Of a DNA stretch of 64,000 nucleotides, positions 1-64,000 are shown piece by piece. Position numbers and translations under genes: made by a program. The notes below the pieces were generated by a model, which did not search any database, had not been told where the DNA came from, and worked only from the letters and a program-made list of their open reading frames with translations. The stretch's first letter is position 1. Each line of letters begins with the position of its first letter. This stretch comes from Ignisphaera sp. (lineage in GTDB: Archaea > Thermoproteota > Thermoprotei_A > Sulfolobales > Ignisphaeraceae). Location: NCBI GenBank assembly GCA_038831005.1, contig JAWBKZ010000001.1, positions 62,001 through 126,000 on the forward strand, written 5' to 3'.

Positions 1-444
1 TTTACCATCTATAGTGAAAACCCCTCCAACAGGCACCATAACCATATCGATGGGCTTGAGTTTAGAGGCTAGATCCCCATTAAAAATATGACCTAGATCA
101 CCTAAATGAAGAATAGATATATCATCTACTACAACTTTATACAGAACGTTTCTTCCTCTCCGCTTACCTCTATCTTTATCATGATACGTTTCTATACCCA
201 CTATCTTAATATTATCAACAAATTTTTCACCAACACTCATAGAGAACACCTTAGCACCAGGCTTTGCAACAACAGCGTAAGCATTATGATCGAAATGCTC
301 ATGTGTTATAAGAACTACATCTGCTGAAACCTGTGGAGTCTTTAGACCGAGACTTTTTCCATCATGAGGATCTATAACTATAACCAGTCCACTAGATGTC
401 ACAATCTCAAAACATGCATGTCCATGCCACCTTACAGTAATCAT
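1..444 (-). CDS. Metallo-beta-lactamase-fold hydrolase, UPF0173-like (3' end outside window)
   Basis: The reading frame is open from an ATG at 444 down to base 1, giving 148 codons of the N-terminal part; the stop lies outside the window. The protein opens with RWHGHACFEI, a start typical of UPF0173/YtkL-type metal-dependent hydrolases. It carries ITHEHFDHNAY, the HxHxDH zinc-ligand motif of the metallo-beta-lactamase fold, at about residues 50-60. A second metal-ligand segment, ILHLGDLGH, follows at about residues 122-130. The substrate is unknown for this family. The gene is divergent from the UPF0147 gene, with about 150 bases between them. The family call is firm; the function is open. 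Confidence 0.88.
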   Translation of the reverse strand, partial: MITVRWHGHACFEIVTSSGLVIVIDPHDGKSLGLKTPQVSADVVLITHEHFDHNAYAVVAKPGAKVFSMSVGEKFVDNIKIVGIETYHDKDRGKRRGRNVLYKVVVDDISILHLGDLGHIFNGDLASKLKPIDMVMVPVGGVFTIDGK

Positions 445-591
445 TATGTACACCTAATCTTTTTTAACTATATAAAGCGTCTAACAATATTAAAACTTTT
501 TATATTTTTAGAGTATAGCTTTGCTAGAGTTCAGCTAATATCAAAGTCTTAGAAGCCAAACCAGTAAAATGTTGATTGAAGGGTGAGATCC

Positions 592-927
592 ATGTACTTT
601 GATCAAGAAAATGTGGAGTCCCAGGGAAACACTAAGATTGATAAAAGGTTTAATATTAGACAAGCTGTATACGATAATGAAGCCAAGATTAGGCAAGCGC
701 TAATGATATTAACGAGAATAATGAATGATCCATCAATTCCTAGAAATATTAGAAGAGCAGCTATGTTTGCTATAAGAGCCTTAAATGAAAAACAGCTCTC
801 ACCTGGTGTACGTGCAGCTAACGCTGTTGGCATACTCGATGAAGTGGGTCAAGATCCTAATATGCCTTTGCATGCAAGAACGCTGCTATGGTCCGCTATC
901 TCGATTCTTGAAACCGTTAAAGATTAA
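592..927 (+). CDS. UPF0147 family protein
   Basis: A small, mostly helical archaeal protein of about 111 residues. The C-terminal 80 residues match the UPF0147 family: a helix ending in [19 protein letters not shown], then a second repeat-like helical unit ending in [20 protein letters not shown]. The two halves share a 'DP-x-(I/M)P' turn, so the protein may be an internal duplication of a HEAT-like hairpin. I chose the ATG at 592 rather than the in-frame GTG at 583, because GGTGA at 582-586 is a good ribosome binding site for it. The FAU-1-like gene starts two or so bases downstream, so the two are probably co-transcribed. The molecular role is not known. Confidence 0.85.
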
Positions 928-929
928 GT

Positions 930-2369
930 GTGGAAGCAATGACGTATACATACAGAGTTAGAGGACCTTATTCAACGGCTATTGCAAAAATAATCATGGA
1001 CTCAGGTCATAAGCTTGTTGATCTTTCTGAACAATTAGCCCAAAGATTTTCCCTACCTCCCAGAAGGGAAGAAGTACCGCATGCAACTGTAAAGACTAGC
1101 AATGATGATCCAAGTACTATAGTTATAGTTGGTCTAAGTAAGGCTGTGGAAGAGCTGTTCAACATTATAGTATCTAGTGTCCCATATATAGGCCGTGAAA
1201 TAAATAGGTACGGACCTTACACAACAGTTGTAGCACAAGCAAAAGGTTTTAAAGATAATCAATGTATCGCCATGTTTAATGACATGATGCTTATGGTTCA
1301 AAACTATAGACACTGTATAGAAGGTGAACCAGTAATCGTGCATATTGTGAAACCTGCAGTATCATCGAATAGAACTGCCATAGCTTTTCCAGGAATCTCC
1401 ATACTAAAAGATACTGTAGTGTTGCTTGATGATGGTATGAGTAAGGTTTTCTTTAGCGAACACATAAAGGATCCGGAAAGAAGATCTACGCTTTCGACTT
1501 TATCGAATCATATACTCAGGATGGGCTACAGCATAAGATGGAGAAGTTCAGCTAAATCAGCAGAACTTGAGAAAATTGCCAAAGATTTAGAAGAAGCTCT
1601 ACAAGTGTTACAAAATCTGGGTATCGGGAAATATAGTGTAGGTGATGTTGTTATTGAGGGCGAGGCTATAGCATTCATTAGGTTATCAAGACCTTCAAAA
1701 GAGTACTTAGATATTATAAGAGATAGAGTGATGTCGACAGCCTTAGGCCATCACATAACGAGATCGTGTAGGAATAATGGTTTTGTTGATATAATTGATA
1801 GAATGTCTAGCTATCTCGACAAGAAGTCTCTATATAGAGCATTGAGGTACGCTATAGCCGATAACACCATCGGGAAGATATTCAAAGTTGTTCATAGGAA
1901 GTTTACAGGAGAAAAAATAGAATTAAATGATTTAGAGATAGTAAATGTAGTAGATACACAATTAGGTAAAGCTATCATAGGCAAAAGATTTATCAAGACT
2001 CCAGGGATTTATGATGGGCTAGGTGTACCTAAAGAGCGCGGCGATATAGCGATAACATTGATACCCATAGATGAATGGTTTATAGTGCACAGGTATATTG
2101 GTATTAATGGAAATGATAAAGGGATCTATATAAATATTAATACACCTCCAGAAATATGTATGGAGAATAGGACAATAAGCTATATAGACCTTCATGTGGA
2201 TATAACGTATAGAGATGGCAAGCTGAACCTGATTGACTACAAAGAGTTCGAAGATATATTAAGGAAGGAGATTATTAGCAAAGATTTTGAAGAAAAAGTA
2301 AATGAAGTTATAAAATATATCGAGAATAATATAGAAGTAATAATAGATGTAGTTAAAAAAATAGTCTAA
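930..2369 (+). CDS. fau-1: FAU-1 family RNA-binding protein / probable ribonuclease (RNase E/G-like plus DUF402)
   Basis: About 479 residues, the usual length for archaeal FAU-1 proteins, which bind AU-rich RNA and have been linked to rRNA processing. The N-terminus (VRGPYSTAIAKI) matches the family. The middle contains the RNase E/G-like segment with TALGHH at about residues 270-275. The C-terminal part, from about residue 330, looks like the DUF402 domain, with IKTPGIYDGLGVPKERGD where family members have a purpose/product loop. Start: GTG at 930, three bases after the UPF0147 stop, or ATG at 939 with a weak GTGGA upstream. The 3' end overlaps the convergent PhoU-like gene by four bases. 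Enzyme activity is inferred from the family. Confidence 0.85.
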   Translation: MEAMTYTYRVRGPYSTAIAKIIMDSGHKLVDLSEQLAQRFSLPPRREEVPHATVKTSNDDPSTIVIVGLSKAVEELFNIIVSSVPYIGREINRYGPYTTVVAQAKGFKDNQCIAMFNDMMLMVQNYRHCIEGEPVIVHIVKPAVSSNRTAIAFPGISILKDTVVLLDDGMSKVFFSEHIKDPERRSTLSTLSNHILRMGYSIRWRSSAKSAELEKIAKDLEEALQVLQNLGIGKYSVGDVVIEGEAIAFIRLSRPSKEYLDIIRDRVMSTALGHHITRSCRNNGFVDIIDRMSSYLDKKSLYRALRYAIADNTIGKIFKVVHRKFTGEKIELNDLEIVNVVDTQLGKAIIGKRFIKTPGIYDGLGVPKERGDIAITLIPIDEWFIVHRYIGINGNDKGIYININTPPEICMENRTISYIDLHVDITYRDGKLNLIDYKEFEDILRKEIISKDFEEKVNEVIKYIENNIEVIIDVVKKIV

Positions 2370-3352
2370 TCTCTTATTATGTTTCCCTTTTGGCTGGATC
2401 CCATCTCCCTTAACAGTTTAAGTGTAACTATTTCAGCTATTTCAGCAGCTTCATATACAGCTACCATAGCTTCATGTGATACTGCTAAAACACCTGTAAC
2501 ATCTATACATTCTGAAGCTGAGGATAAGATCTCATTTGATAGTTCTTCACGTTGTATCAATACTTTCATAGCTTGCTGCATATTATGCATTATTAGAGAA
2601 TTTATTGCTTTAGAGACATAGGAGGATACTTTTGCAAATATATTCTTGAAGTTCTGGCGACATTTCTCGTATTTAACTATGTTCAGCCCCGTTTTAAGAA
2701 ATGTGTTTGAAACACGATCAAGTGCATCACCTATATGCTCTAGACTTTTTATGATTATGGCGTATTCAAGTGCTGTAACAGGATCTCTAAATGATGTTCT
2801 CTTTATCGTTCTCATACCCAAGAAGTGGAATCTATCAAGATCATCATCTACCTTTATTGTCTCCTTAAGTTTCTCAATGTTGCCTGACTCAAAATAATCT
2901 ATAAGCATGTCAAACATAGTGTTTATAGTTGTTCTCATAGAGATTAGGATATCATTTAAATCTGTATTGAGTTCATCAACAGAGACCTTAATTTTGAACA
3001 TATCGCCGTTCATAGCTATAGAGCCTGGCAACCTCATAGCTATTCTATAGAAGACTTCTCTAGCAATACTCCTAGGAACATCTATTGATATAATGTCGTA
3101 TCCTTCGATATAGCTAGCAACAATAAGTTTTTCAAGCTGGTTTATATCCTCATGCTTTAAAGTAATCATGTTTGCTATTTTAGGTTGAGTAATTGTCAAA
3201 GGTCTGACTAGAAGATAGCCTGGACCCATTGTCACTTCTACTGAAGAACCTATATCGACGTTGAGGAAACCCAACCATTCTTTTGGTATCGTTATGCCTA
3301 CACTTCTTTCCCCAATCCTAATAATCTTTCTCACATTTATTGACTGTTCCAT
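2366..3352 (-). CDS. PhoU-domain phosphate uptake regulator with N-terminal AbrB/SpoVT-like domain
   Basis: A 328-residue protein. Residues 1-50 form a swapped-hairpin AbrB-like DNA-binding domain (IIRIGERSVGITIPKEWL). The rest is helical with the character of a PhoU domain: a conserved acidic segment KVDDDLDRFHFLG, and EHIGDALDRVSNTFL. This architecture is common in archaea, where it is thought to regulate phosphate uptake. No pst transporter genes lie nearby, so the regulated operon is elsewhere or the role differs. The ATG at 3352 has an AGTGGT ribosome binding site. The gene is convergent with FAU-1, the stops overlapping by four bases, and divergent from apgM. Confidence 0.85.
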   Translation of the reverse strand: MEQSINVRKIIRIGERSVGITIPKEWLGFLNVDIGSSVEVTMGPGYLLVRPLTITQPKIANMITLKHEDINQLEKLIVASYIEGYDIISIDVPRSIAREVFYRIAMRLPGSIAMNGDMFKIKVSVDELNTDLNDILISMRTTINTMFDMLIDYFESGNIEKLKETIKVDDDLDRFHFLGMRTIKRTSFRDPVTALEYAIIIKSLEHIGDALDRVSNTFLKTGLNIVKYEKCRQNFKNIFAKVSSYVSKAINSLIMHNMQQAMKVLIQREELSNEILSSASECIDVTGVLAVSHEAMVAVYEAAEIAEIVTLKLLREMGSSQKGNIIRD

Positions 3353-3490
3353 AATACCACTCTACTTGGAGTTAAGTGATATAGATTACACTCAAACATA
3401 GCGAGTTATATGGGTGTGATTCCCAGTATTTATTTCTAAATGATTTCTTTAGCAAATTGGGGCATTTATTTAGCAAAGAAAGAGTCTAAT

Positions 3491-3499
3491 CTTTATATA
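3491..3499 (+). promoter_or_regulatory. TATA-like promoter element upstream of apgM
   Basis: The sequence CTTTATATA lies about 50 bases before the ATG at 3550, in the divergent region between the PhoU-like gene and apgM. Its position and composition suit an archaeal TATA box. The transcription start is not determined. Confidence 0.45.
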
Positions 3500-3549
3500 C
3501 GAAATACATATCTTTATTTCGACAAACTCTAGAGGCAAGGGTATTAAAT

Positions 3550-4824
3550 ATGGTCAAGATATTATTAGTTGTAATAGATGGGGCTGCAGACGGTATTAGA
3601 TTCAGACCTACATCTCTGGAATTAGCCTATACACCAGGTCTTGATGTTCTAGCGCAATACGCTGTTGGTGGATGTTTTCATCCAATAGACCCTAATATAC
3701 CGCCAGAGAGTGATGCTGCCGTATTCTCTATATTGGGATATGATCCAAAGTACATAAACATAGGTAGAGGCATTCTTGAGGCATTAGGCGTTGGTATAAA
3801 GATTAGAGAAGGTTATGAAGTAGCCTTTAGAGCTAATTTCGCTACTATCGATCCCTCTACATTACGGATATTGGATAGAAGAGTCGGTAGAAATCTTTCT
3901 TCAGAAGAAGCAAAAGAATTAGCCAAGGCTTTAGATGGTATGGAACTTGAAGTATATGATGGATATGCGAGAGTTGTAGCTACAGTAGGACACAGAGCTG
4001 TTGTGATCATAGGTAGCAGAAGTAGAAGGTTAAACGCAAATGTATCTAATACTGATCCAGCATATGCAAGAGAAGGAAGGATTTCAGTAGCCCTGAAGAG
4101 TTTTGAGTCTACTGTATCACCTTGTAGACCACTTGATGATTCTGAAGAAGCTAGAACCACATGTGAGCTAGTCAATGTGTTTACATCTAAAGCTATAGAC
4201 ATTTTAGAGAAACATATAGTAAATATTGAAAGAGCTGAGAAAGGACTACTGAAGGCTAATGTTCTACTCTTAAGAGATGCAGAAGACAGAATACCAAGTA
4301 TTCAACCAATTAAAGAAGTCTATGGAAAATCATTTGGAATTATTGCAGAAATGCCTGTAGAAATTGGCATAGGTGTGCTTTTGGGCATGGATATATCCAG
4401 GGTATCGATCTCAGGAGCACCCGAAGATATGTATAGAGAACGAGTAGAAAAAACTCTGGAACTTCTTAATAGGAATGATGTTGTTTATGTACATCTTAAG
4501 GGACCAGACGAACCAGGGCATGATGGCGATAAAAAGAGGAAGGTTATGTCTATAGAGACTATAGATAGATACTATATTCAACCCCTCATAAAATCCGTCG
4601 ATTTAAATAATGTCGTAGTAATAGTAACATCAGATCATTGCACACCCCCAGAACTAAAAGCACATAGTGGTGATGCCGTTCCATTCATAGTAGCACACAA
4701 ACGTTTAAAGAAATTCGATGAATTTACTAGATTTACAGAAGCAGAATGCTGTACTAAAGGATCGTTTGGAGTTTTCGAAAACGGATATATGGTTTTAAGC
4801 AAAATATTTAGTTTGCTAAAGTAG
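3550..4824 (+). CDS. apgM: 2,3-bisphosphoglycerate-independent phosphoglycerate mutase, archaeal type
   Basis: Interconverts 3- and 2-phosphoglycerate in glycolysis and gluconeogenesis in the cytoplasm. The 424 residues fit the archaeal-type enzyme of the alkaline phosphatase superfamily. Metal and catalytic motifs are visible: VVIDGAADG at the N-terminus, PPESDAAVFSILGYDP carrying the catalytic serine at about residue 58, VHLKGPDEPGHDGD near residue 320, and TSDHCTPPELKAHSGD near residue 370. A purine-rich AAGGG lies about ten bases before the ATG. The next gene is a ROK hexokinase in the same direction 80 bases on, so two sugar-phosphate enzymes sit together. Confidence 0.95.
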   Translation: MVKILLVVIDGAADGIRFRPTSLELAYTPGLDVLAQYAVGGCFHPIDPNIPPESDAAVFSILGYDPKYINIGRGILEALGVGIKIREGYEVAFRANFATIDPSTLRILDRRVGRNLSSEEAKELAKALDGMELEVYDGYARVVATVGHRAVVIIGSRSRRLNANVSNTDPAYAREGRISVALKSFESTVSPCRPLDDSEEARTTCELVNVFTSKAIDILEKHIVNIERAEKGLLKANVLLLRDAEDRIPSIQPIKEVYGKSFGIIAEMPVEIGIGVLLGMDISRVSISGAPEDMYRERVEKTLELLNRNDVVYVHLKGPDEPGHDGDKKRKVMSIETIDRYYIQPLIKSVDLNNVVVIVTSDHCTPPELKAHSGDAVPFIVAHKRLKKFDEFTRFTEAECCTKGSFGVFENGYMVLSKIFSLLK

Positions 4825-4907
4825 ACAACAATTAGATGATGTTTGCACCTCCTATCTGAATAATGATGAACGGTAAGAGTACTGAAGAAAGGTGGTGGAG
4901 TGAGAAT

Positions 4908-5912
4908 ATGGGATACGTTATAGGGGTTGATATAGGAGGTACATGGATTAGAATAGCACTAGCTTCAAAAGATGGCTCTATAACCAAGAGATACACTATG
5001 TCAACTCCTAGGGAAGGAGATAGATACACAATTGCAAACACTATAGCTGAGATAATTTGGAATAGATTTTCTGGTTATGTTCAAGATATCGAGGCTATCG
5101 GTATAGGTACAGCGGGACCTCTAGATCTACCTAAAGGTACTGTAATAGGAGCACCTAATATACCTATACATGTGTTTGAATTAGGTAAACCGCTTATAGA
5201 GGAATTCAAAAAACCTGTGATTGTTGCAAATGACTGTATTGCTGCTGTATGGGGGGAAAAGCTATTTGGTTTAGGTCGAGACAAAAGCAACATAGTTTAC
5301 ATAACTTTGAGTACAGGTATAGGAGGTGGGATCATTGTAAACGATATACTACTTTTGGGTAAAATGGGTAACGCGCACGAAGTAGGACATATGGTTATAG
5401 ATGTTGAAGGTAGAATGGAATGTGGCTGCGGTGGCAGAGGTCATTGGGAAGCCTATGCGGGTGGCGCAAATATTCCGAGATTTGCTTCAAACATTATAAG
5501 GGATTCCGAACTAGATGTTGAAGAGAAAGGTTCACCAATATATAGAGCGTTTATCGAGCAAAAACTAACGTCTGAGATGATATACAGAGAAGCATCTAAA
5601 GGCGATAAACTTGCTCTCAAGATTGTTAATGAAATCAATAAATACAATATTGCTGGATTCGAAAACGTAATAAATGCTTACGATCCGGAGATAGTTACTG
5701 TTGGAGGCGCTATAGCGCTTAAGAATCCTCAAACACTTGTTGTTGAGCCTATAAGAAGGGGTATCGAGAATTCGAAAGGCGTGGTCACGCATAGACCAAG
5801 AATAGAATTGACATCTCTCGGAGAAGATATAGTGCTAATAGGAGCGGTAGCATTAGCTGTAAATCCTCCAAGAAACCTCATTTCTATGCTGAAATATCTA
5901 GAACAACTGTAG
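4908..5912 (+). CDS. ROK-family ATP-dependent hexokinase/glucokinase
   Basis: Phosphorylates glucose or related hexoses at the entry to glycolysis. The start shows the actin-fold phosphate-1 motif (VIGVDIGGTWIRIAL). A second phosphate motif, LSTGIGGGIIV, lies at about residues 135-145. The zinc-binding ROK signature MECGCGGRGHWEAY follows at about residue 170, with all expected cysteines. The length of about 334 residues matches crenarchaeal broad-specificity hexokinases. The ATG at 4908 is preferred over an upstream ATG at 4863 because GGTGGTGGAG at 4891-4900 is a strong ribosome binding site and the family starts here. The glycosylase gene begins five bases after the stop. Sugar specificity cannot be read from the sequence. 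Confidence 0.93.
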   Translation: MGYVIGVDIGGTWIRIALASKDGSITKRYTMSTPREGDRYTIANTIAEIIWNRFSGYVQDIEAIGIGTAGPLDLPKGTVIGAPNIPIHVFELGKPLIEEFKKPVIVANDCIAAVWGEKLFGLGRDKSNIVYITLSTGIGGGIIVNDILLLGKMGNAHEVGHMVIDVEGRMECGCGGRGHWEAYAGGANIPRFASNIIRDSELDVEEKGSPIYRAFIEQKLTSEMIYREASKGDKLALKIVNEINKYNIAGFENVINAYDPEIVTVGGAIALKNPQTLVVEPIRRGIENSKGVVTHRPRIELTSLGEDIVLIGAVALAVNPPRNLISMLKYLEQL

Positions 5913-5916
5913 GATC

Positions 5917-6840
5917 ATGAGGACGATAAATGTTAATCCAGAACTAGACCTCGAGCTACTTTTTTATCCGTCTTTTGTATCACCATTACTTGATATATGT
6001 AGAGACAAAGTAAAGAAACGTTGGGGTAATTGTGCAGGACTCGTAATAGAAAAAAATAACGATAAAATTAAGCTATATCATAGTAATACAGAATGTCTAG
6101 AATATGCAGAAGAAATTCTAGGTCTATGGTCTCTACCAAAACGTATAGCATCTAATGTTAGTAGAAGATATAGAGATGTTGTTGAAAGACTTGTTGAAAA
6201 ATATGAATGGTTTGGTATAGCTACATCTTCTCAAGACGATGTAGAAATATTTTCATCCATAATTTTATCCAAAAACACAAACTTTCACTCAAATGTTGTT
6301 AGATGGATTAGAAATGTATTAGAGGGGTATGATTGTATATCTGCTTTATTAAATATTGGTATGAGAGAAGTCTCAGAATATATTGGCAAAAGCTACCAGA
6401 TCTATGAACTAATAAATGTTCTAAGGATATACATGAAATTAAGAGACAATATTCTATCTCTAAACGATGTATATTTACTCAAAAAGCTTCTGTTAGGTAT
6501 AAAAGGTGTGGGTCTGAAAGTCTTTAATGCATATATGCTTTTCGTGAAAAAGAGTACACTATATGCTCCTATAGATAGGAATTTGATAAGTTTTCTAAAG
6601 AGATTTGAATCAACATCAGATATTGTTACAGAGTTACCAAGAAAGGACTTGTGTGAAAAATATGTATGTAATTTATGTACATCAAGATATGTATGCTCAT
6701 ACTACAGGTTTCAGGAGGCGTTTAAAGAATTATCAGGATGGATTCAAACAATAGCGTATGTATATAACAAAACTAGATGCAGCAAGGTATTGTGTTCTAG
6801 TTGCATACTAAAGGATCTATGTAGAGATAGAAAGATATGA
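5917..6840 (+). CDS. HhH-GPD-type DNA glycosylase/lyase with two tandem four-cysteine motifs
   Basis: A 307-residue protein read as a base-excision repair glycosylase. The middle holds a helix-hairpin-helix, GIKGVGLK at 194-201. Its terminal lysine sits where the catalytic lysine of endonuclease III lies, and an aspartate in APIDRN at residue 220 corresponds to the catalytic aspartate. An upstream helix, SIILSKNTNFHSN, resembles the 'LSQNT' stretch of the family. The C-terminus has two four-cysteine loops of identical spacing C-x4-C-x2-C-x5-C (residues 246-260 and 288-302). Endonuclease III has one such iron-sulfur loop, C-x6-C-x2-C-x5-C. It lies in a run with apgM and hexokinase, ATG at 5917 with an AGGATC ribosome binding site. 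The substrate base is unknown. Confidence 0.72.
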   Translation: MRTINVNPELDLELLFYPSFVSPLLDICRDKVKKRWGNCAGLVIEKNNDKIKLYHSNTECLEYAEEILGLWSLPKRIASNVSRRYRDVVERLVEKYEWFGIATSSQDDVEIFSSIILSKNTNFHSNVVRWIRNVLEGYDCISALLNIGMREVSEYIGKSYQIYELINVLRIYMKLRDNILSLNDVYLLKKLLLGIKGVGLKVFNAYMLFVKKSTLYAPIDRNLISFLKRFESTSDIVTELPRKDLCEKYVCNLCTSRYVCSYYRFQEAFKELSGWIQTIAYVYNKTRCSKVLCSSCILKDLCRDRKI

Positions 6841-6922
6841 AATTTCGCTAGAAATCCAGTAATTACATAGCGGTTCTACCAATATGTTTTTTAGCTCGAA
6901 ATCATATCAGTTTTGAGAAAAT

Positions 6923-7654
6923 ATGAAGCCACTAACCATAGTGCTAGCTGAGTCGGGTATAGAGCTTGTACCAAGATCTATTCAAAGCCATTCATCAGTT
7001 ATTAGTAGTGCAAGAAAAAGAAATAAGAATCCTTCTCAAATACTACTTGATATATCTCTTCATTACAGAGCTATGAAAAAACTCAATGAATGGTATAAAA
7101 GAGGTAGACCAGATATTGTTCACATTTCTCTACTTAACGCATTTTCCAGTCCACTAAATATTGCAAAACTTTTGAGAGTGTATATTCATACATATGATAA
7201 TAGGATAATCCATATAGATCCTTCTACACGTATTCCTAGGAATTACAATAGATTCGTAGGCTTAATGGAGCAACTACTACTCGTTGGTAAGGTTCCTCCG
7301 GAGAGCGCTAATCCCTTAATATTTATCGAGAAAAAACCTTTGTCAGTATTTATATCTGAAAAATCTTTTGATAGAGTACTCATAATGCATGAAAAAGGAG
7401 ATCTAATACCCCCAAGCTCTTTGGGTATTTCAATAGTTAAGGATATGAAGAACGATAGAAATGTATGTATAATTATTGGAGCATTTCAGCATGGGGATTT
7501 CAGGAAGGAATTTTTAACAATATCGAGAGAACATGTATCAATATTTCCTAAACCATTAGATTCATGGATAGTTGTATCTAGAGTTATTGAAGGTATTGAA
7601 AATACTTTAAACATATACGCAAGCAAATCACTTAATATGGACATAAACATTTAA
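6923..7654 (+). CDS. nep1: Nep1/Emg1 rRNA pseudouridine N1-methyltransferase
   Basis: Methylates N1 of a pseudouridine in helix 35 of small-subunit rRNA and assists ribosome assembly, using S-adenosylmethionine. Family hallmarks are present: ILLDISLHYRAMKKL at about residue 40, KRGRPDIVHISLLNAF at about 60, the RIPRNYNRFVGLMEQLL segment near 105, and the SAM-site stretch IIGAFQHGDF near 193. The length of 243 residues is slightly above the archaeal norm. The start is the ATG at 6923; no clear ribosome binding site precedes it. The neighbour upstream is the glycosylase, 82 bases away. Confidence 0.93.
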   Translation: MKPLTIVLAESGIELVPRSIQSHSSVISSARKRNKNPSQILLDISLHYRAMKKLNEWYKRGRPDIVHISLLNAFSSPLNIAKLLRVYIHTYDNRIIHIDPSTRIPRNYNRFVGLMEQLLLVGKVPPESANPLIFIEKKPLSVFISEKSFDRVLIMHEKGDLIPPSSLGISIVKDMKNDRNVCIIIGAFQHGDFRKEFLTISREHVSIFPKPLDSWIVVSRVIEGIENTLNIYASKSLNMDINI

Positions 7655-7715
7655 GTATAAGTATTTAACAAAGGAAATGAATCTCTCACAGATGGCTCAT
7701 GATACAAATTAGCAA

Positions 7716-8225
7716 ATGGTTATGCATATGGATAGAGAAAGCGAAAAAGAAGTCATAACAAAATGTTGCGCTCTTGTTGATGTTCTTGTCGATATTGTTA
7801 GGAATCAAGAGAACTGCATAGAAATGCTAATTGATTATTCTCTAACAAGATATCCCTACATCTCTGCCACACTATACCTACTAGATTGTAAACATACTCA
7901 AAACATCTGGGGCAATCTACTGTACACTGATGTTGTAAGTATCACTATGAAGATAGATACACTATATAAGGACAGTATTAACTTATTTGAAGACATTATT
8001 CTGCTTAAAATCAGCTGTCAACATTCATGGATTGAATATGGTTATACCGTTTCTAGATCTTCTTCAGGTATATATAGTGTAGTCAAGTGTTGGTCTATAG
8101 GTTATGATGGTAAAAGGAATGTATTAAAAGGATTTGAAGAAGGTATATGTAGAAATGTTTTAGAATTAGTTATGGAGATAGTAAAGAAAACTAAGATGAT
8201 TATGGATAGCGAAGGTCTGATCTAA
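7716..8225 (+). CDS. Uncharacterised protein
   Basis: A 169-residue protein I do not recognise. It is mixed helix and strand, with several cysteines scattered through it (an adjacent pair near the start, and one in the C-terminal half) but no obvious metal-binding pattern, signal peptide or membrane segment. Start alternatives are ATGs at 7716, 7722 and 7728. Base composition and AGA/ATA-rich codons match the neighbours, which supports a real gene. It lies 61 bases after nep1 on the same strand. Confidence 0.6.
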   Translation: MVMHMDRESEKEVITKCCALVDVLVDIVRNQENCIEMLIDYSLTRYPYISATLYLLDCKHTQNIWGNLLYTDVVSITMKIDTLYKDSINLFEDIILLKISCQHSWIEYGYTVSRSSSGIYSVVKCWSIGYDGKRNVLKGFEEGICRNVLELVMEIVKKTKMIMDSEGLI

Positions 8226-8326
8226 TATCTAAATGTTTTTATGTGATATCAACTCTTTTAATAACTATCGTAAGACTATTATATCTCACTCCTCTTTTAA
8301 GGCTTACACACTAGGTGGTACTAAAT

Positions 8327-9379
8327 ATGAATAAAAGCGGAATTATTGGGTGGGGCGTTTATATACCTATGTACCGCATTAAAGCTAAGGATATCGCATC
8401 TTTCTGGGGATATGATGAAGAATACGTGAACAGTATATGGATTGAGGAAAAAGCTGTAGGCAATGTAGATGAAGATAGCATTACGATAGGCTTTAGAGCA
8501 GCTCAGTATTCTATAAAAAGAGCTGGAATAGATCCTAGATCTATAGATGCTGTTTATCTAGGAACCGAGAGCAAGCCTTATGCGGTAAAACCTGGTGCAA
8601 CAATTATAGCTGAAGCACTAGGTGTAAAACCTGCACATCTTGTTGCAGATCTAGAGTTTGCATGTAGAGCGGCATCAGAGGCTATAAGGATTGGTGCTTC
8701 GCTTGTCGAAAGCGGTCATGCGAAGTATGTCTTAGCTATAGGTTCTGATACAGCACAAGCAAGTCCTGGAGATGTGCTAGAGTTCACAGTTAGTAGTGGA
8801 GGTGCTGCATATATAATTGGACCATATAGTGAATCTGTAGCTATATTCGAAGGTATGGTTACATATTCTACAGATACACCAGATTTCTGGAGAAGGGATG
8901 GAGCTCCTTATCCAAGGCATGGAGAAGGTTTCACAGGTGAGCCTGCATATTTCAGCCATATAGTTTCAGTAGCTAAGATGTTAATGGATAGTCTTGGTCT
9001 AAAGCCCTCAGATTTCGATTATGCAGTATTTCATCAACCAAATGGTAGGTTTCCTTTAAGAGTAGCGTCTATGATTGGTATACCGAAAGAGAGGGTGTTG
9101 CCTGGGATAGTAACACCATGGATTGGAAATACATATAATGCTTCAATGCTCATAGGTTTAGCGAAAATTCTTGAAGAAGCAAAGCCAAATCAAAGAGTTT
9201 TAGCTGTATCTTTTGGAAGTGGTGCTGGTAGTGATGCATTTAGCATACTCATTACCGATAAGGTACTAGAGGTCGTAGATAGGGCTCCAAGAGTAAAGTA
9301 CTTCTTAGAGAACAAAAAGTACGTAAAATATCATGAATATGCTAAAATGAGGAACCTGTTATCTATGTACAGGATCTAG
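8327..9379 (+). CDS. Hydroxymethylglutaryl-CoA synthase, archaeal type
   Basis: Condenses acetyl-CoA with acetoacetyl-CoA to HMG-CoA, the second step of the mevalonate route to archaeal isoprenoid lipids. The fold is thiolase-like: the catalytic cysteine is in ADLEFACRAASEAI at about residue 112, YAVFHQPNGRFPLR carries the catalytic histidine near 235, and VSFGSGAGSDAF lies near the C-terminus. The length of about 350 is normal. The ATG at 8327 is chosen over the GTG at 8315, because GGTGG at 8314-8318 then serves as its ribosome binding site. The usual archaeal partners, thiolase and DUF35, are not adjacent but lie at 20.2-21.8 kb. The stop overlaps the stop of a small convergent gene. Confidence 0.95.
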   Translation: MNKSGIIGWGVYIPMYRIKAKDIASFWGYDEEYVNSIWIEEKAVGNVDEDSITIGFRAAQYSIKRAGIDPRSIDAVYLGTESKPYAVKPGATIIAEALGVKPAHLVADLEFACRAASEAIRIGASLVESGHAKYVLAIGSDTAQASPGDVLEFTVSSGGAAYIIGPYSESVAIFEGMVTYSTDTPDFWRRDGAPYPRHGEGFTGEPAYFSHIVSVAKMLMDSLGLKPSDFDYAVFHQPNGRFPLRVASMIGIPKERVLPGIVTPWIGNTYNASMLIGLAKILEEAKPNQRVLAVSFGSGAGSDAFSILITDKVLEVVDRAPRVKYFLENKKYVKYHEYAKMRNLLSMYRI

Positions 9380-9528
9380 CACTTGTAACCATCTATACAG
9401 AGGCCAAGTCTTTTAGCCATTGCGCATAGATTATTTAGACCAACTATGGCTTTACCTTTTCTTTCAGTCCTAATTACGGCAATCTTACCCAAAATATTTA
9501 CAGAAGCTTTTTCACATTTATCTACCAT
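9376..9528 (-). CDS. Small uncharacterised protein (50 aa)
   Basis: A 50-codon frame in the space between HMG-CoA synthase and the next gene. The ATG at 9528 is preceded by GAGGT about 11 bases upstream, a plausible ribosome binding site. The product is basic and has four cysteines, with the core IAVIRTERKGKAIVGLNN and the tail CIDGYKC. The AGA/ATA-rich codon choice matches real genes here, and the frame fills the gap exactly. Its stop overlaps the HMG-CoA synthase stop in a CTAG palindrome. I do not recognise a family; the cysteines could bind a metal, but that is a guess. Confidence 0.5.
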   Translation of the reverse strand: MVDKCEKASVNILGKIAVIRTERKGKAIVGLNNLCAMAKRLGLCIDGYKC

Positions 9529-9589
9529 ATATCTCTAAACCTCTAAATTCAATATAATTATTGAAATTCTCTACGAATGTTATACAGAT

Positions 9590-10069
9590 TTAGAACAGGT
9601 CTTCATCTTCTATATATTCGCTTTCCTCAAATTCCTCATGATGCTCCAATGAATCTGTTGAAAATCTTAAACCGCTTTTCTCAAAAATCTTGAGAGCTTC
9701 ACCAAGAGGTAAACCAGTTTTCCTAAGTTTTGCCGCCATAGAGCCCCATCTAGATCTAAACTTTGAGGGAACTAGAGGTCTCACTCTTTTTGCTGTTTTT
9801 CTAGGCACATAGTTTTGATCCATGCCTGGAAGTCCGAAAGCGCCATCGGGTAACTCGACAATTTCATCTCTCTCTATAAGTCTTATCAGTATCTTTCTAA
9901 GCCTATCCTCACCTGCAATACCACTAAATCTCTCTCTAAGCTCTCTCCAGATCAAAGGTCTTCCAGCAGATTTAATGTATTCTTTAACAAGTCTTTCTAG
10001 CTCCTCTTCTGTAGGTGCCTTAAATACCTCTACATCTTCATCTTCATAAAGTTTCTTAAGCTTGACCAT
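9590..10069 (-). CDS. Uncharacterised protein with winged-helix-like N-terminal half
   Basis: A 159-residue charged protein. Residues 20-80 read like a winged helix: SAGRPLIWRELRERF followed by DRLRKILIRLIERDEIVEL and a short hairpin. The second half is basic (KTAKRVRPLVPSKF) and the extreme C-terminus is strongly acidic. It could bind nucleic acid or be part of a larger complex. The ATG at 10069 has GGTGAG upstream. The 50-residue gene follows 61 bases downstream on the same strand, so the two may share a transcript. No specific function is proposed. Confidence 0.65.
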   Translation of the reverse strand: MVKLKKLYEDEDVEVFKAPTEEELERLVKEYIKSAGRPLIWRELRERFSGIAGEDRLRKILIRLIERDEIVELPDGAFGLPGMDQNYVPRKTAKRVRPLVPSKFRSRWGSMAAKLRKTGLPLGEALKIFEKSGLRFSTDSLEHHEEFEESEYIEDEDLF

Positions 10070-10203
10070 CTACTCACCTATTATAGTATATGCATTAAGG
10101 TTTATAAACTTTCTTATCATGAACAGTAAAAACGCCTATATATTTTAATCATTTTTTCTCCTGCTTAAATATTATCACCACACTATGATATCTATGGATA
10201 ACT

Positions 10204-10512
10204 ATGAATGAAGAGTCAATCAAACTTATAGTGATTGGGGCAAGACCTGAAGATATTGTTAGATGCATCATAATAGCTAGTAAAGCCAGGAAATATGTTC
10301 GACATTATGCTAATGTACATATATTTCTAGCATCAAATTCTAAAGGCTTTAGCGGTATTGCTGTTGAGGACGAGGTCTTTGTTGAATGTATAGATGAAGA
10401 AGAATCATTGGAGCAGATAATAGACGGTATATCTAGGGCAGTATCAAAAAGAAAATTCATGGGAATTCCGTTAGCAGCAGGAATAACAGATGAAGAGATA
10501 GAATCTAGGTAA
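10204..10512 (+). CDS. Uncharacterised small alpha/beta protein
   Basis: A 102-residue protein beginning with strand IKLIVIGARPEDIVRCIIIA, a second strand VHIFLAS and an acidic C-terminal half. The pattern suggests a small Rossmann-like or ACT-like fold, but I recognise no family. It is preceded by a 130-base region containing TATATATTTTAA-like sequence. The codon usage matches the genome. Confidence 0.6.
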   Translation: MNEESIKLIVIGARPEDIVRCIIIASKARKYVRHYANVHIFLASNSKGFSGIAVEDEVFVECIDEEESLEQIIDGISRAVSKRKFMGIPLAAGITDEEIESR

Positions 10513-10651
10513 AGAAGTATTGGATATATAAGTATTAAAATTTAGGTATTATTACATCTCTAGACCTTAAAGCATATATACTCTTCAGATATAAAAGTCT
10601 GGAAAGCAGTATGTGACTAGGATACAAAAGGTATTTTTACAGGTGTGTATA

Positions 10652-11380
10652 ATGTCTGAATCTATAGAGTATTCAGGACTAGTAGTAGAGCTACTGTCTA
10701 GCCTTAAGAGATTCCTAAAATTCAAAGAACTTGAAAGCATCTTAGAGATCTCTATACCGACTCTTTGGAGATACATACATGGTGATATAAAGCCTACAGA
10801 AGATAGAGCAAAAAACATGCTTATGAAGCTACTCAGTAAACCTGTAATAGACACAGTTATGTCTAGAATTGTCAAGATGGTTGATAGTGATGTAGTGAAC
10901 TTGTATAGTATCGTCTACAATATAGATGTGCTGACTTTAGCATCTATAGACGCCTTATTATGGAGCAAAGATCTAGGTCTTACGGCTGTAGTAACAGTTG
11001 AAGTTGACGGGATATCTCTTGCAACAATGATTGCAAAAAGACTAGGAACGAAGCTAATTGTTATTAAGAGAAGAAAGGAGGTGGGATTCGATAGATTTAT
11101 CGAGTTAAGCTACGTTACATCAATGCCACCAGAAGTTGTTACATTATATCTACCTGAAGGTGTGCTTGGATATGGTGATAGAGTTCTAGTCGTTGATGAT
11201 CTTGTTAGAAGTGGAAGAACAAGTGGAGCTGTATGTGAGTTAATTAAGAAAAGTGGAGCAAAAGCCGTAGGATTCTATGCTCTTGCGAGCATAGGGGGTA
11301 CATGGAAAAAAGTTGTGAGTCAATATGTGGGTGAACACCAAAGATCGCTCTTCGAGTTAAAGACTTCTAATGAGATGTAA
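10652..11380 (+). CDS. HTH plus phosphoribosyltransferase-domain regulator (GfcR-like)
   Basis: About 242 residues. The N-terminal part looks like a helix-turn-helix (ESILEISIPTLWRYIHGDIKP). The C-terminal two thirds are a type I phosphoribosyltransferase domain whose PRPP-binding motif RVLVVDDLVRSGRTSGA is intact. This architecture is that of GfcR-like archaeal regulators, which sense a metabolite through a PyrE-like domain and act on carbon or nucleotide metabolism genes. AGGTG at 10641-10645 supports the ATG at 10652 over an upstream GTG at 10613. Targets are not identifiable here. A catalytic orotate phosphoribosyltransferase role is less likely because of the HTH. Confidence 0.8.
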   Translation: MSESIEYSGLVVELLSSLKRFLKFKELESILEISIPTLWRYIHGDIKPTEDRAKNMLMKLLSKPVIDTVMSRIVKMVDSDVVNLYSIVYNIDVLTLASIDALLWSKDLGLTAVVTVEVDGISLATMIAKRLGTKLIVIKRRKEVGFDRFIELSYVTSMPPEVVTLYLPEGVLGYGDRVLVVDDLVRSGRTSGAVCELIKKSGAKAVGFYALASIGGTWKKVVSQYVGEHQRSLFELKTSNEM

Positions 11381-11430
11381 AATACTGGATACATATATCA
11401 TCATATACATTACTCAACGATGTCAAGACT

Positions 11431-12075
11431 ATGGAGAAGGTATTTGAGATTTATATAGTTACTAACATTGATTTAATCTCATGTAAGCAGATATTACAGG
11501 TTATAGAGAACCGTAAAGGAAAAATACATCTATTATGTGGAGGTCTTGGAGCATGTATAGATATTATTCAAGTAATTGATAAAGGTGCTGGTGTTGTCAA
11601 AATACATGATGATGATTATGTAACTAAATTACTTAAACATTACGGCCATTATTCATCAGGTAAATGGATCTCTATAGAAGGATTGTGTATAGCTGGTATA
11701 GATTCTAAGAATCCTATTCAAAATATGGAAAGGATCTCAAAGACTCTACCTAGAGATTGTGCAATATATCTAGTATTTTCGACATATAGTTTGACTAGCA
11801 CAAAATGTGGAAAGAGTAGGTTTATGGGAAAAGAACTCGATGTAGGTTTACCCAAAGATATTGTTACAAGATTTTTAGATAGCATAGAAAGACCATTGAT
11901 ATACATTTCCTGTTCAGACTTAACTAATGATACTTGTATATGCACTCTTGAAAAAAATGTGATTTATGTAGCTATACCGAAATACTATCAATTAACTGGA
12001 TTGAAAATTAATAAAAAAGATACCGAGATATCTATTGAAGTAGCCGAAGTATTACGTTATTTGCCTGGGGCATAG
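11431..12075 (+). CDS. Degenerate calcineurin-like phosphoesterase-related protein (tentative)
   Basis: A 214-residue protein. Its order of segments resembles archaeal calcineurin-like phosphoesterases: HLLCGGLGACID where 'GN(H/N)D' would be, EGLCIAGIDSKNPIQN like the 'I-x-GIGG-x-NP' stretch, TKCGKSRFMGKELDVGLP after the place of the 'HxPP' motif, and PLIYISCSD where 'xxxGHxHE' would fall. None of the metal-binding histidines is present at these places. It may be a pseudoenzyme, or the likeness may be fold-level only. It stands 50 bases after the HTH-PRTase gene on the same strand. Confidence 0.55.
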   Translation: MEKVFEIYIVTNIDLISCKQILQVIENRKGKIHLLCGGLGACIDIIQVIDKGAGVVKIHDDDYVTKLLKHYGHYSSGKWISIEGLCIAGIDSKNPIQNMERISKTLPRDCAIYLVFSTYSLTSTKCGKSRFMGKELDVGLPKDIVTRFLDSIERPLIYISCSDLTNDTCICTLEKNVIYVAIPKYYQLTGLKINKKDTEISIEVAEVLRYLPGA

Positions 12076-12163
12076 AACGTCAACACTTATATATCTTAAA
12101 ATCTATCAAAATGATGTACAATGTTATAACTGTCCTCTCAAGGTAAGGTATTGGTGAGCGATA

Positions 12164-12691
12164 ATGACTATGGATGCCAATGAATATGTGAAAATAAGAC
12201 CTGCAACAAAAGACGATCTAGATGACATTATAGCAATCAATATAGAATGTCTACCTGAGCACTATCCATATAGCTTCTGGTTAGAGCATTTAGAGAAATG
12301 GAGCGATGTATTCTATGTAGCTGAGGTTAATGGTCGTATCGTCGGCTATCTCCTTTCAAGAATTGAGGAAGGAGCAACCTTTTGTAAAAGTGGAAAAGGT
12401 AGAGTAGGACATATAGTTAGCGTGGCTGTAAAAGAAGAGTATAGAGGTAGAGGTTTAGCTACAGCAATGTTATCAGCAGTAATATACGTTCTTCAAAATG
12501 TGTATAATGTTGAGGAGATCCATCTAGAAGTGCGTATCAGCAATACTAAAGCTATAAGGCTTTACGAAAAACTCGGATTTATAAGGATGGCCCAGGTTAG
12601 GAGTTACTATCTCGATGGTGAGGACTCATACATAATGGTGAAGAACCTAGCTCCTACACCATGTAGAGCTAAGTCTGTAGAATATCTATAG
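12164..12691 (+). CDS. GNAT family N-acetyltransferase, RimI/Ard1-like
   Basis: Transfers acetyl from acetyl-CoA, probably to protein N-termini in the cytoplasm. The 175 residues contain the full GNAT core: a start with IRPATKDDLDDIIAIN, motif A with HIVSVAVKEEYRGRGLATAML (the 'RGxG' acetyl-CoA loop), and the motif B region LEVRISNTKAIRLYEKLGF. LPEHYPYSFW matches crenarchaeal Ard1-type enzymes, whose archaeal members acetylate Alba and other proteins. TTGGTGAGCG upstream serves as the ribosome binding site for the ATG at 12164; an ATG at 12170 is an alternative. Confidence 0.9.
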   Translation: MTMDANEYVKIRPATKDDLDDIIAINIECLPEHYPYSFWLEHLEKWSDVFYVAEVNGRIVGYLLSRIEEGATFCKSGKGRVGHIVSVAVKEEYRGRGLATAMLSAVIYVLQNVYNVEEIHLEVRISNTKAIRLYEKLGFIRMAQVRSYYLDGEDSYIMVKNLAPTPCRAKSVEYL

Positions 12692-12701
12692 GCTGTAATC
12701 A

Positions 12702-13571
12702 ATGTATACGAGAATTATAACAAAATTCTGCAATTGTGTATATCTAGAAAAATATCCGATAGTAATGATCAGAAGAAATGAATTAGCCATAAGGATAAGT
12801 TATAGCTACTTATCGGTATCCGATATATGTATAGCAAACTGTTTCCTAGTAGCATCATCGCATAAGCCTATGGGCTCTATTTCTGTGGGCCGTGTTATTC
12901 ATAGGGGTGTAGACGTGGAAAATATTTACGAGGGAATGAGGGTTGTGTTGTTTCCAATTAACTCACCTCGATATCTAGAAACTCTAGGAGGGGCACAAGA
13001 GGTAGCAGTAATAGACCATCATTACGTTAAACCTGCCGAGTTCAAGAACTACAGCGATATAGAAACAATGTTAATAGCAATGCTATCTGTAGAAAGCGAT
13101 GTAGTGGACCTGGTTAAGGGAAAGGACATTCTCATTATGGGTAATGATATTTCCCTACTTACTTTTGCATACTATGCATCACGATACTCGTGTAGGATAG
13201 GAACAATACCTAAGCTAACTATAAATAGTAAAGTCCTTAAAGGTGAACATGTATCTCTACATAATTCGGATAAAAAATTCGAAACAATTGTAGTAGCTAC
13301 ACCAGATCCCACAGCCATCTGCTTAGCCATAAAGAATCTGGCAGCTCATAAAGCCACAATAATACTCTATCCACAACTAAACAAACTTCTAAACGGAATT
13401 TGTATCAACAATAAAGAGATAAGGATGGCAACTATTGGGCTAGGGAACATGCAGATAGGGATCGAAATTTTTGAAAACTTTAAGGAATTCTTGATGAAGG
13501 AGATAACAATTATTGACCATGAAGATTTAACGGAACATGTTTCTAGACCTCTAATTCTGAGATTTAGATGA
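12702..13571 (+). CDS. Degenerate medium-chain dehydrogenase/reductase-like protein
   Basis: A 289-residue protein with the outline of a zinc-type alcohol dehydrogenase. A GroES-like N-terminal half contains GSISVGRVIHRGVDVENI and YEGMRVVLFP, like the 'GHExxGxVxxxGxxV...GDRV' stretch. A Rossmann half follows, with DILIMGNDISLLTFAYYA in place of the 'GxGxxG' dinucleotide loop. Catalytic zinc ligands and the glycine pattern are missing, so it is probably not a normal NAD-dependent enzyme. It starts ten bases after the acetyltransferase gene. The 3' end overlaps the convergent radical SAM gene by 21 bases. Confidence 0.6.
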   Translation: MYTRIITKFCNCVYLEKYPIVMIRRNELAIRISYSYLSVSDICIANCFLVASSHKPMGSISVGRVIHRGVDVENIYEGMRVVLFPINSPRYLETLGGAQEVAVIDHHYVKPAEFKNYSDIETMLIAMLSVESDVVDLVKGKDILIMGNDISLLTFAYYASRYSCRIGTIPKLTINSKVLKGEHVSLHNSDKKFETIVVATPDPTAICLAIKNLAAHKATIILYPQLNKLLNGICINNKEIRMATIGLGNMQIGIEIFENFKEFLMKEITIIDHEDLTEHVSRPLILRFR

Positions 13572-15113
13572 CAAATAATTAAAGCGGTACTCAAAATATT
13601 TAGGATTGAATCCTATATCCACTACCTCTGTCCATGGAGGATCATTCATCCAGCCGGTATAGATGTAGGTATAGTTGCCTCTAGATTTGATTAGCTTTAT
13701 TAATGTTGAAGGAGAGCATGACTTAAATGCACATTCAATTATAGTAGACGAGATACTTCTATCGCCTTGAGCAAGTATTGCCTGTATGAAACCCCATTTA
13801 CTGTCCATAGCATCGAGACGCACAAAACTATAGTTTTTGAGAAGCTCTCTATACCTTTTTATTCTATCGGCATTATTCATGACATGTATTGGTGGAAAAT
13901 ATTGGTAAGGAGTCCAAGGTTTCGGTATGAGGATGTTTACAGGTATTTCGAGAAAATGGTATCTTCTAATAATTCTTAGTCTATCCATGAGAATTCTCAG
14001 AGAATTCAATTCTTCATCTATATTCAGCTGAGGAAATCCAGTAATGAGGTACATTTTTACATGTTCATATCCTACTTTGTATGCATTAATAATTATCTCT
14101 AAAATTGTGTCTATATCTAGGCACTTACCTATGCTACAACTAAATCTTTTGACAAGTGCTTCAGGAGCTATAGTTACGGTCTTCTGACCTAGATTGTATA
14201 ACAATTTTAAGCGCTCTTCATTAACATGGTCTGGTCTTAGTGAAGGCGCACTTACACTTACTCCATTCTCATAGAGTTTTTCTAGTAATTTATCGATATA
14301 TGGGATATTGAATAATGATAATGAATAAAATATGATTCGTCTTGCTAAAGTATTGAATTTAAACCCATTCTCTATAAGATCCTTCACAACATTTTCGGAT
14401 CTATATCTAAATGGATAGAATAAATGACCCTCCATACAGAAGGGACATAAGTATGGACAACCTCTTGATAATTCGATGCGCACTCCGTATCCGTATATGG
14501 GTTCCTCTTCTGGGGAATACACTTGTTGGACTGGATGAAATGCTGTATCAAGAGATTCTACATAGCATCTTTTAGCTTTCGAGTCAAACGGTGAAATAGC
14601 CACACAATTTATGTCCTCTAGCATTCTTAGAGGTCTATCATCTCTAACAGCATCGACAATTCTATCTAAAACGTTTTCAGCTTCACCTATTACAACAGCA
14701 TCGACAATTTCTGTCAAAGGTAATGGATTGGCCGTAGGCGCTATACCGCCAGCAATAATCAATGGTTTTGCATTTTTTCTGTATCTAGGTAGAAGATTTA
14801 AAGCTCCAAGAACTTTAGCTACATTTATGTAATCGAGTTCAAAAGATAATGATACTAAAAGAGCATCGAGATGTCGAGGATCAATATCTTGGTCGAGCGA
14901 CTCAAGAACGTCTTCCTTTATGTTGTACACATACCGATACGCTATAGTATTGTTCAGACTGTTTATATACTCATAAGCAAGATGCATAAATAGAGAACTA
15001 GAGGCAGCTCTATAGGGAATAGGGATAAATATACCTATTTTAGTGTCTCCCGGTTTCCCTTTCTTGTTTACTTTATTAAATTCTTTTTTGGGTTTAAAAA
15101 CTACCCTGGTCAT
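13551..15113 (-). CDS. B12-binding-domain radical SAM protein
   Basis: A 520-residue protein. The N-terminal 190 residues resemble the cobalamin-binding-like domain of this superfamily (KIGIFIPIPYRAASSS, and PLIIAGGIAPTANPLPL). The radical SAM core begins with the cluster motif RGCPYLCPFCMEG (C-x3-C-x2-C) near residue 217-226 and continues through a TIM-barrel-like region (LITGFPQL, KPWTPYQYFPP). This type is common in archaea and usually annotated only at superfamily level. The reaction is unknown. The ATG at 15113 is the first in frame. The gene lies downstream of the zinc-finger gene on the same strand. Confidence 0.88.
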   Translation of the reverse strand: MTRVVFKPKKEFNKVNKKGKPGDTKIGIFIPIPYRAASSSLFMHLAYEYINSLNNTIAYRYVYNIKEDVLESLDQDIDPRHLDALLVSLSFELDYINVAKVLGALNLLPRYRKNAKPLIIAGGIAPTANPLPLTEIVDAVVIGEAENVLDRIVDAVRDDRPLRMLEDINCVAISPFDSKAKRCYVESLDTAFHPVQQVYSPEEEPIYGYGVRIELSRGCPYLCPFCMEGHLFYPFRYRSENVVKDLIENGFKFNTLARRIIFYSLSLFNIPYIDKLLEKLYENGVSVSAPSLRPDHVNEERLKLLYNLGQKTVTIAPEALVKRFSCSIGKCLDIDTILEIIINAYKVGYEHVKMYLITGFPQLNIDEELNSLRILMDRLRIIRRYHFLEIPVNILIPKPWTPYQYFPPIHVMNNADRIKRYRELLKNYSFVRLDAMDSKWGFIQAILAQGDRSISSTIIECAFKSCSPSTLIKLIKSRGNYTYIYTGWMNDPPWTEVVDIGFNPKYFEYRFNYLSSKSQN

Positions 15114-15165
15114 TGTGTATCTAGCAGGTTAACATTGGCTATAGAGGTTATAATTCTTAGCAGAA

Positions 15166-15591
15166 TCATCCATGTCTTTTCATAGCAGCATTCTTTTTTA
15201 AGATATCAATAACGGAATCTAGACATTCACTCAGTATATCGCTATGCTTCTTCCTTATATGGTCTTCAATTACTTGCACAGGAAGTTCTTCTTCACATAT
15301 ACTACATATAGCCATAGACGTATTGACTTTTCTAGCTATAGGTTTTAGCTTAAGAATTAAAGGAGCTGTATACTTCATCAAAACTCGTGACTTCATAGAT
15401 GAGCCTGTTTTTTCAATGATTCTCTGAACATAACCCCTAATCTGATGTTTACTTAAATCATACTTCATAGCTATAGTGCTAGGGCTAGCACCTTCTACAA
15501 AATAGTCATAAAGAGCTTTCACAATCTCTTCTCTATTTGCTAACACCTTAAGTATTAGATACTCGAGTACAGACTCGGTAGAGCTCTTCAC
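15166..15591 (-). CDS. HTH and C2H2-like zinc-finger protein, possible transcription regulator
   Basis: A 141-residue protein. Residues 20-65 read as a helix-turn-helix: YFVEGASPSTIAMKYDLSKH followed by QIRGYVQRI. Residues 90-115 carry a C2H2-like finger, ICSICEEELPVQVIEDHIRKKH, of the pattern C-x2-C-x12-H-x4-H (counted by eye). The combination of an HTH and a zinc finger suggests a DNA-binding regulator. A TATA-like TTTAAAAATTTTTATG lies just upstream, and a short inverted repeat at 15663-15681 lies beyond it. The B12 radical SAM gene follows 52 bases downstream on the same strand. Confidence 0.7.
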   Translation of the reverse strand: MKSSTESVLEYLILKVLANREEIVKALYDYFVEGASPSTIAMKYDLSKHQIRGYVQRIIEKTGSSMKSRVLMKYTAPLILKLKPIARKVNTSMAICSICEEELPVQVIEDHIRKKHSDILSECLDSVIDILKKNAAMKRHG

Positions 15592-15662
15592 GCTTTCCCC
15601 TTCTTCACACTTAATTTCATAAAAATTTTTAAACTGTATAACACAACTAATTTATAAACTTT

Positions 15663-15681
15663 TCCCTATTTTTACTAGGGA
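15663..15681. promoter_or_regulatory. Inverted repeat, possible operator
   Basis: A perfect 6-bp palindrome TCCCTA with a 7-base spacer and TAGGGA. It lies in the divergent region between the zinc-finger/HTH gene (start 15591) and the ribbon-helix-helix gene (start 15918). Both neighbours are probable DNA-binding proteins, so it could be an autoregulatory site. There is only one copy, so this is a weak call. The rest of this 326-base spacer is AT-rich and shows no other feature. Confidence 0.3.
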
Positions 15682-15917
15682 TCATCATATTGTATAGGCA
15701 ATATATAAATATGTATATATAAACATTTTGAATGTATTATCAAGCTAACTAAACCTTAATTGAGCGTATACCATTACTTTACACTAATGAAAATCGCTAT
15801 TAACTCTCATCATAATGTATATGCCGTTGCTTAAAACTGTAAGGTATATATGTAAGTCCTACCAAATTATACTGGGCCACTTATGAACTATTACTGTTTT
15901 GTGATGGGCGAATAATT

Positions 15918-16169
15918 ATGAAAGAAAACACTAATCAAATAATAGAAATTGAAATTCCCCTCACAAGAGTGATCTCAATCAAAATTGATGTAGAGACATT
16001 AAATGAAACAGACATAATTTTCAGAAAGAAAGGATTCAGAAGTAGATCCGAACTAATTAGAGAAGCATTAGTTACATACATAGAGCTTTTAAAAAGATTT
16101 GATAGAGATGAATTAAGGAAAATATTATCAACGTTACTATCAGTAGATGATGTGCGTAAAAAAAGATAA
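15918..16169 (+). CDS. Ribbon-helix-helix (CopG/NikR-type) DNA-binding protein
   Basis: An 83-residue protein. After a short lead, the strand VISIKIDVETLNETDII is followed by the helix pair KGFRSRSELIREALVTYIELL, the standard MetJ/Arc fold with the 'SRSExIREA' helix. Such proteins act as dimers on palindromic operators. No effector domain is present. The ATG at 15918 has GATGGGCG upstream. The tRNA-Leu gene follows 43 bases after the stop. The protein may be a chromosomal regulator, or a regulator left by the element that used the tRNA. Confidence 0.85.
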   Translation: MKENTNQIIEIEIPLTRVISIKIDVETLNETDIIFRKKGFRSRSELIREALVTYIELLKRFDRDELRKILSTLLSVDDVRKKR

Positions 16170-16212
16170 AGCTTCACAAATTACATCCACTATAGGAGTT
16201 AATATAGCTATA

Positions 16213-16300
16213 GCGGGGGTGCCCGAGCTAGGTCAAAGGGGTCGGGCTCAGGACCCGATGGCGTAGGCCTGCGTGGGTTCAAATCCCACCCCCCGCACCA
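16213..16300 (+). tRNA. tRNA-Leu, anticodon CAG
   Basis: A class II tRNA of 88 bases with CCA encoded at 16298-16300. The acceptor stem GCGGGGG pairs with CCCCCGC. The anticodon stem TCGGG/CCCGA encloses the loop CTCAGGA, with anticodon CAG at 16249-16251. A long variable arm, TGGCGTAGGCCTGCG, follows, and the T arm is GTGGG-TTCAAAT-CCCAC. The long variable arm and the anticodon both indicate leucine (CUG codons). Stems are almost all G-C, as expected in a hyperthermophile. No intron is seen. A degenerate copy of its 3' half lies at 18091-18140. Confidence 0.95.
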
Positions 16301-16439
16301 TGAAACCTTGTTTCACTATGAAGTTAACTACTTCTTCAACCAGTCTTCTCGTCATCAGTTTGAGATTCTGTTTGGAAAGTCCTGCAGTTAATCTGATTTT
16401 CAATTCTGACGCTTCAACCCAGCGACTATTGGAAAAAGT
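16248..16439 (-). pseudogene. Possible integrase N-terminal fragment running into tRNA-Leu
   Basis: On the minus strand a frame is open from just after a TGA at 16440-16442 to a stop inside the tRNA, 63 codons. It encodes RWVEASELKIRLTAGLSKQ, then a helix with TRRLVEEVVNFIVKQ, and a tail GVGFEPTQAYA that is read from the tRNA itself. A frame that enters the 3' end of a tRNA from the element side is what the int(N) piece of an SSV-type integrase does after integration. The helical segment is compatible with a core-binding domain. There is no convincing start codon, so it would be a remnant. Homology is not proven. Confidence 0.3.
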
Positions 16440-16751
16440 TCATTATTTTCATTACTGGAGCAATAATAGATACCTTCATAGATATGACTTTCTTTGATGT
16501 AGATGTAATGGACATTATGTTAATGAGACTACAGAGAATAACGAAGCTTGTTGACACTATAGCGAAGCAGTAGAAGAGGAAATGAATTCTAGTTCATAAA
16601 TATTGAGATAACTCAGAGGTCAGGGTTAGAGGTATCGATGGGACTACTCTTGTTGTAGTGTCTAGTTCATCTCTATCGTTGGTTCAGCAGATCGGCGCAA
16701 GCGATGGAGGTGACATCTCTCACCATTAGAACAATCTAAACTACGGTTCTC

Positions 16752-16919
16752 ATGAACTCATATGGAATAGCAACATCAACAATATATGCGATGGTGTTAC
16801 TGATAATTGTAATACTCTCAATAGCGATACCACTGGTATTCCTAAGGTACATACTGGTCTTTATCAACAAAATATTTCAGTTTTCTCTTGCACCTCTTTT
16901 GTCTTGGGTATGTGAATGA
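16752..16919 (+). CDS. Small hydrophobic membrane protein (55 aa)
   Basis: A 55-residue frame with one or two membrane helices (MVLLIIVILSIAIPLVFL near residues 14-31). Its TGA overlaps the ATG of the next gene as ATGA, a translational-coupling arrangement. There is no strong ribosome binding site, and an in-frame stop lies 15 bases upstream of the start codon. It might be a chaperone or partner of the secreted protein that follows, or a decayed piece of a larger gene. Confidence 0.4.
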   Translation: MNSYGIATSTIYAMVLLIIVILSIAIPLVFLRYILVFINKIFQFSLAPLLSWVCE

Positions 16920-17866
16920 AAGTGATGATGATTTCAGTACTTATGTTTGTTACTTTCTTTGTTAGTGTTCATGCCTATAGTGTTTATAACGTTATCGATG
17001 TCCGTCACGCATTACTGTTTCTGAAATCTCAGTACATCGAAGAAGCTGGATTGCTGAGAGCAGCAGTGAGAACGTATCCAGACAATACAACAATATATAT
17101 AGCAAACGACAACATCCTCGCTGCGAGGGCTCTTGCTATCCTAGGAGATAGGGATCTATCTAGTAGGATACTCACGAAGCTGAACAATGAGTATAGTGGA
17201 GGCTTCAATGGTAGAATAGAGATACTCTTTGGTGTGGACATACCAGAGGTGTTCTATACACCAGTTCACGAAGAGCTAGGGAGTGTAGGTGAGTACAGGA
17301 TCATCTATGAAAGGCCTGGGAACCAAGTTATCGAGGATTGGCACGAGTACGCCGACTTGGTTGTGTACCGTGCACTAAAGCAATTGCTCTGGGGCTCCAG
17401 AGCGCAGGCTGAACTACTCTTTCTTGAACTAGTGAGAATGTGGGATGGATACGGATTTAGAGATAAAGCATATACTGCCACAGGTATGTATAGTACATAC
17501 AAATGCGGGCTCTTCATCTACCTCTACCGTGCTCTTGATTCAGCTGGATCAGATATTGTTAAAGACCACGTTAATATCAGGAACAAGTGCCTTGAGATAA
17601 TAGCAATGGCTCAAGACCTCGAGACAGGTGGGATAAGAACAGACTACAGAGTCGTCAATGAGGAAATCATCATTGAGGGAGACGTGAACGTTGAAACAAC
17701 AAGCATTATTGTATTAGCGCTCTACTCCGATTACCCACTAGTGTTCTCGAGAAGCACTAGACAAGTTAACCCAGTTGCCAAAGCGTATCCACTTGCTGAG
17801 CCAGTAGCATATCTAGTAATAGCGTTAATAGTGTTTATATATAGATTTATATGGAAACCTGTCTAA
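16916..17866 (+). CDS. Secreted or membrane-anchored uncharacterised protein
   Basis: A 316-residue protein with an N-terminal signal sequence (MISVLMFVTFFVSVHA). A large, mostly helical extracellular part with aromatic and acidic residues follows, and a C-terminal membrane segment, AYLVIALIVFIYRFIW, ends in a short basic tail. Several helices of alternating AL-rich and GF-rich turns recall an alpha/alpha-toroid, such as those in glycan-acting or cyclase-like proteins, but I see no diagnostic motif. Codons are more C/G-ending than in neighbouring genes, a sign of foreign origin. It lies inside the tRNA-associated segment and is coupled to the small hydrophobic frame. Confidence 0.6.
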   Translation: MKVMMISVLMFVTFFVSVHAYSVYNVIDVRHALLFLKSQYIEEAGLLRAAVRTYPDNTTIYIANDNILAARALAILGDRDLSSRILTKLNNEYSGGFNGRIEILFGVDIPEVFYTPVHEELGSVGEYRIIYERPGNQVIEDWHEYADLVVYRALKQLLWGSRAQAELLFLELVRMWDGYGFRDKAYTATGMYSTYKCGLFIYLYRALDSAGSDIVKDHVNIRNKCLEIIAMAQDLETGGIRTDYRVVNEEIIIEGDVNVETTSIIVLALYSDYPLVFSRSTRQVNPVAKAYPLAEPVAYLVIALIVFIYRFIWKPV

Positions 17867-18090
17867 GCTGACCATAATACCACAAGTAATACATTGAATC
17901 CTTCTCTAAGCCTCTTTGAACTTTTCCTACTCCCCACACATTAATGTTAGACTGTACTCGGTAATGGAGATGTTGTTCCTACAGGATATACAGGAGGTTA
18001 TTAAACGCTTTGGAGTACTTACCAAGTGGTTCAAGAAGAATAGGAAGAATCAACTCTGTGTGCGAACAGTTAATTAGGGATCAACTAGAT

Positions 18091-18140
18091 GTTAAGCTTA
18101 GGACTCAAGATGTAGGCTTACATGGGTTCAAATTCTCTGC
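18091..18140 (+). pseudogene. Degenerate tRNA-Leu 3'-half-like sequence (possible att remnant)
   Basis: The stretch GTTAAGCTTAGGACTCAA aligns with GTCGGGCTCAGGACCCGA of the tRNA-Leu at 16241-16258. After a one-base offset, GTAGGCTTACATGGGTTC and the next four bases align with the variable and T arms, and the TGGGTTCAAAT core is identical. The anticodon-loop triplet reads TAG instead of CAG. Stems contain mismatches and G-T pairs, and no 3' CCA is present, so it is not a working tRNA. The substitutions are nearly all C-to-T or G-to-A. It is in the same orientation as the intact gene. Confidence 0.55.
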
Positions 18141-18263
18141 ACTAGAGTTCCTCTACTAGTGCTTAAGCATCTAATATATTATTTTCATTAAAATCTCGAT
18201 TAAGATTAAGAGATAATGATAGTTTGTTTCTCGTAATACACGACGTAGCCAGCTTCTATGTGC

Positions 18264-19412
18264 TTAAGAAATGTCTCTCCACAGTAATTCAAGTTGATCA
18301 GCATATTCATACACTTCTTCAAGCTCTTTACTACTTACATGTCTATTTATGTCGCTATATTGATGAGCTTTATATTCAGGTCTGTATTGATCCATGATAT
18401 TGACTAGAACCCTATCTTTCGGAAGATTTTCTGCTATCCATCTCAATACAGGCTTCAAGCAACACTCTATATGGTTTGGAAGTACGAGATGGCGTATGAT
18501 CATGTCCCCCCATTCTATGGCTATGCGGTGATTCCTGCCAACAACTTCTAGATATTTAGGTATACCTGAAAGTCTTTGAGCGCATGAGTTGTTTCCATAC
18601 TTAAAGTCTGGTAGCCATATATCTATCACGTATATTAATAGATTTAGAGCTTCTTCACTCATATAGAAATTACTATTCCATAACTGAGGAACATTCACAT
18701 CTAGAAACCTCATGCTATCTAAGATGTTATGTATATCTGGTGTAGGATCTCCACCTACATGATTAATGTTTCTAGCACCCTTACGTCTGAGATCTTTTTG
18801 CATAAGTGCAAGTTGATGGGATGATACTTCGATACCATTGAAAGGATTTTCTTGAGATATATCCCAATTTTGACAAAAAACACACCTAAAGTTACAACTT
18901 CCATAGAAAATAGTTCCACTAGGAACGAGAGGAGCTTCTTCACCTATATGTAGAAACCAGCTATGTACATAAGATCTACTATCAAGTCTACAGAAACCTC
19001 TTCTACCTTCACTTCTATCGATACCGCATCTCCATTCACAAAATCTACAGCTTTTCAGTATTTTAAATGCTATCTTGGTCTCGAGATCCAGTAGATTTGG
19101 AGTAGATTCTCCATACTTTTTCTTAAACTCTCTAAACCCTATACCAGATTTTCGAACCTCTTGCCATAAAGAAGTAAAAATCTTTCCAGTATCTCTATGT
19201 ACACCTACTAGACTATCTATATCTAGAGAATTCATATTGCCAACATCTCTAGGGATTTCCACAGCCTTAGCTATATGAAATTTAGCGGGATAATCATCAA
19301 GAAGAATAGCATAATACCAGCTCAAAGTTTTTCTAAAGGTCTCGTTATGGAGGGCTCTTATAGCATCAGGCCTGACATAATACCAGTAACTTTCTTTTAG
19401 TATGTCTTTCAA
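18264..19412 (-). CDS. Radical SAM protein, PflA-like (COG1313 type)
   Basis: A 382-residue protein. The radical SAM cluster motif CNFRCVFCQNWDIS lies near residues 172-182. Before it sits a second cysteine set, CRFCEWRCGIDRSEGRRGFC, at about residues 122-141, typical of the archaeal pyruvate formate-lyase-activase-like family and probably binding another cluster or a metal. The barrel continues with HVGGDPTPDIHNIL and IWLPDFKYG. In this family the partner enzyme is often unknown, and no glycyl radical enzyme is nearby. The ATG at 19412 is used. An 814-base non-coding region lies upstream. Confidence 0.85.
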   Translation of the reverse strand: MKDILKESYWYYVRPDAIRALHNETFRKTLSWYYAILLDDYPAKFHIAKAVEIPRDVGNMNSLDIDSLVGVHRDTGKIFTSLWQEVRKSGIGFREFKKKYGESTPNLLDLETKIAFKILKSCRFCEWRCGIDRSEGRRGFCRLDSRSYVHSWFLHIGEEAPLVPSGTIFYGSCNFRCVFCQNWDISQENPFNGIEVSSHQLALMQKDLRRKGARNINHVGGDPTPDIHNILDSMRFLDVNVPQLWNSNFYMSEEALNLLIYVIDIWLPDFKYGNNSCAQRLSGIPKYLEVVGRNHRIAIEWGDMIIRHLVLPNHIECCLKPVLRWIAENLPKDRVLVNIMDQYRPEYKAHQYSDINRHVSSKELEEVYEYADQLELLWRDIS

Positions 19413-20226
19413 TTTTTCTTCGCCTATAGATACCCACTCTAGAGTTAGTTATACTTGATTCAATCTACTTTAGTCTTTATATTTCATTCATGAATTATCT
19501 GAATCAATAAATACGCTATATAACTAGTGTTTAGAGTCTTATAAATCTTTGACTAAATTCATAACAAATCTGGCCACTACATCTTAGAGTCTAATGGTTT
19601 CTAATCATATTGAAGTATTTAGATCTTAGCTGAAGAATTGATATCACAACAATTCTTTAAAACATAACTCGGTTCATAATCATTATGTATCTTAGCTTGG
19701 TGAAGAGCGGTTAAAATCTAATGATGTAACACTATAGTTTACTGTAAGCTATATTGTAAGCTACAAGACTGTAAGCTATATTGTAAGCTACAAGAGGTTG
19801 TAGAATTCCAATAATATGCTAGTGGTTAGAATAATCTTAATTTTGTAGTTATTCTACAGAATCTGAAGTAGTATCATCATAAATTACACATATAGAGAAT
19901 ATAGATACACCATATACTCACCATATTCTATCTGATGCATGCTCAATTCGATAGTTTACTTATATGTATTCCATTGTATCTGGTTCATAATCTATTTGAC
20001 TAAGCAGCAAAACAGTACATCAATTGATTCAAGGTTTCCTATACCCCGATAATCATCATGCATCAGTGGGCATGACTTAAGACATCTCTTATATCTCTTC
20101 TAATACATCTACTACTTTCAGCAATATAAATTTTAACCTTACCATTATGCTAACTTTTAAATATTTGAGGTTTCTGTGATCTAGTTACATAGACTCAGCA
20201 TAGATTATGAAAGGTGATTAAAGAAC
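19413..20226. other. Long intergenic region (814 bp) without a supported gene
   Basis: The region between the divergent radical SAM and thiolase genes is AT-rich and broken by stops in all frames. It holds a 27-bp tandem duplication at 19741-19794, and near its right end an AT-rich CTTTTAAATATTTGAGG that may be the thiolase promoter. AAGGTGATT at 20211-20219 is the ribosome binding site of thiolase. I see no tRNA, CRISPR array or clear small RNA. Confidence 0.6.
19741..19794. repeat. Perfect 27-bp tandem duplication
   Basis: Two identical adjacent 27-base units (19741-19767 and 19768-19794). Each unit itself contains TGTAAGCTA twice, separated by TAT, so the 9-mer occurs four times in 54 bases. 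A hexamer AAGCTA-like step could be a protein binding series. There is no spacer, so this is not a CRISPR array. Confidence 0.9.
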
Positions 20227-21378
20227 TTGAGAAAGGTCTATGTTGTTGGTGTAGGCATGGTTAAGATCGATAGACATTATGACAAAGGATTTGCTGAACT
20301 TATTCACGAAGCTTTTGTAAAAGCTTATGAAGATAGTAAGGGTATAGAACCTGAAGGAATCGTGGTAGGAAATATGATGAGTAGTTCTCTCTATCAACAA
20401 GATTCTCTAGCAGCTTTAGCGACAGATGCTATGGGCTTAAGAGGTAAAGGTGGATTTAAGGTCGAAGCAGCTTGTGGTAGTGGAGGACACGCATTTGTGG
20501 CAGGGTTTTCTTTAGTTGCTTCAGGATTATACGATGCTGTGGCTGTTATTGGTGTCGAGAAAATGTCTGATTATCCTACATCTAGAGTAACATCTGCTTT
20601 AGCTCAAGCAGCTGATGCTGAACATGAAGTTGTCTATGGAGCTAGTTTTGCGTCACTTAATGCCTTAGTCATGAGGATGTACATGAGTAAGTATGAAGCT
20701 AAAAGAGAGGATTTAGCCTTATGGCCTGTCAGAATGCATGAACACGCTTCCTATAATCCTTATGCCCAGCTTAGGAACAGAATAAAGGTTGAAGATGTTT
20801 TGAATTCAACAATTATAGCAGACCCCATAAGGCTTATGGATTCCTCACCTATAGGTGATGGAGCAGCTGTAGCAATACTTGCTTCAGAAGATATTGCTAG
20901 AAAGTTTAATGATACATCTATACATGTTGCTGGAGTAGGTCTTGGTAGCGATGCTCTAGATCTTAGCTCTAGAGACGATCTTCTGAAACCTTTAAGCATA
21001 ATCAAGGCTGCTGAAAAAGCTTACCGTATGGCTAAGGTAGAGCCAAAAGATATTGATTTAGCAGAAATACACGATGCATTCACTATTACCGCTCTTTTAT
21101 GTATAGAAGGTCTGGGTTTCTCTGATTGGGGATGGTCATGGAGGTTTGTGAAAGAGGGTAGATTCACTAAAGATGATAGACCTGCACTAAACTTGAGCGG
21201 AGGTTTAAAAGCTAGAGGTCATCCTGTAGGTGCTACAGGTGTATACCAGATTGCAGAAATAGTTATGCAACTTAGAGGTGACTTTCCAGGTCTAAAAGCA
21301 TCTTCAGCTGAATTAGGTTTAGCATTAAATACAGGAGGTGTTGGAACCTTAACTTCAGTGGTTATTCTGAAGAGGTGA
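20227..21378 (+). CDS. Thiolase family protein (acetyl-CoA C-acetyltransferase, archaeal)
   Basis: Condenses two acetyl-CoA to acetoacetyl-CoA, the first mevalonate step. The 383 residues show the catalytic cysteine in KVEAACGSGGHAF at about residue 83, AEIHDAF near residue 287 and the C-terminal GGLKARGHPVGATGVYQI with its catalytic histidine. The end GGVGTLTSVVIL is also typical. Archaeal members of this subfamily pair with a DUF35 protein, which indeed follows after six bases. The start is TTG at 20227, supported by GGTGAT eight bases upstream. In many archaea HMG-CoA synthase is in the same operon; here it lies about 11 kb away. Confidence 0.93.
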   Translation: MRKVYVVGVGMVKIDRHYDKGFAELIHEAFVKAYEDSKGIEPEGIVVGNMMSSSLYQQDSLAALATDAMGLRGKGGFKVEAACGSGGHAFVAGFSLVASGLYDAVAVIGVEKMSDYPTSRVTSALAQAADAEHEVVYGASFASLNALVMRMYMSKYEAKREDLALWPVRMHEHASYNPYAQLRNRIKVEDVLNSTIIADPIRLMDSSPIGDGAAVAILASEDIARKFNDTSIHVAGVGLGSDALDLSSRDDLLKPLSIIKAAEKAYRMAKVEPKDIDLAEIHDAFTITALLCIEGLGFSDWGWSWRFVKEGRFTKDDRPALNLSGGLKARGHPVGATGVYQIAEIVMQLRGDFPGLKASSAELGLALNTGGVGTLTSVVILKR

Positions 21379-21384
21379 AGAGAT

Positions 21385-21810
21385 ATGATTATGTCTCCAG
21401 CTAGAGTTTGGAGAGAAAGAGGAGCTAGACTAAGGCTGGAGGGTGCTAGATGTAGAAAGTGCTGCAGGATTTTCTATCCACCTAAACCATCGTGTCCGTA
21501 CTGTGGGTTTAGGGAAACAGAGAGAGTAGATTTACCTAAAAGAGGTAAGTTGGTCAGCTGGAGTATAGAGAACATGGTTCCTGAAGGATATAGGGTCGAA
21601 GCACCGGTAATTCTGGCGCTAATAGAACTTGAGAACGGTGTTAAAATACTATCAACATTAACTGATGTAGATCCAGAGAACGTCTACGAAGGTATGGAGG
21701 TAGAAGCTATATTAAGAAAGCTGTGGGCTGAAGGCGTAGAAGGACTCATAGTTTACGGTATCAGGTTTGTGCCAGTCCATGCAGGAAATCGGAGTGAATT
21801 CTTTAAGTAA
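21385..21810 (+). CDS. DUF35 / Zn-ribbon OB-fold protein, thiolase partner
   Basis: A 141-residue protein. A rubredoxin-like zinc ribbon, CRKCCRIFYPPKPSCPYCG, lies near residues 20-38, followed by the OB-fold (GKLVSWSIEN, VILALIELENGVKIL). DUF35 proteins bridge thiolase and HMG-CoA synthase in the archaeal complex that channels acetoacetyl-CoA. The gene follows thiolase by six bases with AGAGGTGAAGAG as its ribosome binding site. The start may be the ATG at 21385 or at 21391. Confidence 0.92.
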   Translation: MIMSPARVWRERGARLRLEGARCRKCCRIFYPPKPSCPYCGFRETERVDLPKRGKLVSWSIENMVPEGYRVEAPVILALIELENGVKILSTLTDVDPENVYEGMEVEAILRKLWAEGVEGLIVYGIRFVPVHAGNRSEFFK

Positions 21811-21867
21811 TAGAGGTAATGTTAGCTGACGGATAGAATTAAAGCAATAATTTTTTCTGCAAGTATT

Positions 21868-23313
21868 TTGTTATCAACTCTCATGATTATAGCTCTAGCG
21901 ATAGGAATAATATTCTATATATATTCAATCCATGTAGATAACAGTATTGAGTTAAATGCTTCAAAAAGCTTTCTAACTATAGTTGCAGTAGTACTGATTA
22001 TCAGCTCCACCATAGCTTATGTATTTCGTCACTACGTTATTATAGAGATAGTTGATGCACTTATTGTTGTAGCTATCCACTGGTTTATTGTTCCTCTTGT
22101 TAATGCGCTAATATATGGATATGTAATTGGTCTAGATTTTGTTGATGCTCTTTTTGAGTCTGTAAGTGGGTTCTCTGGAACCGGATTAACTATACTGTTC
22201 AATATAGAGAAGTACCCTTACGTTATACTTATATGGAGAGCCGCTACACAATGGATAGGCGAACTTAGTGTCGTAGTATTCTCTGGAGCTCTCTTACCTC
22301 ATATTCATAGAATCCTGGGAAGGGTCTATGTAGCTGAACGTGGTATAAGATTTGCACCAACAATACTTTCAACAACTAGAAGAATGCTCATAATATATGC
22401 TATCTTGACACTAATTGGGGCCTTCATGTTCATGCACAGTGGTATGGGGTTGCTTGACGCATTTGCACATTCAATGACGGGTATAGCTACTGGCGGTATG
22501 TCCACAAATACACAAAGTATCGCCTACTGGTACAAAATTCATGGATATGGAATCCTAATAGTGTCTACGGTTATAATGGTTTTAGGGGCACTAAATTTTG
22601 TAGATCTCTATAATCTCGTGAGAGGTAGAATTAGGGAATTCTTTAAAGGTCTGGAGGTCAAATGGTTTATACTTATAGTATCGATACTGACTGTCATAAC
22701 TATAGGGATAACATTATGTCTTTTGGGAAATAGTTTTGAACATGTAGTGATAACGGTATACAATATGGTGTCAGGGTTAACAACTACGGGGTTCCAAGTA
22801 GGTGATATAAGTTGGTATCCCGATATACTGAAGATGTTAATAATTCTGGCTATGGCTATCGGTGGAGCTACATTTTCAACGGCAGGAGGTATAAAGATAA
22901 AGAGAATAGCATTAGCGTTTAAATCAGTGGTATGGTCATTATCCAAATCTTTTCTTCCTGAAAACGTCTATATAGTTAAGAGGGTGAATGGGGAAATGGT
23001 GGAAGATGAAGATATAGTGTCGACTTACGTATTCATACTACTCTATATTATAATAGCTTTAGTAGCCTCAACAGTTCTCTTTATCATATTACAGGTTAGG
23101 GGCTATAATTGGAGCCATAGCTATATAGACGCTCTTTTTGAAACAGTTTCTGCATTATCTTGTGTTGGTCTTTCAACAGGTATAACAACTGCATTTATGC
23201 CATTAGAAGCTAAAGTGGTATTGATGATTATTATGTATCTCGGTAGACTAGAATTTTTGCCGATATACCTGATTATAGGGTGCCTCTATAAAAAGAAAAT
23301 AACTCTCGGATGA
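21868..23313 (+). CDS. TrkH/KtrB-type potassium transporter subunit
   Basis: The membrane subunit of a potassium uptake system. Of about 481 residues, most are hydrophobic helices. The four pore loops of the family can be placed: SGFSGTGLTI, TGIATGGMSTN, SGLTTTGFQVG and SALSCVGLSTG. The glycine in each is the selectivity-filter residue. It is followed 49 bases later by a TrkA-like regulatory gene. The start is uncertain: TTG at 21868 and ATG at 21883 lack a ribosome binding site. The frame is open back to a CTG at 21826 that has GAGGT eight bases upstream and would add 14 residues. Confidence 0.9.
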   Translation: MLSTLMIIALAIGIIFYIYSIHVDNSIELNASKSFLTIVAVVLIISSTIAYVFRHYVIIEIVDALIVVAIHWFIVPLVNALIYGYVIGLDFVDALFESVSGFSGTGLTILFNIEKYPYVILIWRAATQWIGELSVVVFSGALLPHIHRILGRVYVAERGIRFAPTILSTTRRMLIIYAILTLIGAFMFMHSGMGLLDAFAHSMTGIATGGMSTNTQSIAYWYKIHGYGILIVSTVIMVLGALNFVDLYNLVRGRIREFFKGLEVKWFILIVSILTVITIGITLCLLGNSFEHVVITVYNMVSGLTTTGFQVGDISWYPDILKMLIILAMAIGGATFSTAGGIKIKRIALAFKSVVWSLSKSFLPENVYIVKRVNGEMVEDEDIVSTYVFILLYIIIALVASTVLFIILQVRGYNWSHSYIDALFETVSALSCVGLSTGITTAFMPLEAKVVLMIIMYLGRLEFLPIYLIIGCLYKKKITLG

Positions 23314-23362
23314 AATAACTTTAATATATGGCTACGATAAATAATGTACAGGTTGAAGCTAA

Positions 23363-24004
23363 ATGCGAGTTATAGTAGTAGGAGCTGTTGATGAAATTAT
23401 GGAGTTGATTCGAGAACTCATTGATAAAGGACATGAAGTTGTGGTACTAGATGATGATAATACTAGAATAGACAGATTTGTTCAAGAACTTGATGTAGCT
23501 GTATATCTCTTCTCGCTATTTGATTTAACAACATTTATGCGCGCAGGTATGCATAAAGCTGATATAGTTTTAGCAGTACATCCTGTTGATACAGTAAATG
23601 TATTAGTATGTATATATGCAAAAAGTTTTGCTGTACCGAAAATTTATGCAGTTGTAAGCTCCGTCCATACAGCTAATGTACTGAATAAATTAGGTTTCGC
23701 AGAAAGGGTATTAGTGAAATCTACCTCAGTTAGAAGATCGCTTATTGAGCTGATATATGGTGTAAGGATCATAGAGCTAGATGAAAAAAACTACATAGTA
23801 ATGCTAACGTTAAGTGATGTAAACCACTTAGAGAACAAAAAAGTAGAAGAAATTGAAGAACAAGGTGCAAAAGTTTTAGCAGTGCTCGATAGTGAAAATA
23901 ATCCTATTAATTATGACAAAGACTATGTATTAAAAAGAGGCGAAAAAATTATAATCAAGATAAATAAGGGATCTATGGAACCTCTATTATTTAAATACAG
24001 ATAG
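23363..24004 (+). CDS. TrkA-like RCK domain protein, potassium channel regulator
   Basis: A 213-residue cytoplasmic protein with RCK-N and RCK-C parts, expected to gate the TrkH subunit. The first strand and turn read VIVVGAVDEIMELI, where the usual nucleotide-binding loop 'GxGxxG' would be; only one of the three glycines is retained. The acidic end of the second strand is present (VVVLDDDNTRIDRF). The C-terminal RCK-C part runs from about residue 130. Nucleotide binding may therefore be altered or lost. ATG at 23383 is the start, preceded by a GGTTGAAG-type site; GTG-type alternatives are not needed. Confidence 0.82.
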   Translation: MRVIVVGAVDEIMELIRELIDKGHEVVVLDDDNTRIDRFVQELDVAVYLFSLFDLTTFMRAGMHKADIVLAVHPVDTVNVLVCIYAKSFAVPKIYAVVSSVHTANVLNKLGFAERVLVKSTSVRRSLIELIYGVRIIELDEKNYIVMLTLSDVNHLENKKVEEIEEQGAKVLAVLDSENNPINYDKDYVLKRGEKIIIKINKGSMEPLLFKYR

Positions 24005-24070
24005 GTAAATAACAATATTTATTACCAACCTCTGGTATATATTATATGAGCCGACTGAAGAGGTTAAATA

Positions 24071-24865
24071 ATGGTTCCTGAAGATTTGATGGAAACCATA
24101 TGGAACTTTATGCAAACATATCATCTTATTGAGGTTTTAGTAATTTCAATAATTGTTATAATTATATATGTAGCGATAAGAAGAATAGTATCTAGATTCA
24201 GGTCTAAAGGGTTTATATCGCGAGGTACTGAAGAAACTATAAGATTTGTATCTTTTACAGTTCTATCATTAATAGTCCTAGCTGTAGCAATATCTTATTG
24301 GCTTCAGAACTATATTACTGCAGCATTCTTTATCACAATGCTTGCCATGTTTATAGGTATAATGGTGTACTCTATAAGGACCTATATCGAGAACGCTTTA
24401 TCGTATCTGATATTCGTTACGTCGAATATAGTAAGAGATGGTGAAAATGTAAAAATAGACTACGGTAGTAAGGTATATGAAGGAAGAATAAATATAACAG
24501 AAGGTAGTTACGCAACCATTACCACGGAAAACAAAACAGTATTCATTCCATATAGTGTTCTCCTTAAATCAGTAATAGCCAAATCTCTACGTAATGTTGT
24601 CAAATTTAGGCTTAAAGTGAAGGGTCAGAGTCTCGAACTCGATAAAATTATTGAAGATATTAGAGAAATTGCGAAAGACTTGAAGATGATAAATAGAGAA
24701 AGTATTGATATAAAACCTTTAGAAATAAAAGAAGATGAGATAACTCTCAACCTATCTTTCGAGGTACCTAACCCCCGAAACATAGAAGAATGCTATGAGA
24801 CGCTAGTAAAGCTATTGACACGAAAAATACCTTACAGACTTTCATTCGAACTTATAACAGATTAA
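24071..24865 (+). CDS. MscS-like mechanosensitive channel family protein
   Basis: A 264-residue membrane protein. Three hydrophobic helices lie at about residues 18-38, 57-78 and 81-105. A beta domain typical of MscS follows (RDGENVKIDYGSK, EGRINITEGSYATITT, VFIPYSVLLKSVI). The C-terminal alpha/beta part runs to about residue 260. The classic glycine/alanine-rich pore helix is short. Together with TrkH and TrkA upstream it makes a potassium and turgor cluster. It converges on the CBS gene with 29 bases between the stops. Confidence 0.75.
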   Translation: MVPEDLMETIWNFMQTYHLIEVLVISIIVIIIYVAIRRIVSRFRSKGFISRGTEETIRFVSFTVLSLIVLAVAISYWLQNYITAAFFITMLAMFIGIMVYSIRTYIENALSYLIFVTSNIVRDGENVKIDYGSKVYEGRINITEGSYATITTENKTVFIPYSVLLKSVIAKSLRNVVKFRLKVKGQSLELDKIIEDIREIAKDLKMINRESIDIKPLEIKEDEITLNLSFEVPNPRNIEECYETLVKLLTRKIPYRLSFELITD

Positions 24866-24894
24866 TGAATTTCTGGCAGAAGCTACAGATAATC

Positions 24895-26061
24895 TTACGT
24901 CTCGTATTTTCTGTAGCGTTCTCTCTTTTGCATTCCTTTCTCTATACGTTTTCTAAGCCTCTTACTTAGTATCTCCATAACCTCTCTGATGCATGTGGGT
25001 AGATCCCAGCAGGATGATCTAGCCACACTATCGCCTATGTTTGTAACAATTCTTGCAGAAACTTCATACATTTTCCTAACATCTTTATCTATTATAGTAT
25101 CGGACTTCTTTAGCGGTTTTACAGCAAGTTTGAAGTCTATGATGTTTAGATATCTAGAGATATCCGCTAAATAGCTATTGACAATTCTTTCCACATATAC
25201 TTTAGCAACTTCATCGCCTTCAACAGCTTTACTTATGCTAGCCTCTATGGGGTATATAGTTGCGGATTTCTCGACATATTTCTTCAAGATGTCTATGCCG
25301 CTTAAAACACCTACTATACGATTGTCTTCCGTAATAACAGGTATGCCGGTTATACGGTTATCTATCAAGAGTTTTACAGCATTTGAAAGAGATGAGTTAG
25401 CTATAGTGGTTATTGGAGGTGATGACATGAAGTCGCTAACAGGAGCTGCTAGAAACGATTCCTCACTTTCTATCCATTCATATCCTTTTCTTCTACTGAG
25501 CTTTATACGATACAATCGTTCAACTATATCACTGAGGGTTATAACTCCAGTAATTTTTTCAAAACGATTAACGACAGGGAGTCTGGAGAAGGCGTTTTTC
25601 AGCATAAGCCATCTAGCTCGAGCTATACTTTCCCATTCCTGTATAGTTACGGCAGGACTACTCATAACTTTATCAACTGTTTCTCGTGGCACTAAATTCT
25701 TTTCGTACAAATACTTTAGAACGATATGTAGATTAACATGACCAACAACTACGTTGTCTTCATCAACTATGGGTACATCTCTAGCTCTCCAAGAAGCTAT
25801 AACCGCTATAGCTTTATCTATCGATTCATTCATGTTGATACTGTAGGGAGGATCCATAACTGTAGCTACTTTAGTCTCTCTACCTACACCCTTCATCAAT
25901 ATTGCTCTATAGCTAAGAACACCAACAAGTACGTTTCTGTCATCAACTACAGGTGTCACTCTAATTCTATGTTCGCTCATTATCGAAAGAATTTCACCTA
26001 TCTTCATCAATGGTTTGAGCAGTACTGGAGGATCTATAGCAATATCTATTATCGTTGACAT
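24895..26061 (-). CDS. Protein with four CBS domains
   Basis: A 388-residue protein. CBS repeats begin at about residues 10, 67, 129 and 212; examples are HRIRVTPVVDDRNVLVGVLS, ARDVPIVDEDNVVVGHVN, FSRLPVVNRFEKITGVITL and ITGIPVITEDNRIVGVLS. CBS pairs usually bind adenosine nucleotides and act as energy sensors. The C-terminal 110 residues (ADISRYLNIIDFKLAVK onward) form a separate mixed domain I do not recognise. No membrane or catalytic domain is attached. The convergent neighbours are the MscS-like and Trk genes, so a role in ion homeostasis is possible but only by position. Confidence 0.88.
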   Translation of the reverse strand: MSTIIDIAIDPPVLLKPLMKIGEILSIMSEHRIRVTPVVDDRNVLVGVLSYRAILMKGVGRETKVATVMDPPYSINMNESIDKAIAVIASWRARDVPIVDEDNVVVGHVNLHIVLKYLYEKNLVPRETVDKVMSSPAVTIQEWESIARARWLMLKNAFSRLPVVNRFEKITGVITLSDIVERLYRIKLSRRKGYEWIESEESFLAAPVSDFMSSPPITTIANSSLSNAVKLLIDNRITGIPVITEDNRIVGVLSGIDILKKYVEKSATIYPIEASISKAVEGDEVAKVYVERIVNSYLADISRYLNIIDFKLAVKPLKKSDTIIDKDVRKMYEVSARIVTNIGDSVARSSCWDLPTCIREVMEILSKRLRKRIEKGMQKRERYRKYET

Positions 26062-26109
26062 ATGTTCTTACCTAAAACTATGTATAGGATTCTAGTATTT
26101 TAACATTCA

Positions 26110-26355
26110 TTAAAGGTTATTGATACGTTTCCTACAGAGGATTAAGTAAAATCTTTTCTTCGAACTTGATACTTCTTTACATATAATACCATTTCTAATC
26201 ATATCAGCAATAGTCTTTCTCAGAAATACACCATCAATGTATATACCCACAGACTCTAGCTCGTTTCTCAACTCTTCAAATAGTATACCATTATCAGAAT
26301 ATCTGGTGAGTATTTCTATAATGAGTTTCTCGACATCTTTTCTTGAATAACTCAT
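26110..26355 (-). CDS. Small winged-helix-like protein
   Basis: About 81 residues. The order of helices (SRKDVEKLIIEILTRY, FEELRNELES, LRKTIADMIRNGII) and the final strand pair (KEVSSSKKRFYLILCRK) fits a small winged helix. The ATG at 26355 has GGTGATG seven bases upstream and is preferred over the start 12 bases earlier. It overlaps the 3' end of the radical SAM gene by 62 bases in another frame. No family name can be given. Confidence 0.6.
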   Translation of the reverse strand: MSYSRKDVEKLIIEILTRYSDNGILFEELRNELESVGIYIDGVFLRKTIADMIRNGIICKEVSSSKKRFYLILCRKRINNL

Positions 26356-27145
26356 AGATTTCATCACCCATAATTTTCTTCAGTTCTATAGGATCTATAG
26401 CAATCCAAGGCTTCAAATCTCTTAAACATAATCTCTTCACAACAGAAGGATAGAGCACAATAACCTCTGGATCCAACATATATATAGTATTGTTGTCTAT
26501 ATGGCTTAACCTCTCTAAGAGCATAGAAAATGATTCTCTAATACAAAAACTTATGGGAACAGCTATACGTAATCTGAAACCACTATCAATAACGTTTTCT
26601 ACAGCTTTAATCTGGTATGTATGTACAGAACCCTCTATACCTGTGATACGCTCAAACTCTTCTTCAGAACATCCCTTTAGTGAAATCCTCAACATCATGA
26701 TATCTCTAAAATCCTTAAGTATTTCAACAAAGCTCTTCTCTAAGCCTAAAAGTAGGCCATTGGTCTCTAGTATGAATACAATATTTATTTCTCTAAATCT
26801 ACTAAATGCTTCTATAACTTGAATAAGATGTTGAAAACCTAATGTAGGTTCACCTCCACTAATTCTAATAAAATTATATCCCCTAGATCTAGCTATAGAT
26901 ATCAATTCTTTTACTACATCTATAGGCTTCATCATGAATCCCTTTCCTAGGTTATGGTTTGCTTTCCAACTCCAACAATATGCACAATTAAACATACAAC
27001 CTACAGCATCAGCAACAGCAGAGCCTCCATAATGTTTAGAGGCTCTAAATCTGTAGTACCTACGTAAATAGACACCATTTTCTTCATTTACTACGATTTT
27101 CTCTACATATTTCATGATATTTAAAACATTTTCTAGCTTCAACAT
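26294..27145 (-). CDS. Radical SAM protein
   Basis: A 283-residue protein. The cluster motif GCMFNCAYCWSWK lies near residue 49-61. It is followed by the SAM-site stretch FIRISGGEPTLGF near residue 98 and a barrel-like core (ETNGLLLG, LRISLKGC). The class is the archaeal MoaA/NifB-like or activase-like radical SAM group; the substrate is unknown. The C-terminus overlaps the start of the winged-helix gene. It is the third radical SAM gene in this window, and the three do not resemble one another beyond the core motif. Confidence 0.82.
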   Translation of the reverse strand: MLKLENVLNIMKYVEKIVVNEENGVYLRRYYRFRASKHYGGSAVADAVGCMFNCAYCWSWKANHNLGKGFMMKPIDVVKELISIARSRGYNFIRISGGEPTLGFQHLIQVIEAFSRFREINIVFILETNGLLLGLEKSFVEILKDFRDIMMLRISLKGCSEEEFERITGIEGSVHTYQIKAVENVIDSGFRLRIAVPISFCIRESFSMLLERLSHIDNNTIYMLDPEVIVLYPSVVKRLCLRDLKPWIAIDPIELKKIMGDEIYELFKKRCRETHYRNTHQIF

Positions 27146-27617
27146 CTAAATCATCAACTCTCTCCTTACATACTAAATCTTAGTTAGAAGTATTTATCTT
27201 ATCAGTTAATGTACCCATCATCAATATGGAATATTTAGGTTTTGTTAAGCTATTGCGGTAATGGACAAGAATCTGAATCTATATGAACCACAATCAATTC
27301 AATATATAGAAATATATACAATAAGATATTAAGCTGATTGTTAATAGATATAGCGATTATGAATTGTTTCTAACATCTATACTCAGTACATCAACACCTT
27401 TTTTATATTGTTTACTACCATATAGAAATATCGTGTGTATAGAATAACTAGAAAGTCTTTTCGATAGTTATTTGCATATATGTCGAGATACTGGTTTAAG
27501 ACACTTATAGTAACATAATTGCTGGATATGTTTGTTGATCGCCATAGATAGTAGGGTTACAATTTTGTGTATTGATGCTGGAGTATTGTAACTAAAGAGA
27601 TACAACATGTTTTTAAT
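27146..27617. other. AT-rich intergenic region (472 bp)
   Basis: This divergent region lies between the radical SAM gene and herA. It is very AT-rich, with many TATATA and ATATAG runs, and I find no frame, RNA gene or clear palindrome. It probably carries the promoters for both directions. The ribosome binding site for herA is not obvious. Confidence 0.5.
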
Positions 27618-29366
27618 TTGATTAAACTCACATACTATCTATATATACAGGAAGGTCGATACAAGGTGCTATGTACCTCTAACATAGTGTTGGGTAAAGT
27701 TGGCGTTATTTCATATCCGAGTTCTGTTGAGATAGTATCTAGACATCCTATTCCAATAGGAGCCTATGTCGCTATACCATTCAAGGCTATAGATGTAGTA
27801 TCGGGTAACACTATAGACTATTGTGCTATAGGGGTTATAAGTCAAACATCATACAGAAGACTTGTACCAACATCACCTTCAACTACTGCTAGTGAAAGCA
27901 TAGGGTTAGAAGACGATATGCTTAGGTATGCCCCATCACTTGCTAGAATAATAGCACTTGTGGGTATTGATAATGAAGGAAAGCCTATGATTAAGATGCC
28001 AAACATTCCTCCACCACCAGATACACAAGTTTATTTAGCTCATATAGAGATCTTGTCCATGCTATTCAGCAGTAGGAAGGAAGGTTCGATAAAGATAGGG
28101 CATCTGCTTACAGAACCTAGGGTCGAGATTTATGTTGATCTAAATGCTTTAGCAAAACATCTATTTATAACAGGTACAACAGGTTCTGGTAAGAGTAATA
28201 CTGTAGCTATTTTAGCTGATCGTATGGCATCTTATGGAGGGACAGTAATAATATACGATGTTCATGGTGAATATGGCTCACTTATGCCATCATCAAACAT
28301 AGATATAGTAAATATTGAATACAAAATAAATCCTCTTGAAGTTCCACCAAAAGTTTTAGCAAGAATGATAGTACCTGAAGGTGGAGCAACTGTTCAGAGA
28401 ATGCTTGTCTCTAAAGCAATGGCGGAAGCTCAGAAGCTATTTAAAGAACTTATAAAAGACCATGGTATATCGGATAAAGCTATAGAGAGCATCTATTCAA
28501 ATGCATCATTATCTAAACAAGAATTAAGCGAACTTCTTGAGTCATTAGAGACCGAAGCTGGAGAAATAGATACTGAAACAAAGCTCATCTATTTGTTCAG
28601 ATACGTAGTTAAAAACTTCATAGAAAAGAAATATGTCAGATCTAGAGATAAAGAACTATATAGAGAATCTTCATTAAAGGCTAGTTCAAAAGTTGATGAA
28701 TTTTTCGAAAACGCAGCTTTAAGTCTCAAAACACAACAAATATCTAACCTTATAGCTCCTTCAAGGATTATTGTATTAAATGTGTCTCTTCTTAGCGATG
28801 ATCAGAAAGATTACGTACTAAAGATAGTTCTCGATGAACTTCTATGGCTATCTAAACACAACTACTTTATTGGAAAACCCTGTCCTATTGTTGTATTCAT
28901 TGAGGAAGCCCATATATTTCTATCAGCATCTAGACCAACGGCATCTAGATACTCTATAGAGAGGATAGCAAGAGAAGGTAGAAAATTTGGATTAATTCTA
29001 GGCCTGATCTCGCAAAGACCTAGAAATATAGATTTGAATACATTAAGCCAGATACAGAATTTTGTATTTATGAAGCTTGTTCAAGAAGCAGATCAACAGT
29101 CTATCATGAATGCTTCTGACTTGCTTACTGAAGATCTGGCTAGATCGTTAACCTCTATGGCTACAGGTGAAGCTCTTATTATAGGTGAATGGATTGGGCG
29201 GTTTCCTGTTTTCGTTAAAATAGATAAACACGAAGGTAAGAAAGTAGGTACATCTCTAGATATAGCATCTATATGGAGAAACAATATGAGGTTGCGGTAT
29301 ACAAGAGAAGAGAACTCATCGATGTTGAAAGAAGCTGAAAAAGAATTCTATGAGATCTTTAGCTAG
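27618..29366 (+). CDS. herA: HerA-type DNA helicase/ATPase
   Basis: A hexameric DNA translocase that works with Mre11-Rad50 and the nuclease NurA in DNA end resection. The 582 residues have a HAS-barrel N-terminal part, Walker A (FITGTTGSGKSNT) at about residues 182-194, and Walker B (PIVVFIEEAHIFL) near 422-434. An arginine-containing motif, RYSIERIAREGRKFG, follows. The start is TTG at 27618, with no good ribosome binding site. The mre11 and rad50 genes follow on the same strand with gaps of 43 and about 18 bases. Confidence 0.93.
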   Translation: MIKLTYYLYIQEGRYKVLCTSNIVLGKVGVISYPSSVEIVSRHPIPIGAYVAIPFKAIDVVSGNTIDYCAIGVISQTSYRRLVPTSPSTTASESIGLEDDMLRYAPSLARIIALVGIDNEGKPMIKMPNIPPPPDTQVYLAHIEILSMLFSSRKEGSIKIGHLLTEPRVEIYVDLNALAKHLFITGTTGSGKSNTVAILADRMASYGGTVIIYDVHGEYGSLMPSSNIDIVNIEYKINPLEVPPKVLARMIVPEGGATVQRMLVSKAMAEAQKLFKELIKDHGISDKAIESIYSNASLSKQELSELLESLETEAGEIDTETKLIYLFRYVVKNFIEKKYVRSRDKELYRESSLKASSKVDEFFENAALSLKTQQISNLIAPSRIIVLNVSLLSDDQKDYVLKIVLDELLWLSKHNYFIGKPCPIVVFIEEAHIFLSASRPTASRYSIERIAREGRKFGLILGLISQRPRNIDLNTLSQIQNFVFMKLVQEADQQSIMNASDLLTEDLARSLTSMATGEALIIGEWIGRFPVFVKIDKHEGKKVGTSLDIASIWRNNMRLRYTREENSSMLKEAEKEFYEIFS

Positions 29367-29409
29367 TATGTTTAAATGCTGTACGAATATATGTATCTAA
29401 GGGCTGAAA

Positions 29410-30642
29410 ATGTTTGCACTACATGTGAGTGATACTCATCTAGGTGCTGTTCCTAATGGTCTTCTCTCTAGAGCAAGAGATGTCTACGAAGTCTTTAAGG
29501 AGACTATAGATATAGCATTAAAAGAACGTGTAGACATTTATATTCATGCTGGAGATTTCTTTAACACATCTACCCCTCCACCAGAAGCTTATGTTGTTGC
29601 ATATAGAGGATTAAAGAAGCTAAAAGATAGAGGTATAAAGATTGTAGCTATTGCTGGTCAACATGATATTCCTAAAAAGTATGCGGTATCTCCTTTAGCG
29701 ATTCTAAGAGATGTAAGTGTTGTTGATGTAATTGCTATAGACAGTATTGTTAATGAAGAGATGGATATAGGTAACAAGAAGCTGATACTATATTGTGTGC
29801 CATATACATTCAAGAACAAAATACCATCAGTAATACCATCTCGTGAAGGCAAAGCTATTCTAATGGCACATCTACTTCTTAAAGATGTAGGGATACCTAG
29901 TCCTGAAGCAGATATATCTCTAGATATGGTTCCCTTAGGTTTTCACTATATAGCTCTAGGTGATTACCATATAAGAACAGTATTTAGACATAGAGATGGA
30001 GCTCCTGCTGTTTATCCTGGGGCTACAGAAGTTCATAGACTTAGTGAACATGGCGAAAAATATGTTGCGTTAGTTGATTTAAGTAAGAATGATGTTGCTG
30101 TAAACTTTATAGAGCTTCAAAATGTTAGACCATGGATAATTATTCAATGTGATGATGTAGCTAGATGTGTCAATAACATTTTGGAAAACGCTAAGACTAT
30201 TTTGTCAAAGGGTAAGAAGAAACCTCTAGCCTATATACTGATAGAGAAGATAAAGACAGAGATATTGAGCAATTACTTAGACGATATGGTTTCTAAAGGC
30301 TCTATAGAGTACTATATACTATCGTCATCCGAACAAAAGAATGGGGAAGAGATTAAAGCTTATGATCATAGCTATCTAGAGCAGTTAGAACATATAGATG
30401 TATTGAAAATATTGGTGAGTATACTGGGAGAAGAATCTGTAGCTAGACATCTTCTAGACCTCATAGAGAATCCAGATAAACAGTTAGCTGAACAATTTGT
30501 GAATTTCTTGAGGAATAACGAAAGTATTGTTAAAGAACTTGAAGCAAAGATCAAGAAATCATCTATACAAGAAATGGCAAAATCTTCTCAAACCTTTATA
30601 ACAAATAATGGTGGTAAGTCTTTAAGGAAACTGCTCAAGTAG
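29410..30642 (+). CDS. mre11: DNA double-strand break repair nuclease Mre11
   Basis: A 3'-5' exonuclease and endonuclease subunit. It starts with the phosphoesterase motif HVSDTHLG and continues with IHAGDFFNTSTPPPEA, AIAGQHDIP (the 'GNHD' motif with Gln), ILMAHLLLKD and ALGDYHIRT. The length of 410 is normal. AGGGCTGAAA is upstream of the ATG. It is followed directly by rad50, so the two are translated together. Confidence 0.95.
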   Translation: MFALHVSDTHLGAVPNGLLSRARDVYEVFKETIDIALKERVDIYIHAGDFFNTSTPPPEAYVVAYRGLKKLKDRGIKIVAIAGQHDIPKKYAVSPLAILRDVSVVDVIAIDSIVNEEMDIGNKKLILYCVPYTFKNKIPSVIPSREGKAILMAHLLLKDVGIPSPEADISLDMVPLGFHYIALGDYHIRTVFRHRDGAPAVYPGATEVHRLSEHGEKYVALVDLSKNDVAVNFIELQNVRPWIIIQCDDVARCVNNILENAKTILSKGKKKPLAYILIEKIKTEILSNYLDDMVSKGSIEYYILSSSEQKNGEEIKAYDHSYLEQLEHIDVLKILVSILGEESVARHLLDLIENPDKQLAEQFVNFLRNNESIVKELEAKIKKSSIQEMAKSSQTFITNNGGKSLRKLLK

Positions 30643-30660
30643 TTGAAGGTGTTAAACAAA

Positions 30661-32967
30661 ATGAGTAATATAGTTGTTATCAAGGCTATAAAATTAAATA
30701 ATGTTTTATCTCATGAACAGACATATATAGAGTTTCCACTAGGTTTAACAGCTCTTGTAGGTCCTAATGGTGCAGGTAAAAGCTCTATAATTGATGCTGC
30801 TATATATGCTTTATTTATAAATCCCCAAAACATAAGAGGTTTTAGGGGTTCAAGTAAAAAGAGTTTTCTAAGAATTGGAAGCTCTAGTGGATATATAGAA
30901 GTTGAGTTAAGCATAGGGGGAAAGAAATATGTTGTCTATAGGGGTATAAGTTTGTCTAAAGGTGATGAAGCTGTTCTCTATGAGGTTATAGAAAATGAGA
31001 AGAAGAAGGTTTTGGCGGTAGGTGTTCAAACTGTTCTAGATTATGTAAGAAAGCTTTTATCGATTCCTTCAACTGAATCTATTAGGTACACAATAATTTC
31101 ACGTCAAAATGAGATAGCGAGACTCATAGAGGAAGCACCTTCTACACGAAAAGAGCTCGTATTAAAACTTTTAGGATTGAACGAGCTTGAAAAAGCCAAA
31201 GAGGTTTTAAAGCCCTACTTAGAATTGGTGAAAAGCGATATAAAGTTTTACGATAGCTATAAACTAGAATTGAATGAAATTAGGGAGAAGGTTAAAGCGT
31301 TATCTCGTAGTATAGAGGCAGATAGAGTTGAGTTTGCGAGATTAGAGAATGAACAGAAGATACTTAGTGAAGAGATAAAGAGATATGAGAAACTCATAGA
31401 GTTAGTGAAACTTTATGATAAGCTTTCTAAAGCTATAGGGATTGTTAAAGAGCTTAAAGAAGTAGAGTCAGCTTTGTCTCTATGTAGAGAAATTCTTAGT
31501 TTAGATATAGAGAACTTCATTTCTATTACGAATGTACTAAGGGATCGGAAAAGAGATCTTGATGAAGCTCTAGAAAAGCTGAAGACCATAGAGAACGAGA
31601 TAAATATTGTTCTAAAGAACCTAGAACTAGAGCTAGAGATTCAGGTTCCTTCTTCAGTAGATACTAAAGGAGTTATAGAGTATCTTGATGAACTATCTAA
31701 GCAAATATATTTAGATAGAAGCGTTAAGCAAGCTGAATTCAATATAGCTAAGAATTCTGTAGAGATAATCGGTAGAAGCGCTAATTGTCCTCTATGTGGA
31801 AGAGAACTTAGTGATAATCTTAAAGAGAGACTTCTTTCTGAGGCCAAGAACCGTATAGATTCGATTTTGAAAGAATTGGATGAATTAGATAAGAGGTACA
31901 ACAAGGTTAAACTGTATATAGATAACGTAAAGAAGCTTGAGAAAGGTAGGCTAGAGATTCAGGTAAGGATTGAAAACAATAGAAAGATTATTGAAGAATA
32001 TATGAATAAGTATAGAGAGATAAAGAATAGTATAGAGACTGTGATCAGTAAACTAAAATCAAGCAACTTCTTTACTAAATGTCTAGATAACAGCAACATA
32101 ATAAATGTTGTTAGATGTATTCACAGATTAGCGATAGAGACTATGAAGATATATGAAGAAAAGAAACATATGTTGAGGAAACTATTTGAAGAAGAGATAA
32201 CAATAGATGAGGTTTCAAAGAAATATACAGAGGTTAAGAACAGTATAGCTGAACTTGGTTTTGATATCAATAAAATCAATATAAATGAAATTGAAGCTAG
32301 ATACAAAGAGTGTCTGAATAAATTTAATGAAGTAAGCATGAGAATGGGTCAAATAAAAGGAAGAATTGAAAGTTATTTAAAGATGCAGGAGGAGTTCAGC
32401 AAAAAAGAAAGAGAAATTGAAGAAAAGCTCAATCAGCTTAAGAAAAGTATCGAAATATATCCTGTTCTAGACTTCATGGTGAATAAGCTTTTAGGTAAAG
32501 ATGGGCTTCTAGCAAAGATGTTAACACAAGAATCAAGAAGACTAATAGAGAGATACACCAACGCTATTCTGAAGGAGTTGGACATGAGCTTCAGAATCCG
32601 TATCGATGAGGAATTCGATATTAGTGTACATACACCTTTTGGTGAACTTGATATCAGAAGCCTTAGTGGTGGTGAAATAGTGGCGCTTGCAATAGCGCTT
32701 AGAATAGCTCTAGCCTATACAGTTTTTGGCAGACTTCCAGGATTCTTCATACTCGATGAACCTACACAATTTCTAGATAGAGATAGACGTAGATCGGTAT
32801 TTGAGATAATAAAGAAGCTTTCGGAAAGAGTTCCACAGGTTATAGTGATTACACATGATGTAGAGGTAGAAGAATTAGCGGATAAGGTAGTCTATGTCTC
32901 TAAGGAAGGGGGAAGATCTATAGTTAGAGAAATAAGTGAACTTGAAAAAATTACTGAAACGGTATAA
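30661..32967 (+). CDS. rad50: DNA double-strand break repair ATPase Rad50
   Basis: SMC-like ATPase partner of Mre11. Walker A (GPNGAGKSSIIDAAIYALF) lies near residue 34. The coiled coils are long (about residues 170-600). The zinc hook NCPLCGREL has cysteines at about residues 376 and 379. The C-terminal signature is RSLSGGEIVALAIALR and Walker B is FILDEPTQFLDRDRR. The length, about 768 residues, is on the short side, as in other crenarchaea. GAAGGTG nine bases upstream supports the ATG at 30661 over a TTG at 30643 that touches the mre11 stop. Confidence 0.95.
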   Translation: MSNIVVIKAIKLNNVLSHEQTYIEFPLGLTALVGPNGAGKSSIIDAAIYALFINPQNIRGFRGSSKKSFLRIGSSSGYIEVELSIGGKKYVVYRGISLSKGDEAVLYEVIENEKKKVLAVGVQTVLDYVRKLLSIPSTESIRYTIISRQNEIARLIEEAPSTRKELVLKLLGLNELEKAKEVLKPYLELVKSDIKFYDSYKLELNEIREKVKALSRSIEADRVEFARLENEQKILSEEIKRYEKLIELVKLYDKLSKAIGIVKELKEVESALSLCREILSLDIENFISITNVLRDRKRDLDEALEKLKTIENEINIVLKNLELELEIQVPSSVDTKGVIEYLDELSKQIYLDRSVKQAEFNIAKNSVEIIGRSANCPLCGRELSDNLKERLLSEAKNRIDSILKELDELDKRYNKVKLYIDNVKKLEKGRLEIQVRIENNRKIIEEYMNKYREIKNSIETVISKLKSSNFFTKCLDNSNIINVVRCIHRLAIETMKIYEEKKHMLRKLFEEEITIDEVSKKYTEVKNSIAELGFDINKININEIEARYKECLNKFNEVSMRMGQIKGRIESYLKMQEEFSKKEREIEEKLNQLKKSIEIYPVLDFMVNKLLGKDGLLAKMLTQESRRLIERYTNAILKELDMSFRIRIDEEFDISVHTPFGELDIRSLSGGEIVALAIALRIALAYTVFGRLPGFFILDEPTQFLDRDRRRSVFEIIKKLSERVPQVIVITHDVEVEELADKVVYVSKEGGRSIVREISELEKITETV

Positions 32968-32990
32968 CACTAATAGGTATAATATCAGTA

Positions 32991-33953
32991 TTACTCTACC
33001 ACAGGTCCTATAACTTCCTTACCTACAAGCTTGTTTATACGCTCAACTTCTTTATCTACATATTTCTGTATAACATTGATATCTTCGTCTGTTAGATGAG
33101 CAAATCTACCTTGCGCCCTTAAGTAGTGTTTCACATGTTTCCTTTTAGGCACAGGAACAGTTACTCTAAATACTTCATTATTCTCTAGCTCCCAATTTAT
33201 CCACATAGCTGTTTCTGTTGCAAGTCGAGAAATCTTGATTCCATACCTTGGATCGAATCTCCAGCCTGTTGTACAAGGCTGAATGACATGTATGAATGAA
33301 GGTCCATCAACAAGTAGACCTTTTCTAAATTTATTAGCCATATCTATATAGTAAGCAGGATTAGCTGTAGCTACATAAGGTACTCTATGAGCTGCAACAA
33401 TCTCAGCTATAGGTTTCTTTGTCTGTAGCTTACCCTTTACAACTTTCCCGATAGGGGTTGTTGTTGTCCAAGCCATTATCGGTGTAGCACCACTTCTCTG
33501 TATACCTGTGTTCATGTATGCTTCGTTATCGTATAGAACATACATAACTCTATGACCTCTTTCAAGCATACCGCTAAGAGCTTGGAACCCTATATCAACA
33601 GTACCTCCATCTCCACCTATTGCAATCACATTTATTCTTCTGCTAGGATCTATCACACCCTTCTTTTGTAGAGATTTTATAGCCGCTTCTATGCCGCTAG
33701 CTACAGCTGCAGCATTCTCAAATGCTACATGTATCCATGGTACACGCCATGATGTATATGGATAAAGTGTTGTTGAAACCTCTAAGCAACCTGTAGGCGT
33801 TACAACAATTGTATTGGGTCCAGCAACCTTAAGCAGTATACGTACTATAGGCCCTACAAGACATCCAGCACAAAGGCCGTGGCCAGGTGCGAAATATTCT
33901 TCTCTTGGTAGATCAAAGAGAGATTTGTAGATAGGTATAGATGGAGAGCTCAT
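32991..33953 (-). CDS. porB: 2-oxoacid (pyruvate) ferredoxin oxidoreductase, beta subunit
   Basis: The thiamine-diphosphate-binding subunit of the enzyme that oxidises pyruvate or a related 2-oxoacid to acyl-CoA, reducing ferredoxin. The 320 residues contain AIGGDGGTVDIGFQALSGM, the ThDP motif 'GDG...', and the iron-sulfur cysteines GHGLCAGCLVG plus later cysteines (TPTGCLEV, QPCTTGW). The ATG at 33953 overlaps the stop of porA by four bases. The order in the operon is gamma-delta-alpha-beta. Confidence 0.93.
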   Translation of the reverse strand: MSSPSIPIYKSLFDLPREEYFAPGHGLCAGCLVGPIVRILLKVAGPNTIVVTPTGCLEVSTTLYPYTSWRVPWIHVAFENAAAVASGIEAAIKSLQKKGVIDPSRRINVIAIGGDGGTVDIGFQALSGMLERGHRVMYVLYDNEAYMNTGIQRSGATPIMAWTTTTPIGKVVKGKLQTKKPIAEIVAAHRVPYVATANPAYYIDMANKFRKGLLVDGPSFIHVIQPCTTGWRFDPRYGIKISRLATETAMWINWELENNEVFRVTVPVPKRKHVKHYLRAQGRFAHLTDEDINVIQKYVDKEVERINKLVGKEVIGPVVE

Positions 33954-35140
33954 TCCCTAACACCCCAATAAATTGATTCAGTTAGCCTTACACCTTTCTC
34001 GATCAGTTTAGATGCATGATAGTATATGTTGATTATATCGAGTTCCGTGACAGATCTCTGACCTATTCCAACTATGTAGTTGTATAAATCAACATCTATA
34101 GATCTAAGTCTTAGAGTTGTTAGGATCTCCATAGCCATAGGTCCCTCTAGAGCGCCACCAAATGAGATAGCTCTATCTAGAACGATAAGATGTTTGACGT
34201 TCTTAACACTATCAACCAGTTCTTTATGTGGGAATGGTCTAAATACTCTTATCTTTATTCCGCCTACTTTTGCTCCTTTCTCTCTAAGTATATCAACAAC
34301 TTCTCTAACAGTTCCATAGAGTCCTCCGTAGGTAACTATGGCAGTTTCTGCATCATCTATTCTGTAAGTTTCTACAAATCCATAGCTTCTTCCGAATCTT
34401 TTATCAAATTCTTCATCAGCTTTCCTTAAAACCTCGTAGGCATTCCTCATAGCTACAACTTGTTGGTATTTGAATTCGTAGTACCAATTAGGATCAGCTA
34501 TAGCACCAAAGGTTATTGGGTTCTCGGGATCTAATCTAGGTCTACTATAGTTCTTCGGTATATACTCTAGTATTGGAGCTCTATCCTTAGCTACGTTTAC
34601 TGGCTCATATGTATGGCTCATTATGAAGCCATCGTATACAACCATAGCTGGTAACAGAACTTCGGGATTTTCAGCAACTTTATATGCCTGTATAATGCTG
34701 TCATAAACTTCTTGTGCTGTTGATGCTATCATTGTTATCCATGAGGAATCTCTTGTAGCAAACATATCGCTATAGTCACACCATATATTTATTGGCGCAG
34801 ATAAAGCTCTAGCAGCTATAGCCATAACTATAGGCAGCCTCATACCTGAAGCAATGTAGAGCATCTCGTGCATAAGCTCTAAACCTTGAGAACTCGTAGC
34901 TGTAAACGTTCTTGCACCGGTTGCTGAAGCACCTATACATGCACTTAAGGCCGAGTGTTCACTCTCGACATGAATCATTTCCGCGTTAAGTTCACCGTTA
35001 GCAATGAACTCAGCCACCTTCTCTACAACCGGTGTTTGAGGAGTTATAGGATAAGCTGCAACTACATCTACATCAGCATCTTTTGCAGCATATGCTGCAG
35101 CATAATTGGACGTTAATGGGATTCTTTCCCACATATCCAT
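33950..35140 (-). CDS. porA: 2-oxoacid (pyruvate) ferredoxin oxidoreductase, alpha subunit
   Basis: A 396-residue subunit that supplies the pyrimidine-binding and CoA-interacting parts of the enzyme. Recognisable stretches are VDVVAAYPITPQTPVVE at the N-terminus, HVESEHSALSACIGASATGA, and the RTFTATSSQGLELMHEMLY helix. The C-terminal domain carries GGIKIRVFRPFPHKEL. The start is the ATG at 35140, directly behind the porD stop. The substrate, pyruvate or a branched-chain 2-oxoacid, cannot be settled from the sequence alone. Confidence 0.93.
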   Translation of the reverse strand: MDMWERIPLTSNYAAAYAAKDADVDVVAAYPITPQTPVVEKVAEFIANGELNAEMIHVESEHSALSACIGASATGARTFTATSSQGLELMHEMLYIASGMRLPIVMAIAARALSAPINIWCDYSDMFATRDSSWITMIASTAQEVYDSIIQAYKVAENPEVLLPAMVVYDGFIMSHTYEPVNVAKDRAPILEYIPKNYSRPRLDPENPITFGAIADPNWYYEFKYQQVVAMRNAYEVLRKADEEFDKRFGRSYGFVETYRIDDAETAIVTYGGLYGTVREVVDILREKGAKVGGIKIRVFRPFPHKELVDSVKNVKHLIVLDRAISFGGALEGPMAMEILTTLRLRSIDVDLYNYIVGIGQRSVTELDIINIYYHASKLIEKGVRLTESIYWGVRE

Positions 35141-35467
35141 CTACTTCACCTCTTCAACAAAATCTATAGCTTTAACGGGACATTCTTCTACACACAATCC
35201 ACATCCTTTACAGAAATTGTAGTCTACCTCTAGACTAAACTTCCATTCCTTACCTGTAGCCGTTCTGTAGGGTTTATCCATAATGTTTATAGCTGGTTCT
35301 GGACACGCAATCCAGCATATCAAGCATCTTATACATTTATCATGATTTATGATGGGTCTGAAAATCCTCCAATCTCCTGTGGGTCTCTTAACGAAATTCC
35401 CAGGCTCTAGAATCATTCCTCCAATACTCATCGATTTCCATCCGGATAAACGTTTTTCTCCGCTCAT
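35141..35467 (-). CDS. porD: 2-oxoacid (pyruvate) ferredoxin oxidoreductase, delta subunit
   Basis: A 108-residue ferredoxin-like subunit with two 4Fe-4S motifs: KCIRCLICWIACPEPAI near residue 40 and FCKGCGLCVEECPVKAI near residue 85. These carry electrons from the ThDP site to ferredoxin. It overlaps the porC stop by four bases at its start, and porA follows without a gap. Confidence 0.94.
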   Translation of the reverse strand: MSGEKRLSGWKSMSIGGMILEPGNFVKRPTGDWRIFRPIINHDKCIRCLICWIACPEPAINIMDKPYRTATGKEWKFSLEVDYNFCKGCGLCVEECPVKAIDFVEEVK

Positions 35468-36018
35468 GATACCTCAACCTCTTTATATGCTCTCCTAACA
35501 GCCTCAATATTAGCTTCAGCAACTTTAGGTCTAAATGATTCCTTAATTACCTCTTCAACATAAGTGATATCGACAATAGGCACAACCTTTATTAGTGCAC
35601 CAATCATAGCCATATTAACGAAAGGATTCTTCAGAATATCGAGAGCTATCTGAGTTGCATTTACACGAGCTATCTTTAGATCTTCTCTACCTATGTAGGT
35701 TTTTAATTCGCTTAAACTCTTCTTTGTATTGATGATCAATGTTCCATACTGTTTAATACCCTCAAGATACAGTGACTTATTTAGCGATGGATCGAGAACA
35801 ACAACAACATTGGGGTAAAGAATAGGAGACCTCGTGTGTATAGGTTCGTCAGAAACTCTCGTATATGCTCTTACTGGAGCACCTCTACGTTCAGCACCAA
35901 ACTCTGGATAAGCTTGAGCATACTTACCTTGGTATACAGCAGCTTCAGCTGTTACAACTGATGCTGTTACAGCTCCTTGGCCTCCCCGTCCATGCCATCT
36001 TATTTCTGTTCGCGTCAT
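35464..36018 (-). CDS. porC: 2-oxoacid (pyruvate) ferredoxin oxidoreductase, gamma subunit
   Basis: A 184-residue subunit, first gene of the operon. It begins with EIRWHGRGGQGAVTAS and continues EYGA-type PEFGAERRGAPVRAY, both typical. The mid region has ILYPNVVVVLDPSL. The ATG at 36018 faces a divergent region shared with carS. No clear TATA box can be assigned, but the AT-rich sequence beyond 36030 is suitable. Confidence 0.93.
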   Translation of the reverse strand: MTRTEIRWHGRGGQGAVTASVVTAEAAVYQGKYAQAYPEFGAERRGAPVRAYTRVSDEPIHTRSPILYPNVVVVLDPSLNKSLYLEGIKQYGTLIINTKKSLSELKTYIGREDLKIARVNATQIALDILKNPFVNMAMIGALIKVVPIVDITYVEEVIKESFRPKVAEANIEAVRRAYKEVEVS

Positions 36019-36111
36019 ACAAATGGCACCACAAACCTTTAATGGGTAAAGATATAAAAATGTTTATGATTACAACCACGTGATTTAAACAAATTAATAA
36101 GAGTGATCATC

Positions 36112-36648
36112 ATGAATAGCGAAATAAAACAACTAATTCAAGCTCTATGGACTATTTTACCTGCTTATACAGCTAACGGAGCCCCAATTATAGCTACTAA
36201 AATCACAGAGATATTCGGGTTCAAGAAGCATCCAATAGATGGAGGTAGAATGTTTATTGATGGTAGAAGGATGTTTGGTGATAATAAAACGTGGGAAGGG
36301 TTTATTGCAGGAATAATTGTGGGAGTTTTGACGAGTATTATCCAAACGTTCTTTGAAGCTTCTGTATCCTTATATTCCTACTCTATTAGGGGTATAGCTC
36401 TAGGTTTCGGAGCCATGGTCGGTGATCTCCTAGGAGCATTTATTAAGAGAAGACTTGGATTAAAACCTGGAGCTCCTCTACCACTGATTGATCAATTATC
36501 CTTTCTTCTTGTAGCTATAGCTATTTCCCTAAAGTTTATAAATATTACCTTTAAGCAGTTCATATACGTAGCAGTAACCACAATTGTTCTTCATATAACT
36601 ACCAACTATCTAGCCTACAAACTGGGCTTAAAGAATGTACCTTGGTGA
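36112..36648 (+). CDS. carS: CDP-archaeol synthase
   Basis: Transfers CMP from CTP to unsaturated archaetidic acid (digeranylgeranylglyceryl phosphate) in the membrane, giving the precursor of archaeal phospholipids. The protein, about 178 residues, has four or five membrane segments and the family motifs PAYTANGAPIIATK, FGDNKTWEGFIAG and VGDLLGAFIKRRLGLKPGAP, then PLIDQLSFLLVAI. The ATG at 36112 has GAGTGAT four bases before it, preferred to the in-frame GTG at 36103. Confidence 0.93.
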   Translation: MNSEIKQLIQALWTILPAYTANGAPIIATKITEIFGFKKHPIDGGRMFIDGRRMFGDNKTWEGFIAGIIVGVLTSIIQTFFEASVSLYSYSIRGIALGFGAMVGDLLGAFIKRRLGLKPGAPLPLIDQLSFLLVAIAISLKFINITFKQFIYVAVTTIVLHITTNYLAYKLGLKNVPW

Positions 36649-36709
36649 TTCTAAAATTCATCAATTACTCCATAGTTAAGTAATGAGAGAACACCAATGA
36701 TAGAATTCG

Positions 36710-36734
36710 TCACTACGGTATTCATTAGTAGTGA
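36710..36734. promoter_or_regulatory. Short inverted repeat between carS and the next gene
   Basis: A perfect 7-bp inverted repeat, TCACTAC and GTAGTGA, separated by 11 bases, in the 245-base spacer. It may be a binding site or the stem of a terminator-like hairpin after carS. Evidence is the symmetry alone. Confidence 0.25.
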
Positions 36735-36893
36735 TACATTGTAGTTATATATATGAGGTTAGGATTTTGTTGTTCTTCTTATCTCACTGTGTTTAAATCA
36801 GTAGTAATAGAGTTCAATAAATGTTTCAGTCAACTACTTGTAGTACTCGAAAAGTATATTTTAATGTAGATCACTCCATAGAGAGGGAGTTAA

Positions 36894-37289
36894 ATGAAAC
36901 TAAAGATAGTTTTACAAATCATTACAGGTTTGCTGATTACATGGATTATTGTTGAGAGGATAGGATACGATGTAGCCATGAGTATGTGTTTTCTTACACC
37001 GCTTCTTGGGTTAGTTCATGAAGCACTTCACTACATCTATATAAAAATGTTTAAAGTTAACCATAGGTTCATGTTTAAGGGTATGTATATAGGGTTCCGT
37101 GTTACAGTAGATAATGTTGATCAGTTAATGGCTGTAGCATTAGCTCCACAGGTTATCACCCTATCTCTGATGATAACCTATGTTTGTTCTACAAACAATT
37201 ATGCTATTGCACTTGCGCTATACCATATAACCCTATCTCTAGAGGACATATTTGTGATTGTGAAATATTTGCCATGCTATTTCTCATAA
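36894..37289 (+). CDS. Small membrane zincin-like protein, DUF3267-like
   Basis: A 131-residue protein with three or four membrane helices. The HExxH motif is in GLVHEALHYIYIKMF near residues 42-56, within a membrane segment. The C-terminal half keeps an aspartate in LSLEDIFVIVKYL that could be the third ligand. This is the outline of the small DUF3267 family of putative membrane proteases. GAGGGAG lies just before the ATG at 36894. The stop region overlaps a convergent gene by 13 bases. The substrate is unknown. Confidence 0.6.
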   Translation: MKLKIVLQIITGLLITWIIVERIGYDVAMSMCFLTPLLGLVHEALHYIYIKMFKVNHRFMFKGMYIGFRVTVDNVDQLMAVALAPQVITLSLMITYVCSTNNYAIALALYHITLSLEDIFVIVKYLPCYFS

Positions 37290-37582
37290 CTCTTGCATAT
37301 CTTTGCACAATCTATTTCAGCTCTATGAATACATAGACATACTGTAGACCCATTTACAGAGTATACAAAGATCTTGCCGCCTCTAATATTCTCGATAGTA
37401 ATTATTCCCCTATGTTCTTTCTCTACATACTTCTGTATATAAGACTCAAAGAGATCTAGAGCACAGTCATTTGCTTCACAATCTAAAAAATCATAGATAT
37501 TGCAAGACACATCATAAACAAGGTCTTTATAGATAAGTGTAGCCTTAAATATGGGTGCTTCAGGTTCAGGAATATTCTTCAA
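37277..37582 (-). CDS. Uncharacterised protein (about 101 aa)
   Basis: A 101-residue frame with a TTG start at 37582 and no clear ribosome binding site. The sequence has six or seven cysteines (such as CEANDC and CLCIH, CAKIC), mixed beta strands (GGKIFVYSVNGSTVCLC) and no hydrophobic segment. The cysteines might bind a metal. It overlaps the membrane zincin gene at the 3' end. Codon use looks normal, so it is probably real, but I do not recognise it. Confidence 0.5.
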   Translation of the reverse strand: MKNIPEPEAPIFKATLIYKDLVYDVSCNIYDFLDCEANDCALDLFESYIQKYVEKEHRGIITIENIRGGKIFVYSVNGSTVCLCIHRAEIDCAKICKSYEK

Positions 37583-37787
37583 ATTTTATCCCAATTAATT
37601 ATGTACTGTATAGAGGTATTAAAATTTCTGTGAAGGAGGTATGAATACTTTAAATGAATATCCATATATGTTGTAGTTAATTGTTCACAGTCTTTTCTAA
37701 TATAGTGTTTAAAATTCGAAAAACAGATAAATTTATTAACTCTTTAATATAGTCTATAGACTAAGAGTTAGAGTTGAGGTATAGATC

Positions 37788-38159
37788 ATGAGCGGAGAAA
37801 TACTAATCGAAAAAAGGAGAAGAAGAAAAAGAAAATTGAATATCGAGGGAAACAAGGTTATATTTAGAAAAAGACTTGAACATAGTTTTGAATTACCGCC
37901 CGATATAGCGGAATGGGTCAAAAAACACGTAGATGTGATAGATTGGCTTGTATTTGATAGTCAGGTAGCATCAGCATTAAGACATCCTCATAGTGTTAGA
38001 ACATTGATATATCTTCTATATGCAAGAGCTAATGATATACCAATAGCACAGATGGCTAAGAAAATAGATATTGCTCACGAACAGCTCTACAGATTAGAAA
38101 GACTTCTATCTAAAGTGGGTCTAAAAGATCAAGTGTATTCGACGCTAAAGAAGGGCTAG
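37788..38159 (+). CDS. Uncharacterised basic protein with helix-turn-helix
   Basis: A 123-residue protein. A very basic N-terminus (EKRRRRKRKL) precedes a helical region, and residues 80-115 look like an HTH: ARANDIPIAQMAKKIDI and AHEQLYRLERLLSKVG. It may bind DNA or RNA. GAGGTATAGATC precedes the ATG at 37788, a good ribosome binding site, and an AT-rich promoter-like region lies before it. The function is unknown. Confidence 0.65.
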   Translation: MSGEILIEKRRRRKRKLNIEGNKVIFRKRLEHSFELPPDIAEWVKKHVDVIDWLVFDSQVASALRHPHSVRTLIYLLYARANDIPIAQMAKKIDIAHEQLYRLERLLSKVGLKDQVYSTLKKG

Positions 38160-38810
38160 CATCATATGAATAACATGGGATACCACTAATGTATTCTTAT
38201 CTACTGTTTGATTTCAATTCAATTTTTATAAAAATCTAACCAGCAACTGATATTTTCAACGATCTGCTGAACTCGGAAGCTATATAGACCTAGAGCATAC
38301 AGTTTATTGTTTACGGGTACCACATGTTTGTATATTTCATGTTGTAGACTAGAGGCATTGGATCTCTTGAATCCTTGTTGCATTATGTACAGAGACCTGA
38401 TTCTCTTATGTAGACTGGTTCAGTATAAAAATTATTCCTCAGTTAAAGGAATTATCATCATTCTTCAGAGAGGTGAAGCTTCATCACATATCTATAACTT
38501 ACAGTATATCTATAGTATCATGATTTTATCTACAGTCTAAATTTTTATTCTTTTTACCTACAACAGTTGATCTAAGTTGTGAGGCTTTTATGCAAAATGT
38601 ATATATTTCCTGATCAATCTTGGATTATTGGAATAGTATCATGATTTATCATTCCTTAGGATCCTAGATATCATCTAAATCCAGGTTAATATTAATGCAC
38701 TATTATTCCTTCCTGAATTTTGGTGTCAAAACAAATACAATGTTACTGGATTATCTTAGTGATGGGTATTTATAGCTACAAAAGGGTTGCGTAATTTTGT
38801 TTCACATCAA
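38160..38810. other. Intergenic region (651 bp) without a supported gene
   Basis: No frame with convincing codon use or a ribosome binding site is present. The sequence has local short repeats such as TATCATGATTTAT near 38518 and 38640, and T-rich stretches that could end transcription. A possible small RNA cannot be confirmed by eye. Confidence 0.4.
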
Positions 38811-39644
38811 TCATACGGTTTTTACAGCTCCATGAACTATACTTCTCATTGACAGTTCTTGATAAAGTTTGTAGTACTTGGATTTAGATGGATCTATGTC
38901 TAGCGCTGAAAGATCGTTTAAGAGTTTCTGTGAAAAGATCGATATATTTATACAGGGTTCAGCACATAGAACATTGGGTTTAATGCTATCCGCTATAAGC
39001 TTGACTATGAGGGCTACAGCTACTTGATCATTGTAAGTCATATCAGTATCTCTAATCTCTTCGGTGAGTAGCTCTATTATTTGTTTAAGCGTTGGATCGG
39101 TTATACGATCTATATTATCTCTTAGAGATACCAGAATAAGAACTAGATATTCTTTCGTATTTATGTTGGTAGGCGGTAATATATCAACATCGTTTAAGCA
39201 TAGGTTATAGTCGTGCTTAAGAGCCTCATCAATATTCTTTGTAACAGTAGCTATGTCTATTACGTCTCTAATCATGTTGAATGCCTTTATTGTGTCCAGG
39301 AGTATGGGCTCTAGAACACTACATCTTCTTGCAGCAAGCGATATATCCATACCGTATCGCATTGGAATAAGGTCCAGCATTTTCTTAAGTATATCTACAG
39401 CTGCTTGATCGCCTTCTGTAAGGAATTTCGCAAGCCTTTTCTGTATATACACTATATCTCCATAACTAAAAACACCTTGTTTAATTCTATTGATGCTCCA
39501 CAAAGTTACTGCCAAAACTAATGCAACTCTAGGTCTCGTAATTAGATCTATTTTAGATACTACATCGTTCTTCAATATGTTTTGAATACGATAACACTTC
39601 TGAAGCTTTAGCAATCCTTCAACATACTTCTCGTAACTACTCAT
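38811..39644 (-). CDS. Uncharacterised helical protein
   Basis: A 277-residue protein, almost all helical with no membrane segment. Features that can be seen are an N-terminal RPRVALVLAVTLWSINRI helix, a middle DGxx-like GDQAAVDILKKML and a cysteine set (NVLCAEPCINIS) near residue 235. I do not recognise a family. The ATG at 39644 is used. The neighbour upstream is a Lrp-type ligand-binding protein on the same strand, 83 bases away. Confidence 0.6.
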   Translation of the reverse strand: MSSYEKYVEGLLKLQKCYRIQNILKNDVVSKIDLITRPRVALVLAVTLWSINRIKQGVFSYGDIVYIQKRLAKFLTEGDQAAVDILKKMLDLIPMRYGMDISLAARRCSVLEPILLDTIKAFNMIRDVIDIATVTKNIDEALKHDYNLCLNDVDILPPTNINTKEYLVLILVSLRDNIDRITDPTLKQIIELLTEEIRDTDMTYNDQVAVALIVKLIADSIKPNVLCAEPCINISIFSQKLLNDLSALDIDPSKSKYYKLYQELSMRSIVHGAVKTV

Positions 39645-39727
39645 CTAAACCACACTACCAGTAAGGAAACTAGGTTTGTTAGGTAAAAAATCAAAATGAT
39701 TTATCTGAATTACCAGAATTTTCTACA

Positions 39728-39961
39728 CTATCGTTCAACAACAATCAATGTCGTTGTACTTTTTATGTGGGGAAACCTTCTTATCTTAGCTATAACGGTA
39801 TTCCTCAATGTATCAAAAGTATTTGATTCAACAATGGCAACAACGTCATATATACCGTAGACAATATGCACCTCCTTGACCTCGGGAATTTCGGATAGAG
39901 CTTTTGAGACTTCTTCTTCAGCACCGACGTCTGTGTTTATCAGGATTATAGCTTTAGGCAT
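39728..39961 (-). CDS. Stand-alone Lrp/AsnC ligand-binding (RAM) domain protein
   Basis: A 77-residue protein: a beta-alpha-beta-beta-alpha-beta RAM domain (AIILINTDVGAEEEVSKAL, VKEVHIVYGIYDVVAIVE, IRRFPHIKSTTTLIVV) with no DNA-binding domain. Such single-domain proteins sense amino acids and often modulate partner Lrp proteins. The ATG at 39961 is used. The conserved glycine in VYGIYDVV is where effector binding occurs in the family. Confidence 0.85.
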   Translation of the reverse strand: MPKAIILINTDVGAEEEVSKALSEIPEVKEVHIVYGIYDVVAIVESNTFDTLRNTVIAKIRRFPHIKSTTTLIVVER

Positions 39962-40057
39962 CTCTATCCCAATAACTATTACTCAATATAGCTATAAAAG
40001 TATTTATGATTTTTAAGTAACGAATATTCTATAGAAATTCGATGCAAGGTGAAGGTT

Positions 40058-40204
40058 GTGGAAGAGGTGGATAGTTATTCAAAAGAACACGCTGTTAGGG
40101 TATGTAGAGAAAAATGTGTGGAAGTTAGTGTCTACGTAGAAGAGCTAGACCTTTGTGTAAAAGAATGTGTGAGAAGCATAGTAGGTGGTAAACATTCTAA
40201 CTGA
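40058..40204 (+). CDS. Small twin-CX3C protein (48 aa)
   Basis: A 48-residue frame with two CX3C motifs (CREKC at 16-20 and CVKEC at 33-37), 12 residues apart, in helix-like surroundings. It is a helical-hairpin cysteine arrangement as seen in small metal- or disulfide-carrying proteins. GTG at 40058 has AAGGTG six bases upstream; a GTG at 40049 is in the same frame. It overlaps the start of the next gene by 20 bases. Probably the first gene of a two-gene unit. Confidence 0.5.
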   Translation: MEEVDSYSKEHAVRVCREKCVEVSVYVEELDLCVKECVRSIVGGKHSN

Positions 40205-41024
40205 GAGAATAAACTTAGCAGTAGATATAGGTTTCAATATGTATGTATTTGGTGGAGGTTCTCCATGTATTGTGCTGATGTCGGGTGGAACTAAATCAGA
40301 TGGATGTGGTATAGCTACGTTACGGAAACTTGTCAAGGAGCTTAAGGATTTATCTGTGCAAGGGACGATAAAGATTATTCCACAGGTTAACGAATATTCA
40401 TCGGTATTCGATATAAATAAGTGTTTAAAGAATAGAGTAAAAATTAGTTCACCTTTGTGTAGATTAATTGATAGAGTCCTAGAAATAATAGCGAATCAAT
40501 GCATGGTAATAGAGATAGTATGCAGACCTGGTTTCATTCCATATATAGTTGTTTCACCATATAAACCTCTAGATGATGAACTACAAAGATTAGTTAAATC
40601 TATACCTATAGATATTGTAGTTAAATACGAACTGAAAAGTTTAGGATTTAAGCTGGCTGAAAATAATTGCAAAGCTATAACAATAGTTGGTAGAGGTGGT
40701 AAAACCTTTGACTTAAATGATGTAGAGCATTTGTATGATGTCTTGTTAAACGCTCTTACGAATCTGGGATTCATGAAGAGGAAAACTAGATCGAAATCTG
40801 TTGAGCAGAAGATTTTTAGCTCCTATAATCTTATCAAATGCACAAGTAGAGGATTATTCATACCGATGGTACATGCCGGATCTAACATCGAAAGCGGATC
40901 AACCATAGGTACGCTTGATGATATAGAGATAAAAGCTCAACATGATGGAGTAGCCCTATACGTTTCTAGACCAAAATTATGCGATATGAACGAAACTGTT
41001 TGCGTTATCGTATCACAAGCTTGA
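40185..41024 (+). CDS. Aspartoacylase/succinylglutamate desuccinylase-like protein, catalytic residues missing
   Basis: A 279-residue protein of the M14-like AstE/AspA outline. The first strand and turn, CIVLMSGGTKSDGCGIATLR, lies where the zinc motif 'GxHGDE' would be, but the His and Glu are absent. Next come GTIKIIPQVNEYS, like the 'G...vvPvvNp' strand. The C-terminal barrel part is GLFIPMVHAGSNIESGS and TIGTLDDI, a good match to the family's last domain. It may be a non-catalytic relative. The start GTG at 40185 overlaps the twin-CX3C gene. Confidence 0.62.
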   Translation: MVNILTERINLAVDIGFNMYVFGGGSPCIVLMSGGTKSDGCGIATLRKLVKELKDLSVQGTIKIIPQVNEYSSVFDINKCLKNRVKISSPLCRLIDRVLEIIANQCMVIEIVCRPGFIPYIVVSPYKPLDDELQRLVKSIPIDIVVKYELKSLGFKLAENNCKAITIVGRGGKTFDLNDVEHLYDVLLNALTNLGFMKRKTRSKSVEQKIFSSYNLIKCTSRGLFIPMVHAGSNIESGSTIGTLDDIEIKAQHDGVALYVSRPKLCDMNETVCVIVSQA

Positions 41025-41031
41025 TGTAGAG

Positions 41032-41445
41032 CTATTCACCCATTATTGTTACATATATCGTCCTATTCGTTCTAGGTCCATCCATCTCTAAAATGAATAT
41101 GTTTTGCCAGGTTCCCCGCACAAGTTCTCCATTAATTACAGGGAAAAGTCTGTGAGGCGAAAGTACGGCTGAACCGATGTGTGCATGTGCATTATCGTCT
41201 ATAGAATTGTGTCTCCAATCTCTATTTGGCTGGGTTAGCTCTTTAATAAAGGTAAGTATATCCTCCATAAGGCCTATTTCATGCTCATTAGCTATAATTG
41301 CTACAGTTGCATGAGGTGCAAAAACCATACATAGCCCACTACTGATACCGCTTTTATGCACAATCTCTTCAACTCTATGCGTAATGTCTATAAGTTCAAA
41401 TCTTTTCGATGTCGAAAACCTTATTATCTCGTGGTGTACCTTCAT
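41032..41445 (-). CDS. UPF0047 / YjbQ family protein
   Basis: A 137-residue protein with the family's features: a start at KVHHEIIRFSTSKRFELIDIT, then CMVFAPHATVAIIANEHE, and NRDWRHNSIDDNAHAHIGSA with the conserved histidines. The last part, LVRGTWQNIFILEMDGPR, is also typical. Bacterial YjbQ has been reported to have weak thiamine phosphate synthase activity; the physiological role is unclear. The ATG at 41445 fits the family N-terminus; upstream in-frame starts (to 41463) would add up to six residues. It converges on the aspartoacylase-like gene. Confidence 0.9.
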   Translation of the reverse strand: MKVHHEIIRFSTSKRFELIDITHRVEEIVHKSGISSGLCMVFAPHATVAIIANEHEIGLMEDILTFIKELTQPNRDWRHNSIDDNAHAHIGSAVLSPHRLFPVINGELVRGTWQNIFILEMDGPRTNRTIYVTIMGE

Positions 41446-41649
41446 TACTCTCACCATTACCATGGATAAGAACTAGATGAGGTATCTACAGTTTAAGATT
41501 AATGTCTATGGTAAAACAAATAAATGTATCGGTAAACCAAGTATATACACAACTGTTGAAAGACGATGTTTCTGTCTCTTACTGGAAACTTTATATACTG
41601 CTTAAGTAGCTAACTAAATTAGAGGCTATCGTTTAGCGAGGCGATTAGA

Positions 41650-42417
41650 GTGAAACAGAAAGTGCATGCCACTCCCAGCAATATTCTGAAGATATTTGAG
41701 AATCTAAGTGATTTTGCTGAATATCTAGATGTGGTTTTCGATGGCTACGGAATCGTTATCATGAGAAAGAAAGGATTGGTCAAGCCTATCGAAGAGAAAC
41801 TGTGGCTAACTTACTCTATAGTTAAGGTTAATGATGAGCACGTGATTATGTTCAGATTTAGTGGTTCTTTAGATCCTGTTAGTAGGGTTAGGATAAGGAG
41901 TAGCGAGAAAGGATGCGAAATAGTATCGGAATGTATTGGCGATAAAAGTATTTGTTCGTACATAGACAACATGTTAAAGAAACTGACAACTAATTTAGAT
42001 AAAATAGTTGAGAAAATGAATAAACGTTCAAAGAGTATCGAGATGAACATAACCAAATTTACGATGTCGCTAAGGTATGCAAAGGTTATCGATGGACTAG
42101 CTGAAGTAACATTATCCTCTCTATATCTAAAGTACCCACTTCTAGAGAGAAGAAAAGTAAAACTAGATGATGTGAAGAACTTGGATGAATTTCTAGATAA
42201 ACTATACAGAAGATACAGTTCCCTAATTAGAGAAGTATACATTCATGTGAGTGATACAAATTGGATGTTTATACTTGCAGTTGATTTAGAAAACATGATA
42301 TATACGCCAAGCTTTATAGAGGACACGCTTAGGGTAGTTGGTAAAGAAGCTATAGAAAGGTTCCTGAAGAAACAAGAAGAGTATGTCACGGTAGCGATAC
42401 TAACAATGCAGAGTTAA
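41650..42417 (+). CDS. Uncharacterised protein
   Basis: A 255-residue protein with a mixed first half (including VDFD-like and MFRFSGSLDPVSRVRIRS strands, and two cysteines near residue 90) and a helical second half with a run SIEMNITKFTMSLRYAKVID. No family is recognised. It starts with GTG at 41650 in AGCGAGGCGATTAGAGTG. The spacer upstream contains ACTTTATATACTG, a TATA-like element, at about 41588-41600. Confidence 0.6.
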   Translation: MKQKVHATPSNILKIFENLSDFAEYLDVVFDGYGIVIMRKKGLVKPIEEKLWLTYSIVKVNDEHVIMFRFSGSLDPVSRVRIRSSEKGCEIVSECIGDKSICSYIDNMLKKLTTNLDKIVEKMNKRSKSIEMNITKFTMSLRYAKVIDGLAEVTLSSLYLKYPLLERRKVKLDDVKNLDEFLDKLYRRYSSLIREVYIHVSDTNWMFILAVDLENMIYTPSFIEDTLRVVGKEAIERFLKKQEEYVTVAILTMQS

Positions 42418-42606
42418 GAACCTAAAGAAAGAGATTAATACTTAGACATATTAACCATTTAACCATAAGCAATACTATCATTGATATCGATTCATCATAA
42501 CTGAATAATAAAGATCTTATTGTACCTCTATACTAAAAAGCTTTATACCCAAGTGTACTAGCATTATCTTAGCTGATACGCTATCGAATCTCAGGATGTG
42601 GATTTT

Positions 42607-43320
42607 ATGAGTGTTGAAAAAATAGTAACCGGTATTAAAATTCTTGATACTCTTCTACCTAATGGTATCCCGAGGAATTCATTCATAGTTATTGCAGGTC
42701 CTGGAGGTTCTGGCAAGTCTTTCCTTGTTATAAATATAGCGAAACAATTCTTATTAAGAAATGAACCTGCTATATATGTAACATTTGATGAAGATCCTCT
42801 AACTGTAGCATCAATAACAAGTTCTGTTGGTGTGGATTTGTATAAATACTTGGGAGATAAGCTGTTTATGATAATCGATGGCTATAGTTTCCGTATAAAG
42901 GATAGAGAAGGCAAAATACATGTAGCTGTTATAGAGGAAGTTGATCCACAGAATACTGAACAAGTATTCTATACAGTTATGCAGACAGTAGATAGGGTTA
43001 ATATTAGAGGTAGGGGTGTAATTGTAATAGATTCTCTAAATGAGTTTTTGTCTTACCATGAACATTATAGGGTAGCAGAATTCATCAAGAACCTTAGAGC
43101 TAATATAGCGAAGTATAGAGGTATACTTACACTGGCTATACTCCATACCTCAACAGATAAAGCTAAACAACTTCTAACTCTTGTAGAGCATGTAGCTGAC
43201 GGCATCATATTAGCGGAGAGAGTCATCAAGGATAACACAGTAGTTAAAAGTGTCGTGATACAGAGGATGAAAGGTGCAGAACATAAGTTAACGAGACTAG
43301 AGTATACATCGATTGAGTGA
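42607..43320 (+). CDS. KaiC/RadA-like RecA-superfamily ATPase
   Basis: A 238-residue single-domain ATPase. Walker A (IVIAGPGGSGKSFLVINIA) is near residue 30. Sensor-like and Walker B segments follow (VTFDEDPLTVA; GVIVIDSLNEFLSY near residue 145). Family members in archaea are KaiC-like (COG0467), often with a signalling partner or a role in motility, but no such partner is adjacent. The ATG at 42607 has GGATGTG before it and is preferred to GTG at 42598. Partner and substrate are unknown. Confidence 0.85.
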   Translation: MSVEKIVTGIKILDTLLPNGIPRNSFIVIAGPGGSGKSFLVINIAKQFLLRNEPAIYVTFDEDPLTVASITSSVGVDLYKYLGDKLFMIIDGYSFRIKDREGKIHVAVIEEVDPQNTEQVFYTVMQTVDRVNIRGRGVIVIDSLNEFLSYHEHYRVAEFIKNLRANIAKYRGILTLAILHTSTDKAKQLLTLVEHVADGIILAERVIKDNTVVKSVVIQRMKGAEHKLTRLEYTSIE

Positions 43321-43539
43321 AGTCTATATATCAAAGGCAATACCGATAGGTTATACATCAAGAAACTTGTTGAAGTACTGTATTTCAATCAGTATCGCAG
43401 AAAAATAGTATGTAAAAGTAAGAGCCATTGAGATACATTGCTCCTAAATACCCTGTAATCATCAAGGGGAAGTAATTGTAATAAGTTAAAAAAGCTTAGA
43501 AATGCATTAGCTTGACCGGTAATTCGTATAAATCTGTAT

Positions 43540-43803
43540 ATGTATCCAATAGACGGTATAGAGCTTAAGATCATACATATGAATCCTATCGCAATATTTG
43601 CTAAAGAACTTGACAAAGATACAAGCATCACTATTCTTGATGAACATCACAGAAGTACAACTCCTATAGCCTCAGATATAGCAAAAACATACCCTCTTGA
43701 AGATAGATATAAAAGGGTTATGATGAGTCCTAGAGACCATGCTCTATACTTTGAATATCCACTACCGTTTAGCTACATATTTATGTGCAAGCTTATGAGT
43801 TAG
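43540..43803 (+). CDS. Uncharacterised small protein (tentative)
   Basis: An 87-residue frame in the 766-base space between the KaiC-like gene and the B3/B4 gene. The codons are AGA/ATA-rich as in true genes, which favours it over the antisense frame of about the same place. There is no ribosome binding site, and its first part reads MYPIDGIELKII. It may be a remnant of a larger gene. The bases 43321-43539 and 43804-44086 show nothing I can identify. Confidence 0.35.
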   Translation: MYPIDGIELKIIHMNPIAIFAKELDKDTSITILDEHHRSTTPIASDIAKTYPLEDRYKRVMMSPRDHALYFEYPLPFSYIFMCKLMS

Positions 43804-44086
43804 AAACGCTATACCTGTTGCAGTAAACGTTGATAGAACGAGTTCGTAGTGAGAGAACAACAGATATCTTATTGAGAAAGCAAGATCAAAATAATGACAA
43901 CAGATAGCATCAGATCTATATACTCTCTTATACTCTCTAAAACAGTTATTACATTATTTATACCTTTGTATACCTCTCATGAATAATTAACATCACTGTA
44001 TTTCAGATTTAGTACCCATATACTTCAATGATATGTAATTTTAATTTAAATTTCCACAAGATAGTTGAGATACGTGGTAGAGGTGT

Positions 44087-44791
44087 ATGGGTAATGCAGG
44101 TTTTTGTGATAATATAGACAAGCTTATTGATCTTGATAATAATGTAAAGTCTCTAGAGATACATATAGCGTATACAATATCTTGGAAAGACTCGGAAAAG
44201 TTGTTTGAAAGATATCCTTTTGAAGATGAGATCAGAAACCTCATAAACTATGTAAAATCAAGGTATACTCTAGATATGCTAAGAGATGATAGGGTTGTTA
44301 GAGCTTATAGAGACTTCTTCTGGAAACTTGGTATAGATCCCACAAAAACTAGACCTGCAAGTGAAGCTCTAGTTAGAAGAGCCTTGAGGGATCAGTTTCC
44401 ATGTATTAATCCTGTTGTTGATGCAGGAAACATAGCTTCAGCTTACACAATGGTGCCCATAGGTATGTATGATCTAGATAGAGTTTCTCTTCCCTTAACC
44501 ATAAAGTTCAGTCAAGGGGGAGAAAAGTTTAAGCCTATAGGTGGTGGAGAAGAGGTTCTAGAGAAAGATATACCTATACTTGTTGATAGTAAAGGTACTG
44601 TTATGCATATATATCCACATAGAGATTCTATGGAAACATGTGTAACAGAGAATACAACAAAAATAGTGACTATAGCTGCAGGAGTTCCAGGGGTTGAGAG
44701 AGAGGTTGTTATGAGAGCGGCATCTATTGTCGTAGAGCTTCTACAAAAAATAGGATGGAGCTCATGTAACCTCATTATTTACAAGGATTGA
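44087..44791 (+). CDS. B3/B4 tRNA-binding-domain protein
   Basis: A 234-residue protein. Most of it is the B3/B4 domain known from the phenylalanyl-tRNA synthetase beta subunit: YRDFFWKLGIDPTKTRPASE, then SLPLTIKFSQGGEKFKPIGG and a C-terminal TIAAGVPGVEREVVM. Free-standing B3/4 proteins (COG3382) may check mischarged tRNA. GTAGAGGTGT lies just before the ATG at 44087. The stop abuts that of the ABC permease gene on the other strand. Confidence 0.88.
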   Translation: MGNAGFCDNIDKLIDLDNNVKSLEIHIAYTISWKDSEKLFERYPFEDEIRNLINYVKSRYTLDMLRDDRVVRAYRDFFWKLGIDPTKTRPASEALVRRALRDQFPCINPVVDAGNIASAYTMVPIGMYDLDRVSLPLTIKFSQGGEKFKPIGGGEEVLEKDIPILVDSKGTVMHIYPHRDSMETCVTENTTKIVTIAAGVPGVEREVVMRAASIVVELLQKIGWSSCNLIIYKD

Positions 44792-46063
44792 CTATCTCAT
44801 AGCCTTCTTTCTTCCTGCACTAAGTCTCAAGGTGAATATTGTTTCGCTACTTACAATTCTCCTTATAACCATAAACATAACTACTCCATACACTAGATTT
44901 GAGATAGAGGCTATTGCTAGAGCTGGAATATCTTGGACTATGGCTATCTTAGGTATGAAGATGGTATTAGCTAGAGGTATAAATGAGAGTGCTAATCTGA
45001 TGCTAGGTGACGATGATATATCTATAAACATTGGGAGATATACAGCTATAATTGTAGGTCCAATAACGTTTCCGAGAATCGCTTGAGCAGATCTCACATC
45101 TTCAGCAAAAAGACTTAGGAGGAGAGCTACTGATACCATGAACATAGCTAATCCCGCAACGTTTAGCAAGATGTATATACCAATATCGCTTGGTAGGGAT
45201 ATCGCTAAAGGTATTCCCTGAAGCGATTCAAAACCAGGTACAGATCTAAATATGAATCCAAATAACACAAAACTATATCCAATCATGTATATGGCGCTTA
45301 TCGCTATAGAGACAAGAAGTTTAGCTCCAATAATACTCATCCTCTTTATCGGTAATGAGAGTAGTGTTTCAAACATTTTTTCCTCTTTCTCTATAGCCAT
45401 GCTAGTGGATATAAGTTGTGCAGAGAATATTACAAGCATAAGTATTATCAATGGTATGAACAGCCCTCCCATAGTTAGAGCAAAAACGGTGTTACTCGGA
45501 TTATCGATGACTCTATCTACTAGAAGTCCGCGAGTAGTACTGACAATAGCTCCTCCAATAAATTCTGGTGAAATACCTTTTTCACTAGCAACTGTTTTAA
45601 TAACGTAGCTATTGAAGAGATTTATATATCTTGAAGCTATATCTATTACACCGCCTTCGCCTATCGTTAACGAGCCAAGTTTGACATAGACTTGTACAAC
45701 AGATGGCCTGAGGCTAGATAGATTGTAGCTGAATCCAGGAGGAATAATGTAGAGTATCTTAGTCTCAAGACCTTTAAAGATCTCTATAGCTTCATCAATA
45801 CTAGTACAATTGATGATTATGGTTTTAAGTCCTAGTGAATTCAAATAGCTTACGAAGACCTGCGAATAGTCTTCTCCATCCGTGTCGAATACAGCTACAA
45901 TACTGCTCTCTCTAGTTGTTTGCTCTATTTGGTGTACTATACCTTGACCTATAATGAAGTACAGTACTGCTATAAGTATCAAGGGTACTACAACCATGGC
46001 TATAAGCAACTTTGGGTCTCTAATGATGCTTTTAAATTCTTTAACTACAAAAAGCCAAAACAT
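44792..46063 (-). CDS. ABC-2 type exporter permease (NatB-like)
   Basis: A 423-residue membrane protein. One helix lies at the N-terminus (LLIAMVVVPLILIAVLYFII). A large extracellular segment follows, and then five or six helices (FIPLIILMLVIFSAQLIS, the ISAIYMIGYSFVLFGFI region and others) typical of the ABC-2 family. The ATPase gene is immediately upstream with a two-base gap, so they form one exporter. In this family the cargo is often sodium or a small hydrophobic compound; it is unknown here. Confidence 0.88.
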   Translation of the reverse strand: MFWLFVVKEFKSIIRDPKLLIAMVVVPLILIAVLYFIIGQGIVHQIEQTTRESSIVAVFDTDGEDYSQVFVSYLNSLGLKTIIINCTSIDEAIEIFKGLETKILYIIPPGFSYNLSSLRPSVVQVYVKLGSLTIGEGGVIDIASRYINLFNSYVIKTVASEKGISPEFIGGAIVSTTRGLLVDRVIDNPSNTVFALTMGGLFIPLIILMLVIFSAQLISTSMAIEKEEKMFETLLSLPIKRMSIIGAKLLVSIAISAIYMIGYSFVLFGFIFRSVPGFESLQGIPLAISLPSDIGIYILLNVAGLAMFMVSVALLLSLFAEDVRSAQAILGNVIGPTIIAVYLPMFIDISSSPSIRLALSFIPLANTIFIPKIAIVQDIPALAIASISNLVYGVVMFMVIRRIVSSETIFTLRLSAGRKKAMR

Positions 46064-46065
46064 AC

Positions 46066-46794
46066 CTATCTACCTCTTGAAACAAGTTTTACAAAAACTT
46101 CCTCGAGATTAGAAACACCGTGTTCTTCTATGAGTTGCTTAGGAGCCCCTATGGTCAGTATCTTGCCTTCGTGTATTATCGCTACACGATCACATAGATA
46201 CTCAACCTCAAGCATATTATGGCTACTAAGAAGAACAGTACCTTCAACTTCTTTAACATACCTCTTTATGGCTTCTCTAACGTGTACAGCGTTAATAACG
46301 TCGAGACCTGATGTAGGTTCATCTAGTATAGCTAGTTTAGGTTTAACCATAAGAGTTTTAGCTATTAGCAATCTCCTAAGCATACCCTTGCTATAAGTCT
46401 TAATCTTATCGTTTAATTTATCACCAAGACCACTAAGCTCTATACCTATAGACAGAGACTCCTTAACTTCATGAGGATTCTTTGCATAGAGTTTCGATAT
46501 AAACTCCAGAAACTCGAGACCAGTAAGATACTTGTATCCACCAGCATCTTCGGGTAGATATGACATTATTTTCCTAACCTTATCAGCATCTCTAACAACA
46601 TCATATCCACCAACAATCACTTTACCAGAAGTAGGCTGAAGAATTGTGGCTATAATTCTCAACGTAGTTGTTTTCCCAGCTCCATTAGGACCTATCAGAC
46701 CGAATATCTCACCTGGTTTGACATAGAAAGTTATGTCATCAATAGCTCTAAAATTCTTCTGATACACTTTGACGAGGTTTTCGACAATAACCAT
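46066..46794 (-). CDS. ABC transporter ATP-binding protein (NatA-like)
   Basis: The ATPase of the exporter. Walker A is GLIGPNGAGKTTTLR; the signature is YSKGMLRRLLIAKTL (a methionine-containing variant of LSGGQ); Walker B is KLAILDEPTSGLD; the switch histidine is in VLLSSHNMLE. The ATG at 46794 has GGAG six bases upstream. Earlier in-frame starts at 46806 and 46818 are possible. The gene is followed by the permease. Confidence 0.92.
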   Translation of the reverse strand: MVIVENLVKVYQKNFRAIDDITFYVKPGEIFGLIGPNGAGKTTTLRIIATILQPTSGKVIVGGYDVVRDADKVRKIMSYLPEDAGGYKYLTGLEFLEFISKLYAKNPHEVKESLSIGIELSGLGDKLNDKIKTYSKGMLRRLLIAKTLMVKPKLAILDEPTSGLDVINAVHVREAIKRYVKEVEGTVLLSSHNMLEVEYLCDRVAIIHEGKILTIGAPKQLIEEHGVSNLEEVFVKLVSRGR

Positions 46795-46900
46795 TGACGT
46801 CTCCATAGATATAACCAAGATCTATACTATATCTAAGGGAAATATATTGTGATTAAGAGTATAAATATTTTGCTAGATGTAAAGAGGTTAGGTGTAGTAT

Positions 46901-47230
46901 TTGTATCGTATAGTATATGAGATTCGTCTTAAAGGAATGCCTAATGAAATGGAATGTTTAGTTAAACTTCATGAAGTTATTAAGGATGTAGCCGTATGTG
47001 TGGGTTCTGCAACAACTTTTACGTGTTTTTATAAGAATGTAGTAGTTAAGCTTATGCCTAAATACATGGATAAAGTACGTCAACCATCTATGGCATATGA
47101 ACCACTTCTACAGACTATATCGATTAATCTCGTTATCGAGAGTAGGTCGGTTAAATATATTCCTGAATTAGTTGAGCGTATCTACAGTTTTGCAAAGAAT
47201 TGTGGTCTAGCTCTACAGCTAGTGAGGTAG
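46901..47230 (+). CDS. Uncharacterised protein
   Basis: A 109-residue protein with start TTG at 46901, preceded by GAGGTTAGGTG, a strong ribosome binding site. It is alpha/beta (IVYEIRLKGMPNEMECLVKL, ISINLVIESR) with a helical end. I do not recognise a family. It lies divergently from the ABC operon and 52 bases before the HtrA-like protease, so it may be co-transcribed with it. Confidence 0.6.
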   Translation: MYRIVYEIRLKGMPNEMECLVKLHEVIKDVAVCVGSATTFTCFYKNVVVKLMPKYMDKVRQPSMAYEPLLQTISINLVIESRSVKYIPELVERIYSFAKNCGLALQLVR

Positions 47231-47282
47231 CGTTAAACTATATATATATTTAGTAATCTATATAAATGTTGAGGTTGTCGTT

Positions 47283-48224
47283 ATGGATTTGAAGGATCTA
47301 AGTAACAGGATTGCAGATATTATTGAGGATGTTAGAGAAAGTGTTGTAACAATTTCAACGGTTAAACTTGGTCTCGATGAGCTTTTCGGTATAACGCCTG
47401 TAAAAGGTGTTGGATCTGGTTTTGTGATTCACAACAAAGGCTATATCGTTACAAATAGTCATGTTGTTAGACATGCCTCTAAAGTTATGGTTACATTGCC
47501 CAATGGTGAAAGCATTGAAGGTAGAGTTCTAGCTTCAGATCCTCAAAAAGATCTAGCTCTACTAAAAATAGATATGGAAGGTCTAAAGCAGCTAGCTTTA
47601 GGGGATTCGGATAAAGTTAGAGTTGGTGAACTGGTTTTCGCAATAGGTTCACCCCTAGGGTTACCAGGCTCTACAGTCACCATGGGCATAGTTAGTGCAG
47701 TCAATAGAACAATAGTGGGTGAAAACATAATTCTTGAAGATCTCATACAAACAGATGCTGCAATAAATCCCGGAAATAGTGGCGGTCCTCTAGTAAATGT
47801 TGATGGAGAAGCTATAGGCGTGACCACAGCCATAATTCCCTATGCACAAGGAATAGGTTTCGCTATACCGATCAATACCGTCAAAAGATTTCTAGACATT
47901 ATAGCCAAATTCGGTAAACCAGTTATGGTATGGATAGGTGTATATGTTGCTCCTATAAATAGACAAACTGCTGTAATGTATGGATTACCTGTTGAAGAAG
48001 GATTAGTTGTTATTGATGTTGTTAGAGGAGGACCAGCATATAGTGTTGGGATCAGAAGAGGAGACATAATAGTGAAAGCAAACAACAAAAAAGTTGTTAA
48101 CGCTCGAGATCTAAGAGCGGTAGTTGAAGAATCTGTAGAGAGAGGATATATAAGGCTTGATGTTGTTAGAGGAGGTAGAGCACACACTCTCGACGTACCT
48201 ATAGCGGTAGAGGAAATAGAGTAA
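47283..48224 (+). CDS. HtrA/DegP-like trypsin-family serine protease with PDZ domain
   Basis: A 313-residue protease. The trypsin domain carries the full triad: H60 in VTNSHVV, D90 in QKDLALLKI, and S166 in NPGNSGGPLV. A single PDZ domain follows from about residue 215 (GLVVIDVVRGGPAYSVGI). There is no signal peptide, so it is predicted to be cytoplasmic. Bacterial relatives are protein quality-control proteases. GAGGTTGTCGTT precedes the ATG. TATATATATTTAG at about 47239 could be the promoter. Confidence 0.92.
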   Translation: MDLKDLSNRIADIIEDVRESVVTISTVKLGLDELFGITPVKGVGSGFVIHNKGYIVTNSHVVRHASKVMVTLPNGESIEGRVLASDPQKDLALLKIDMEGLKQLALGDSDKVRVGELVFAIGSPLGLPGSTVTMGIVSAVNRTIVGENIILEDLIQTDAAINPGNSGGPLVNVDGEAIGVTTAIIPYAQGIGFAIPINTVKRFLDIIAKFGKPVMVWIGVYVAPINRQTAVMYGLPVEEGLVVIDVVRGGPAYSVGIRRGDIIVKANNKKVVNARDLRAVVEESVERGYIRLDVVRGGRAHTLDVPIAVEEIE

Positions 48225-48382
48225 TGAACATTAAGTTATGTTATCAACCCATATCGCGTAGAAAGTGCATATGATGGTTGTCGATATTGGATAGCATTAT
48301 AAGCATCATTATGAGTATACAAGGAATGTATAGAGAGTTGATATTATAACGATAAGATGAATTTCGCTATAAATTAATATCT

Positions 48383-49345
48383 ATGGTTAGATACATGTCT
48401 ATCTATATAGCTGGAAGAATCAATATCGATATATTTATAGAGATAGACGGGATACTGAGTAGAGGTAGGAAGTATAGAGGTAGAGTCTTATTTACCGATG
48501 TAGGAGGTACAGCAGCTAATATAGCTACATCTATAGCTAGAATAGATAGAAACCTTAAACCAAAACTCTTGGGAGCTGTAGGCAAGGACTACGAACAATT
48601 TGTTTACGAGAAACTGAGTCTCGAGGGAGTAGATCTGCAACATCTTAAGGTTTTAGAAGGAGAATCAGGTAAGGCATACATACTTATGGAACCATACGGA
48701 GAATCAACAATTATTACTCTTCCAGGTGTTAACGATCTATATGAAGAGCATTATGTACCTAACAGAATTGATGATGCAAAGGCTCTAGCGATATGCAATA
48801 CAACACGTTCTGTAGCAACTAAGCTGATAGACATGGCTAGGATTACCGATATACCTATATTTATAGATCCTCACAATCTTTGGCCGGATCTAGTGGGATC
48901 TATCAAGAGATCTAGTGGAACATGTTTCTATCTACCGAATGAACACGAACTAGCTACTTACGCAAAAGTTGATGTAGATAACATATCTATCATCAAAAAA
49001 TATTCTGAAGAAATAGGGTGCTCAATCATAGTCAAGATGGGAGAAAGAGGTGCCATAGGTATTCATGATGGTAGTGTAATAAGGGTATCGGCTCTACCTC
49101 TAGAAAGACTTGGACTCAAGGTTTTATCGACAGCAGGCTGTGGCGATACATTTACAGGTGTCTTTATAGCCATATATCTGAAGAAACACGATGTTGTTGA
49201 AGCACTTAAGCATGCATCTGTAGCTGCGGGCATTAAGGCCACGAGGATCTCTTCAAGAGCATCTCCATCAATGGACGAGATCCTGAATGTTGTAGAGGTT
49301 GTGGAAAGAAGAAACCTTATCGATTTAAAGATTGTGAAGATATAG
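48383..49345 (+). CDS. PfkB/ribokinase-family sugar kinase
   Basis: A 320-residue kinase. The N-terminal glycine turn is FTDVGGTAANIATSIARI, and the C-terminal phosphate motif with the catalytic base is STAGCGDTFTGVFIA near residue 252. Members of this family phosphorylate ribose, fructose, 2-keto-3-deoxygluconate or nucleosides; the sequence does not decide which. The start may be the ATG at 48383 or 48395; no clear ribosome binding site is present. It converges on the next gene, with a 17-base gap. Confidence 0.87.
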   Translation: MVRYMSIYIAGRINIDIFIEIDGILSRGRKYRGRVLFTDVGGTAANIATSIARIDRNLKPKLLGAVGKDYEQFVYEKLSLEGVDLQHLKVLEGESGKAYILMEPYGESTIITLPGVNDLYEEHYVPNRIDDAKALAICNTTRSVATKLIDMARITDIPIFIDPHNLWPDLVGSIKRSSGTCFYLPNEHELATYAKVDVDNISIIKKYSEEIGCSIIVKMGERGAIGIHDGSVIRVSALPLERLGLKVLSTAGCGDTFTGVFIAIYLKKHDVVEALKHASVAAGIKATRISSRASPSMDEILNVVEVVERRNLIDLKIVKI

Positions 49346-49362
49346 AAGATATGACTAACTAT

Positions 49363-50580
49363 CTATAGTTTCTCTACGTATCTCGATTCTATAAACACGT
49401 TGTATTCATCTAGATACGTACGGATATACCAACTAGCTATTGAATTGATGGTTATCTCCACTAAAGACTCTGATTGTGTATTAAGCAAAGCTTTACCGAT
49501 AGTCGATATAACATATGTTAAATTGCTGTAAAAGTTTCTGGCATAGATAGGGCTACTCCATGTTGTGTTCCACAGCAGTATCCACTCGATGTGTGTGCTA
49601 TTCGATACTTTATATATGTGTGCTTTATCACCTCTCCAATTAATCGCTATATCTTTTGATTTTTCGATACCTATACTGTTTGCGAGAATCAGCATCACAT
49701 AGTAAGATCCAAGTACATCGATATGAACAGGTCTAGCATCTCTGTTAATTGATATAGTGGTATTTATAGTGATAATGGTATTGTTCACGAGATATCCGAA
49801 ATAGAGTTCGGGTTCCATAATCATAAGCGTTGATTTTGGAGGCTTCTCGTAAGCCTTGTTAACGAGATCCCAGCCACCTTTTTCGTAGAGGTATCTAACG
49901 AAGTTTTCTCCATGGATATACGGGAACAGGTTTAGAGATATATATAGATCGTCTAGGTACAGCTTGGTCGGAGGTGAAGGTTCACAAAGCTTCGTCTTGA
50001 CGCAGTACATATGTTGAACAAGACCTGCATCACCTTCGGTAAGTGTCGAAAAAGCAAGTGATGAATCTAGATACTGTGGCCATTCAATTCTGAAGTTGAG
50101 GAACTGTAGTACATGAGCAAGCTCATGAGCTAGGACATTCCTCGTAGTAGGTTTTCTAGAATCGAAGTAATCTACGTTTATGTAGAGTGTTGTACCAGCT
50201 GTTGCAGCCAGAAACATGCCTACCCAAGATCTCTCAAGCTGGATAATGCTTTTATTGAGTGGTATAAGAAGAGAAAGTTTGTAGAGCATCTCTCTATATC
50301 TAAGGTGTTCAGGAATCTCTTTATAGTCTTCTTTAGGAGCCCACATCTCTATAGCTTGAGCAGTAGTAATTATCTTTACCTCCACATTTTGTGTGAACCT
50401 TAACCCTCTAATGGATTCTATCTCTCGACATATTTCGTCTACGAATCTATAGATTATAGTTTCCATTACCTTTGTCCGGAAACGACTTCCTGTACCCACA
50501 TACATATTTATGTAGGGTATTACTAGGGATATCAAAACTATAGAGATCAAGATAAAGGTAGGTATATCGTTTGTATGCAT
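49363..50580 (-). CDS. Membrane-anchored zinc metalloprotease (gluzincin-like)
   Basis: A 405-residue protein with an N-terminal membrane anchor (FILISIVLISLVIPYINMYV) and the rest outside the cell. The zinc site HExxH is in VLAHELAHVLQFL at about residue 152, and LTEGDAGLVQHMY near residue 186 supplies the third ligand Glu, as in gluzincins. Several asparagine/threonine glycosylation-like sites (NTTWSS, NSTHIEW) are visible. The start is the ATG at 50580. The substrate is unknown. Confidence 0.72.
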   Translation of the reverse strand: MHTNDIPTFILISIVLISLVIPYINMYVGTGSRFRTKVMETIIYRFVDEICREIESIRGLRFTQNVEVKIITTAQAIEMWAPKEDYKEIPEHLRYREMLYKLSLLIPLNKSIIQLERSWVGMFLAATAGTTLYINVDYFDSRKPTTRNVLAHELAHVLQFLNFRIEWPQYLDSSLAFSTLTEGDAGLVQHMYCVKTKLCEPSPPTKLYLDDLYISLNLFPYIHGENFVRYLYEKGGWDLVNKAYEKPPKSTLMIMEPELYFGYLVNNTIITINTTISINRDARPVHIDVLGSYYVMLILANSIGIEKSKDIAINWRGDKAHIYKVSNSTHIEWILLWNTTWSSPIYARNFYSNLTYVISTIGKALLNTQSESLVEITINSIASWYIRTYLDEYNVFIESRYVEKL

Positions 50581-50595
50581 TCCCGAAGTCCTTGA

Positions 50596-51063
50596 TCAAG
50601 TTATGCTATAGGAATACCTATCTATCGGTGGAATGTCTATAGAATCTAGGTCAACAACTATAGCTACCTGGAAAACAGTTGGAAATCTGTATCTTAATTC
50701 AGCTATTTGCGGTCTATATAAAGCTAGTTTCCTAGGTTCATTATCTAACGGAGGTTTTAACCCAAGAATACGTCTAACTACAGAAGCCTCTAATTCATCT
50801 TCTATAAAGCCTGTGAATGAATCCATATCAGCTCTAACCTGGATAACTATAGGGAGATACAGCTTATCAGCCTCGTCATTATTAACGAACTTTCTGAGTT
50901 CCTGGAGTTCTGAACGCCGAAACATATGGATAGAACCATCTCTACATATAACATAGGGTGAATTCTCGTTCAACAGCTCTATCAACTTTTTCCTAGATAT
51001 AGGTAAATGCTTATTTGCAACCCTTAGCTCAGCCTGTAACAACATCTCTATATTTTCGCCCAA
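50596..51063 (-). CDS. UPF0216 (DUF61) family protein
   Basis: A 155-residue protein whose pattern is that of DUF61: LRVANKHLPISRKKLIELL, YVICRDGSIHMFRRSELQEL, and LPIVIQVRADMDSFTGFI with EDELEASVVRRILG. Members occur only in archaea and have no known role. The ATG at 51063 is used. The ATP synthase operon starts divergently 80 bases away. Confidence 0.85.
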   Translation of the reverse strand: MGENIEMLLQAELRVANKHLPISRKKLIELLNENSPYVICRDGSIHMFRRSELQELRKFVNNDEADKLYLPIVIQVRADMDSFTGFIEDELEASVVRRILGLKPPLDNEPRKLALYRPQIAELRYRFPTVFQVAIVVDLDSIDIPPIDRYSYSIT

Positions 51064-51104
51064 GAATAAACACCAATGTAACTAGGATACCTACTGTTCA
51101 AAAA

Positions 51105-51114
51105 TTTTTAAACC
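51105..51114 (+). promoter_or_regulatory. TATA-like promoter of the ATP synthase operon
   Basis: TTTTTAAACC lies about 30 to 40 bases before the TTG start of the first ATP synthase gene at 51145, with an AAGGGAT ribosome binding site between them. Position and sequence suit an archaeal promoter. Confidence 0.5.
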
Positions 51115-51144
51115 TTACGCATACCTATCTAAAAGGGATATAGA

Positions 51145-51447
51145 TTGAGTAGCCTTCTAGAGACTATAGAGAGTGAAGCTATCAAAATAGTTGAAGACGC
51201 CAAGAAGAAAGCAGAAGAGATTTTAGAAGAAGCTAGAAAGAAAGCTAAAGCTATCCTAGAAGATAAGAGCTATCTAGCAGAACTAGATTCTCTTAAGAAG
51301 AAGATCGAAAAAGACATTGAAGATGAAGTAAATAAGATAATTAGAGAAGCTGAGGCAAAGGCCAAAAAAATGAAGATCTATGCTGAAACGAAAGTAAGAG
51401 ATGTAGCAAGAAAGATAGCCTCTCTTGTAGCTGGTGTAGAAATTTGA
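51145..51447 (+). CDS. atpH: A-type ATP synthase subunit H (peripheral stalk)
   Basis: A 100-residue protein, almost all one charged coiled coil with repeated AKKKAEEILEEARKKAKAIL and similar stretches. It pairs with subunit E as a peripheral stalk of the A1Ao ATP synthase. TTG at 51145 is the start, with AAGGGAT upstream. It is the first gene of the operon and overlaps the next start by four bases. Confidence 0.85.
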   Translation: MSSLLETIESEAIKIVEDAKKKAEEILEEARKKAKAILEDKSYLAELDSLKKKIEKDIEDEVNKIIREAEAKAKKMKIYAETKVRDVARKIASLVAGVEI

Positions 51448-53438
51448 GTAAAATTAACCCTAGGTATCTAGTACTATCGGATCCCGATTTTGCTCAAAAA
51501 ATCTATATCGTTGTTCCTCAAGATCTTCTAGAACAAGTTGCATCAGAGCTTATGAAGATGGGTGTAGTAGAGGTAATAACATCTAGAGAAAAGAAAGAAA
51601 CTTATGAACGTGAAATAGAGTCTATAGCAAGGTATTACGAACTTCTAGAGAAAGCGTATAGCTTATATAATGAGTTCGTTCAGCATATAGAGGAAGATGT
51701 TGTTATAGAGATAAAGGAGTTTATACCCTTTGAGGAATTCAAAAGCTATCTAAATATGTTACTTGATAAATTTAATAAGGTTATTGGCGAGTTACGAGAA
51801 ATAAACAAGATTATCGAGGATCTGAAGCAAAAACTAGATGAGTTGGAACTTCTACATATGTTGATAAAATCATTAGCTTTGTCTAATCCTAATGGAGATA
51901 CCTCTCTATTGAGATACAACGGTAAAGAATTCATTGTTGATACATTCTATGGATCTCTAGATCAATTGAATCTTGTTTCATCAAGAGCTATAGCGGTCAT
52001 AGGTCAAGCTATTCGGGACCAAAAAACAATAACGTCTATGCTTTTCATATCTCGAGAATACCATAGAGTTGTATCGATGATAGATAACAGTATTAAGAGA
52101 ATTGAGTATGTTGATAAACTTGGAGTAGTATCTCTTCAGAACGCTCTAAACATTATTGAGGGAGAACTAACTAGAACTAGAGAAAGTATGGATAAGTTTT
52201 TGAATATAAAGAGAGATATGGTAACTAAACATCTACAAGATTTAGCGCTACTAAAAATAATACTTGATACTGAGTATGAGAGAATCAAGACTGTATATAG
52301 AGCGACTAAATCAAGATATCTATCTCTAATCATTGGATGGATACCTAGATCAAAAGTAGAGAATGTAGTTAACCATCTGAAAACCAGATACCCTATCGAA
52401 GTTGTAGTAGAGCATGATTCTAACCCTCCATCGGATTTCAATAACCTTAAACCATATAAACCATTCGAGCTTATAACAGAAATGAATGGAGCTCCATCAG
52501 TTAACGACTGGGATCCCACACCTCTACTTACATATGCATTCATAATGTTCTTCTCTCTAATGATATGTGATGTAGGGTACTCGATAGGATTGATACTAGC
52601 TTCAAGATACATTCTACCTATCTTTGCTGATGATCCTAATAGCGAAGGATTCAAGAAGCTACAGAAAATTCTCTATATAAGTGGAGCTGGAGGAATAGTA
52701 ACAGGAATATTATCGGGTAGCTTCTTCGGAGATCTATTTGGTCAATACATTCCCACAAATCTCAGAATTATTTCTACAGAACCAGGACTGATGATAGGGT
52801 TCAGTATAATTATTGGATGGATATGGATACTAGCATCACATGTACTAGCATTAATTAAGAATGCAGTTAAATCTAGAGACTTATTTGGTGCACTTACAGA
52901 ATTTTCTATGGTTATGCTACTGATCCTAGGACTGCTTTATGCGCTAGACTTCTTGAGTAGAAGGGGTATGAAGCCCATGTATGGATTTGTGAACGAAGAA
53001 CTCTACGCATTTGTAGAACAGAACTCACTATATATTCAGCTTACATCATACGCATTCGTAGGTTTATTAGCAGCCTCTAGAATTAAGACTATGGGTGCTC
53101 TTGGAGCCATTCTATGGATATTCGATCTATCTGGAGCTCTTGGGGATGTATTCTCATTCATAAGAATAGCGGGTATAGCTCTAGGAACAATACTATTAGC
53201 CAATGTATTTAACCAAATAATTTATAGTGTGATAGCTATGAACATAGCTTTAGGTATAGCTATAGCTATAATCTCTCACTTCATTGTTTTTGCTTTATCA
53301 CCTCTAGGACCATTTGTGCATTCGCTAAGACTCTGCATATTGGAAATAGGTTCAAAGATATATGAAGGACAGAATAGAAGGGTATCTCCATTATCAATAA
53401 AGATACCTCCGAGAGTGGTTGTAACAAGAAAGAGGTAG
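51444..53438 (+). CDS. atpI: A-type ATP synthase subunit I (membrane stator)
   Basis: A 664-residue protein. The N-terminal half is a coiled-coil stator arm (residues 1-330); the C-terminal half has about eight membrane helices, with FSLMICDVGYSIGLIL, GILSGSFFGDLFGQ and the ion-channel arginine helix ALGDVFSFIRIAGIALG near residue 566. GPFVHSLRLCILEIGSKIY near the end is another conserved family stretch. The start TTG at 51444 overlaps the atpH stop. Confidence 0.95.
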   Translation: MSKINPRYLVLSDPDFAQKIYIVVPQDLLEQVASELMKMGVVEVITSREKKETYEREIESIARYYELLEKAYSLYNEFVQHIEEDVVIEIKEFIPFEEFKSYLNMLLDKFNKVIGELREINKIIEDLKQKLDELELLHMLIKSLALSNPNGDTSLLRYNGKEFIVDTFYGSLDQLNLVSSRAIAVIGQAIRDQKTITSMLFISREYHRVVSMIDNSIKRIEYVDKLGVVSLQNALNIIEGELTRTRESMDKFLNIKRDMVTKHLQDLALLKIILDTEYERIKTVYRATKSRYLSLIIGWIPRSKVENVVNHLKTRYPIEVVVEHDSNPPSDFNNLKPYKPFELITEMNGAPSVNDWDPTPLLTYAFIMFFSLMICDVGYSIGLILASRYILPIFADDPNSEGFKKLQKILYISGAGGIVTGILSGSFFGDLFGQYIPTNLRIISTEPGLMIGFSIIIGWIWILASHVLALIKNAVKSRDLFGALTEFSMVMLLILGLLYALDFLSRRGMKPMYGFVNEELYAFVEQNSLYIQLTSYAFVGLLAASRIKTMGALGAILWIFDLSGALGDVFSFIRIAGIALGTILLANVFNQIIYSVIAMNIALGIAIAIISHFIVFALSPLGPFVHSLRLCILEIGSKIYEGQNRRVSPLSIKIPPRVVVTRKR

Positions 53439-53476
53439 TATCTTTTAATTAGGTTTGAATTGGTTAAAGCATAAAC

Positions 53477-53486
53477 CTTATATATC
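53477..53486 (+). promoter_or_regulatory. TATA-like element upstream of atpK
   Basis: CTTATATATC lies 36 to 45 bases before the ATG at 53522, in the 83-base gap after atpI. A separate promoter would allow the abundant proteolipid to be made in excess. Confidence 0.45.
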
Positions 53487-53521
53487 AAAACCTATTCATA
53501 ATATAATGAGCGGTGTATATA

Positions 53522-54007
53522 ATGACTACAGGTTTGGGTGAAGCATTAGCTTATACAGGTCCAGCAATTACTGAGCTTATGGCTGTTATGGGTTCTGTAC
53601 TAGGTATATACAAAGTTGCATCAGTTGGTTTAACATCAATATCTGAAGACCCTAGACTCTTCAGTAGAGTAATGCCTTTAGCACTTCTTCCAGCAACCCA
53701 AGCAATGGTTTACGGGTTTGTATTCATGTTCTTGAGCTACAATACCCTTAACATAAAGGTTGCTTCTGAGGGATCTATAGAGATATTTAGAGGAATAGGT
53801 TTTCTGACGTTATGTCTATTTGTTGGATTTGCTGAATTTTGGTCTGCCCTCAAGCAAGGACAAGTATGTGCTGATGGAGCAGCAATGCTTGTAAAAACTG
53901 GCGGTAAGATATTTGCACCAACATTCATATTGGCAACATTTGAAGAGCTATTTGGTGTACTTGGATTAGTGTTTGGTCTACTGATGAGTGGACTTATACT
54001 AGGTTGA
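53522..54007 (+). CDS. atpK: A-type ATP synthase subunit K (proteolipid), duplicated hairpin form
   Basis: A 161-residue proteolipid with two fused hairpins, about four membrane helices. Hairpin one has ALLPATQAMVYGFVF and no carboxylate; hairpin two has ILATFEELFGVLGLV with the ion-binding glutamate E141. A ring built of such units carries one ion per two hairpins. L56, T59, Q60, Q112 and E141 stand at the spacings of the sodium ligands of Enterococcus NtpK. The ATG at 53522 has CGGTG before it and is preferred to a GTG nine bases upstream. Confidence 0.93.
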   Translation: MTTGLGEALAYTGPAITELMAVMGSVLGIYKVASVGLTSISEDPRLFSRVMPLALLPATQAMVYGFVFMFLSYNTLNIKVASEGSIEIFRGIGFLTLCLFVGFAEFWSALKQGQVCADGAAMLVKTGGKIFAPTFILATFEELFGVLGLVFGLLMSGLILG

Positions 54008-54070
54008 GATAGTCAGAGTTTGAGTTAATTGAATATGTATTGTTTTTAGTATTATGCTGGGGGTTTGTGG

Positions 54071-54670
54071 ATGAGCAATAATGTAAGGGATATAGTTTTT
54101 AAGAAAGCTGAAGAAGAGGCTACAAGTATTTTAGAGAATGCTAAAAGAGAAGCTGAAAAGATTATCGAAGAAGCTATGAAGAGGAAAAGGGAGATTATTG
54201 AAGAAGAGAAGAACAGGATAATGAAGGAGGTTGGAATCGAGAGAAGGATTGCAGAAGCGAGAATGAGATATAGACAGATTATCAGTCTAACCAAAAACAG
54301 CATTGTTAGAGATATTGAAGAGAATGTAAAGAAAATGTTAGAGAATATGGATAAGAGAAAGAGGTTTGAATCTCTTCAAATTCTCGCTATAGAAGGTGTT
54401 AACGAGGTTTTAAGCAATCTTGGGACACAAATCGGTAGAATTGTCATCTATGTATCAAAAAGAGATCGAGAACTTTCAGAAAAGCTAGTAGAGGTGGTAA
54501 GGAGCAAGTTCAGAGGCATAGATGTAGAAGTGAAAGAGGTAGATATTCTTGGGGGTGTGGTAATCGAGAGTCCCGATAGGGGTATTATTATTGATAATAG
54601 CTACGAGAGCAGACTGAAAAAAGCATTAAGTTCTTCACTAAACGAGCTTCAGAGGCTTTTTGAAGTATGA
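54071..54670 (+). CDS. atpE: A-type ATP synthase subunit E (peripheral stalk)
   Basis: A 199-residue protein: a coiled-coil N-terminal half (KKAEEEATSILENAKREAEK, IIEEAMKRKREIIEEEK) and a globular C-terminal half ending with GGVVIESPDRGIIIDNS, typical of subunit E. It connects the catalytic head to the membrane stator. The ATG at 54071 follows CTGGGGG; a TTG at 54065 is also in frame. It overlaps the next start by four bases. Confidence 0.92.
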   Translation: MSNNVRDIVFKKAEEEATSILENAKREAEKIIEEAMKRKREIIEEEKNRIMKEVGIERRIAEARMRYRQIISLTKNSIVRDIEENVKKMLENMDKRKRFESLQILAIEGVNEVLSNLGTQIGRIVIYVSKRDRELSEKLVEVVRSKFRGIDVEVKEVDILGGVVIESPDRGIIIDNSYESRLKKALSSSLNELQRLFEV

Positions 54671-55566
54671 ATATGAAGCTTTCTGAAGCAGCTTCTTATG
54701 GATATGTAACAATCCTTATATCCAAATCACCATCCATAGAATTGCTAACGGATATACTTGAACATGAAAAGACTATCGATATATCTACAGCTGTTGCTAG
54801 AGGTATTTTACCAGTTGAATATACCAGATTGAGTAGGTATGAGGATGTAGAAAGTATAGATAATGCTGTATATTCGTTCTATCTAGAGTTAATCAGAGAA
54901 TTATCTAAATATCTACCGAATTTATATAGCAGATATCTTGAAACATTTATAGAGATATATGATATAGATAGGATAGCAATTTCATTAGAAACACGAGGCA
55001 GTAAATCACTAGAATATATGTTCTCTAGATTTGGATCTATAGCACAATCGTTAACAGGTTACAGAGCAGATCTTCTACATAATGACTATAAGATGTGTCT
55101 TGAATCAGAATCCATTATAGAATGTGTGCATAGAGTCTACTTAAGTAGAGTTGTAGCAGTACTCAAGTTCTTATCTACACCATCTTTGAATAATATTGTG
55201 TTAATTGATGCTAGAAGAAGTGTTGATGCACTACATCTTTTTGTATTGATTAGACTATATAGCTATCTAATGAATGTCCAAAAGTTAAAAAAAGAACGTA
55301 TAGTTATAGACATGTTTCTAGAGAGATACAGACTCGCTAGACATCTTAGAGATATTTTCTTAAGAGTTATTAACGGAATAGAGAGAGGGATAGACAGAGA
55401 TATCTCACTCCTTCTTGTTTATGAGTCTAAATATATTAATAGAGAATTGAAAGATATGCTCATATACTCTCCAACACTTCTAGACAGACTCACTTATCTG
55501 CTTATAGAGAAATTCTATGAATCCAAGCTTGTGAGATACATAGCCATGAAGAAATACAGATGGTGA
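54667..55566 (+). CDS. atpC: A-type ATP synthase subunit C
   Basis: A 299-residue, all-helical protein (homologue of V-type subunit d) that couples the central stalk to the proteolipid ring. The pattern of repeated helical bundles (YSFYLELIRELSKYLP, RYLETFIEIYDIDRIAI) agrees with the family but is poorly conserved in detail, as usual. The start at 54667 overlaps the atpE stop; the stop overlaps the atpF region. Confidence 0.88.
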   Translation: MNMKLSEAASYGYVTILISKSPSIELLTDILEHEKTIDISTAVARGILPVEYTRLSRYEDVESIDNAVYSFYLELIRELSKYLPNLYSRYLETFIEIYDIDRIAISLETRGSKSLEYMFSRFGSIAQSLTGYRADLLHNDYKMCLESESIIECVHRVYLSRVVAVLKFLSTPSLNNIVLIDARRSVDALHLFVLIRLYSYLMNVQKLKKERIVIDMFLERYRLARHLRDIFLRVINGIERGIDRDISLLLVYESKYINRELKDMLIYSPTLLDRLTYLLIEKFYESKLVRYIAMKKYRW

Positions 55567-55568
55567 TC

Positions 55569-55910
55569 ATGGTTACACAGATAGATAAATTCGTTAAAAA
55601 GATTATAGCAATAGTTGAACCCCATCTAGTATCATTCATGCAGGTTTTAGGTATAGACGAAGTGTATGAGGTTAGAGGTGACAAAGATTTTATTAAAAGC
55701 ATCAAGGATGCATTCTCGAGAGATGAAGTAGCTATAGTTATTACTCAAAGAAGCCTGGTTAAAAAACATGGAATTCCAGAACAAGTGAAGGTATATCCGA
55801 TAGTTGTTTCTCTACCAGACAAACCTGAGGATCTTGGTGTTGAGGCTATAGATGTATATAGAGAATTTATTAGAAGATTCATAGGATATGAGATCTATAT
55901 CAATTTATAG
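55569..55910 (+). CDS. atpF: A-type ATP synthase subunit F
   Basis: A small central-stalk subunit of about 113 residues with a CheY-like core (VSFMQVLGIDEVYEVRG, VAIVITQRSLVKKHGI and YPIVVSLPDKPED). GGTGATC precedes the ATG at 55569; an ATG at 55560 is in the same frame and overlaps atpC. Confidence 0.9.
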   Translation: MVTQIDKFVKKIIAIVEPHLVSFMQVLGIDEVYEVRGDKDFIKSIKDAFSRDEVAIVITQRSLVKKHGIPEQVKVYPIVVSLPDKPEDLGVEAIDVYREFIRRFIGYEIYINL

Positions 55911-55940
55911 AGGTTTCAGAGAGTATGGTAGTTATTGAAA

Positions 55941-55950
55941 CTTTTATATA
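55941..55950 (+). promoter_or_regulatory. TATA-like element upstream of atpA
   Basis: CTTTTATATA is 51 to 60 bases before the atpA start, in the 90-base gap after atpF. It suggests an internal promoter for the catalytic head genes A-B-D. Confidence 0.45.
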
Positions 55951-56000
55951 CATGTGTAACAGATGTTTATACTAAAGTATTAATGATTTGGTAGAGGTTT

Positions 56001-57773
56001 ATGTCTAGTACGGGTAGGATTTATAGGATTACGGGACCGCTTGTTGTTGCAGAAGATCTTAAGGTTATGATGTACGAAGTTGTTTATGTAGGTGAAGAGA
56101 GTCTTATTGGTGAGGTTATAGCTATTAGAGGTGATAAAGTCTATATACAGGTTTACGAAGATACAACGGGTCTTACAGTAGGAGAAAAGGTTGCTGCTTC
56201 AGGTAGTCTTTTGTCAGCTGAACTTGGTCCTGGACTTATAGGCTCTATATACGATGGTCTTCAAAGACCTGAGAAAGATATTAGCGTAATAACTGGTAGC
56301 ATATTCATTAAGAGAGGTGTAAGAGTACCAGCTCTCAAGAGAGATGTTAAATGGTTTTTTGAGAGAGAGAAGAGCTTAAGCATTGGAGACAAGGTTGAGC
56401 CTGGAACTATTATTGGTTATGTGAGAGAAACTCCGCTTGTTCTACACAAAATCATGATTCCGCCAAATACATCGGGTAGTTTGAAATGGATTGCCCCTGA
56501 TGGTGATTATACTGTAGATGATACTGTTGCTATTGTAGAGAGTAGCGGTAGAAGGTATGAGGTTAAACTTTACCAGATATGGCCCATCAGAATACCTAGA
56601 CCGTATAGATCTAAACTTGATCCAGGCGAGCCTTTAATTACAGGACTTAGAGTCATAGACTATATGTTCCCGTTAGCAAAAGGAGGTAAAGCAGCCATAC
56701 CTGGAGGATTCGGCACCGGTAAGACTGTAGCTCTCCAGGAGATAACTAAGTGGAGCCATAGCGATATAGCTATATTTGTAGGATGTGGTGAGAGAGGAAA
56801 CGAGATGAGTGATGCTTTAACGAGTTTTCTCAAGCTATTTGATGTCAGGCGAGGAAGGCCGATGATGGAAAGATCTGTGTTTATAGCGAACACAAGCAAT
56901 ATGCCTGTAGCAGCTAGAGAAACTAGTGTATTTCTGGGTGTAACAATAGGTGAGTACTTTAGAGATATGGGTTATGACGTTATAATGGTTGCTGATTCAA
57001 CTAGTAGATGGGCTGAAGCAATGAGAGAAATAAGCGGTAGAATGGAGGAAATGCCAGGTGAAGAAGGATTTCCCGCATATCTCTCCTCAAGATTGGCCGA
57101 GTTCTATGAAAGAGCTGGAAGAATTGTAGCTCTTGGTAAACCAGAAAGAACAGGAAGTTTAACCATTATGGGAGCAGTATCACCACCTGGTGGCGACTTT
57201 AGCGAACCTGTTGTAAGAGGAACTGTTAGGTATGTGCAATGTTTCTTTGCTCTAGATTATGGGTTAGCTACAAGAAGACATTATCCAGCTATCAATTGGT
57301 TAGTGAGCTATAGTCTCTACATACCCTATGTAGCTGATTGGTGGAACAAGTTAACAAATAACGAATGGAGCGTATATAGAGAAACAGCTTCAAAAATCCT
57401 TCAAAGAGAAGCTGAGTTAAGCGATATAGTTAGAATTGTAGGTATTGAAGCGCTACCTGAAGAAGATAAACTTGTGCTTGAAATTGCTAGAATGATTAGA
57501 GAAGACTTTTTACAGCAAAGTGCATATGTACCTAAAGATGCCTATTCTCCGCCAGAAAAAGGACATATGATAATGAAATGCATAATGGAGTTCTATAGAT
57601 ACGCAAAAGAAGCTATAGCAAAAGGTGTTTCTGTATCAAAGATTAGAGAGGCTAAAAGTAGATCACTTATAGCTAGGATGAAATACTATACACTGGAGGA
57701 GCTCAAATCAGGAATATTTAATGAGGTTATAAAGACTATAAAGCAAGATTTTGAATCCATGATTACCTCATAA
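56001..57773 (+). CDS. atpA: A-type ATP synthase catalytic subunit A
   Basis: The ATP-hydrolysing/synthesising subunit. The 590 residues include Walker A as IPGGFGTGKTVALQEI (the A-type 'GxxGxGKT' variant) near residue 237, the family's long non-homologous insertion (about residues 110-200) and the Walker B region DVIMVADSTSRWAEAMREIS near residue 330. A second typical stretch is TIMGAVSPPGGDFSEPV. The ATG at 56001 follows GTAGAGGT. Confidence 0.97.
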   Translation: MSSTGRIYRITGPLVVAEDLKVMMYEVVYVGEESLIGEVIAIRGDKVYIQVYEDTTGLTVGEKVAASGSLLSAELGPGLIGSIYDGLQRPEKDISVITGSIFIKRGVRVPALKRDVKWFFEREKSLSIGDKVEPGTIIGYVRETPLVLHKIMIPPNTSGSLKWIAPDGDYTVDDTVAIVESSGRRYEVKLYQIWPIRIPRPYRSKLDPGEPLITGLRVIDYMFPLAKGGKAAIPGGFGTGKTVALQEITKWSHSDIAIFVGCGERGNEMSDALTSFLKLFDVRRGRPMMERSVFIANTSNMPVAARETSVFLGVTIGEYFRDMGYDVIMVADSTSRWAEAMREISGRMEEMPGEEGFPAYLSSRLAEFYERAGRIVALGKPERTGSLTIMGAVSPPGGDFSEPVVRGTVRYVQCFFALDYGLATRRHYPAINWLVSYSLYIPYVADWWNKLTNNEWSVYRETASKILQREAELSDIVRIVGIEALPEEDKLVLEIARMIREDFLQQSAYVPKDAYSPPEKGHMIMKCIMEFYRYAKEAIAKGVSVSKIREAKSRSLIARMKYYTLEELKSGIFNEVIKTIKQDFESMITS

Positions 57774-57785
57774 TGGGTGCAATAT

Positions 57786-59186
57786 ATGAGTCTGTTACTA
57801 ACTAGATCGAGTAGAGAAATTGTTGGAACAAGAGGATCATTACTATTTGTTAAAGCGCTTAAAGGTATTAAGTATGGAGAACTTGTTGAAATAGATGTTG
57901 ATGGTGATACACGACTTGGTCAAGTTATAGATGTGAGTAGAGATGTAGCAGTAGTACAAGTCTTCGGATCTACAGCAGGTATATCTCCTGGTAAAACTAT
58001 TGTGAGATTTAAGGGAGAGGTTCTGAGATTGGGAGTATCAATAGATATGATGGGTAGGATTTTCGATGGTCTTGGAAACCCAATAGATGGTGGACCACCT
58101 ATAGTACCTGAAGATTATCTAGATATACATGGAGAGCCACTTAATCCAGCTCTAAGGATACCTCCTTCAGAACCTATAGAGACAGGTGTATCGGTTATAG
58201 ATGGGCTACTCACACTTGTAAGAGGACAAAAACTACCCATATTTAGTGGTTCAGGTTTACCTCACAATAGGATAGCAATGCAGATAGTTAGACAAGCAGC
58301 TGTGAGAGGAGGTGAAGAAGAGAGATTTGCTGTTGTTTTTGGAGCTGTTGGTGTAGCATATGAGGAGGCGTACTACTTTCTCACAGAACTTAGATCTATG
58401 GGTGCTCTAGATAGAACGATAGCTTTCATAGCTCCAGCTTCTGCATCAACAGTAGAGAAGCTTGCGCTCCCAAGAGTAGCATTAACAGCTGCTGAAAATC
58501 TTGCATGGAGATACGATATGCATGTACTAACAATATTAACCGATATGACTAACTATTGTGAAGCTCTTCGAGAAGTTTCAGCAGCTAGAGAAGAAGTTCC
58601 AGGAAGGAGAGGCTATCCAGGATATATGTATACAGATCTAGCCACTATGTATGAAAGAGCTGGTAGAGCTCAAGGGAAAAAGGGTAGCATGACGATAATG
58701 CCTATCCTCACTATGCCTGACGACGATATAACTCACCCTATACCGGATCTAACTGGATATATTACTGAAGGTCAGATAGTTCTATCGAGAGATATGTGGA
58801 GAAAAGGTATATACCCACCTGTAGATGTATTTCTATCGCTTTCGAGATTAATGAAGGATGGTATAGGCCCTGGAAAGACTAGAGAAGATCATAGAGATAT
58901 TTTTGCACAACTTATAGCAGCTTATGCTGAGGGACAGTACCTTAGAGAGCTATCAACGATAGTTGGTATAGAATCTCTATCTCAGAGAGATAGAAAGTAC
59001 CTTGAGTTTGCAGATATGTTTGAAAGAAGATTCATTAACCAAGGAGAGTTCGAAAGAAGAATATTTGAGCAGACTCTCGACATAGGATGGGAGATACTAT
59101 CTTTACTACCAGAAGAAGAATTGAAACAGATAAGACCAGAGATCCTCGAGAAGTATCATCCAAGTCATAGAGTGGTTAAAGTATGA
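57786..59186 (+). CDS. atpB: A-type ATP synthase subunit B
   Basis: The non-catalytic, regulatory nucleotide-binding homologue. The 466 residues show [20 protein letters not shown] in place of a P-loop, [20 protein letters not shown] and the [20 protein letters not shown] stretch. GGGTGC before the ATG at 57786 acts as its ribosome binding site; the GTG at 57777 is less likely. It overlaps atpD by four bases. Confidence 0.97.
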
Positions 59187-59815
59187 GCGAGGTTATCAGG
59201 CTCTCTAGGGTAACAAAAATAGAGTTGATAAGACTTAGAAGAAGACTTGCTCTAGCTAGAAGACTCCATAGAATACTTAGAGACAGAATGACGTTACTTA
59301 TTCAAGACTTCTATATAGCGTTAAAGAAATCTATTGAACTTAGAACAAAATTGAATCAGATGCTAAAAGATCTATACCCTATATACTTCAACACCTTATC
59401 GTTATACGGCAAAAACTATCTAGATACAGTAACATCTACGGTTGCTAAAGGTATAGAAATTCTAGCAAGTACAAGAAATGTTATAGGCATAACTGTGTCG
59501 ATGATGGAGCTTAAAAAGTTTCCAGAAAGTAGTGTATACGTACCTGTTGAACTTTCGCAGCTTCAACTTAAAAGAGAAGAAATTCTAAAAACAGTTATAG
59601 AGTTAGCAGAATACGAGAAAGCAATGTATCTCATAGGGGTAGAGATAGCCAAACTTAGAAGAAAAGTCACTATGCTTGATAAAATACTTATACCAAGGAT
59701 ACTCAACACCATTAGGTACCTAACCATGAAATTCGATGAAATAGAAAGAGAAGAAAAGGTTAGATCGATAAAGATCAAATCCCTACTAGCTATAAAAAGA
59801 GGTGAACTGCTCTAA
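59183..59815 (+). CDS. atpD: A-type ATP synthase subunit D (central stalk)
   Basis: A 210-residue rotor-axle subunit: a long N-terminal helix with [20 protein letters not shown] and a C-terminal helix with [19 protein letters not shown], the two conserved stretches of the family. The ATG at 59183 overlaps the atpB stop. Last gene of the operon. Confidence 0.94.
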
Positions 59816-59872
59816 TGCTTCATCCCATAGATATGGTGAAGCTGCTACCTCACTTAACCACTTAAATCTATT

Positions 59873-60346
59873 CTACTTGAATCTTGCTATCTCTTTCAAG
59901 TTATTTGGCCACGGAGCTAACGTGTACTTCTTTAGCCACTCCACATTTATATCGATGTTCTTCAATACATTCACTATCTTATCTATAACCTCTTTCGGTA
60001 TTCTGTCTTCTGCAGCAGCTGGACAATCCATATCTAGGTATATCACCTTTTCGTTTCTTTCAAAATCATAGTACATTATTACAGGCCAAACTCTGCAATC
60101 AAATGGTCGAAATCTGTATATCTTGCAAAACCCTCTTTCATTTAGATATGGACATGGTATATCTTTTCTAGAGCCTATGGCTTTTACGCTCCCTAAAGGT
60201 GTAGAAACATCGAATGAATGTTCAATTGTTTTCTCTTCTTCGGGAAGTAGAATAGCGTAAAACTTTTTGCAACAGTTGTCTTTACATGTAGCACATATGT
60301 TTCCAAAATCTACAAACCCTAGATATTCAGCTAGTCTTTTCATCAA
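59873..60346 (-). CDS. YkgJ-family cysteine-cluster protein
   Basis: A 157-residue protein. The N-terminal motif CATCKDNCCKKF (C-x2-C-x3-CC) and a later CPYLNERGFCKIYRFRPFDCR are the YkgJ pattern that binds a zinc or iron-sulfur centre. The C-terminal part is helical. The partner in this family is not established. The gene is convergent with atpD and divergent from purM. Confidence 0.88.
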   Translation of the reverse strand: MMKRLAEYLGFVDFGNICATCKDNCCKKFYAILLPEEEKTIEHSFDVSTPLGSVKAIGSRKDIPCPYLNERGFCKIYRFRPFDCRVWPVIMYYDFERNEKVIYLDMDCPAAAEDRIPKEVIDKIVNVLKNIDINVEWLKKYTLAPWPNNLKEIARFK

Positions 60347-60502
60347 CGGTATACCACTATGCGTGAAGATACCAATATTTTGCTACATAAACCTTAGTAT
60401 CTTCAGCCAAAGATACAATATTGTAGCCGTAGCTAAGGATCGTGTTTTTTCAGAAATCTTTATGTTTCTATATTCACTTCTAGTAGTGTTGAGGGTTTCG
60501 CT

Positions 60503-61510
60503 ATGTCTTGGAGTTATGCTAAAGCAGGTCTAGATCTATCTAAACACAAATCTATGCATAAATATGTGTTAGAACTTTTAGAGGGTTTAGCTAAAGATCT
60601 TGGTGTAGAGATAAGCGGTTTAGGAGGTTATGGTACAGCCATAAAGATTGGTAGTTATAAGATGATGCTCCACGTTGATGGTGTGGGGACAAAGACCATT
60701 GTGCTCGAGAAGCTCGGTAAACTGAAGGTGGCTGGATGGGATTGTGTTGCTATGAATGTAAATGATGTTGTATGCGATGGTGGTATACCTATTGCGCTCG
60801 TGGACTACGTATCTATGCCTAGAGACGATGTCGAGATATTTAGGGAAGTTATAGAGGGTTTAGTAGAAGCTGCAAGGATAGCTAAACTACCTGTTCTTGG
60901 CGGTGAAACAGCTATTCTAAGAGATCTAGTTAGTGGTGTAGATGTTGTTTGTACAGTATTAGCTATTAAGAAGAACTTTGTCAATGAAGCTAGGGTAGGA
61001 GATATTGTTATAGGTGTAGAGAGTTGGGGTCTTCACGCAAATGGCTACACATTAGTTAGAAGAGTTCTAGAAAGTAGCGGTTATCGTGAGTATAGAGGTG
61101 TTGTCGATGGTATAGATCTAGGTGAGGAACTCTCGAAACCTACAGCAATATATTCAAACCTAGTTCTAGAGGTAATTACACGTGGTTTGGCTCACGGTAT
61201 TGCCCACATAACGGGTGGTGCTTACACAAAGGTGAAACGAATACTAAGAGGAACAGATATGGTTCTAGACATGCCGAAACCTCCGAAGATATTTGAGGTA
61301 ATCATGAGGTTAGGTAATGTACCTATTGAGGAAATGTATAGGGTCTTCAACATGGGTATAGGTATAATTATAACAACATCTCTCGAGAATCAGGAAGAGA
61401 TCTTAAAAATTGCAGAGAAGTTTGGATTTAAGGCATACGTTCTTGGTAAAGTTGTTGCTGGAGATGGTAAGGTGAGGCTAAAACTGTTTGACAACACATT
61501 ACTCATCTAG
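60503..61510 (+). CDS. purM: Phosphoribosylformylglycinamidine cyclo-ligase
   Basis: Makes aminoimidazole ribonucleotide (AIR) from FGAM with ATP, in de novo purine synthesis. The 335 residues start with SYAKAGLDLSKHKSMHKYV, and show MLHVDGVGTKTIV, MNVNDVVCDGG, LPVLGGETA and ARVGDIVIGV-like stretches of the family, then AHITGGAYTKVKRIL. GAGGGTTTCGCT precedes the ATG at 60503. No other pur gene is adjacent. The 3' end overlaps the next, convergent gene by 12 bases. Confidence 0.95.
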   Translation: MSWSYAKAGLDLSKHKSMHKYVLELLEGLAKDLGVEISGLGGYGTAIKIGSYKMMLHVDGVGTKTIVLEKLGKLKVAGWDCVAMNVNDVVCDGGIPIALVDYVSMPRDDVEIFREVIEGLVEAARIAKLPVLGGETAILRDLVSGVDVVCTVLAIKKNFVNEARVGDIVIGVESWGLHANGYTLVRRVLESSGYREYRGVVDGIDLGEELSKPTAIYSNLVLEVITRGLAHGIAHITGGAYTKVKRILRGTDMVLDMPKPPKIFEVIMRLGNVPIEEMYRVFNMGIGIIITTSLENQEEILKIAEKFGFKAYVLGKVVAGDGKVRLKLFDNTLLI

Positions 61511-61939
61511 ATCTAGAGCACCAGAGTTACTTGCTGTAGATGTTTTTCTATCCAGATATATCTTCACAAGCTTCTCCACTTTAATATTGGAAACAAAACT
61601 CTTATGTGGACGAAGGCCGCCACCAAAACTCTTAGGTATGTGGAGGAGCTCGTGAACAATTACATAGATCTTTTCTTTAAAACTAAGCGAGTCGAAATTT
61701 TCAGATACAACCTCTACTATATACATGGGCTTGATATTCATTACATAAACCCATATTCTCGGAAGCCCATGGATTCGCGCAATAGCTCTAGTTCTTGAGT
61801 TTCGTGATCTAATAAAGTACACTCTTGATAAGTCTATATACCAAAAATGGTCTTTCAAAGTCTCGACTATATCTGCAGCGAGCTTCTTGATATCTTCTGC
61901 ATGGGTATATACTACCCTACTCTTACTCAATTTAGACAA
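61499..61939 (-). CDS. Putative phage-type metallopeptidase (HELLH)
   Basis: A 146-residue protein. The zinc motif HELLHIPKSFGGGLRPHK (HExxH-x11-H) is at about residues 103-119, the pattern of small metallopeptidases found in archaea, bacteria and viruses. There is no signal peptide. The gene lies beside purM in tail-to-tail overlap. The role is unknown; in other genomes such proteins are often stand-alone. Confidence 0.75.
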   Translation of the reverse strand: MSKLSKSRVVYTHAEDIKKLAADIVETLKDHFWYIDLSRVYFIRSRNSRTRAIARIHGLPRIWVYVMNIKPMYIVEVVSENFDSLSFKEKIYVIVHELLHIPKSFGGGLRPHKSFVSNIKVEKLVKIYLDRKTSTASNSGALDLDE

Positions 61940-62060
61940 CCTAATAAATTTACTATAATGCTTGATATAGTGGGTATATTACTGTATTCGTCGGTAGTAT
62001 ATAGTGTGCAGTTGAGTGTCGATTAGATTAAAAATTGTTGTATCTGTCTATCGTTTGGGT

Positions 62061-62687
62061 ATGCATATGGTTGAAGTAATGTATGTATCGTGGAGAGACG
62101 TTATAGATCTGTGTTACAAGATAGCTATAGATGTAGCTAACTCTGGCTATGAACCTAATGCTATTGTAGCTATACTCAGAGGTGGTGTAGTTCCAGCATT
62201 AGTTTTAAGCGATATACTTGGTGTTGAAGAGTTTTACGCTATAAGAATTAAACACTGGGGTATAGCTAAAGAAGTCTACACAATTCCTTTAGTTGAACAG
62301 CTACCTCAAAGAAAGCTTCAAGGAGTCAAAGTGCTTCTGGTTGATGAAGTTGCTGATACAGGTAAAACTCTTGTTAAGGCTGTTGAAGAGCTTAAGAAAT
62401 TAGGTGCATTAGAGGTTAAGACAGCTGTTCTCCACCTTAAATCATCATCTATTGTCATACCTGACTACTATGCGGTAAAGCTTGATAAATGGGTATGGAT
62501 ATTCTATCCATGGTCTCTAGCTGAAACATTATTCTCTCTGGCCTATAGAGAATTGGGGAATAAAGCAAATAGAGAAGATGTTATAGCGGTAATAGAACAG
62601 CTTGTAGAAACACTAGATGTAGAACACTATAGACGTGAAGTAATAGAAATGGCGCTAAAGTTTTACGCAAAGAAACAGTTTAAATAA
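62061..62687 (+). CDS. Phosphoribosyltransferase-domain protein
   Basis: A protein of about 208 residues with a type I PRTase fold. The PRPP motif is VLLVDEVADTGKTLVKA near residue 95. PNAIVAILRGGVVPALVLSD marks the N-terminal strand and PPi loop. The C-terminal WKxx-like region contains WIFYPWSLAETL. It resembles xanthine/hypoxanthine-guanine phosphoribosyltransferases (COG2236 type) used in purine salvage. The ATG at 62061 follows GTTTGGGT; earlier in-frame starts to 62016 are possible. Confidence 0.85.
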   Translation: MHMVEVMYVSWRDVIDLCYKIAIDVANSGYEPNAIVAILRGGVVPALVLSDILGVEEFYAIRIKHWGIAKEVYTIPLVEQLPQRKLQGVKVLLVDEVADTGKTLVKAVEELKKLGALEVKTAVLHLKSSSIVIPDYYAVKLDKWVWIFYPWSLAETLFSLAYRELGNKANREDVIAVIEQLVETLDVEHYRREVIEMALKFYAKKQFK

Positions 62688-62723
62688 ACATGTTATAAAT
62701 CTTTTAAGGTATTAGGGTGAGAT

Positions 62724-63011
62724 ATGCGTAAACACAGGATCTATAGACAAGGGGATCTGATACTCATAGAGGAAGATGATGCGCACTTAGAGTATATGGA
62801 TAAAGAAAGCAATAGACTTGAGATCTCATCTGAAAATGGAAATAAGCATGAACTTTCGTGTAAGGTATACAGATGGAACAACACTAGATATGTGTTAATA
62901 GATAGCGTAGAGGTACTGAAGCATCCTCAACATCCTTGGCTAGCGATTGAACCAGGAATCTACAGGGTGACATTTGTGAGAGATTATGTTCTAGAAAGAG
63001 CCATAGACTAA
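62724..63011 (+). CDS. Small beta-rich protein resembling the bacterial 'RQGD' family (tentative)
   Basis: A 95-residue protein. It opens with YRQGDLILIEEDD, has a middle NKHELSCKVYRW and ends with KHPQHPWLAIEPGIYRVTF and VRDYVLERAID. That order of landmarks (RQGD; H-x2-H with 'P'; GxYxVxxxREY-like) recalls small proteins common in bacterial genomes whose role is unknown. The likeness is from memory and needs a search. The ATG at 62724 has TTAGGGTGAGAT upstream, a strong ribosome binding site. The next gene starts 25 bases later. Confidence 0.5.
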   Translation: MRKHRIYRQGDLILIEEDDAHLEYMDKESNRLEISSENGNKHELSCKVYRWNNTRYVLIDSVEVLKHPQHPWLAIEPGIYRVTFVRDYVLERAID

Positions 63012-63036
63012 CAAACTCTGAGGTATATGCATCGAT

Positions 63037-63981
63037 ATGTTTTGTCACATAGGTTTAGGGAAAGCTTACGAAAGATCGTACGAATTTTTTCTATCATCTG
63101 TAGTAACGAGTAGTGGAGCTAAGAAGAAGTATAGAGATATAGTTAGGATAGAATGTTTTCTAGGCTACCCCTATAGACTCCTCATAGAGAAATTCAGAAA
63201 CAACATCATACATAGCTACAGATATAGCCATAGACAATACTACGTCTTTCCACAAGAGTTCTACACACTTTTTGTCTCATTCTTTAAATTACTAAATAAC
63301 CTATATAGACTATATAAGAGAGATCTAGATAGAGTGTTTAGACGAATTGAAAATATAATTAATTATTGTGAAAACATTGAAAAGTGTTACAAAAAGCTTC
63401 TAGATGAAAACTATTCTGTAGCTGAAGAAATTGTAAAGAGGGTTCAAAAAGGTAGGAAGGTGTTAACAACAAGATTAGAGAGAAACACTAAACGATGTAT
63501 TGATAAAGCACTAACCTATTTTCCAGAAATTCTAAACATGTATACCTATAGATACACATCTCCAGAAAATCTAAAAGAATTTCTATTAAAGATTTTCCCA
63601 GAAAGAATTGCTAGAGCTTATCACGATTTCATTATAATGCATAATCCTGTAGTTGTTGCTAGAGACGAACTGATACTTATAGCGAGAGATAGTTATGATG
63701 AATTCGATGGCTTTAGGATCTATATAGATGATTGTGTTGATAAAGAACACTACTACTTTTTACTGAAAATGGTTGGAACACTTACACTAAATGGTTATGT
63801 GAGTAGAATAAAATGGGTAGCGCTTCTAGGTTACGATAAGAACTCTAATCAGATATTCTTACACTACGTACCATCCACAATGGTTCTGCATAATGTTGAG
63901 AAGTGTAGATTATGGTTACTAGGACTTGTAGATAACTTTGGGAGAGAGTATTTCTCTGATTTCGAGTTAATAGAGGTATAG
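63037..63981 (+). CDS. Uncharacterised protein, partner of the preceding small gene
   Basis: A 314-residue protein with basic helical regions in the first 200 residues and an alpha/beta end. The C-terminal part reads WVALLGYDKNSNQIFLHYVP and ends in a segment with WLLGLVDNFG. That tail recalls the end of DUF6745 proteins, which are often beside 'RQGD' proteins in bacteria, but this is only a visual likeness. Many aromatic residues occur, with no membrane segment or signal. AAAGGAG after the stop, at 63983, could be the ribosome binding site of a next gene outside the window. Confidence 0.55.
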   Translation: MFCHIGLGKAYERSYEFFLSSVVTSSGAKKKYRDIVRIECFLGYPYRLLIEKFRNNIIHSYRYSHRQYYVFPQEFYTLFVSFFKLLNNLYRLYKRDLDRVFRRIENIINYCENIEKCYKKLLDENYSVAEEIVKRVQKGRKVLTTRLERNTKRCIDKALTYFPEILNMYTYRYTSPENLKEFLLKIFPERIARAYHDFIIMHNPVVVARDELILIARDSYDEFDGFRIYIDDCVDKEHYYFLLKMVGTLTLNGYVSRIKWVALLGYDKNSNQIFLHYVPSTMVLHNVEKCRLWLLGLVDNFGREYFSDFELIEV

Positions 63982-64000
63982 AAAGGAGTTATAGATTCAT

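Follow-up and report, generated by a model that had tools for sequence, protein, structure and literature searches.

The window analyzed here, by which we mean the whole stretch of 64,000 nucleotides of DNA from Ignisphaera sp., a heat-loving archaeon, carries an open frame with an ATG start that encodes a protein of 307 amino acids and belongs to a genome of 1.70 Mb (Table 1). The one frame that was translated from the opposite strand of this interval (5917–6840) contained many stops, and the program-made list of open reading frames (ORFs) held none of 60 or more amino acids that overlapped it.

Table 1. Coordinates of the glycosylase gene and of its features, given as positions in the window.
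Feature	Position	Strand	Basis or remark
Whole gene, 307 aa	5917..6840	+	Predicted OGG1-fold HhH-GPD glycosylase; 153 homologous ORFs
N-terminal region, residues 1-97, OGG1 A-domain side	5917..6207	+	AlphaFold model; VIA alignment, model residue 1 on OGG1 residue 23
P18-S19-F20	5968..5976	+	F20 would be the OGG1 Gly42 place, provided that the initial offset of 22 persists
Helix-hairpin-helix, residues 185-209, GIKGVG hairpin	6469..6543	+	AlphaFold secondary structure; EndoIII and OGG1 profile matches
K201, catalytic-type lysine, OGG1 K249 position	6517..6519	+	153/153
D220, catalytic-type aspartate, OGG1 D268 position	6574..6576	+	153/153
Loop 1, C246-x4-C251-x2-C254-x5-C260	6652..6696	+	Cys in 153/152/153/153 of 153; structure ranges; family-specific insert between GPD Asp and last helix
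Last long helix, residues 261-286, with Q277 and Y281	6697..6774	+	AlphaFold model; ORF conservation
Q277-T-I-A-Y281	6745..6759	+	Place and spacing (i, i+4) of OGG1 Gln315/Phe319
Loop 2, C288-x4-C293-x2-C296-x5-C302	6778..6822	+	EndoIII/MutY iron-sulfur loop position; complete in 77/153

Upstream of the gene, 4 bases separate the end of an ORF for a ROK-family kinase (4863–5912 with its stop, forward strand) from the ATG of the glycosylase, and it is possible that the two genes share a transcript. Downstream lies the gene of an EMG1/Nep1 methyltransferase (6923–7651, forward strand), which also adjoins the glycosylase gene in near relatives, in a relative orientation that differs between one of them (L002) and two others (L004 and L005). 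Beyond it, an ORF of 169 amino acids (7716–8222, forward strand) had no Pfam match at E 0.001 and is kept near EMG1 in relatives of the same genus with an identity of only about 26–30%, far below that of its neighbors. When loci longer than 3 kb were compared, the neighboring genes recurred only within the same genus and family, and we rejected the neighbors (the ROK kinase, a phosphoglycerate mutase, EMG1/Nep1, an unknown ORF and an HMG-CoA synthase-like gene) as a hint to function.

The earlier note on this DNA had drawn attention to two motifs of the form C-x4-C-x2-C-x5-C spaced by 42 residues. Both are present (CEKYVCNLCTSRYVC, residues 246–260, loop 1; CSKVLCSSCILKDLC, residues 288–302, loop 2), and their spacing is 42 residues from start to start. 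The lysine and the aspartate that had been singled out as catalytic-type, K201 and D220, are there as well and are identical in all of the 153 homologous ORFs described below. In 200,000 shuffles of the 307-residue sequence, at least one such motif appeared in 66 and two appeared in none, ruling out a chance origin of the double motif. The comparison that had been made with EndoIII and MutY, as enzymes with one such loop, also held: the genomic EndoIII paralogues (L026–L030) have one C-x6-C-x2-C-x5-C, and close relatives of the 307-residue protein retain two separate four-cysteine loops.

Assignment of the protein to the HhH-GPD type was borne out by profile and fold comparison, whereas Pfam and NCBIfam were silent, returning sub-threshold matches to unrelated families only; those to Peptidase_S64 and to pyrroline-5-carboxylate reductase were weak, fell below the cut-offs and were discarded. 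A profile of the family aligned with the EndoIII of the same genome at an hhalign probability of 99.3, and matched some OGG1 chains from the Lys/Asp through the GW-x-Q helix (best E 2.2e-5, for 3ih7; HMMER), with K201 and D220 aligned by HMMER to Lys249 and Asp268 of OGG1. The curated NCBIfam model for ogg (TIGR00588) did not match the 307-residue protein at E 0.1, nor at E 10, and matched 30 of 44 family members at E ≤0.1 (best 3.7e-10), while the AGOG model PF09171 gave no match to the 307-residue protein at E 10. The predicted glycosylase belongs to an archaeal family that is without a library name.

With the single 307-residue sequence as query, matches were found in 27 of 60 near genomes, EndoIII paralogues among them. 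In the class, 82 of 229 genomes had profile matches of at least 70 bits, fragments counted, and in the phylum, 107 of 398 had matches of at least 110 bits. One conserved motif was scanned in a collection of species genomes, a scan that could miss lineages lacking that motif, and gave 53 stretches, 43 of which were confirmed and all archaeal by title (Desulfurococcales, Pyrobaculum, Thermofilum, Methanomethylicota, Bathyarchaeota, Geocrenenecus, Culexarchaeum and others); of 38 motif matches in viral contigs, none was confirmed as a relative. From 231 loci we counted 153 distinct near-full ORFs. Outside this number are 13 ORFs whose score or coverage was too low, comprising six EndoIII, four fragments of L228 and L231 and three distant sequences (L142, L143 and L227), as well as partial matches in class genomes (e.g., G120, G125, G126, G128, G129 and G194). 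Residues L117, W130, K201, D220, C246, C254, C260 and Q277 are identical in all 153 ORFs, C251 is a cysteine in 152, and position 281 is aromatic throughout (Y in 142, F in 8 and W in 3).

The AlphaFold model of the whole protein (44 sequences; pLDDT 95.4, pTM 0.93) matched the OGG1 fold with both its A-domain and its HhH core. OGG1-type enzymes made up all of the best 50 Foldseek matches listed, and VIA gave Z scores of 22.2 to 4ejy and of 20.7–21.7 to other OGG1/CacOGG chains among the matches listed, typically aligning model residues 1–287 with OGG1 residues 23–325 at an identity of 13–18%; no EndoIII or MutY was among the best 50 VIA matches listed for the whole protein. A glycosylase fold of the proposed type is thus predicted, but the nearest fold is that of OGG1 with an N-terminal A-domain and not that of EndoIII. 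Since the alignment pairs residue 325 of OGG1 with residue 287 of the model, Gln315 and Phe319 of OGG1 would correspond to Q277 and Y281 if the last helix is ungapped, a placement that accords with the HMMER alignments to OGG1. According to passages of a 2012 review, Gln315 of OGG1 hydrogen-bonds 8-oxoguanine, Phe319 stacks upon it, and Gly42 is a strictly conserved OGG1 residue (PMC3397491). Judging from where the alignment begins and from a Pro-Ser that both sequences have, Gly42 would map to column 20, which holds F in 106 of the 153 ORFs, Y in 29, L in 12, I in 3, P in 1 and a gap in 2, and never Gly. The likely place of OGG1 Cys253, mapped in a similarly provisional manner, holds A in 101, S in 30, L in 17 and G in 5.

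These observations bear on the substrate. The OGG1 fold together with Q277 and Y281 is what would be expected of a plain 8-oxoguanine glycosylase redundant with AGOG, but the apparent Gly42 place is occupied by Phe, Tyr, Leu, Ile or Pro in all 151 ORFs that have a residue there, and the genome already has an AGOG gene (PF09171 match at G000:C4:107475-108194), so that we regard this reading as possible but somewhat doubtful. The same genome also encodes one EndoIII and one UDG. Among the 82 class genomes with the family at 70 bits or more, 73 also match AGOG (in the control, none of 14 named genomes matched PF09171), and the idea that the gene stands in for a missing 8-oxoguanine enzyme was rejected, given AGOG in its own genome and in these 73.

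We then turn to the loops. Loop 2 is complete in 77 of the 153 ORFs and absent in 74, such as L095 from Pyrobaculum; of the other two, one is cut by the end of its contig (L084) and one has three of the cysteines (L055), and with the exception of these two the 76 ORFs that are not of the two-loop type reach their stop codon. The earlier note had named homologues with only one loop as evidence against its proposal, and both situations are found in the family: 74 ORFs lack loop 2 and 77 keep it, always starting 11 residues after Q277 (77 of 77). The loop that is universal among the homologues is the first and not the second. Since at most one of the 153 ORFs deviates at any loop 1 cysteine and loop 2 is complete in 77, the added loop 1 appears to be universal and the classical loop 2 dispensable.

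In a quick tree of 146 rows, from which both loops had been excluded and 7 of the 153 ORFs had been dropped for an identity of at least 90%, the state of loop 2 requires 7 changes over the 144 labelled rows (two being unlabelled), as compared to a mean of 48 when the labels were shuffled, and the well-supported branches force at least 5 changes. The tree is unrooted, and by itself does not separate gain of loop 2 from loss; repeated loss would be the simpler story because the EndoIII/MutY loop sits at the same place. Two individual sequences look like losses: L055 (G173) keeps three of the loop 2 cysteines and has a changed tail, and L010 (G049) has no cysteine past the last helix, although its neighboring rows in the tree do. 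In L021, L121, L132 and related rows, which have loop 1 only, a longer C-terminal tail replaces loop 2; these long-tail members lie within a single well-supported branch, whose 25 rows all lack loop 2 and which includes four relatives of the same genus (L021, L023, L024 and L025).

Because no EndoIII or MutY appeared in the VIA listing for the whole protein, the fragment of residues 98–307 was also modeled (pLDDT 91.7, pTM 0.88). EndoIII (2abk, residues 23–208) and MutY (residues 26–220) aligned with this fragment up to its last residue, with Z scores of 11.8–14.2 among the matches listed, whereas OGG1 and CacOGG aligned only to fragment residues 187–193, which is about residue 287 of the full protein. 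Since the EndoIII and MutY alignments traverse loop 2 and those of OGG1 stop before it, loop 2 would occupy the place of the classical EndoIII/MutY loop and loop 1 would be an insert, a structural placement taken from the ends of the alignment ranges. Distances along the chain are consistent with this placement: from the catalytic Asp to the first cysteine of loop 2 there are 68 residues, or 50 when the loop 1 segment (243–260) is subtracted, and the corresponding distance in the genomic EndoIII L026 is 52. In 23 of the 77 complete loops 2, the first two cysteines are separated by x6 or x7, and all 23 have a proline two positions before the second cysteine, as do the EndoIII paralogues; the spacing 6-2-5 occurs in 15 of the 77, and the 307-residue protein has x4 at this site. 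The Pfam model of the EndoIII loop (PF10576, EndIII_4Fe-2S), which two EndoIII controls passed, matched 2 of 4 scanned members whose loop 2 has the long spacing (E 0.007 and 0.43, neither reaching the cut-off), the former being L216 with the loop 2 CKIKNPKCDECPIKNLC; it matched 2 of 44 family members at E 1 and gave no match to the 307-residue protein at E 10. Contrary to this placement, hhalign and HMMER put loop 1, and not loop 2, on the EndoIII loop, which gives the better sequence match at the cost of a gap of about 26 residues; we prefer the structural placement. With regard to loop 2 as a possible copy of loop 1, the identity between the loops at non-cysteine positions, in the 35 proteins in which both have the 4-2-5 spacing, was 2.06 of 11 within a protein and 1.56 across proteins.

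As to the metal in loop 1, its spacing is 4-2-5 in 65 and 6-2-5 in 31 of the 153 ORFs, and a proline follows the third cysteine in 98 of 153 (in loop 2, in 36 of 77). We take these spacings and this proline to favor an iron-sulfur site, and [4Fe-4S] is more likely than zinc. Elsewhere in the family the spacing is loose (2 to 12 residues between the second and third cysteines and 3 to 7 between the third and fourth), and this looseness, together with the zinc linchpin of MUTYH, makes zinc a candidate. The distant members L208, L223, L210, L216 and L225 have more than 2 and up to 12 residues between the second and third cysteines, which suggests that loop 1 tolerates inserts. A protein with mixed metals, that is, with [4Fe-4S] in loop 2 as in MutY and structural zinc in loop 1, has a precedent in MUTYH, described in passages of one study as a glycosylase with [4Fe-4S] plus zinc (PMC12000561), and a zinc site would be expected to tolerate a spacing that varies while four cysteines are kept; but the commonest spacings of loop 1 are of the loop 2/EndoIII type with the proline frequently in place, and the weak matches of loop 1, although below the cut-offs, go to iron-sulfur families (EndIII_4Fe-2S in L096, E 0.19; WhiB in L080, E 0.013). 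We consider such a mixture rather unlikely.

AlkA has a two-domain architecture, which the 307-residue protein shares, and is not known to have a catalytic lysine. A glycosylase for alkylpurines of the AlkA kind is on balance unlikely: PF00730 finds the EndoIII gene as its sole match in the genome, and hence no ordinary AlkA was seen with a model that misses the 307-residue protein too, but the lysine is present in 153 of 153 family members. That the cysteines form metal-free disulfides stabilizing the protein at high temperature is very improbable: some hyperthermophilic crenarchaea commonly contain intracellular disulfides, but the position and spacing are those of the known iron-sulfur loop, four cysteines within 15 residues would better fit tetrahedral metal binding, and the loop 1 cysteines are almost invariant.

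We consider it likely, on the strength of the sequence and the predicted model, that the 307-residue protein is a HhH DNA glycosylase/AP lyase of the OGG1 fold with two separate metal sites, and that its substrate is perhaps not plain 8-oxoguanine. The protein, read as an OGG1-fold glycosylase, would work like OGG1. A damaged purine, which may be other than plain 8-oxoguanine, would be flipped into a pocket of the OGG1 type, where Gln277 would read it and Tyr281 would stack on it; Asp220 would activate Lys201, which would displace the base and could cut the strand. A [4Fe-4S] cluster in loop 2, as in EndoIII and MutY, would staple the C-terminus. Since loop 1 stands, in the HMMER alignments, where OGG1 has the segment that connects its catalytic Asp with its last helix, the second metal site would be expected to brace the base-reading helix, and it may perhaps touch the DNA backbone. 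A bolder reading, which we advance tentatively as a real possibility, is that of an old and separate archaeal branch of the OGG1 fold with two [4Fe-4S] clusters in one catalytic domain, of which the new one, inserted next to the helix that recognizes the lesion, would be indispensable and the classical one optional.

No more than one iron-sulfur cluster is present in the well-studied glycosylases of this type, and in titles and abstract openings of a mostly open-access literature we found none on a two-cluster glycosylase, on an iron-sulfur OGG1 in crenarchaea or on Ignisphaera glycosylases. What the iron-sulfur cluster does in DNA glycosylases, whether it serves structure, DNA binding or charge transfer, is an old question, and the family offers a natural series on one fold: two four-cysteine loops, loop 1 alone and the loop-free OGG1. 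If both loops bind clusters, the number of clusters varies within one scaffold, and effects on stability, DNA binding and redox behavior become testable; if there are indeed two [4Fe-4S] clusters, they would lie at both ends of the base-reading helix and could pass electrons, or could move this helix upon DNA binding. The archaeal 8-oxoguanine glycosylases in passages of the 2012 review are AGOG and OGG2 (PMC3397491), and the family would add to these a predicted two-domain glycosylase of the OGG1 type in archaea. It also points to a base lesion yet to be assigned.

Among known systems, Sis-HhH-GPD of Saccharolobus islandicus is likewise a crenarchaeal HhH-GPD protein with a four-cysteine C-terminal loop, but, as far as passages of its description go, it has one loop (C203, C210, C213 and C219), a Ser in place of the catalytic Asp, and activity on alkylated bases (PMC11754123). 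Mammalian MUTYH, in passages of its description (PMC12000561), is a glycosylase with two metal sites, as is predicted for the 307-residue protein; the MUTYH zinc lies in the interdomain connector, and not in a loop that follows the catalytic Asp and precedes the last helix, as loop 1 does. AGOG and OGG2 are Lys/Asp 8-oxoguanine glycosylases of the same superfamily that occur in archaea, but both have an Asp at the Gln315 place and OGG2 is without an A-domain, according to passages of the 2012 review (PMC3397491), whereas the 307-residue protein has the A-domain side of the OGG1 fold; AGOG, moreover, is a separate gene, and its model PF09171 leaves the protein unmatched. EndoIII and MutY share the HhH core, the Lys/Asp pair (EndoIII) and a four-cysteine loop straight after the last helix, which by the structural placement corresponds to loop 2, but have this single loop and neither an A-domain nor loop 1, and the EndoIII of the same genome is a separate gene. 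By the features compared, the protein is not AGOG, OGG2 or EndoIII/MutY. OGG1 itself (human and mouse OGG1, CacOGG and the MBOgg1 of 4ejy) has nearly the whole fold in common with it, including the A-domain, and the places of Lys249, Asp268, Gln315 and Phe319 are those of K201, D220, Q277 and Y281 in the archaeal family. OGG1 has no four-cysteine loops as against two in the 307-residue protein, and its Gly42 and Cys253 are apparently not kept, with Phe/Tyr/Leu/Ile/Pro and Ala/Ser/Leu/Gly at the places to which they would map. We have not filed the protein as an OGG1, because it has additional loops, apparently lacks Gly42 and Cys253, and goes unmatched by the curated model.

Follow-up and report, generated by a model that had tools for sequence, protein, structure and literature searches.

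A probable, strongly decayed provirus related to Aeropyrum pernix ovoid virus 1 at a leucine tRNA gene of Ignisphaera

In a contiguous stretch of 64 kb from an Ignisphaera genome (the window, as we call this whole stretch in what follows), an intact leucine tRNA gene is followed, across a segment of about 1.8 kb, by a degenerate copy of part of itself. We wish to determine what this segment is, and how it came to lie between a tRNA gene and a piece of the same gene. The reading we favour is that the segment is very probably a strongly decayed provirus, integrated at tRNA-Leu(CAG), of a family related to the Aeropyrum pernix ovoid virus 1 (APOV1).

The tRNA is the only one in the window, and ARAGORN and Rfam (56.2 bits) agree on its identity. 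No other place in the window outside the tRNA itself matches it as well as the degenerate copy, whose local alignment score is 41 compared with 26 for the runner-up; shuffled sequence never scored as well, in 0 of 1000 trials of one test and in 0 of 300 of another. The copy corresponds to nucleotides 29-88 of the tRNA and runs in the same orientation. For nucleotides 1-28 there is no counterpart upstream of the copy, where 345 of 1000 shuffles score equally. Over nucleotides 29-72 the copy carries 11 substitutions, 10 of which are C>T or G>A, along with one gap of a single base. The segment has, in short, the outline of a provirus integrated in a tRNA gene, with the whole tRNA at one end while at the other its 3' part recurs as a direct repeat (Table 1). 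An earlier note on this DNA, made from the letters alone, had described the intact tRNA, the degenerate copy and the predominance of C-to-T and G-to-A changes, as well as a small membrane frame and a secreted frame with less AT-biased codons in between. All of these descriptions hold; the secreted gene has a GC3 of 0.42, compared with 0.24-0.29 in the neighbouring genes.

Table 1. Positions of the features at the tRNA-Leu(CAG) locus, numbered from the first letter of the window.
Feature	Position	Strand	Basis or remark
Intact tRNA-Leu(CAG), probable integration target	16213..16300	+	ARAGORN and Rfam
Left attachment repeat (attL), tRNA nt 29-88	16241-16300	+	core delimited by comparison with the proviruses of G119 and G036
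Left end of segment, decayed or replaced	16301..16728	.	no detectable homology to G136/G153; no int(N) signal
Small hydrophobic membrane protein ORF	16752..16919	+	related to APOV1 orf12-85 through the G108/G119 copies
Intact 316-aa secreted, C-terminally anchored protein, probable virus cargo	16916..17866	+	fold predicted
Non-coding tail	17867..17933	+	DNA homology to G153 (to 17933), partly to G136
VP2-like gene remnant (IQEVIKRFGVLTKWFKKNRK), ~20 codons	17988..18047	+	G136 comparison; score 67
Right attachment site (attR), degenerate direct repeat of tRNA nt 29-88	18091..18144	+	
Host flank up to radical-SAM gene	18145..18263	.	radical-SAM gene at 18264-19412, minus strand

We now consider the contents of the segment. 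Between the secreted gene and the degenerate copy there is a remnant, missed in the earlier note, which is 65% identical over 20 codons to ORF92 of the locus G136:C7; 0 of 2000 shuffles are as good, and the next-best place in the window scores 40. ORF92 is VP2-like by a weak profile match, and its relative in G136:C1 matches the Fuselloviridae VP2 family (PF25632) at 6.7e-8, above the cutoff. In the G136:C1 provirus this VP2-like gene adjoins the C-terminal part of an integrase gene, int(C), and attR. The window itself retains of the VP2 family just the 20 codons that match ORF92. The membrane ORF is linked to APOV1 by way of intermediates rather than directly. Homology to G136 extends upstream of it to about 16686, with a stop, and as a candidate major capsid protein it yields weak matches (His1 capsid, E 0.08).

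The same genes are found together elsewhere. In G136:C7, which belongs to another family, tRNA-Leu(CAG), the membrane ORF, the secreted gene and ORF92 follow one another as they do in the window, with 71-76% DNA identity and unrelated flanks; in the genus-mates of G136, a tRNA-Leu(TAA) lies upstream of the proteasome alpha gene (psmA) of this locus, and the three genes are absent there. We turn next to larger proviruses. In G119, an element of 18.5 kb is bounded on one side by an intact tRNA-Leu(CAG) and on the other by a repeat, 60 bp long, of nucleotides 29-88 (98%); it carries an SSV-type int(C) at the repeat (PF16795, 4e-45; another of the related proviruses matches at 3e-44) and members of both the membrane and the secreted families inside. 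In G036 a 59-bp repeat of nucleotides 30-88 is accompanied by an integrase. In G136:C1 we find a tRNA-Leu repeat (nucleotides 19-86, 87%), int(C), VP2 directly inside, and then a block that is collinear with G119 and with G108, where the secreted gene lies in the same gene cluster. The two marks of an SSV-type integrase element, an int(N) reading into the tRNA and an int(C) at attR, are both present in G119, and the int(C) part is present in G136:C1 and G036. The order tRNA, membrane ORF, secreted gene, VP2, attR in the window is the order, and the orientation, of these larger proviruses. Thus the secreted, membrane and VP2-remnant genes are common to the window and to proviruses that bear integrases.

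Three of these loci are APOV1-related proviruses or provirus-like clusters that have so far gone undescribed: L209 (G136:C1:219500-239400), L171/L179/L180 (G119:C1:264703-283364) and L170 (G108:C26). The first two are located at tRNA-Leu with an SSV-type int(C), and L209 has a VP2-family gene as well.

Small size and recurrence might also be explained if the segment were a mini-element or satellite, consisting of the membrane ORF, the secreted protein, VP2 and the attachment sites, which a helper virus moves and packages. We consider this improbable while according it some weight, because three loci (G136:C7, G153 and the window) have the same contiguous trio; the segment is, moreover, of similar size in the window and in G136:C7, and the larger related provirus at G136:C1 could serve as helper. 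However, we found neither free nor identical copies, and a scan of viral contigs gave no match. The VP2 gene is disrupted in the window and incomplete in G153, and attR is absent in G136:C7, which looks like decay; and the first base with homology lies at different distances from the tRNA (89 and 429 bp).

A decayed provirus raises the question of its integrase. The earlier note had pointed to a minus-strand frame that seemed to read from the element side into the 3' end of the tRNA, and had proposed comparing it with archaeal integrases. That frame (16248-16403) consists of the antisense of the tRNA (VRGVGFEPTQAYAIGS) and of unsupported upstream sequence, a chance extension; the antisense portion VRGVGFEPTQAYAIGS occurs at nearly all tRNA-Leu genes of the genus. 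When the frame was aligned to the int(N) of G003, 474 of 1000 shuffles were equally good, and its alignment to an int(N) profile (17 rows, from 15 loci, G119 and APOV1) was no better than that of shuffled sequence. It is not an integrase remnant. The guess about position was nonetheless sound, as int(N) sits in that very place in G003 and G119. Nor did an int(C) profile give any signal over 17867-18110. With these two profiles neither half of the integrase is recognisable in the window, from which replication genes are absent too, and we therefore class the segment as a remnant.

If the segment was inserted, the site should be empty in relatives. We searched ten genus-mates, the comparison that the earlier note had recommended. 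A block formed by an HTH gene, a CopG-type gene and tRNA-Leu(CAG) is kept in most of them, and in all ten the 1.8-kb segment is missing at tRNA-Leu(CAG), with the membrane and secreted genes downstream of the tRNA in 0 of 10. The radical-SAM orthologue of G001 is separated by 57 bp, with nothing between, from an intact tRNA-Leu(GAG), oriented like the degenerate copy. This junction resembles an empty site, though indirectly, having been reached through rearrangement and at GAG instead of CAG.

The G001 arrangement could also be taken to mean that a second tRNA-Leu gene once functioned beside the radical-SAM gene and that the degenerate copy is what remains of it as a pseudogene, having nothing to do with integration. 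We hold this to be very unlikely, because the copy comprises only the attachment core, as in the attR of G119 and G036, while nucleotides 1-28 are at shuffle level, and because virus genes lie between the two copies. An exchange of 3' flanks between tRNA-Leu genes explains why the radical-SAM gene adjoins GAG and not CAG in G001.

Such exchanges are a feature of the genus. Across the tRNA-Leu loci of 11 genus genomes (the window, L092-L101, L106, L111, L213, L215 and L219-L234), the 5' flanks are largely conserved for each isoacceptor (CAG, TAG, GAG), and the 3' flanks are exchanged between isoacceptors. The TAG 3' flank of the window genome is the CAG 3' flank of G001; the CAG 3' flank of the window genome, with the radical-SAM gene, is the GAG 3' flank of G001; and the TAG 3' flank of G001 is the CAG 3' flank of G002 and G010. 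These genes appear to act as rearrangement breakpoints, for which the integrase-driven inversions of Thermococcales (PMC5495485) offer a comparison. Fragments of int(N) read into tRNA-Leu at L097:5592-5891, L142, L143 and L141, at CAG or TAG genes in G003 and G010 and at another tRNA-Leu in G001; other integrations have therefore struck tRNA-Leu in the genus.

The secreted gene has a history distinct from that of its host. Its closest homologues are in other families (74% identity in G136, 72% in G153), and genus-mates have either no homologue or paralogues of 33-36%. For one and the same pair, the window genome and G136, the secreted proteins are 74% identical compared with 50% for psmA, and the gene has therefore moved horizontally. 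Wherever a tRNA lies within 1.5 kb of a homologue in another genome it is a tRNA-Leu, in 6 of 6 cases, of which two are from genomes of one genus; by our own estimate, taking ~5 Leu among 44 tRNA genes, the chance of this is roughly 10^-5 to 10^-6. That the gene is instead an ordinary host gene of the order, adjacent to a tRNA copy by coincidence, would accord with the presence of homologues in 56 of the order's 214 genomes and with the host flanks that some of them keep in sister species, but we find it scarcely credible in view of those distant closest homologues, the departure of its GC3 from that of neighbouring genes, and its place inside an integrase-bearing provirus in G119 and in the same cluster in G108.

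Searches of Pfam, PHROGs, PDB sequences and phage records with the secreted protein gave no match. With a structure model (pLDDT 80.5, pTM 0.77), the best Foldseek matches in the PDB, at E 2e-3 and a TM-score of only about 0.3, are (alpha/alpha) enzymes, GH76 mannanases among them; in BFVD there was no match. The predicted fold hints at a loose likeness to (alpha/alpha) glycan-acting enzymes, and we make no assignment. Because of this likeness, and of the position that the gene shares with the glycoside-hydrolase region of APOV1, we would guess that surface glycans are what the protein acts on when the virus enters or is released.

Compared with its two closest homologues, the window gene has a pairwise dN/dS of 0.13-0.28 (two methods), and between sister genomes the ratio is 0.22-0.29 in three pairs (G018-G164, G042-G052, G004-G005), in 2 of which both members have the chromosomal flanks of the gene in common. 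These values are compatible with the gene having been kept after integration, although pairwise ratios are not separable for the window copy alone. We offer, tentatively and as somewhat less than an even chance, the idea that the protein has been domesticated: as proviruses at tRNA-Leu decay across several archaeal families, this gene would stay open under purifying selection, and hosts would keep a virus-derived surface or secreted protein that acts on glycans, perhaps to keep out related viruses or to remodel the surface.

Two further sets of homologues are worth recording. At L126/L174 (G035 and G121), the secreted gene lies near tRNA-Leu(GAG) and has a dS of 1.16 between the genomes, compared with 0.31 for a flanking gene, which suggests that it was replaced or separately acquired. 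In G030, L140 and L139 contain distant homologues amid small unknown ORFs; the L140 cluster is flanked by tRNA-Phe and tRNA-Gly, has a weak integrase-like match and perhaps represents another virus group.

Taken together, the segment's absence from ten genus-mates, the larger proviruses that have these genes in this order, and the two with the same core (nucleotides 29/30-88) beside an SSV-type int(C) uphold the proposal of the earlier note, namely an old and mostly eroded virus-like integration at the tRNA. Against a provirus stand the loss of all integrase sequence from the window, the indirectness of the empty-site comparison in G001 (GAG, not CAG), and the fact that secreted-gene loci do not all show both ends: no attR was found beside the secreted gene in G136:C7, G153, G128 or G018, or in the 4.1-kb interval of G009.

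The decayed provirus most probably arose as follows. A small circular dsDNA virus related to APOV1, of the guttavirus/fusellovirus group, would have integrated into tRNA-Leu(CAG) in an archaeon of Ignisphaera type by means of its SSV-type integrase, which would have recombined the virus-borne 60-bp 3' part of the tRNA with the matching stretch of the tRNA gene. The layout of the attachment sites is the one that SSV-type integration produces: the virus would carry this part inside its integrase gene, the tRNA would be restored and stay whole, and the far end would receive a second copy of nucleotides 29-88, attR. Once the integrase halves were lost, the provirus would be trapped. Erosion would remove int(N) and int(C) along with the replication genes, cut VP2 to a short remnant and let attR decay by C>T and G>A changes, with the membrane ORF and the intact secreted-protein gene as survivors. 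The order of these losses, like the former size of the element, is something we infer.

A provirus of this kind would place APOV1-related viruses in the history of Ignisphaera; related proviruses lie at tRNA-Leu genes in the Desulfurococcaceae. To our knowledge, APOV1-related viruses are known from one Aeropyrum isolate. The locus would illustrate clearly how such proviruses erode and which gene outlasts the rest, and at the tRNA-Leu genes of the genus the integration of viruses would come together with the rearrangement of the chromosome.

How does the locus compare with known systems? Trapped integrated elements of archaea include proviruses and plasmids bordered by int(N) and int(C) (reviewed in PMC8371274). 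Like them, the window has what a tyrosine recombinase leaves behind when it integrates an element at the 3' part of a tRNA, namely a restored tRNA and, at the far end, a partial repeat of it; unlike them, it has lost both integrase halves. With the Fuselloviridae (SSV1 and its relatives), the related proviruses share the SSV-type suicidal integrase (PF16795, phrog_5127), VP2 (PF25632) and attachment at a tRNA, whereas for the other genes of the window there is no match among fuselloviruses, and the DnaA-like protein of G136:C1 is 56% identical to that of APOV1 compared with 29% for SSV1.

APOV1 is the named virus closest to the related proviruses, by this DnaA-like initiator, by orf9 (39-42%) and by most of the gene order. 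Viruses of its family, the Guttaviridae, have an ovoid or droplet virion and a circular dsDNA genome of 14-20 kb. The DnaA-like ATPase, the glycoside hydrolase orf10, orf9 and the collinear block are absent from the window; the DnaA-like gene and much of the APOV1 block occur in G136:C1, G119 and G108, and homologues of orf9 and orf10 solely in G136:C1. The window differs from APOV1 also in retaining merely ~1.8 kb, in its host family, in a secreted protein that has no sequence relative there, and in a VP2 match of which none was seen in APOV1. The APOV1 provirus sits in a tRNA-Leu gene (PMC5882108), as does the segment in the window, and the window's family shares with APOV1 both this target and an att core located within the gene of an SSV-type integrase. 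The order from orf9 to orf21 is mostly common to APOV1, G136:C1, G119 and G108; the place of orf12-85 is taken by the small hydrophobic ORF and, in G119, that of the glycoside-hydrolase region by the secreted gene.
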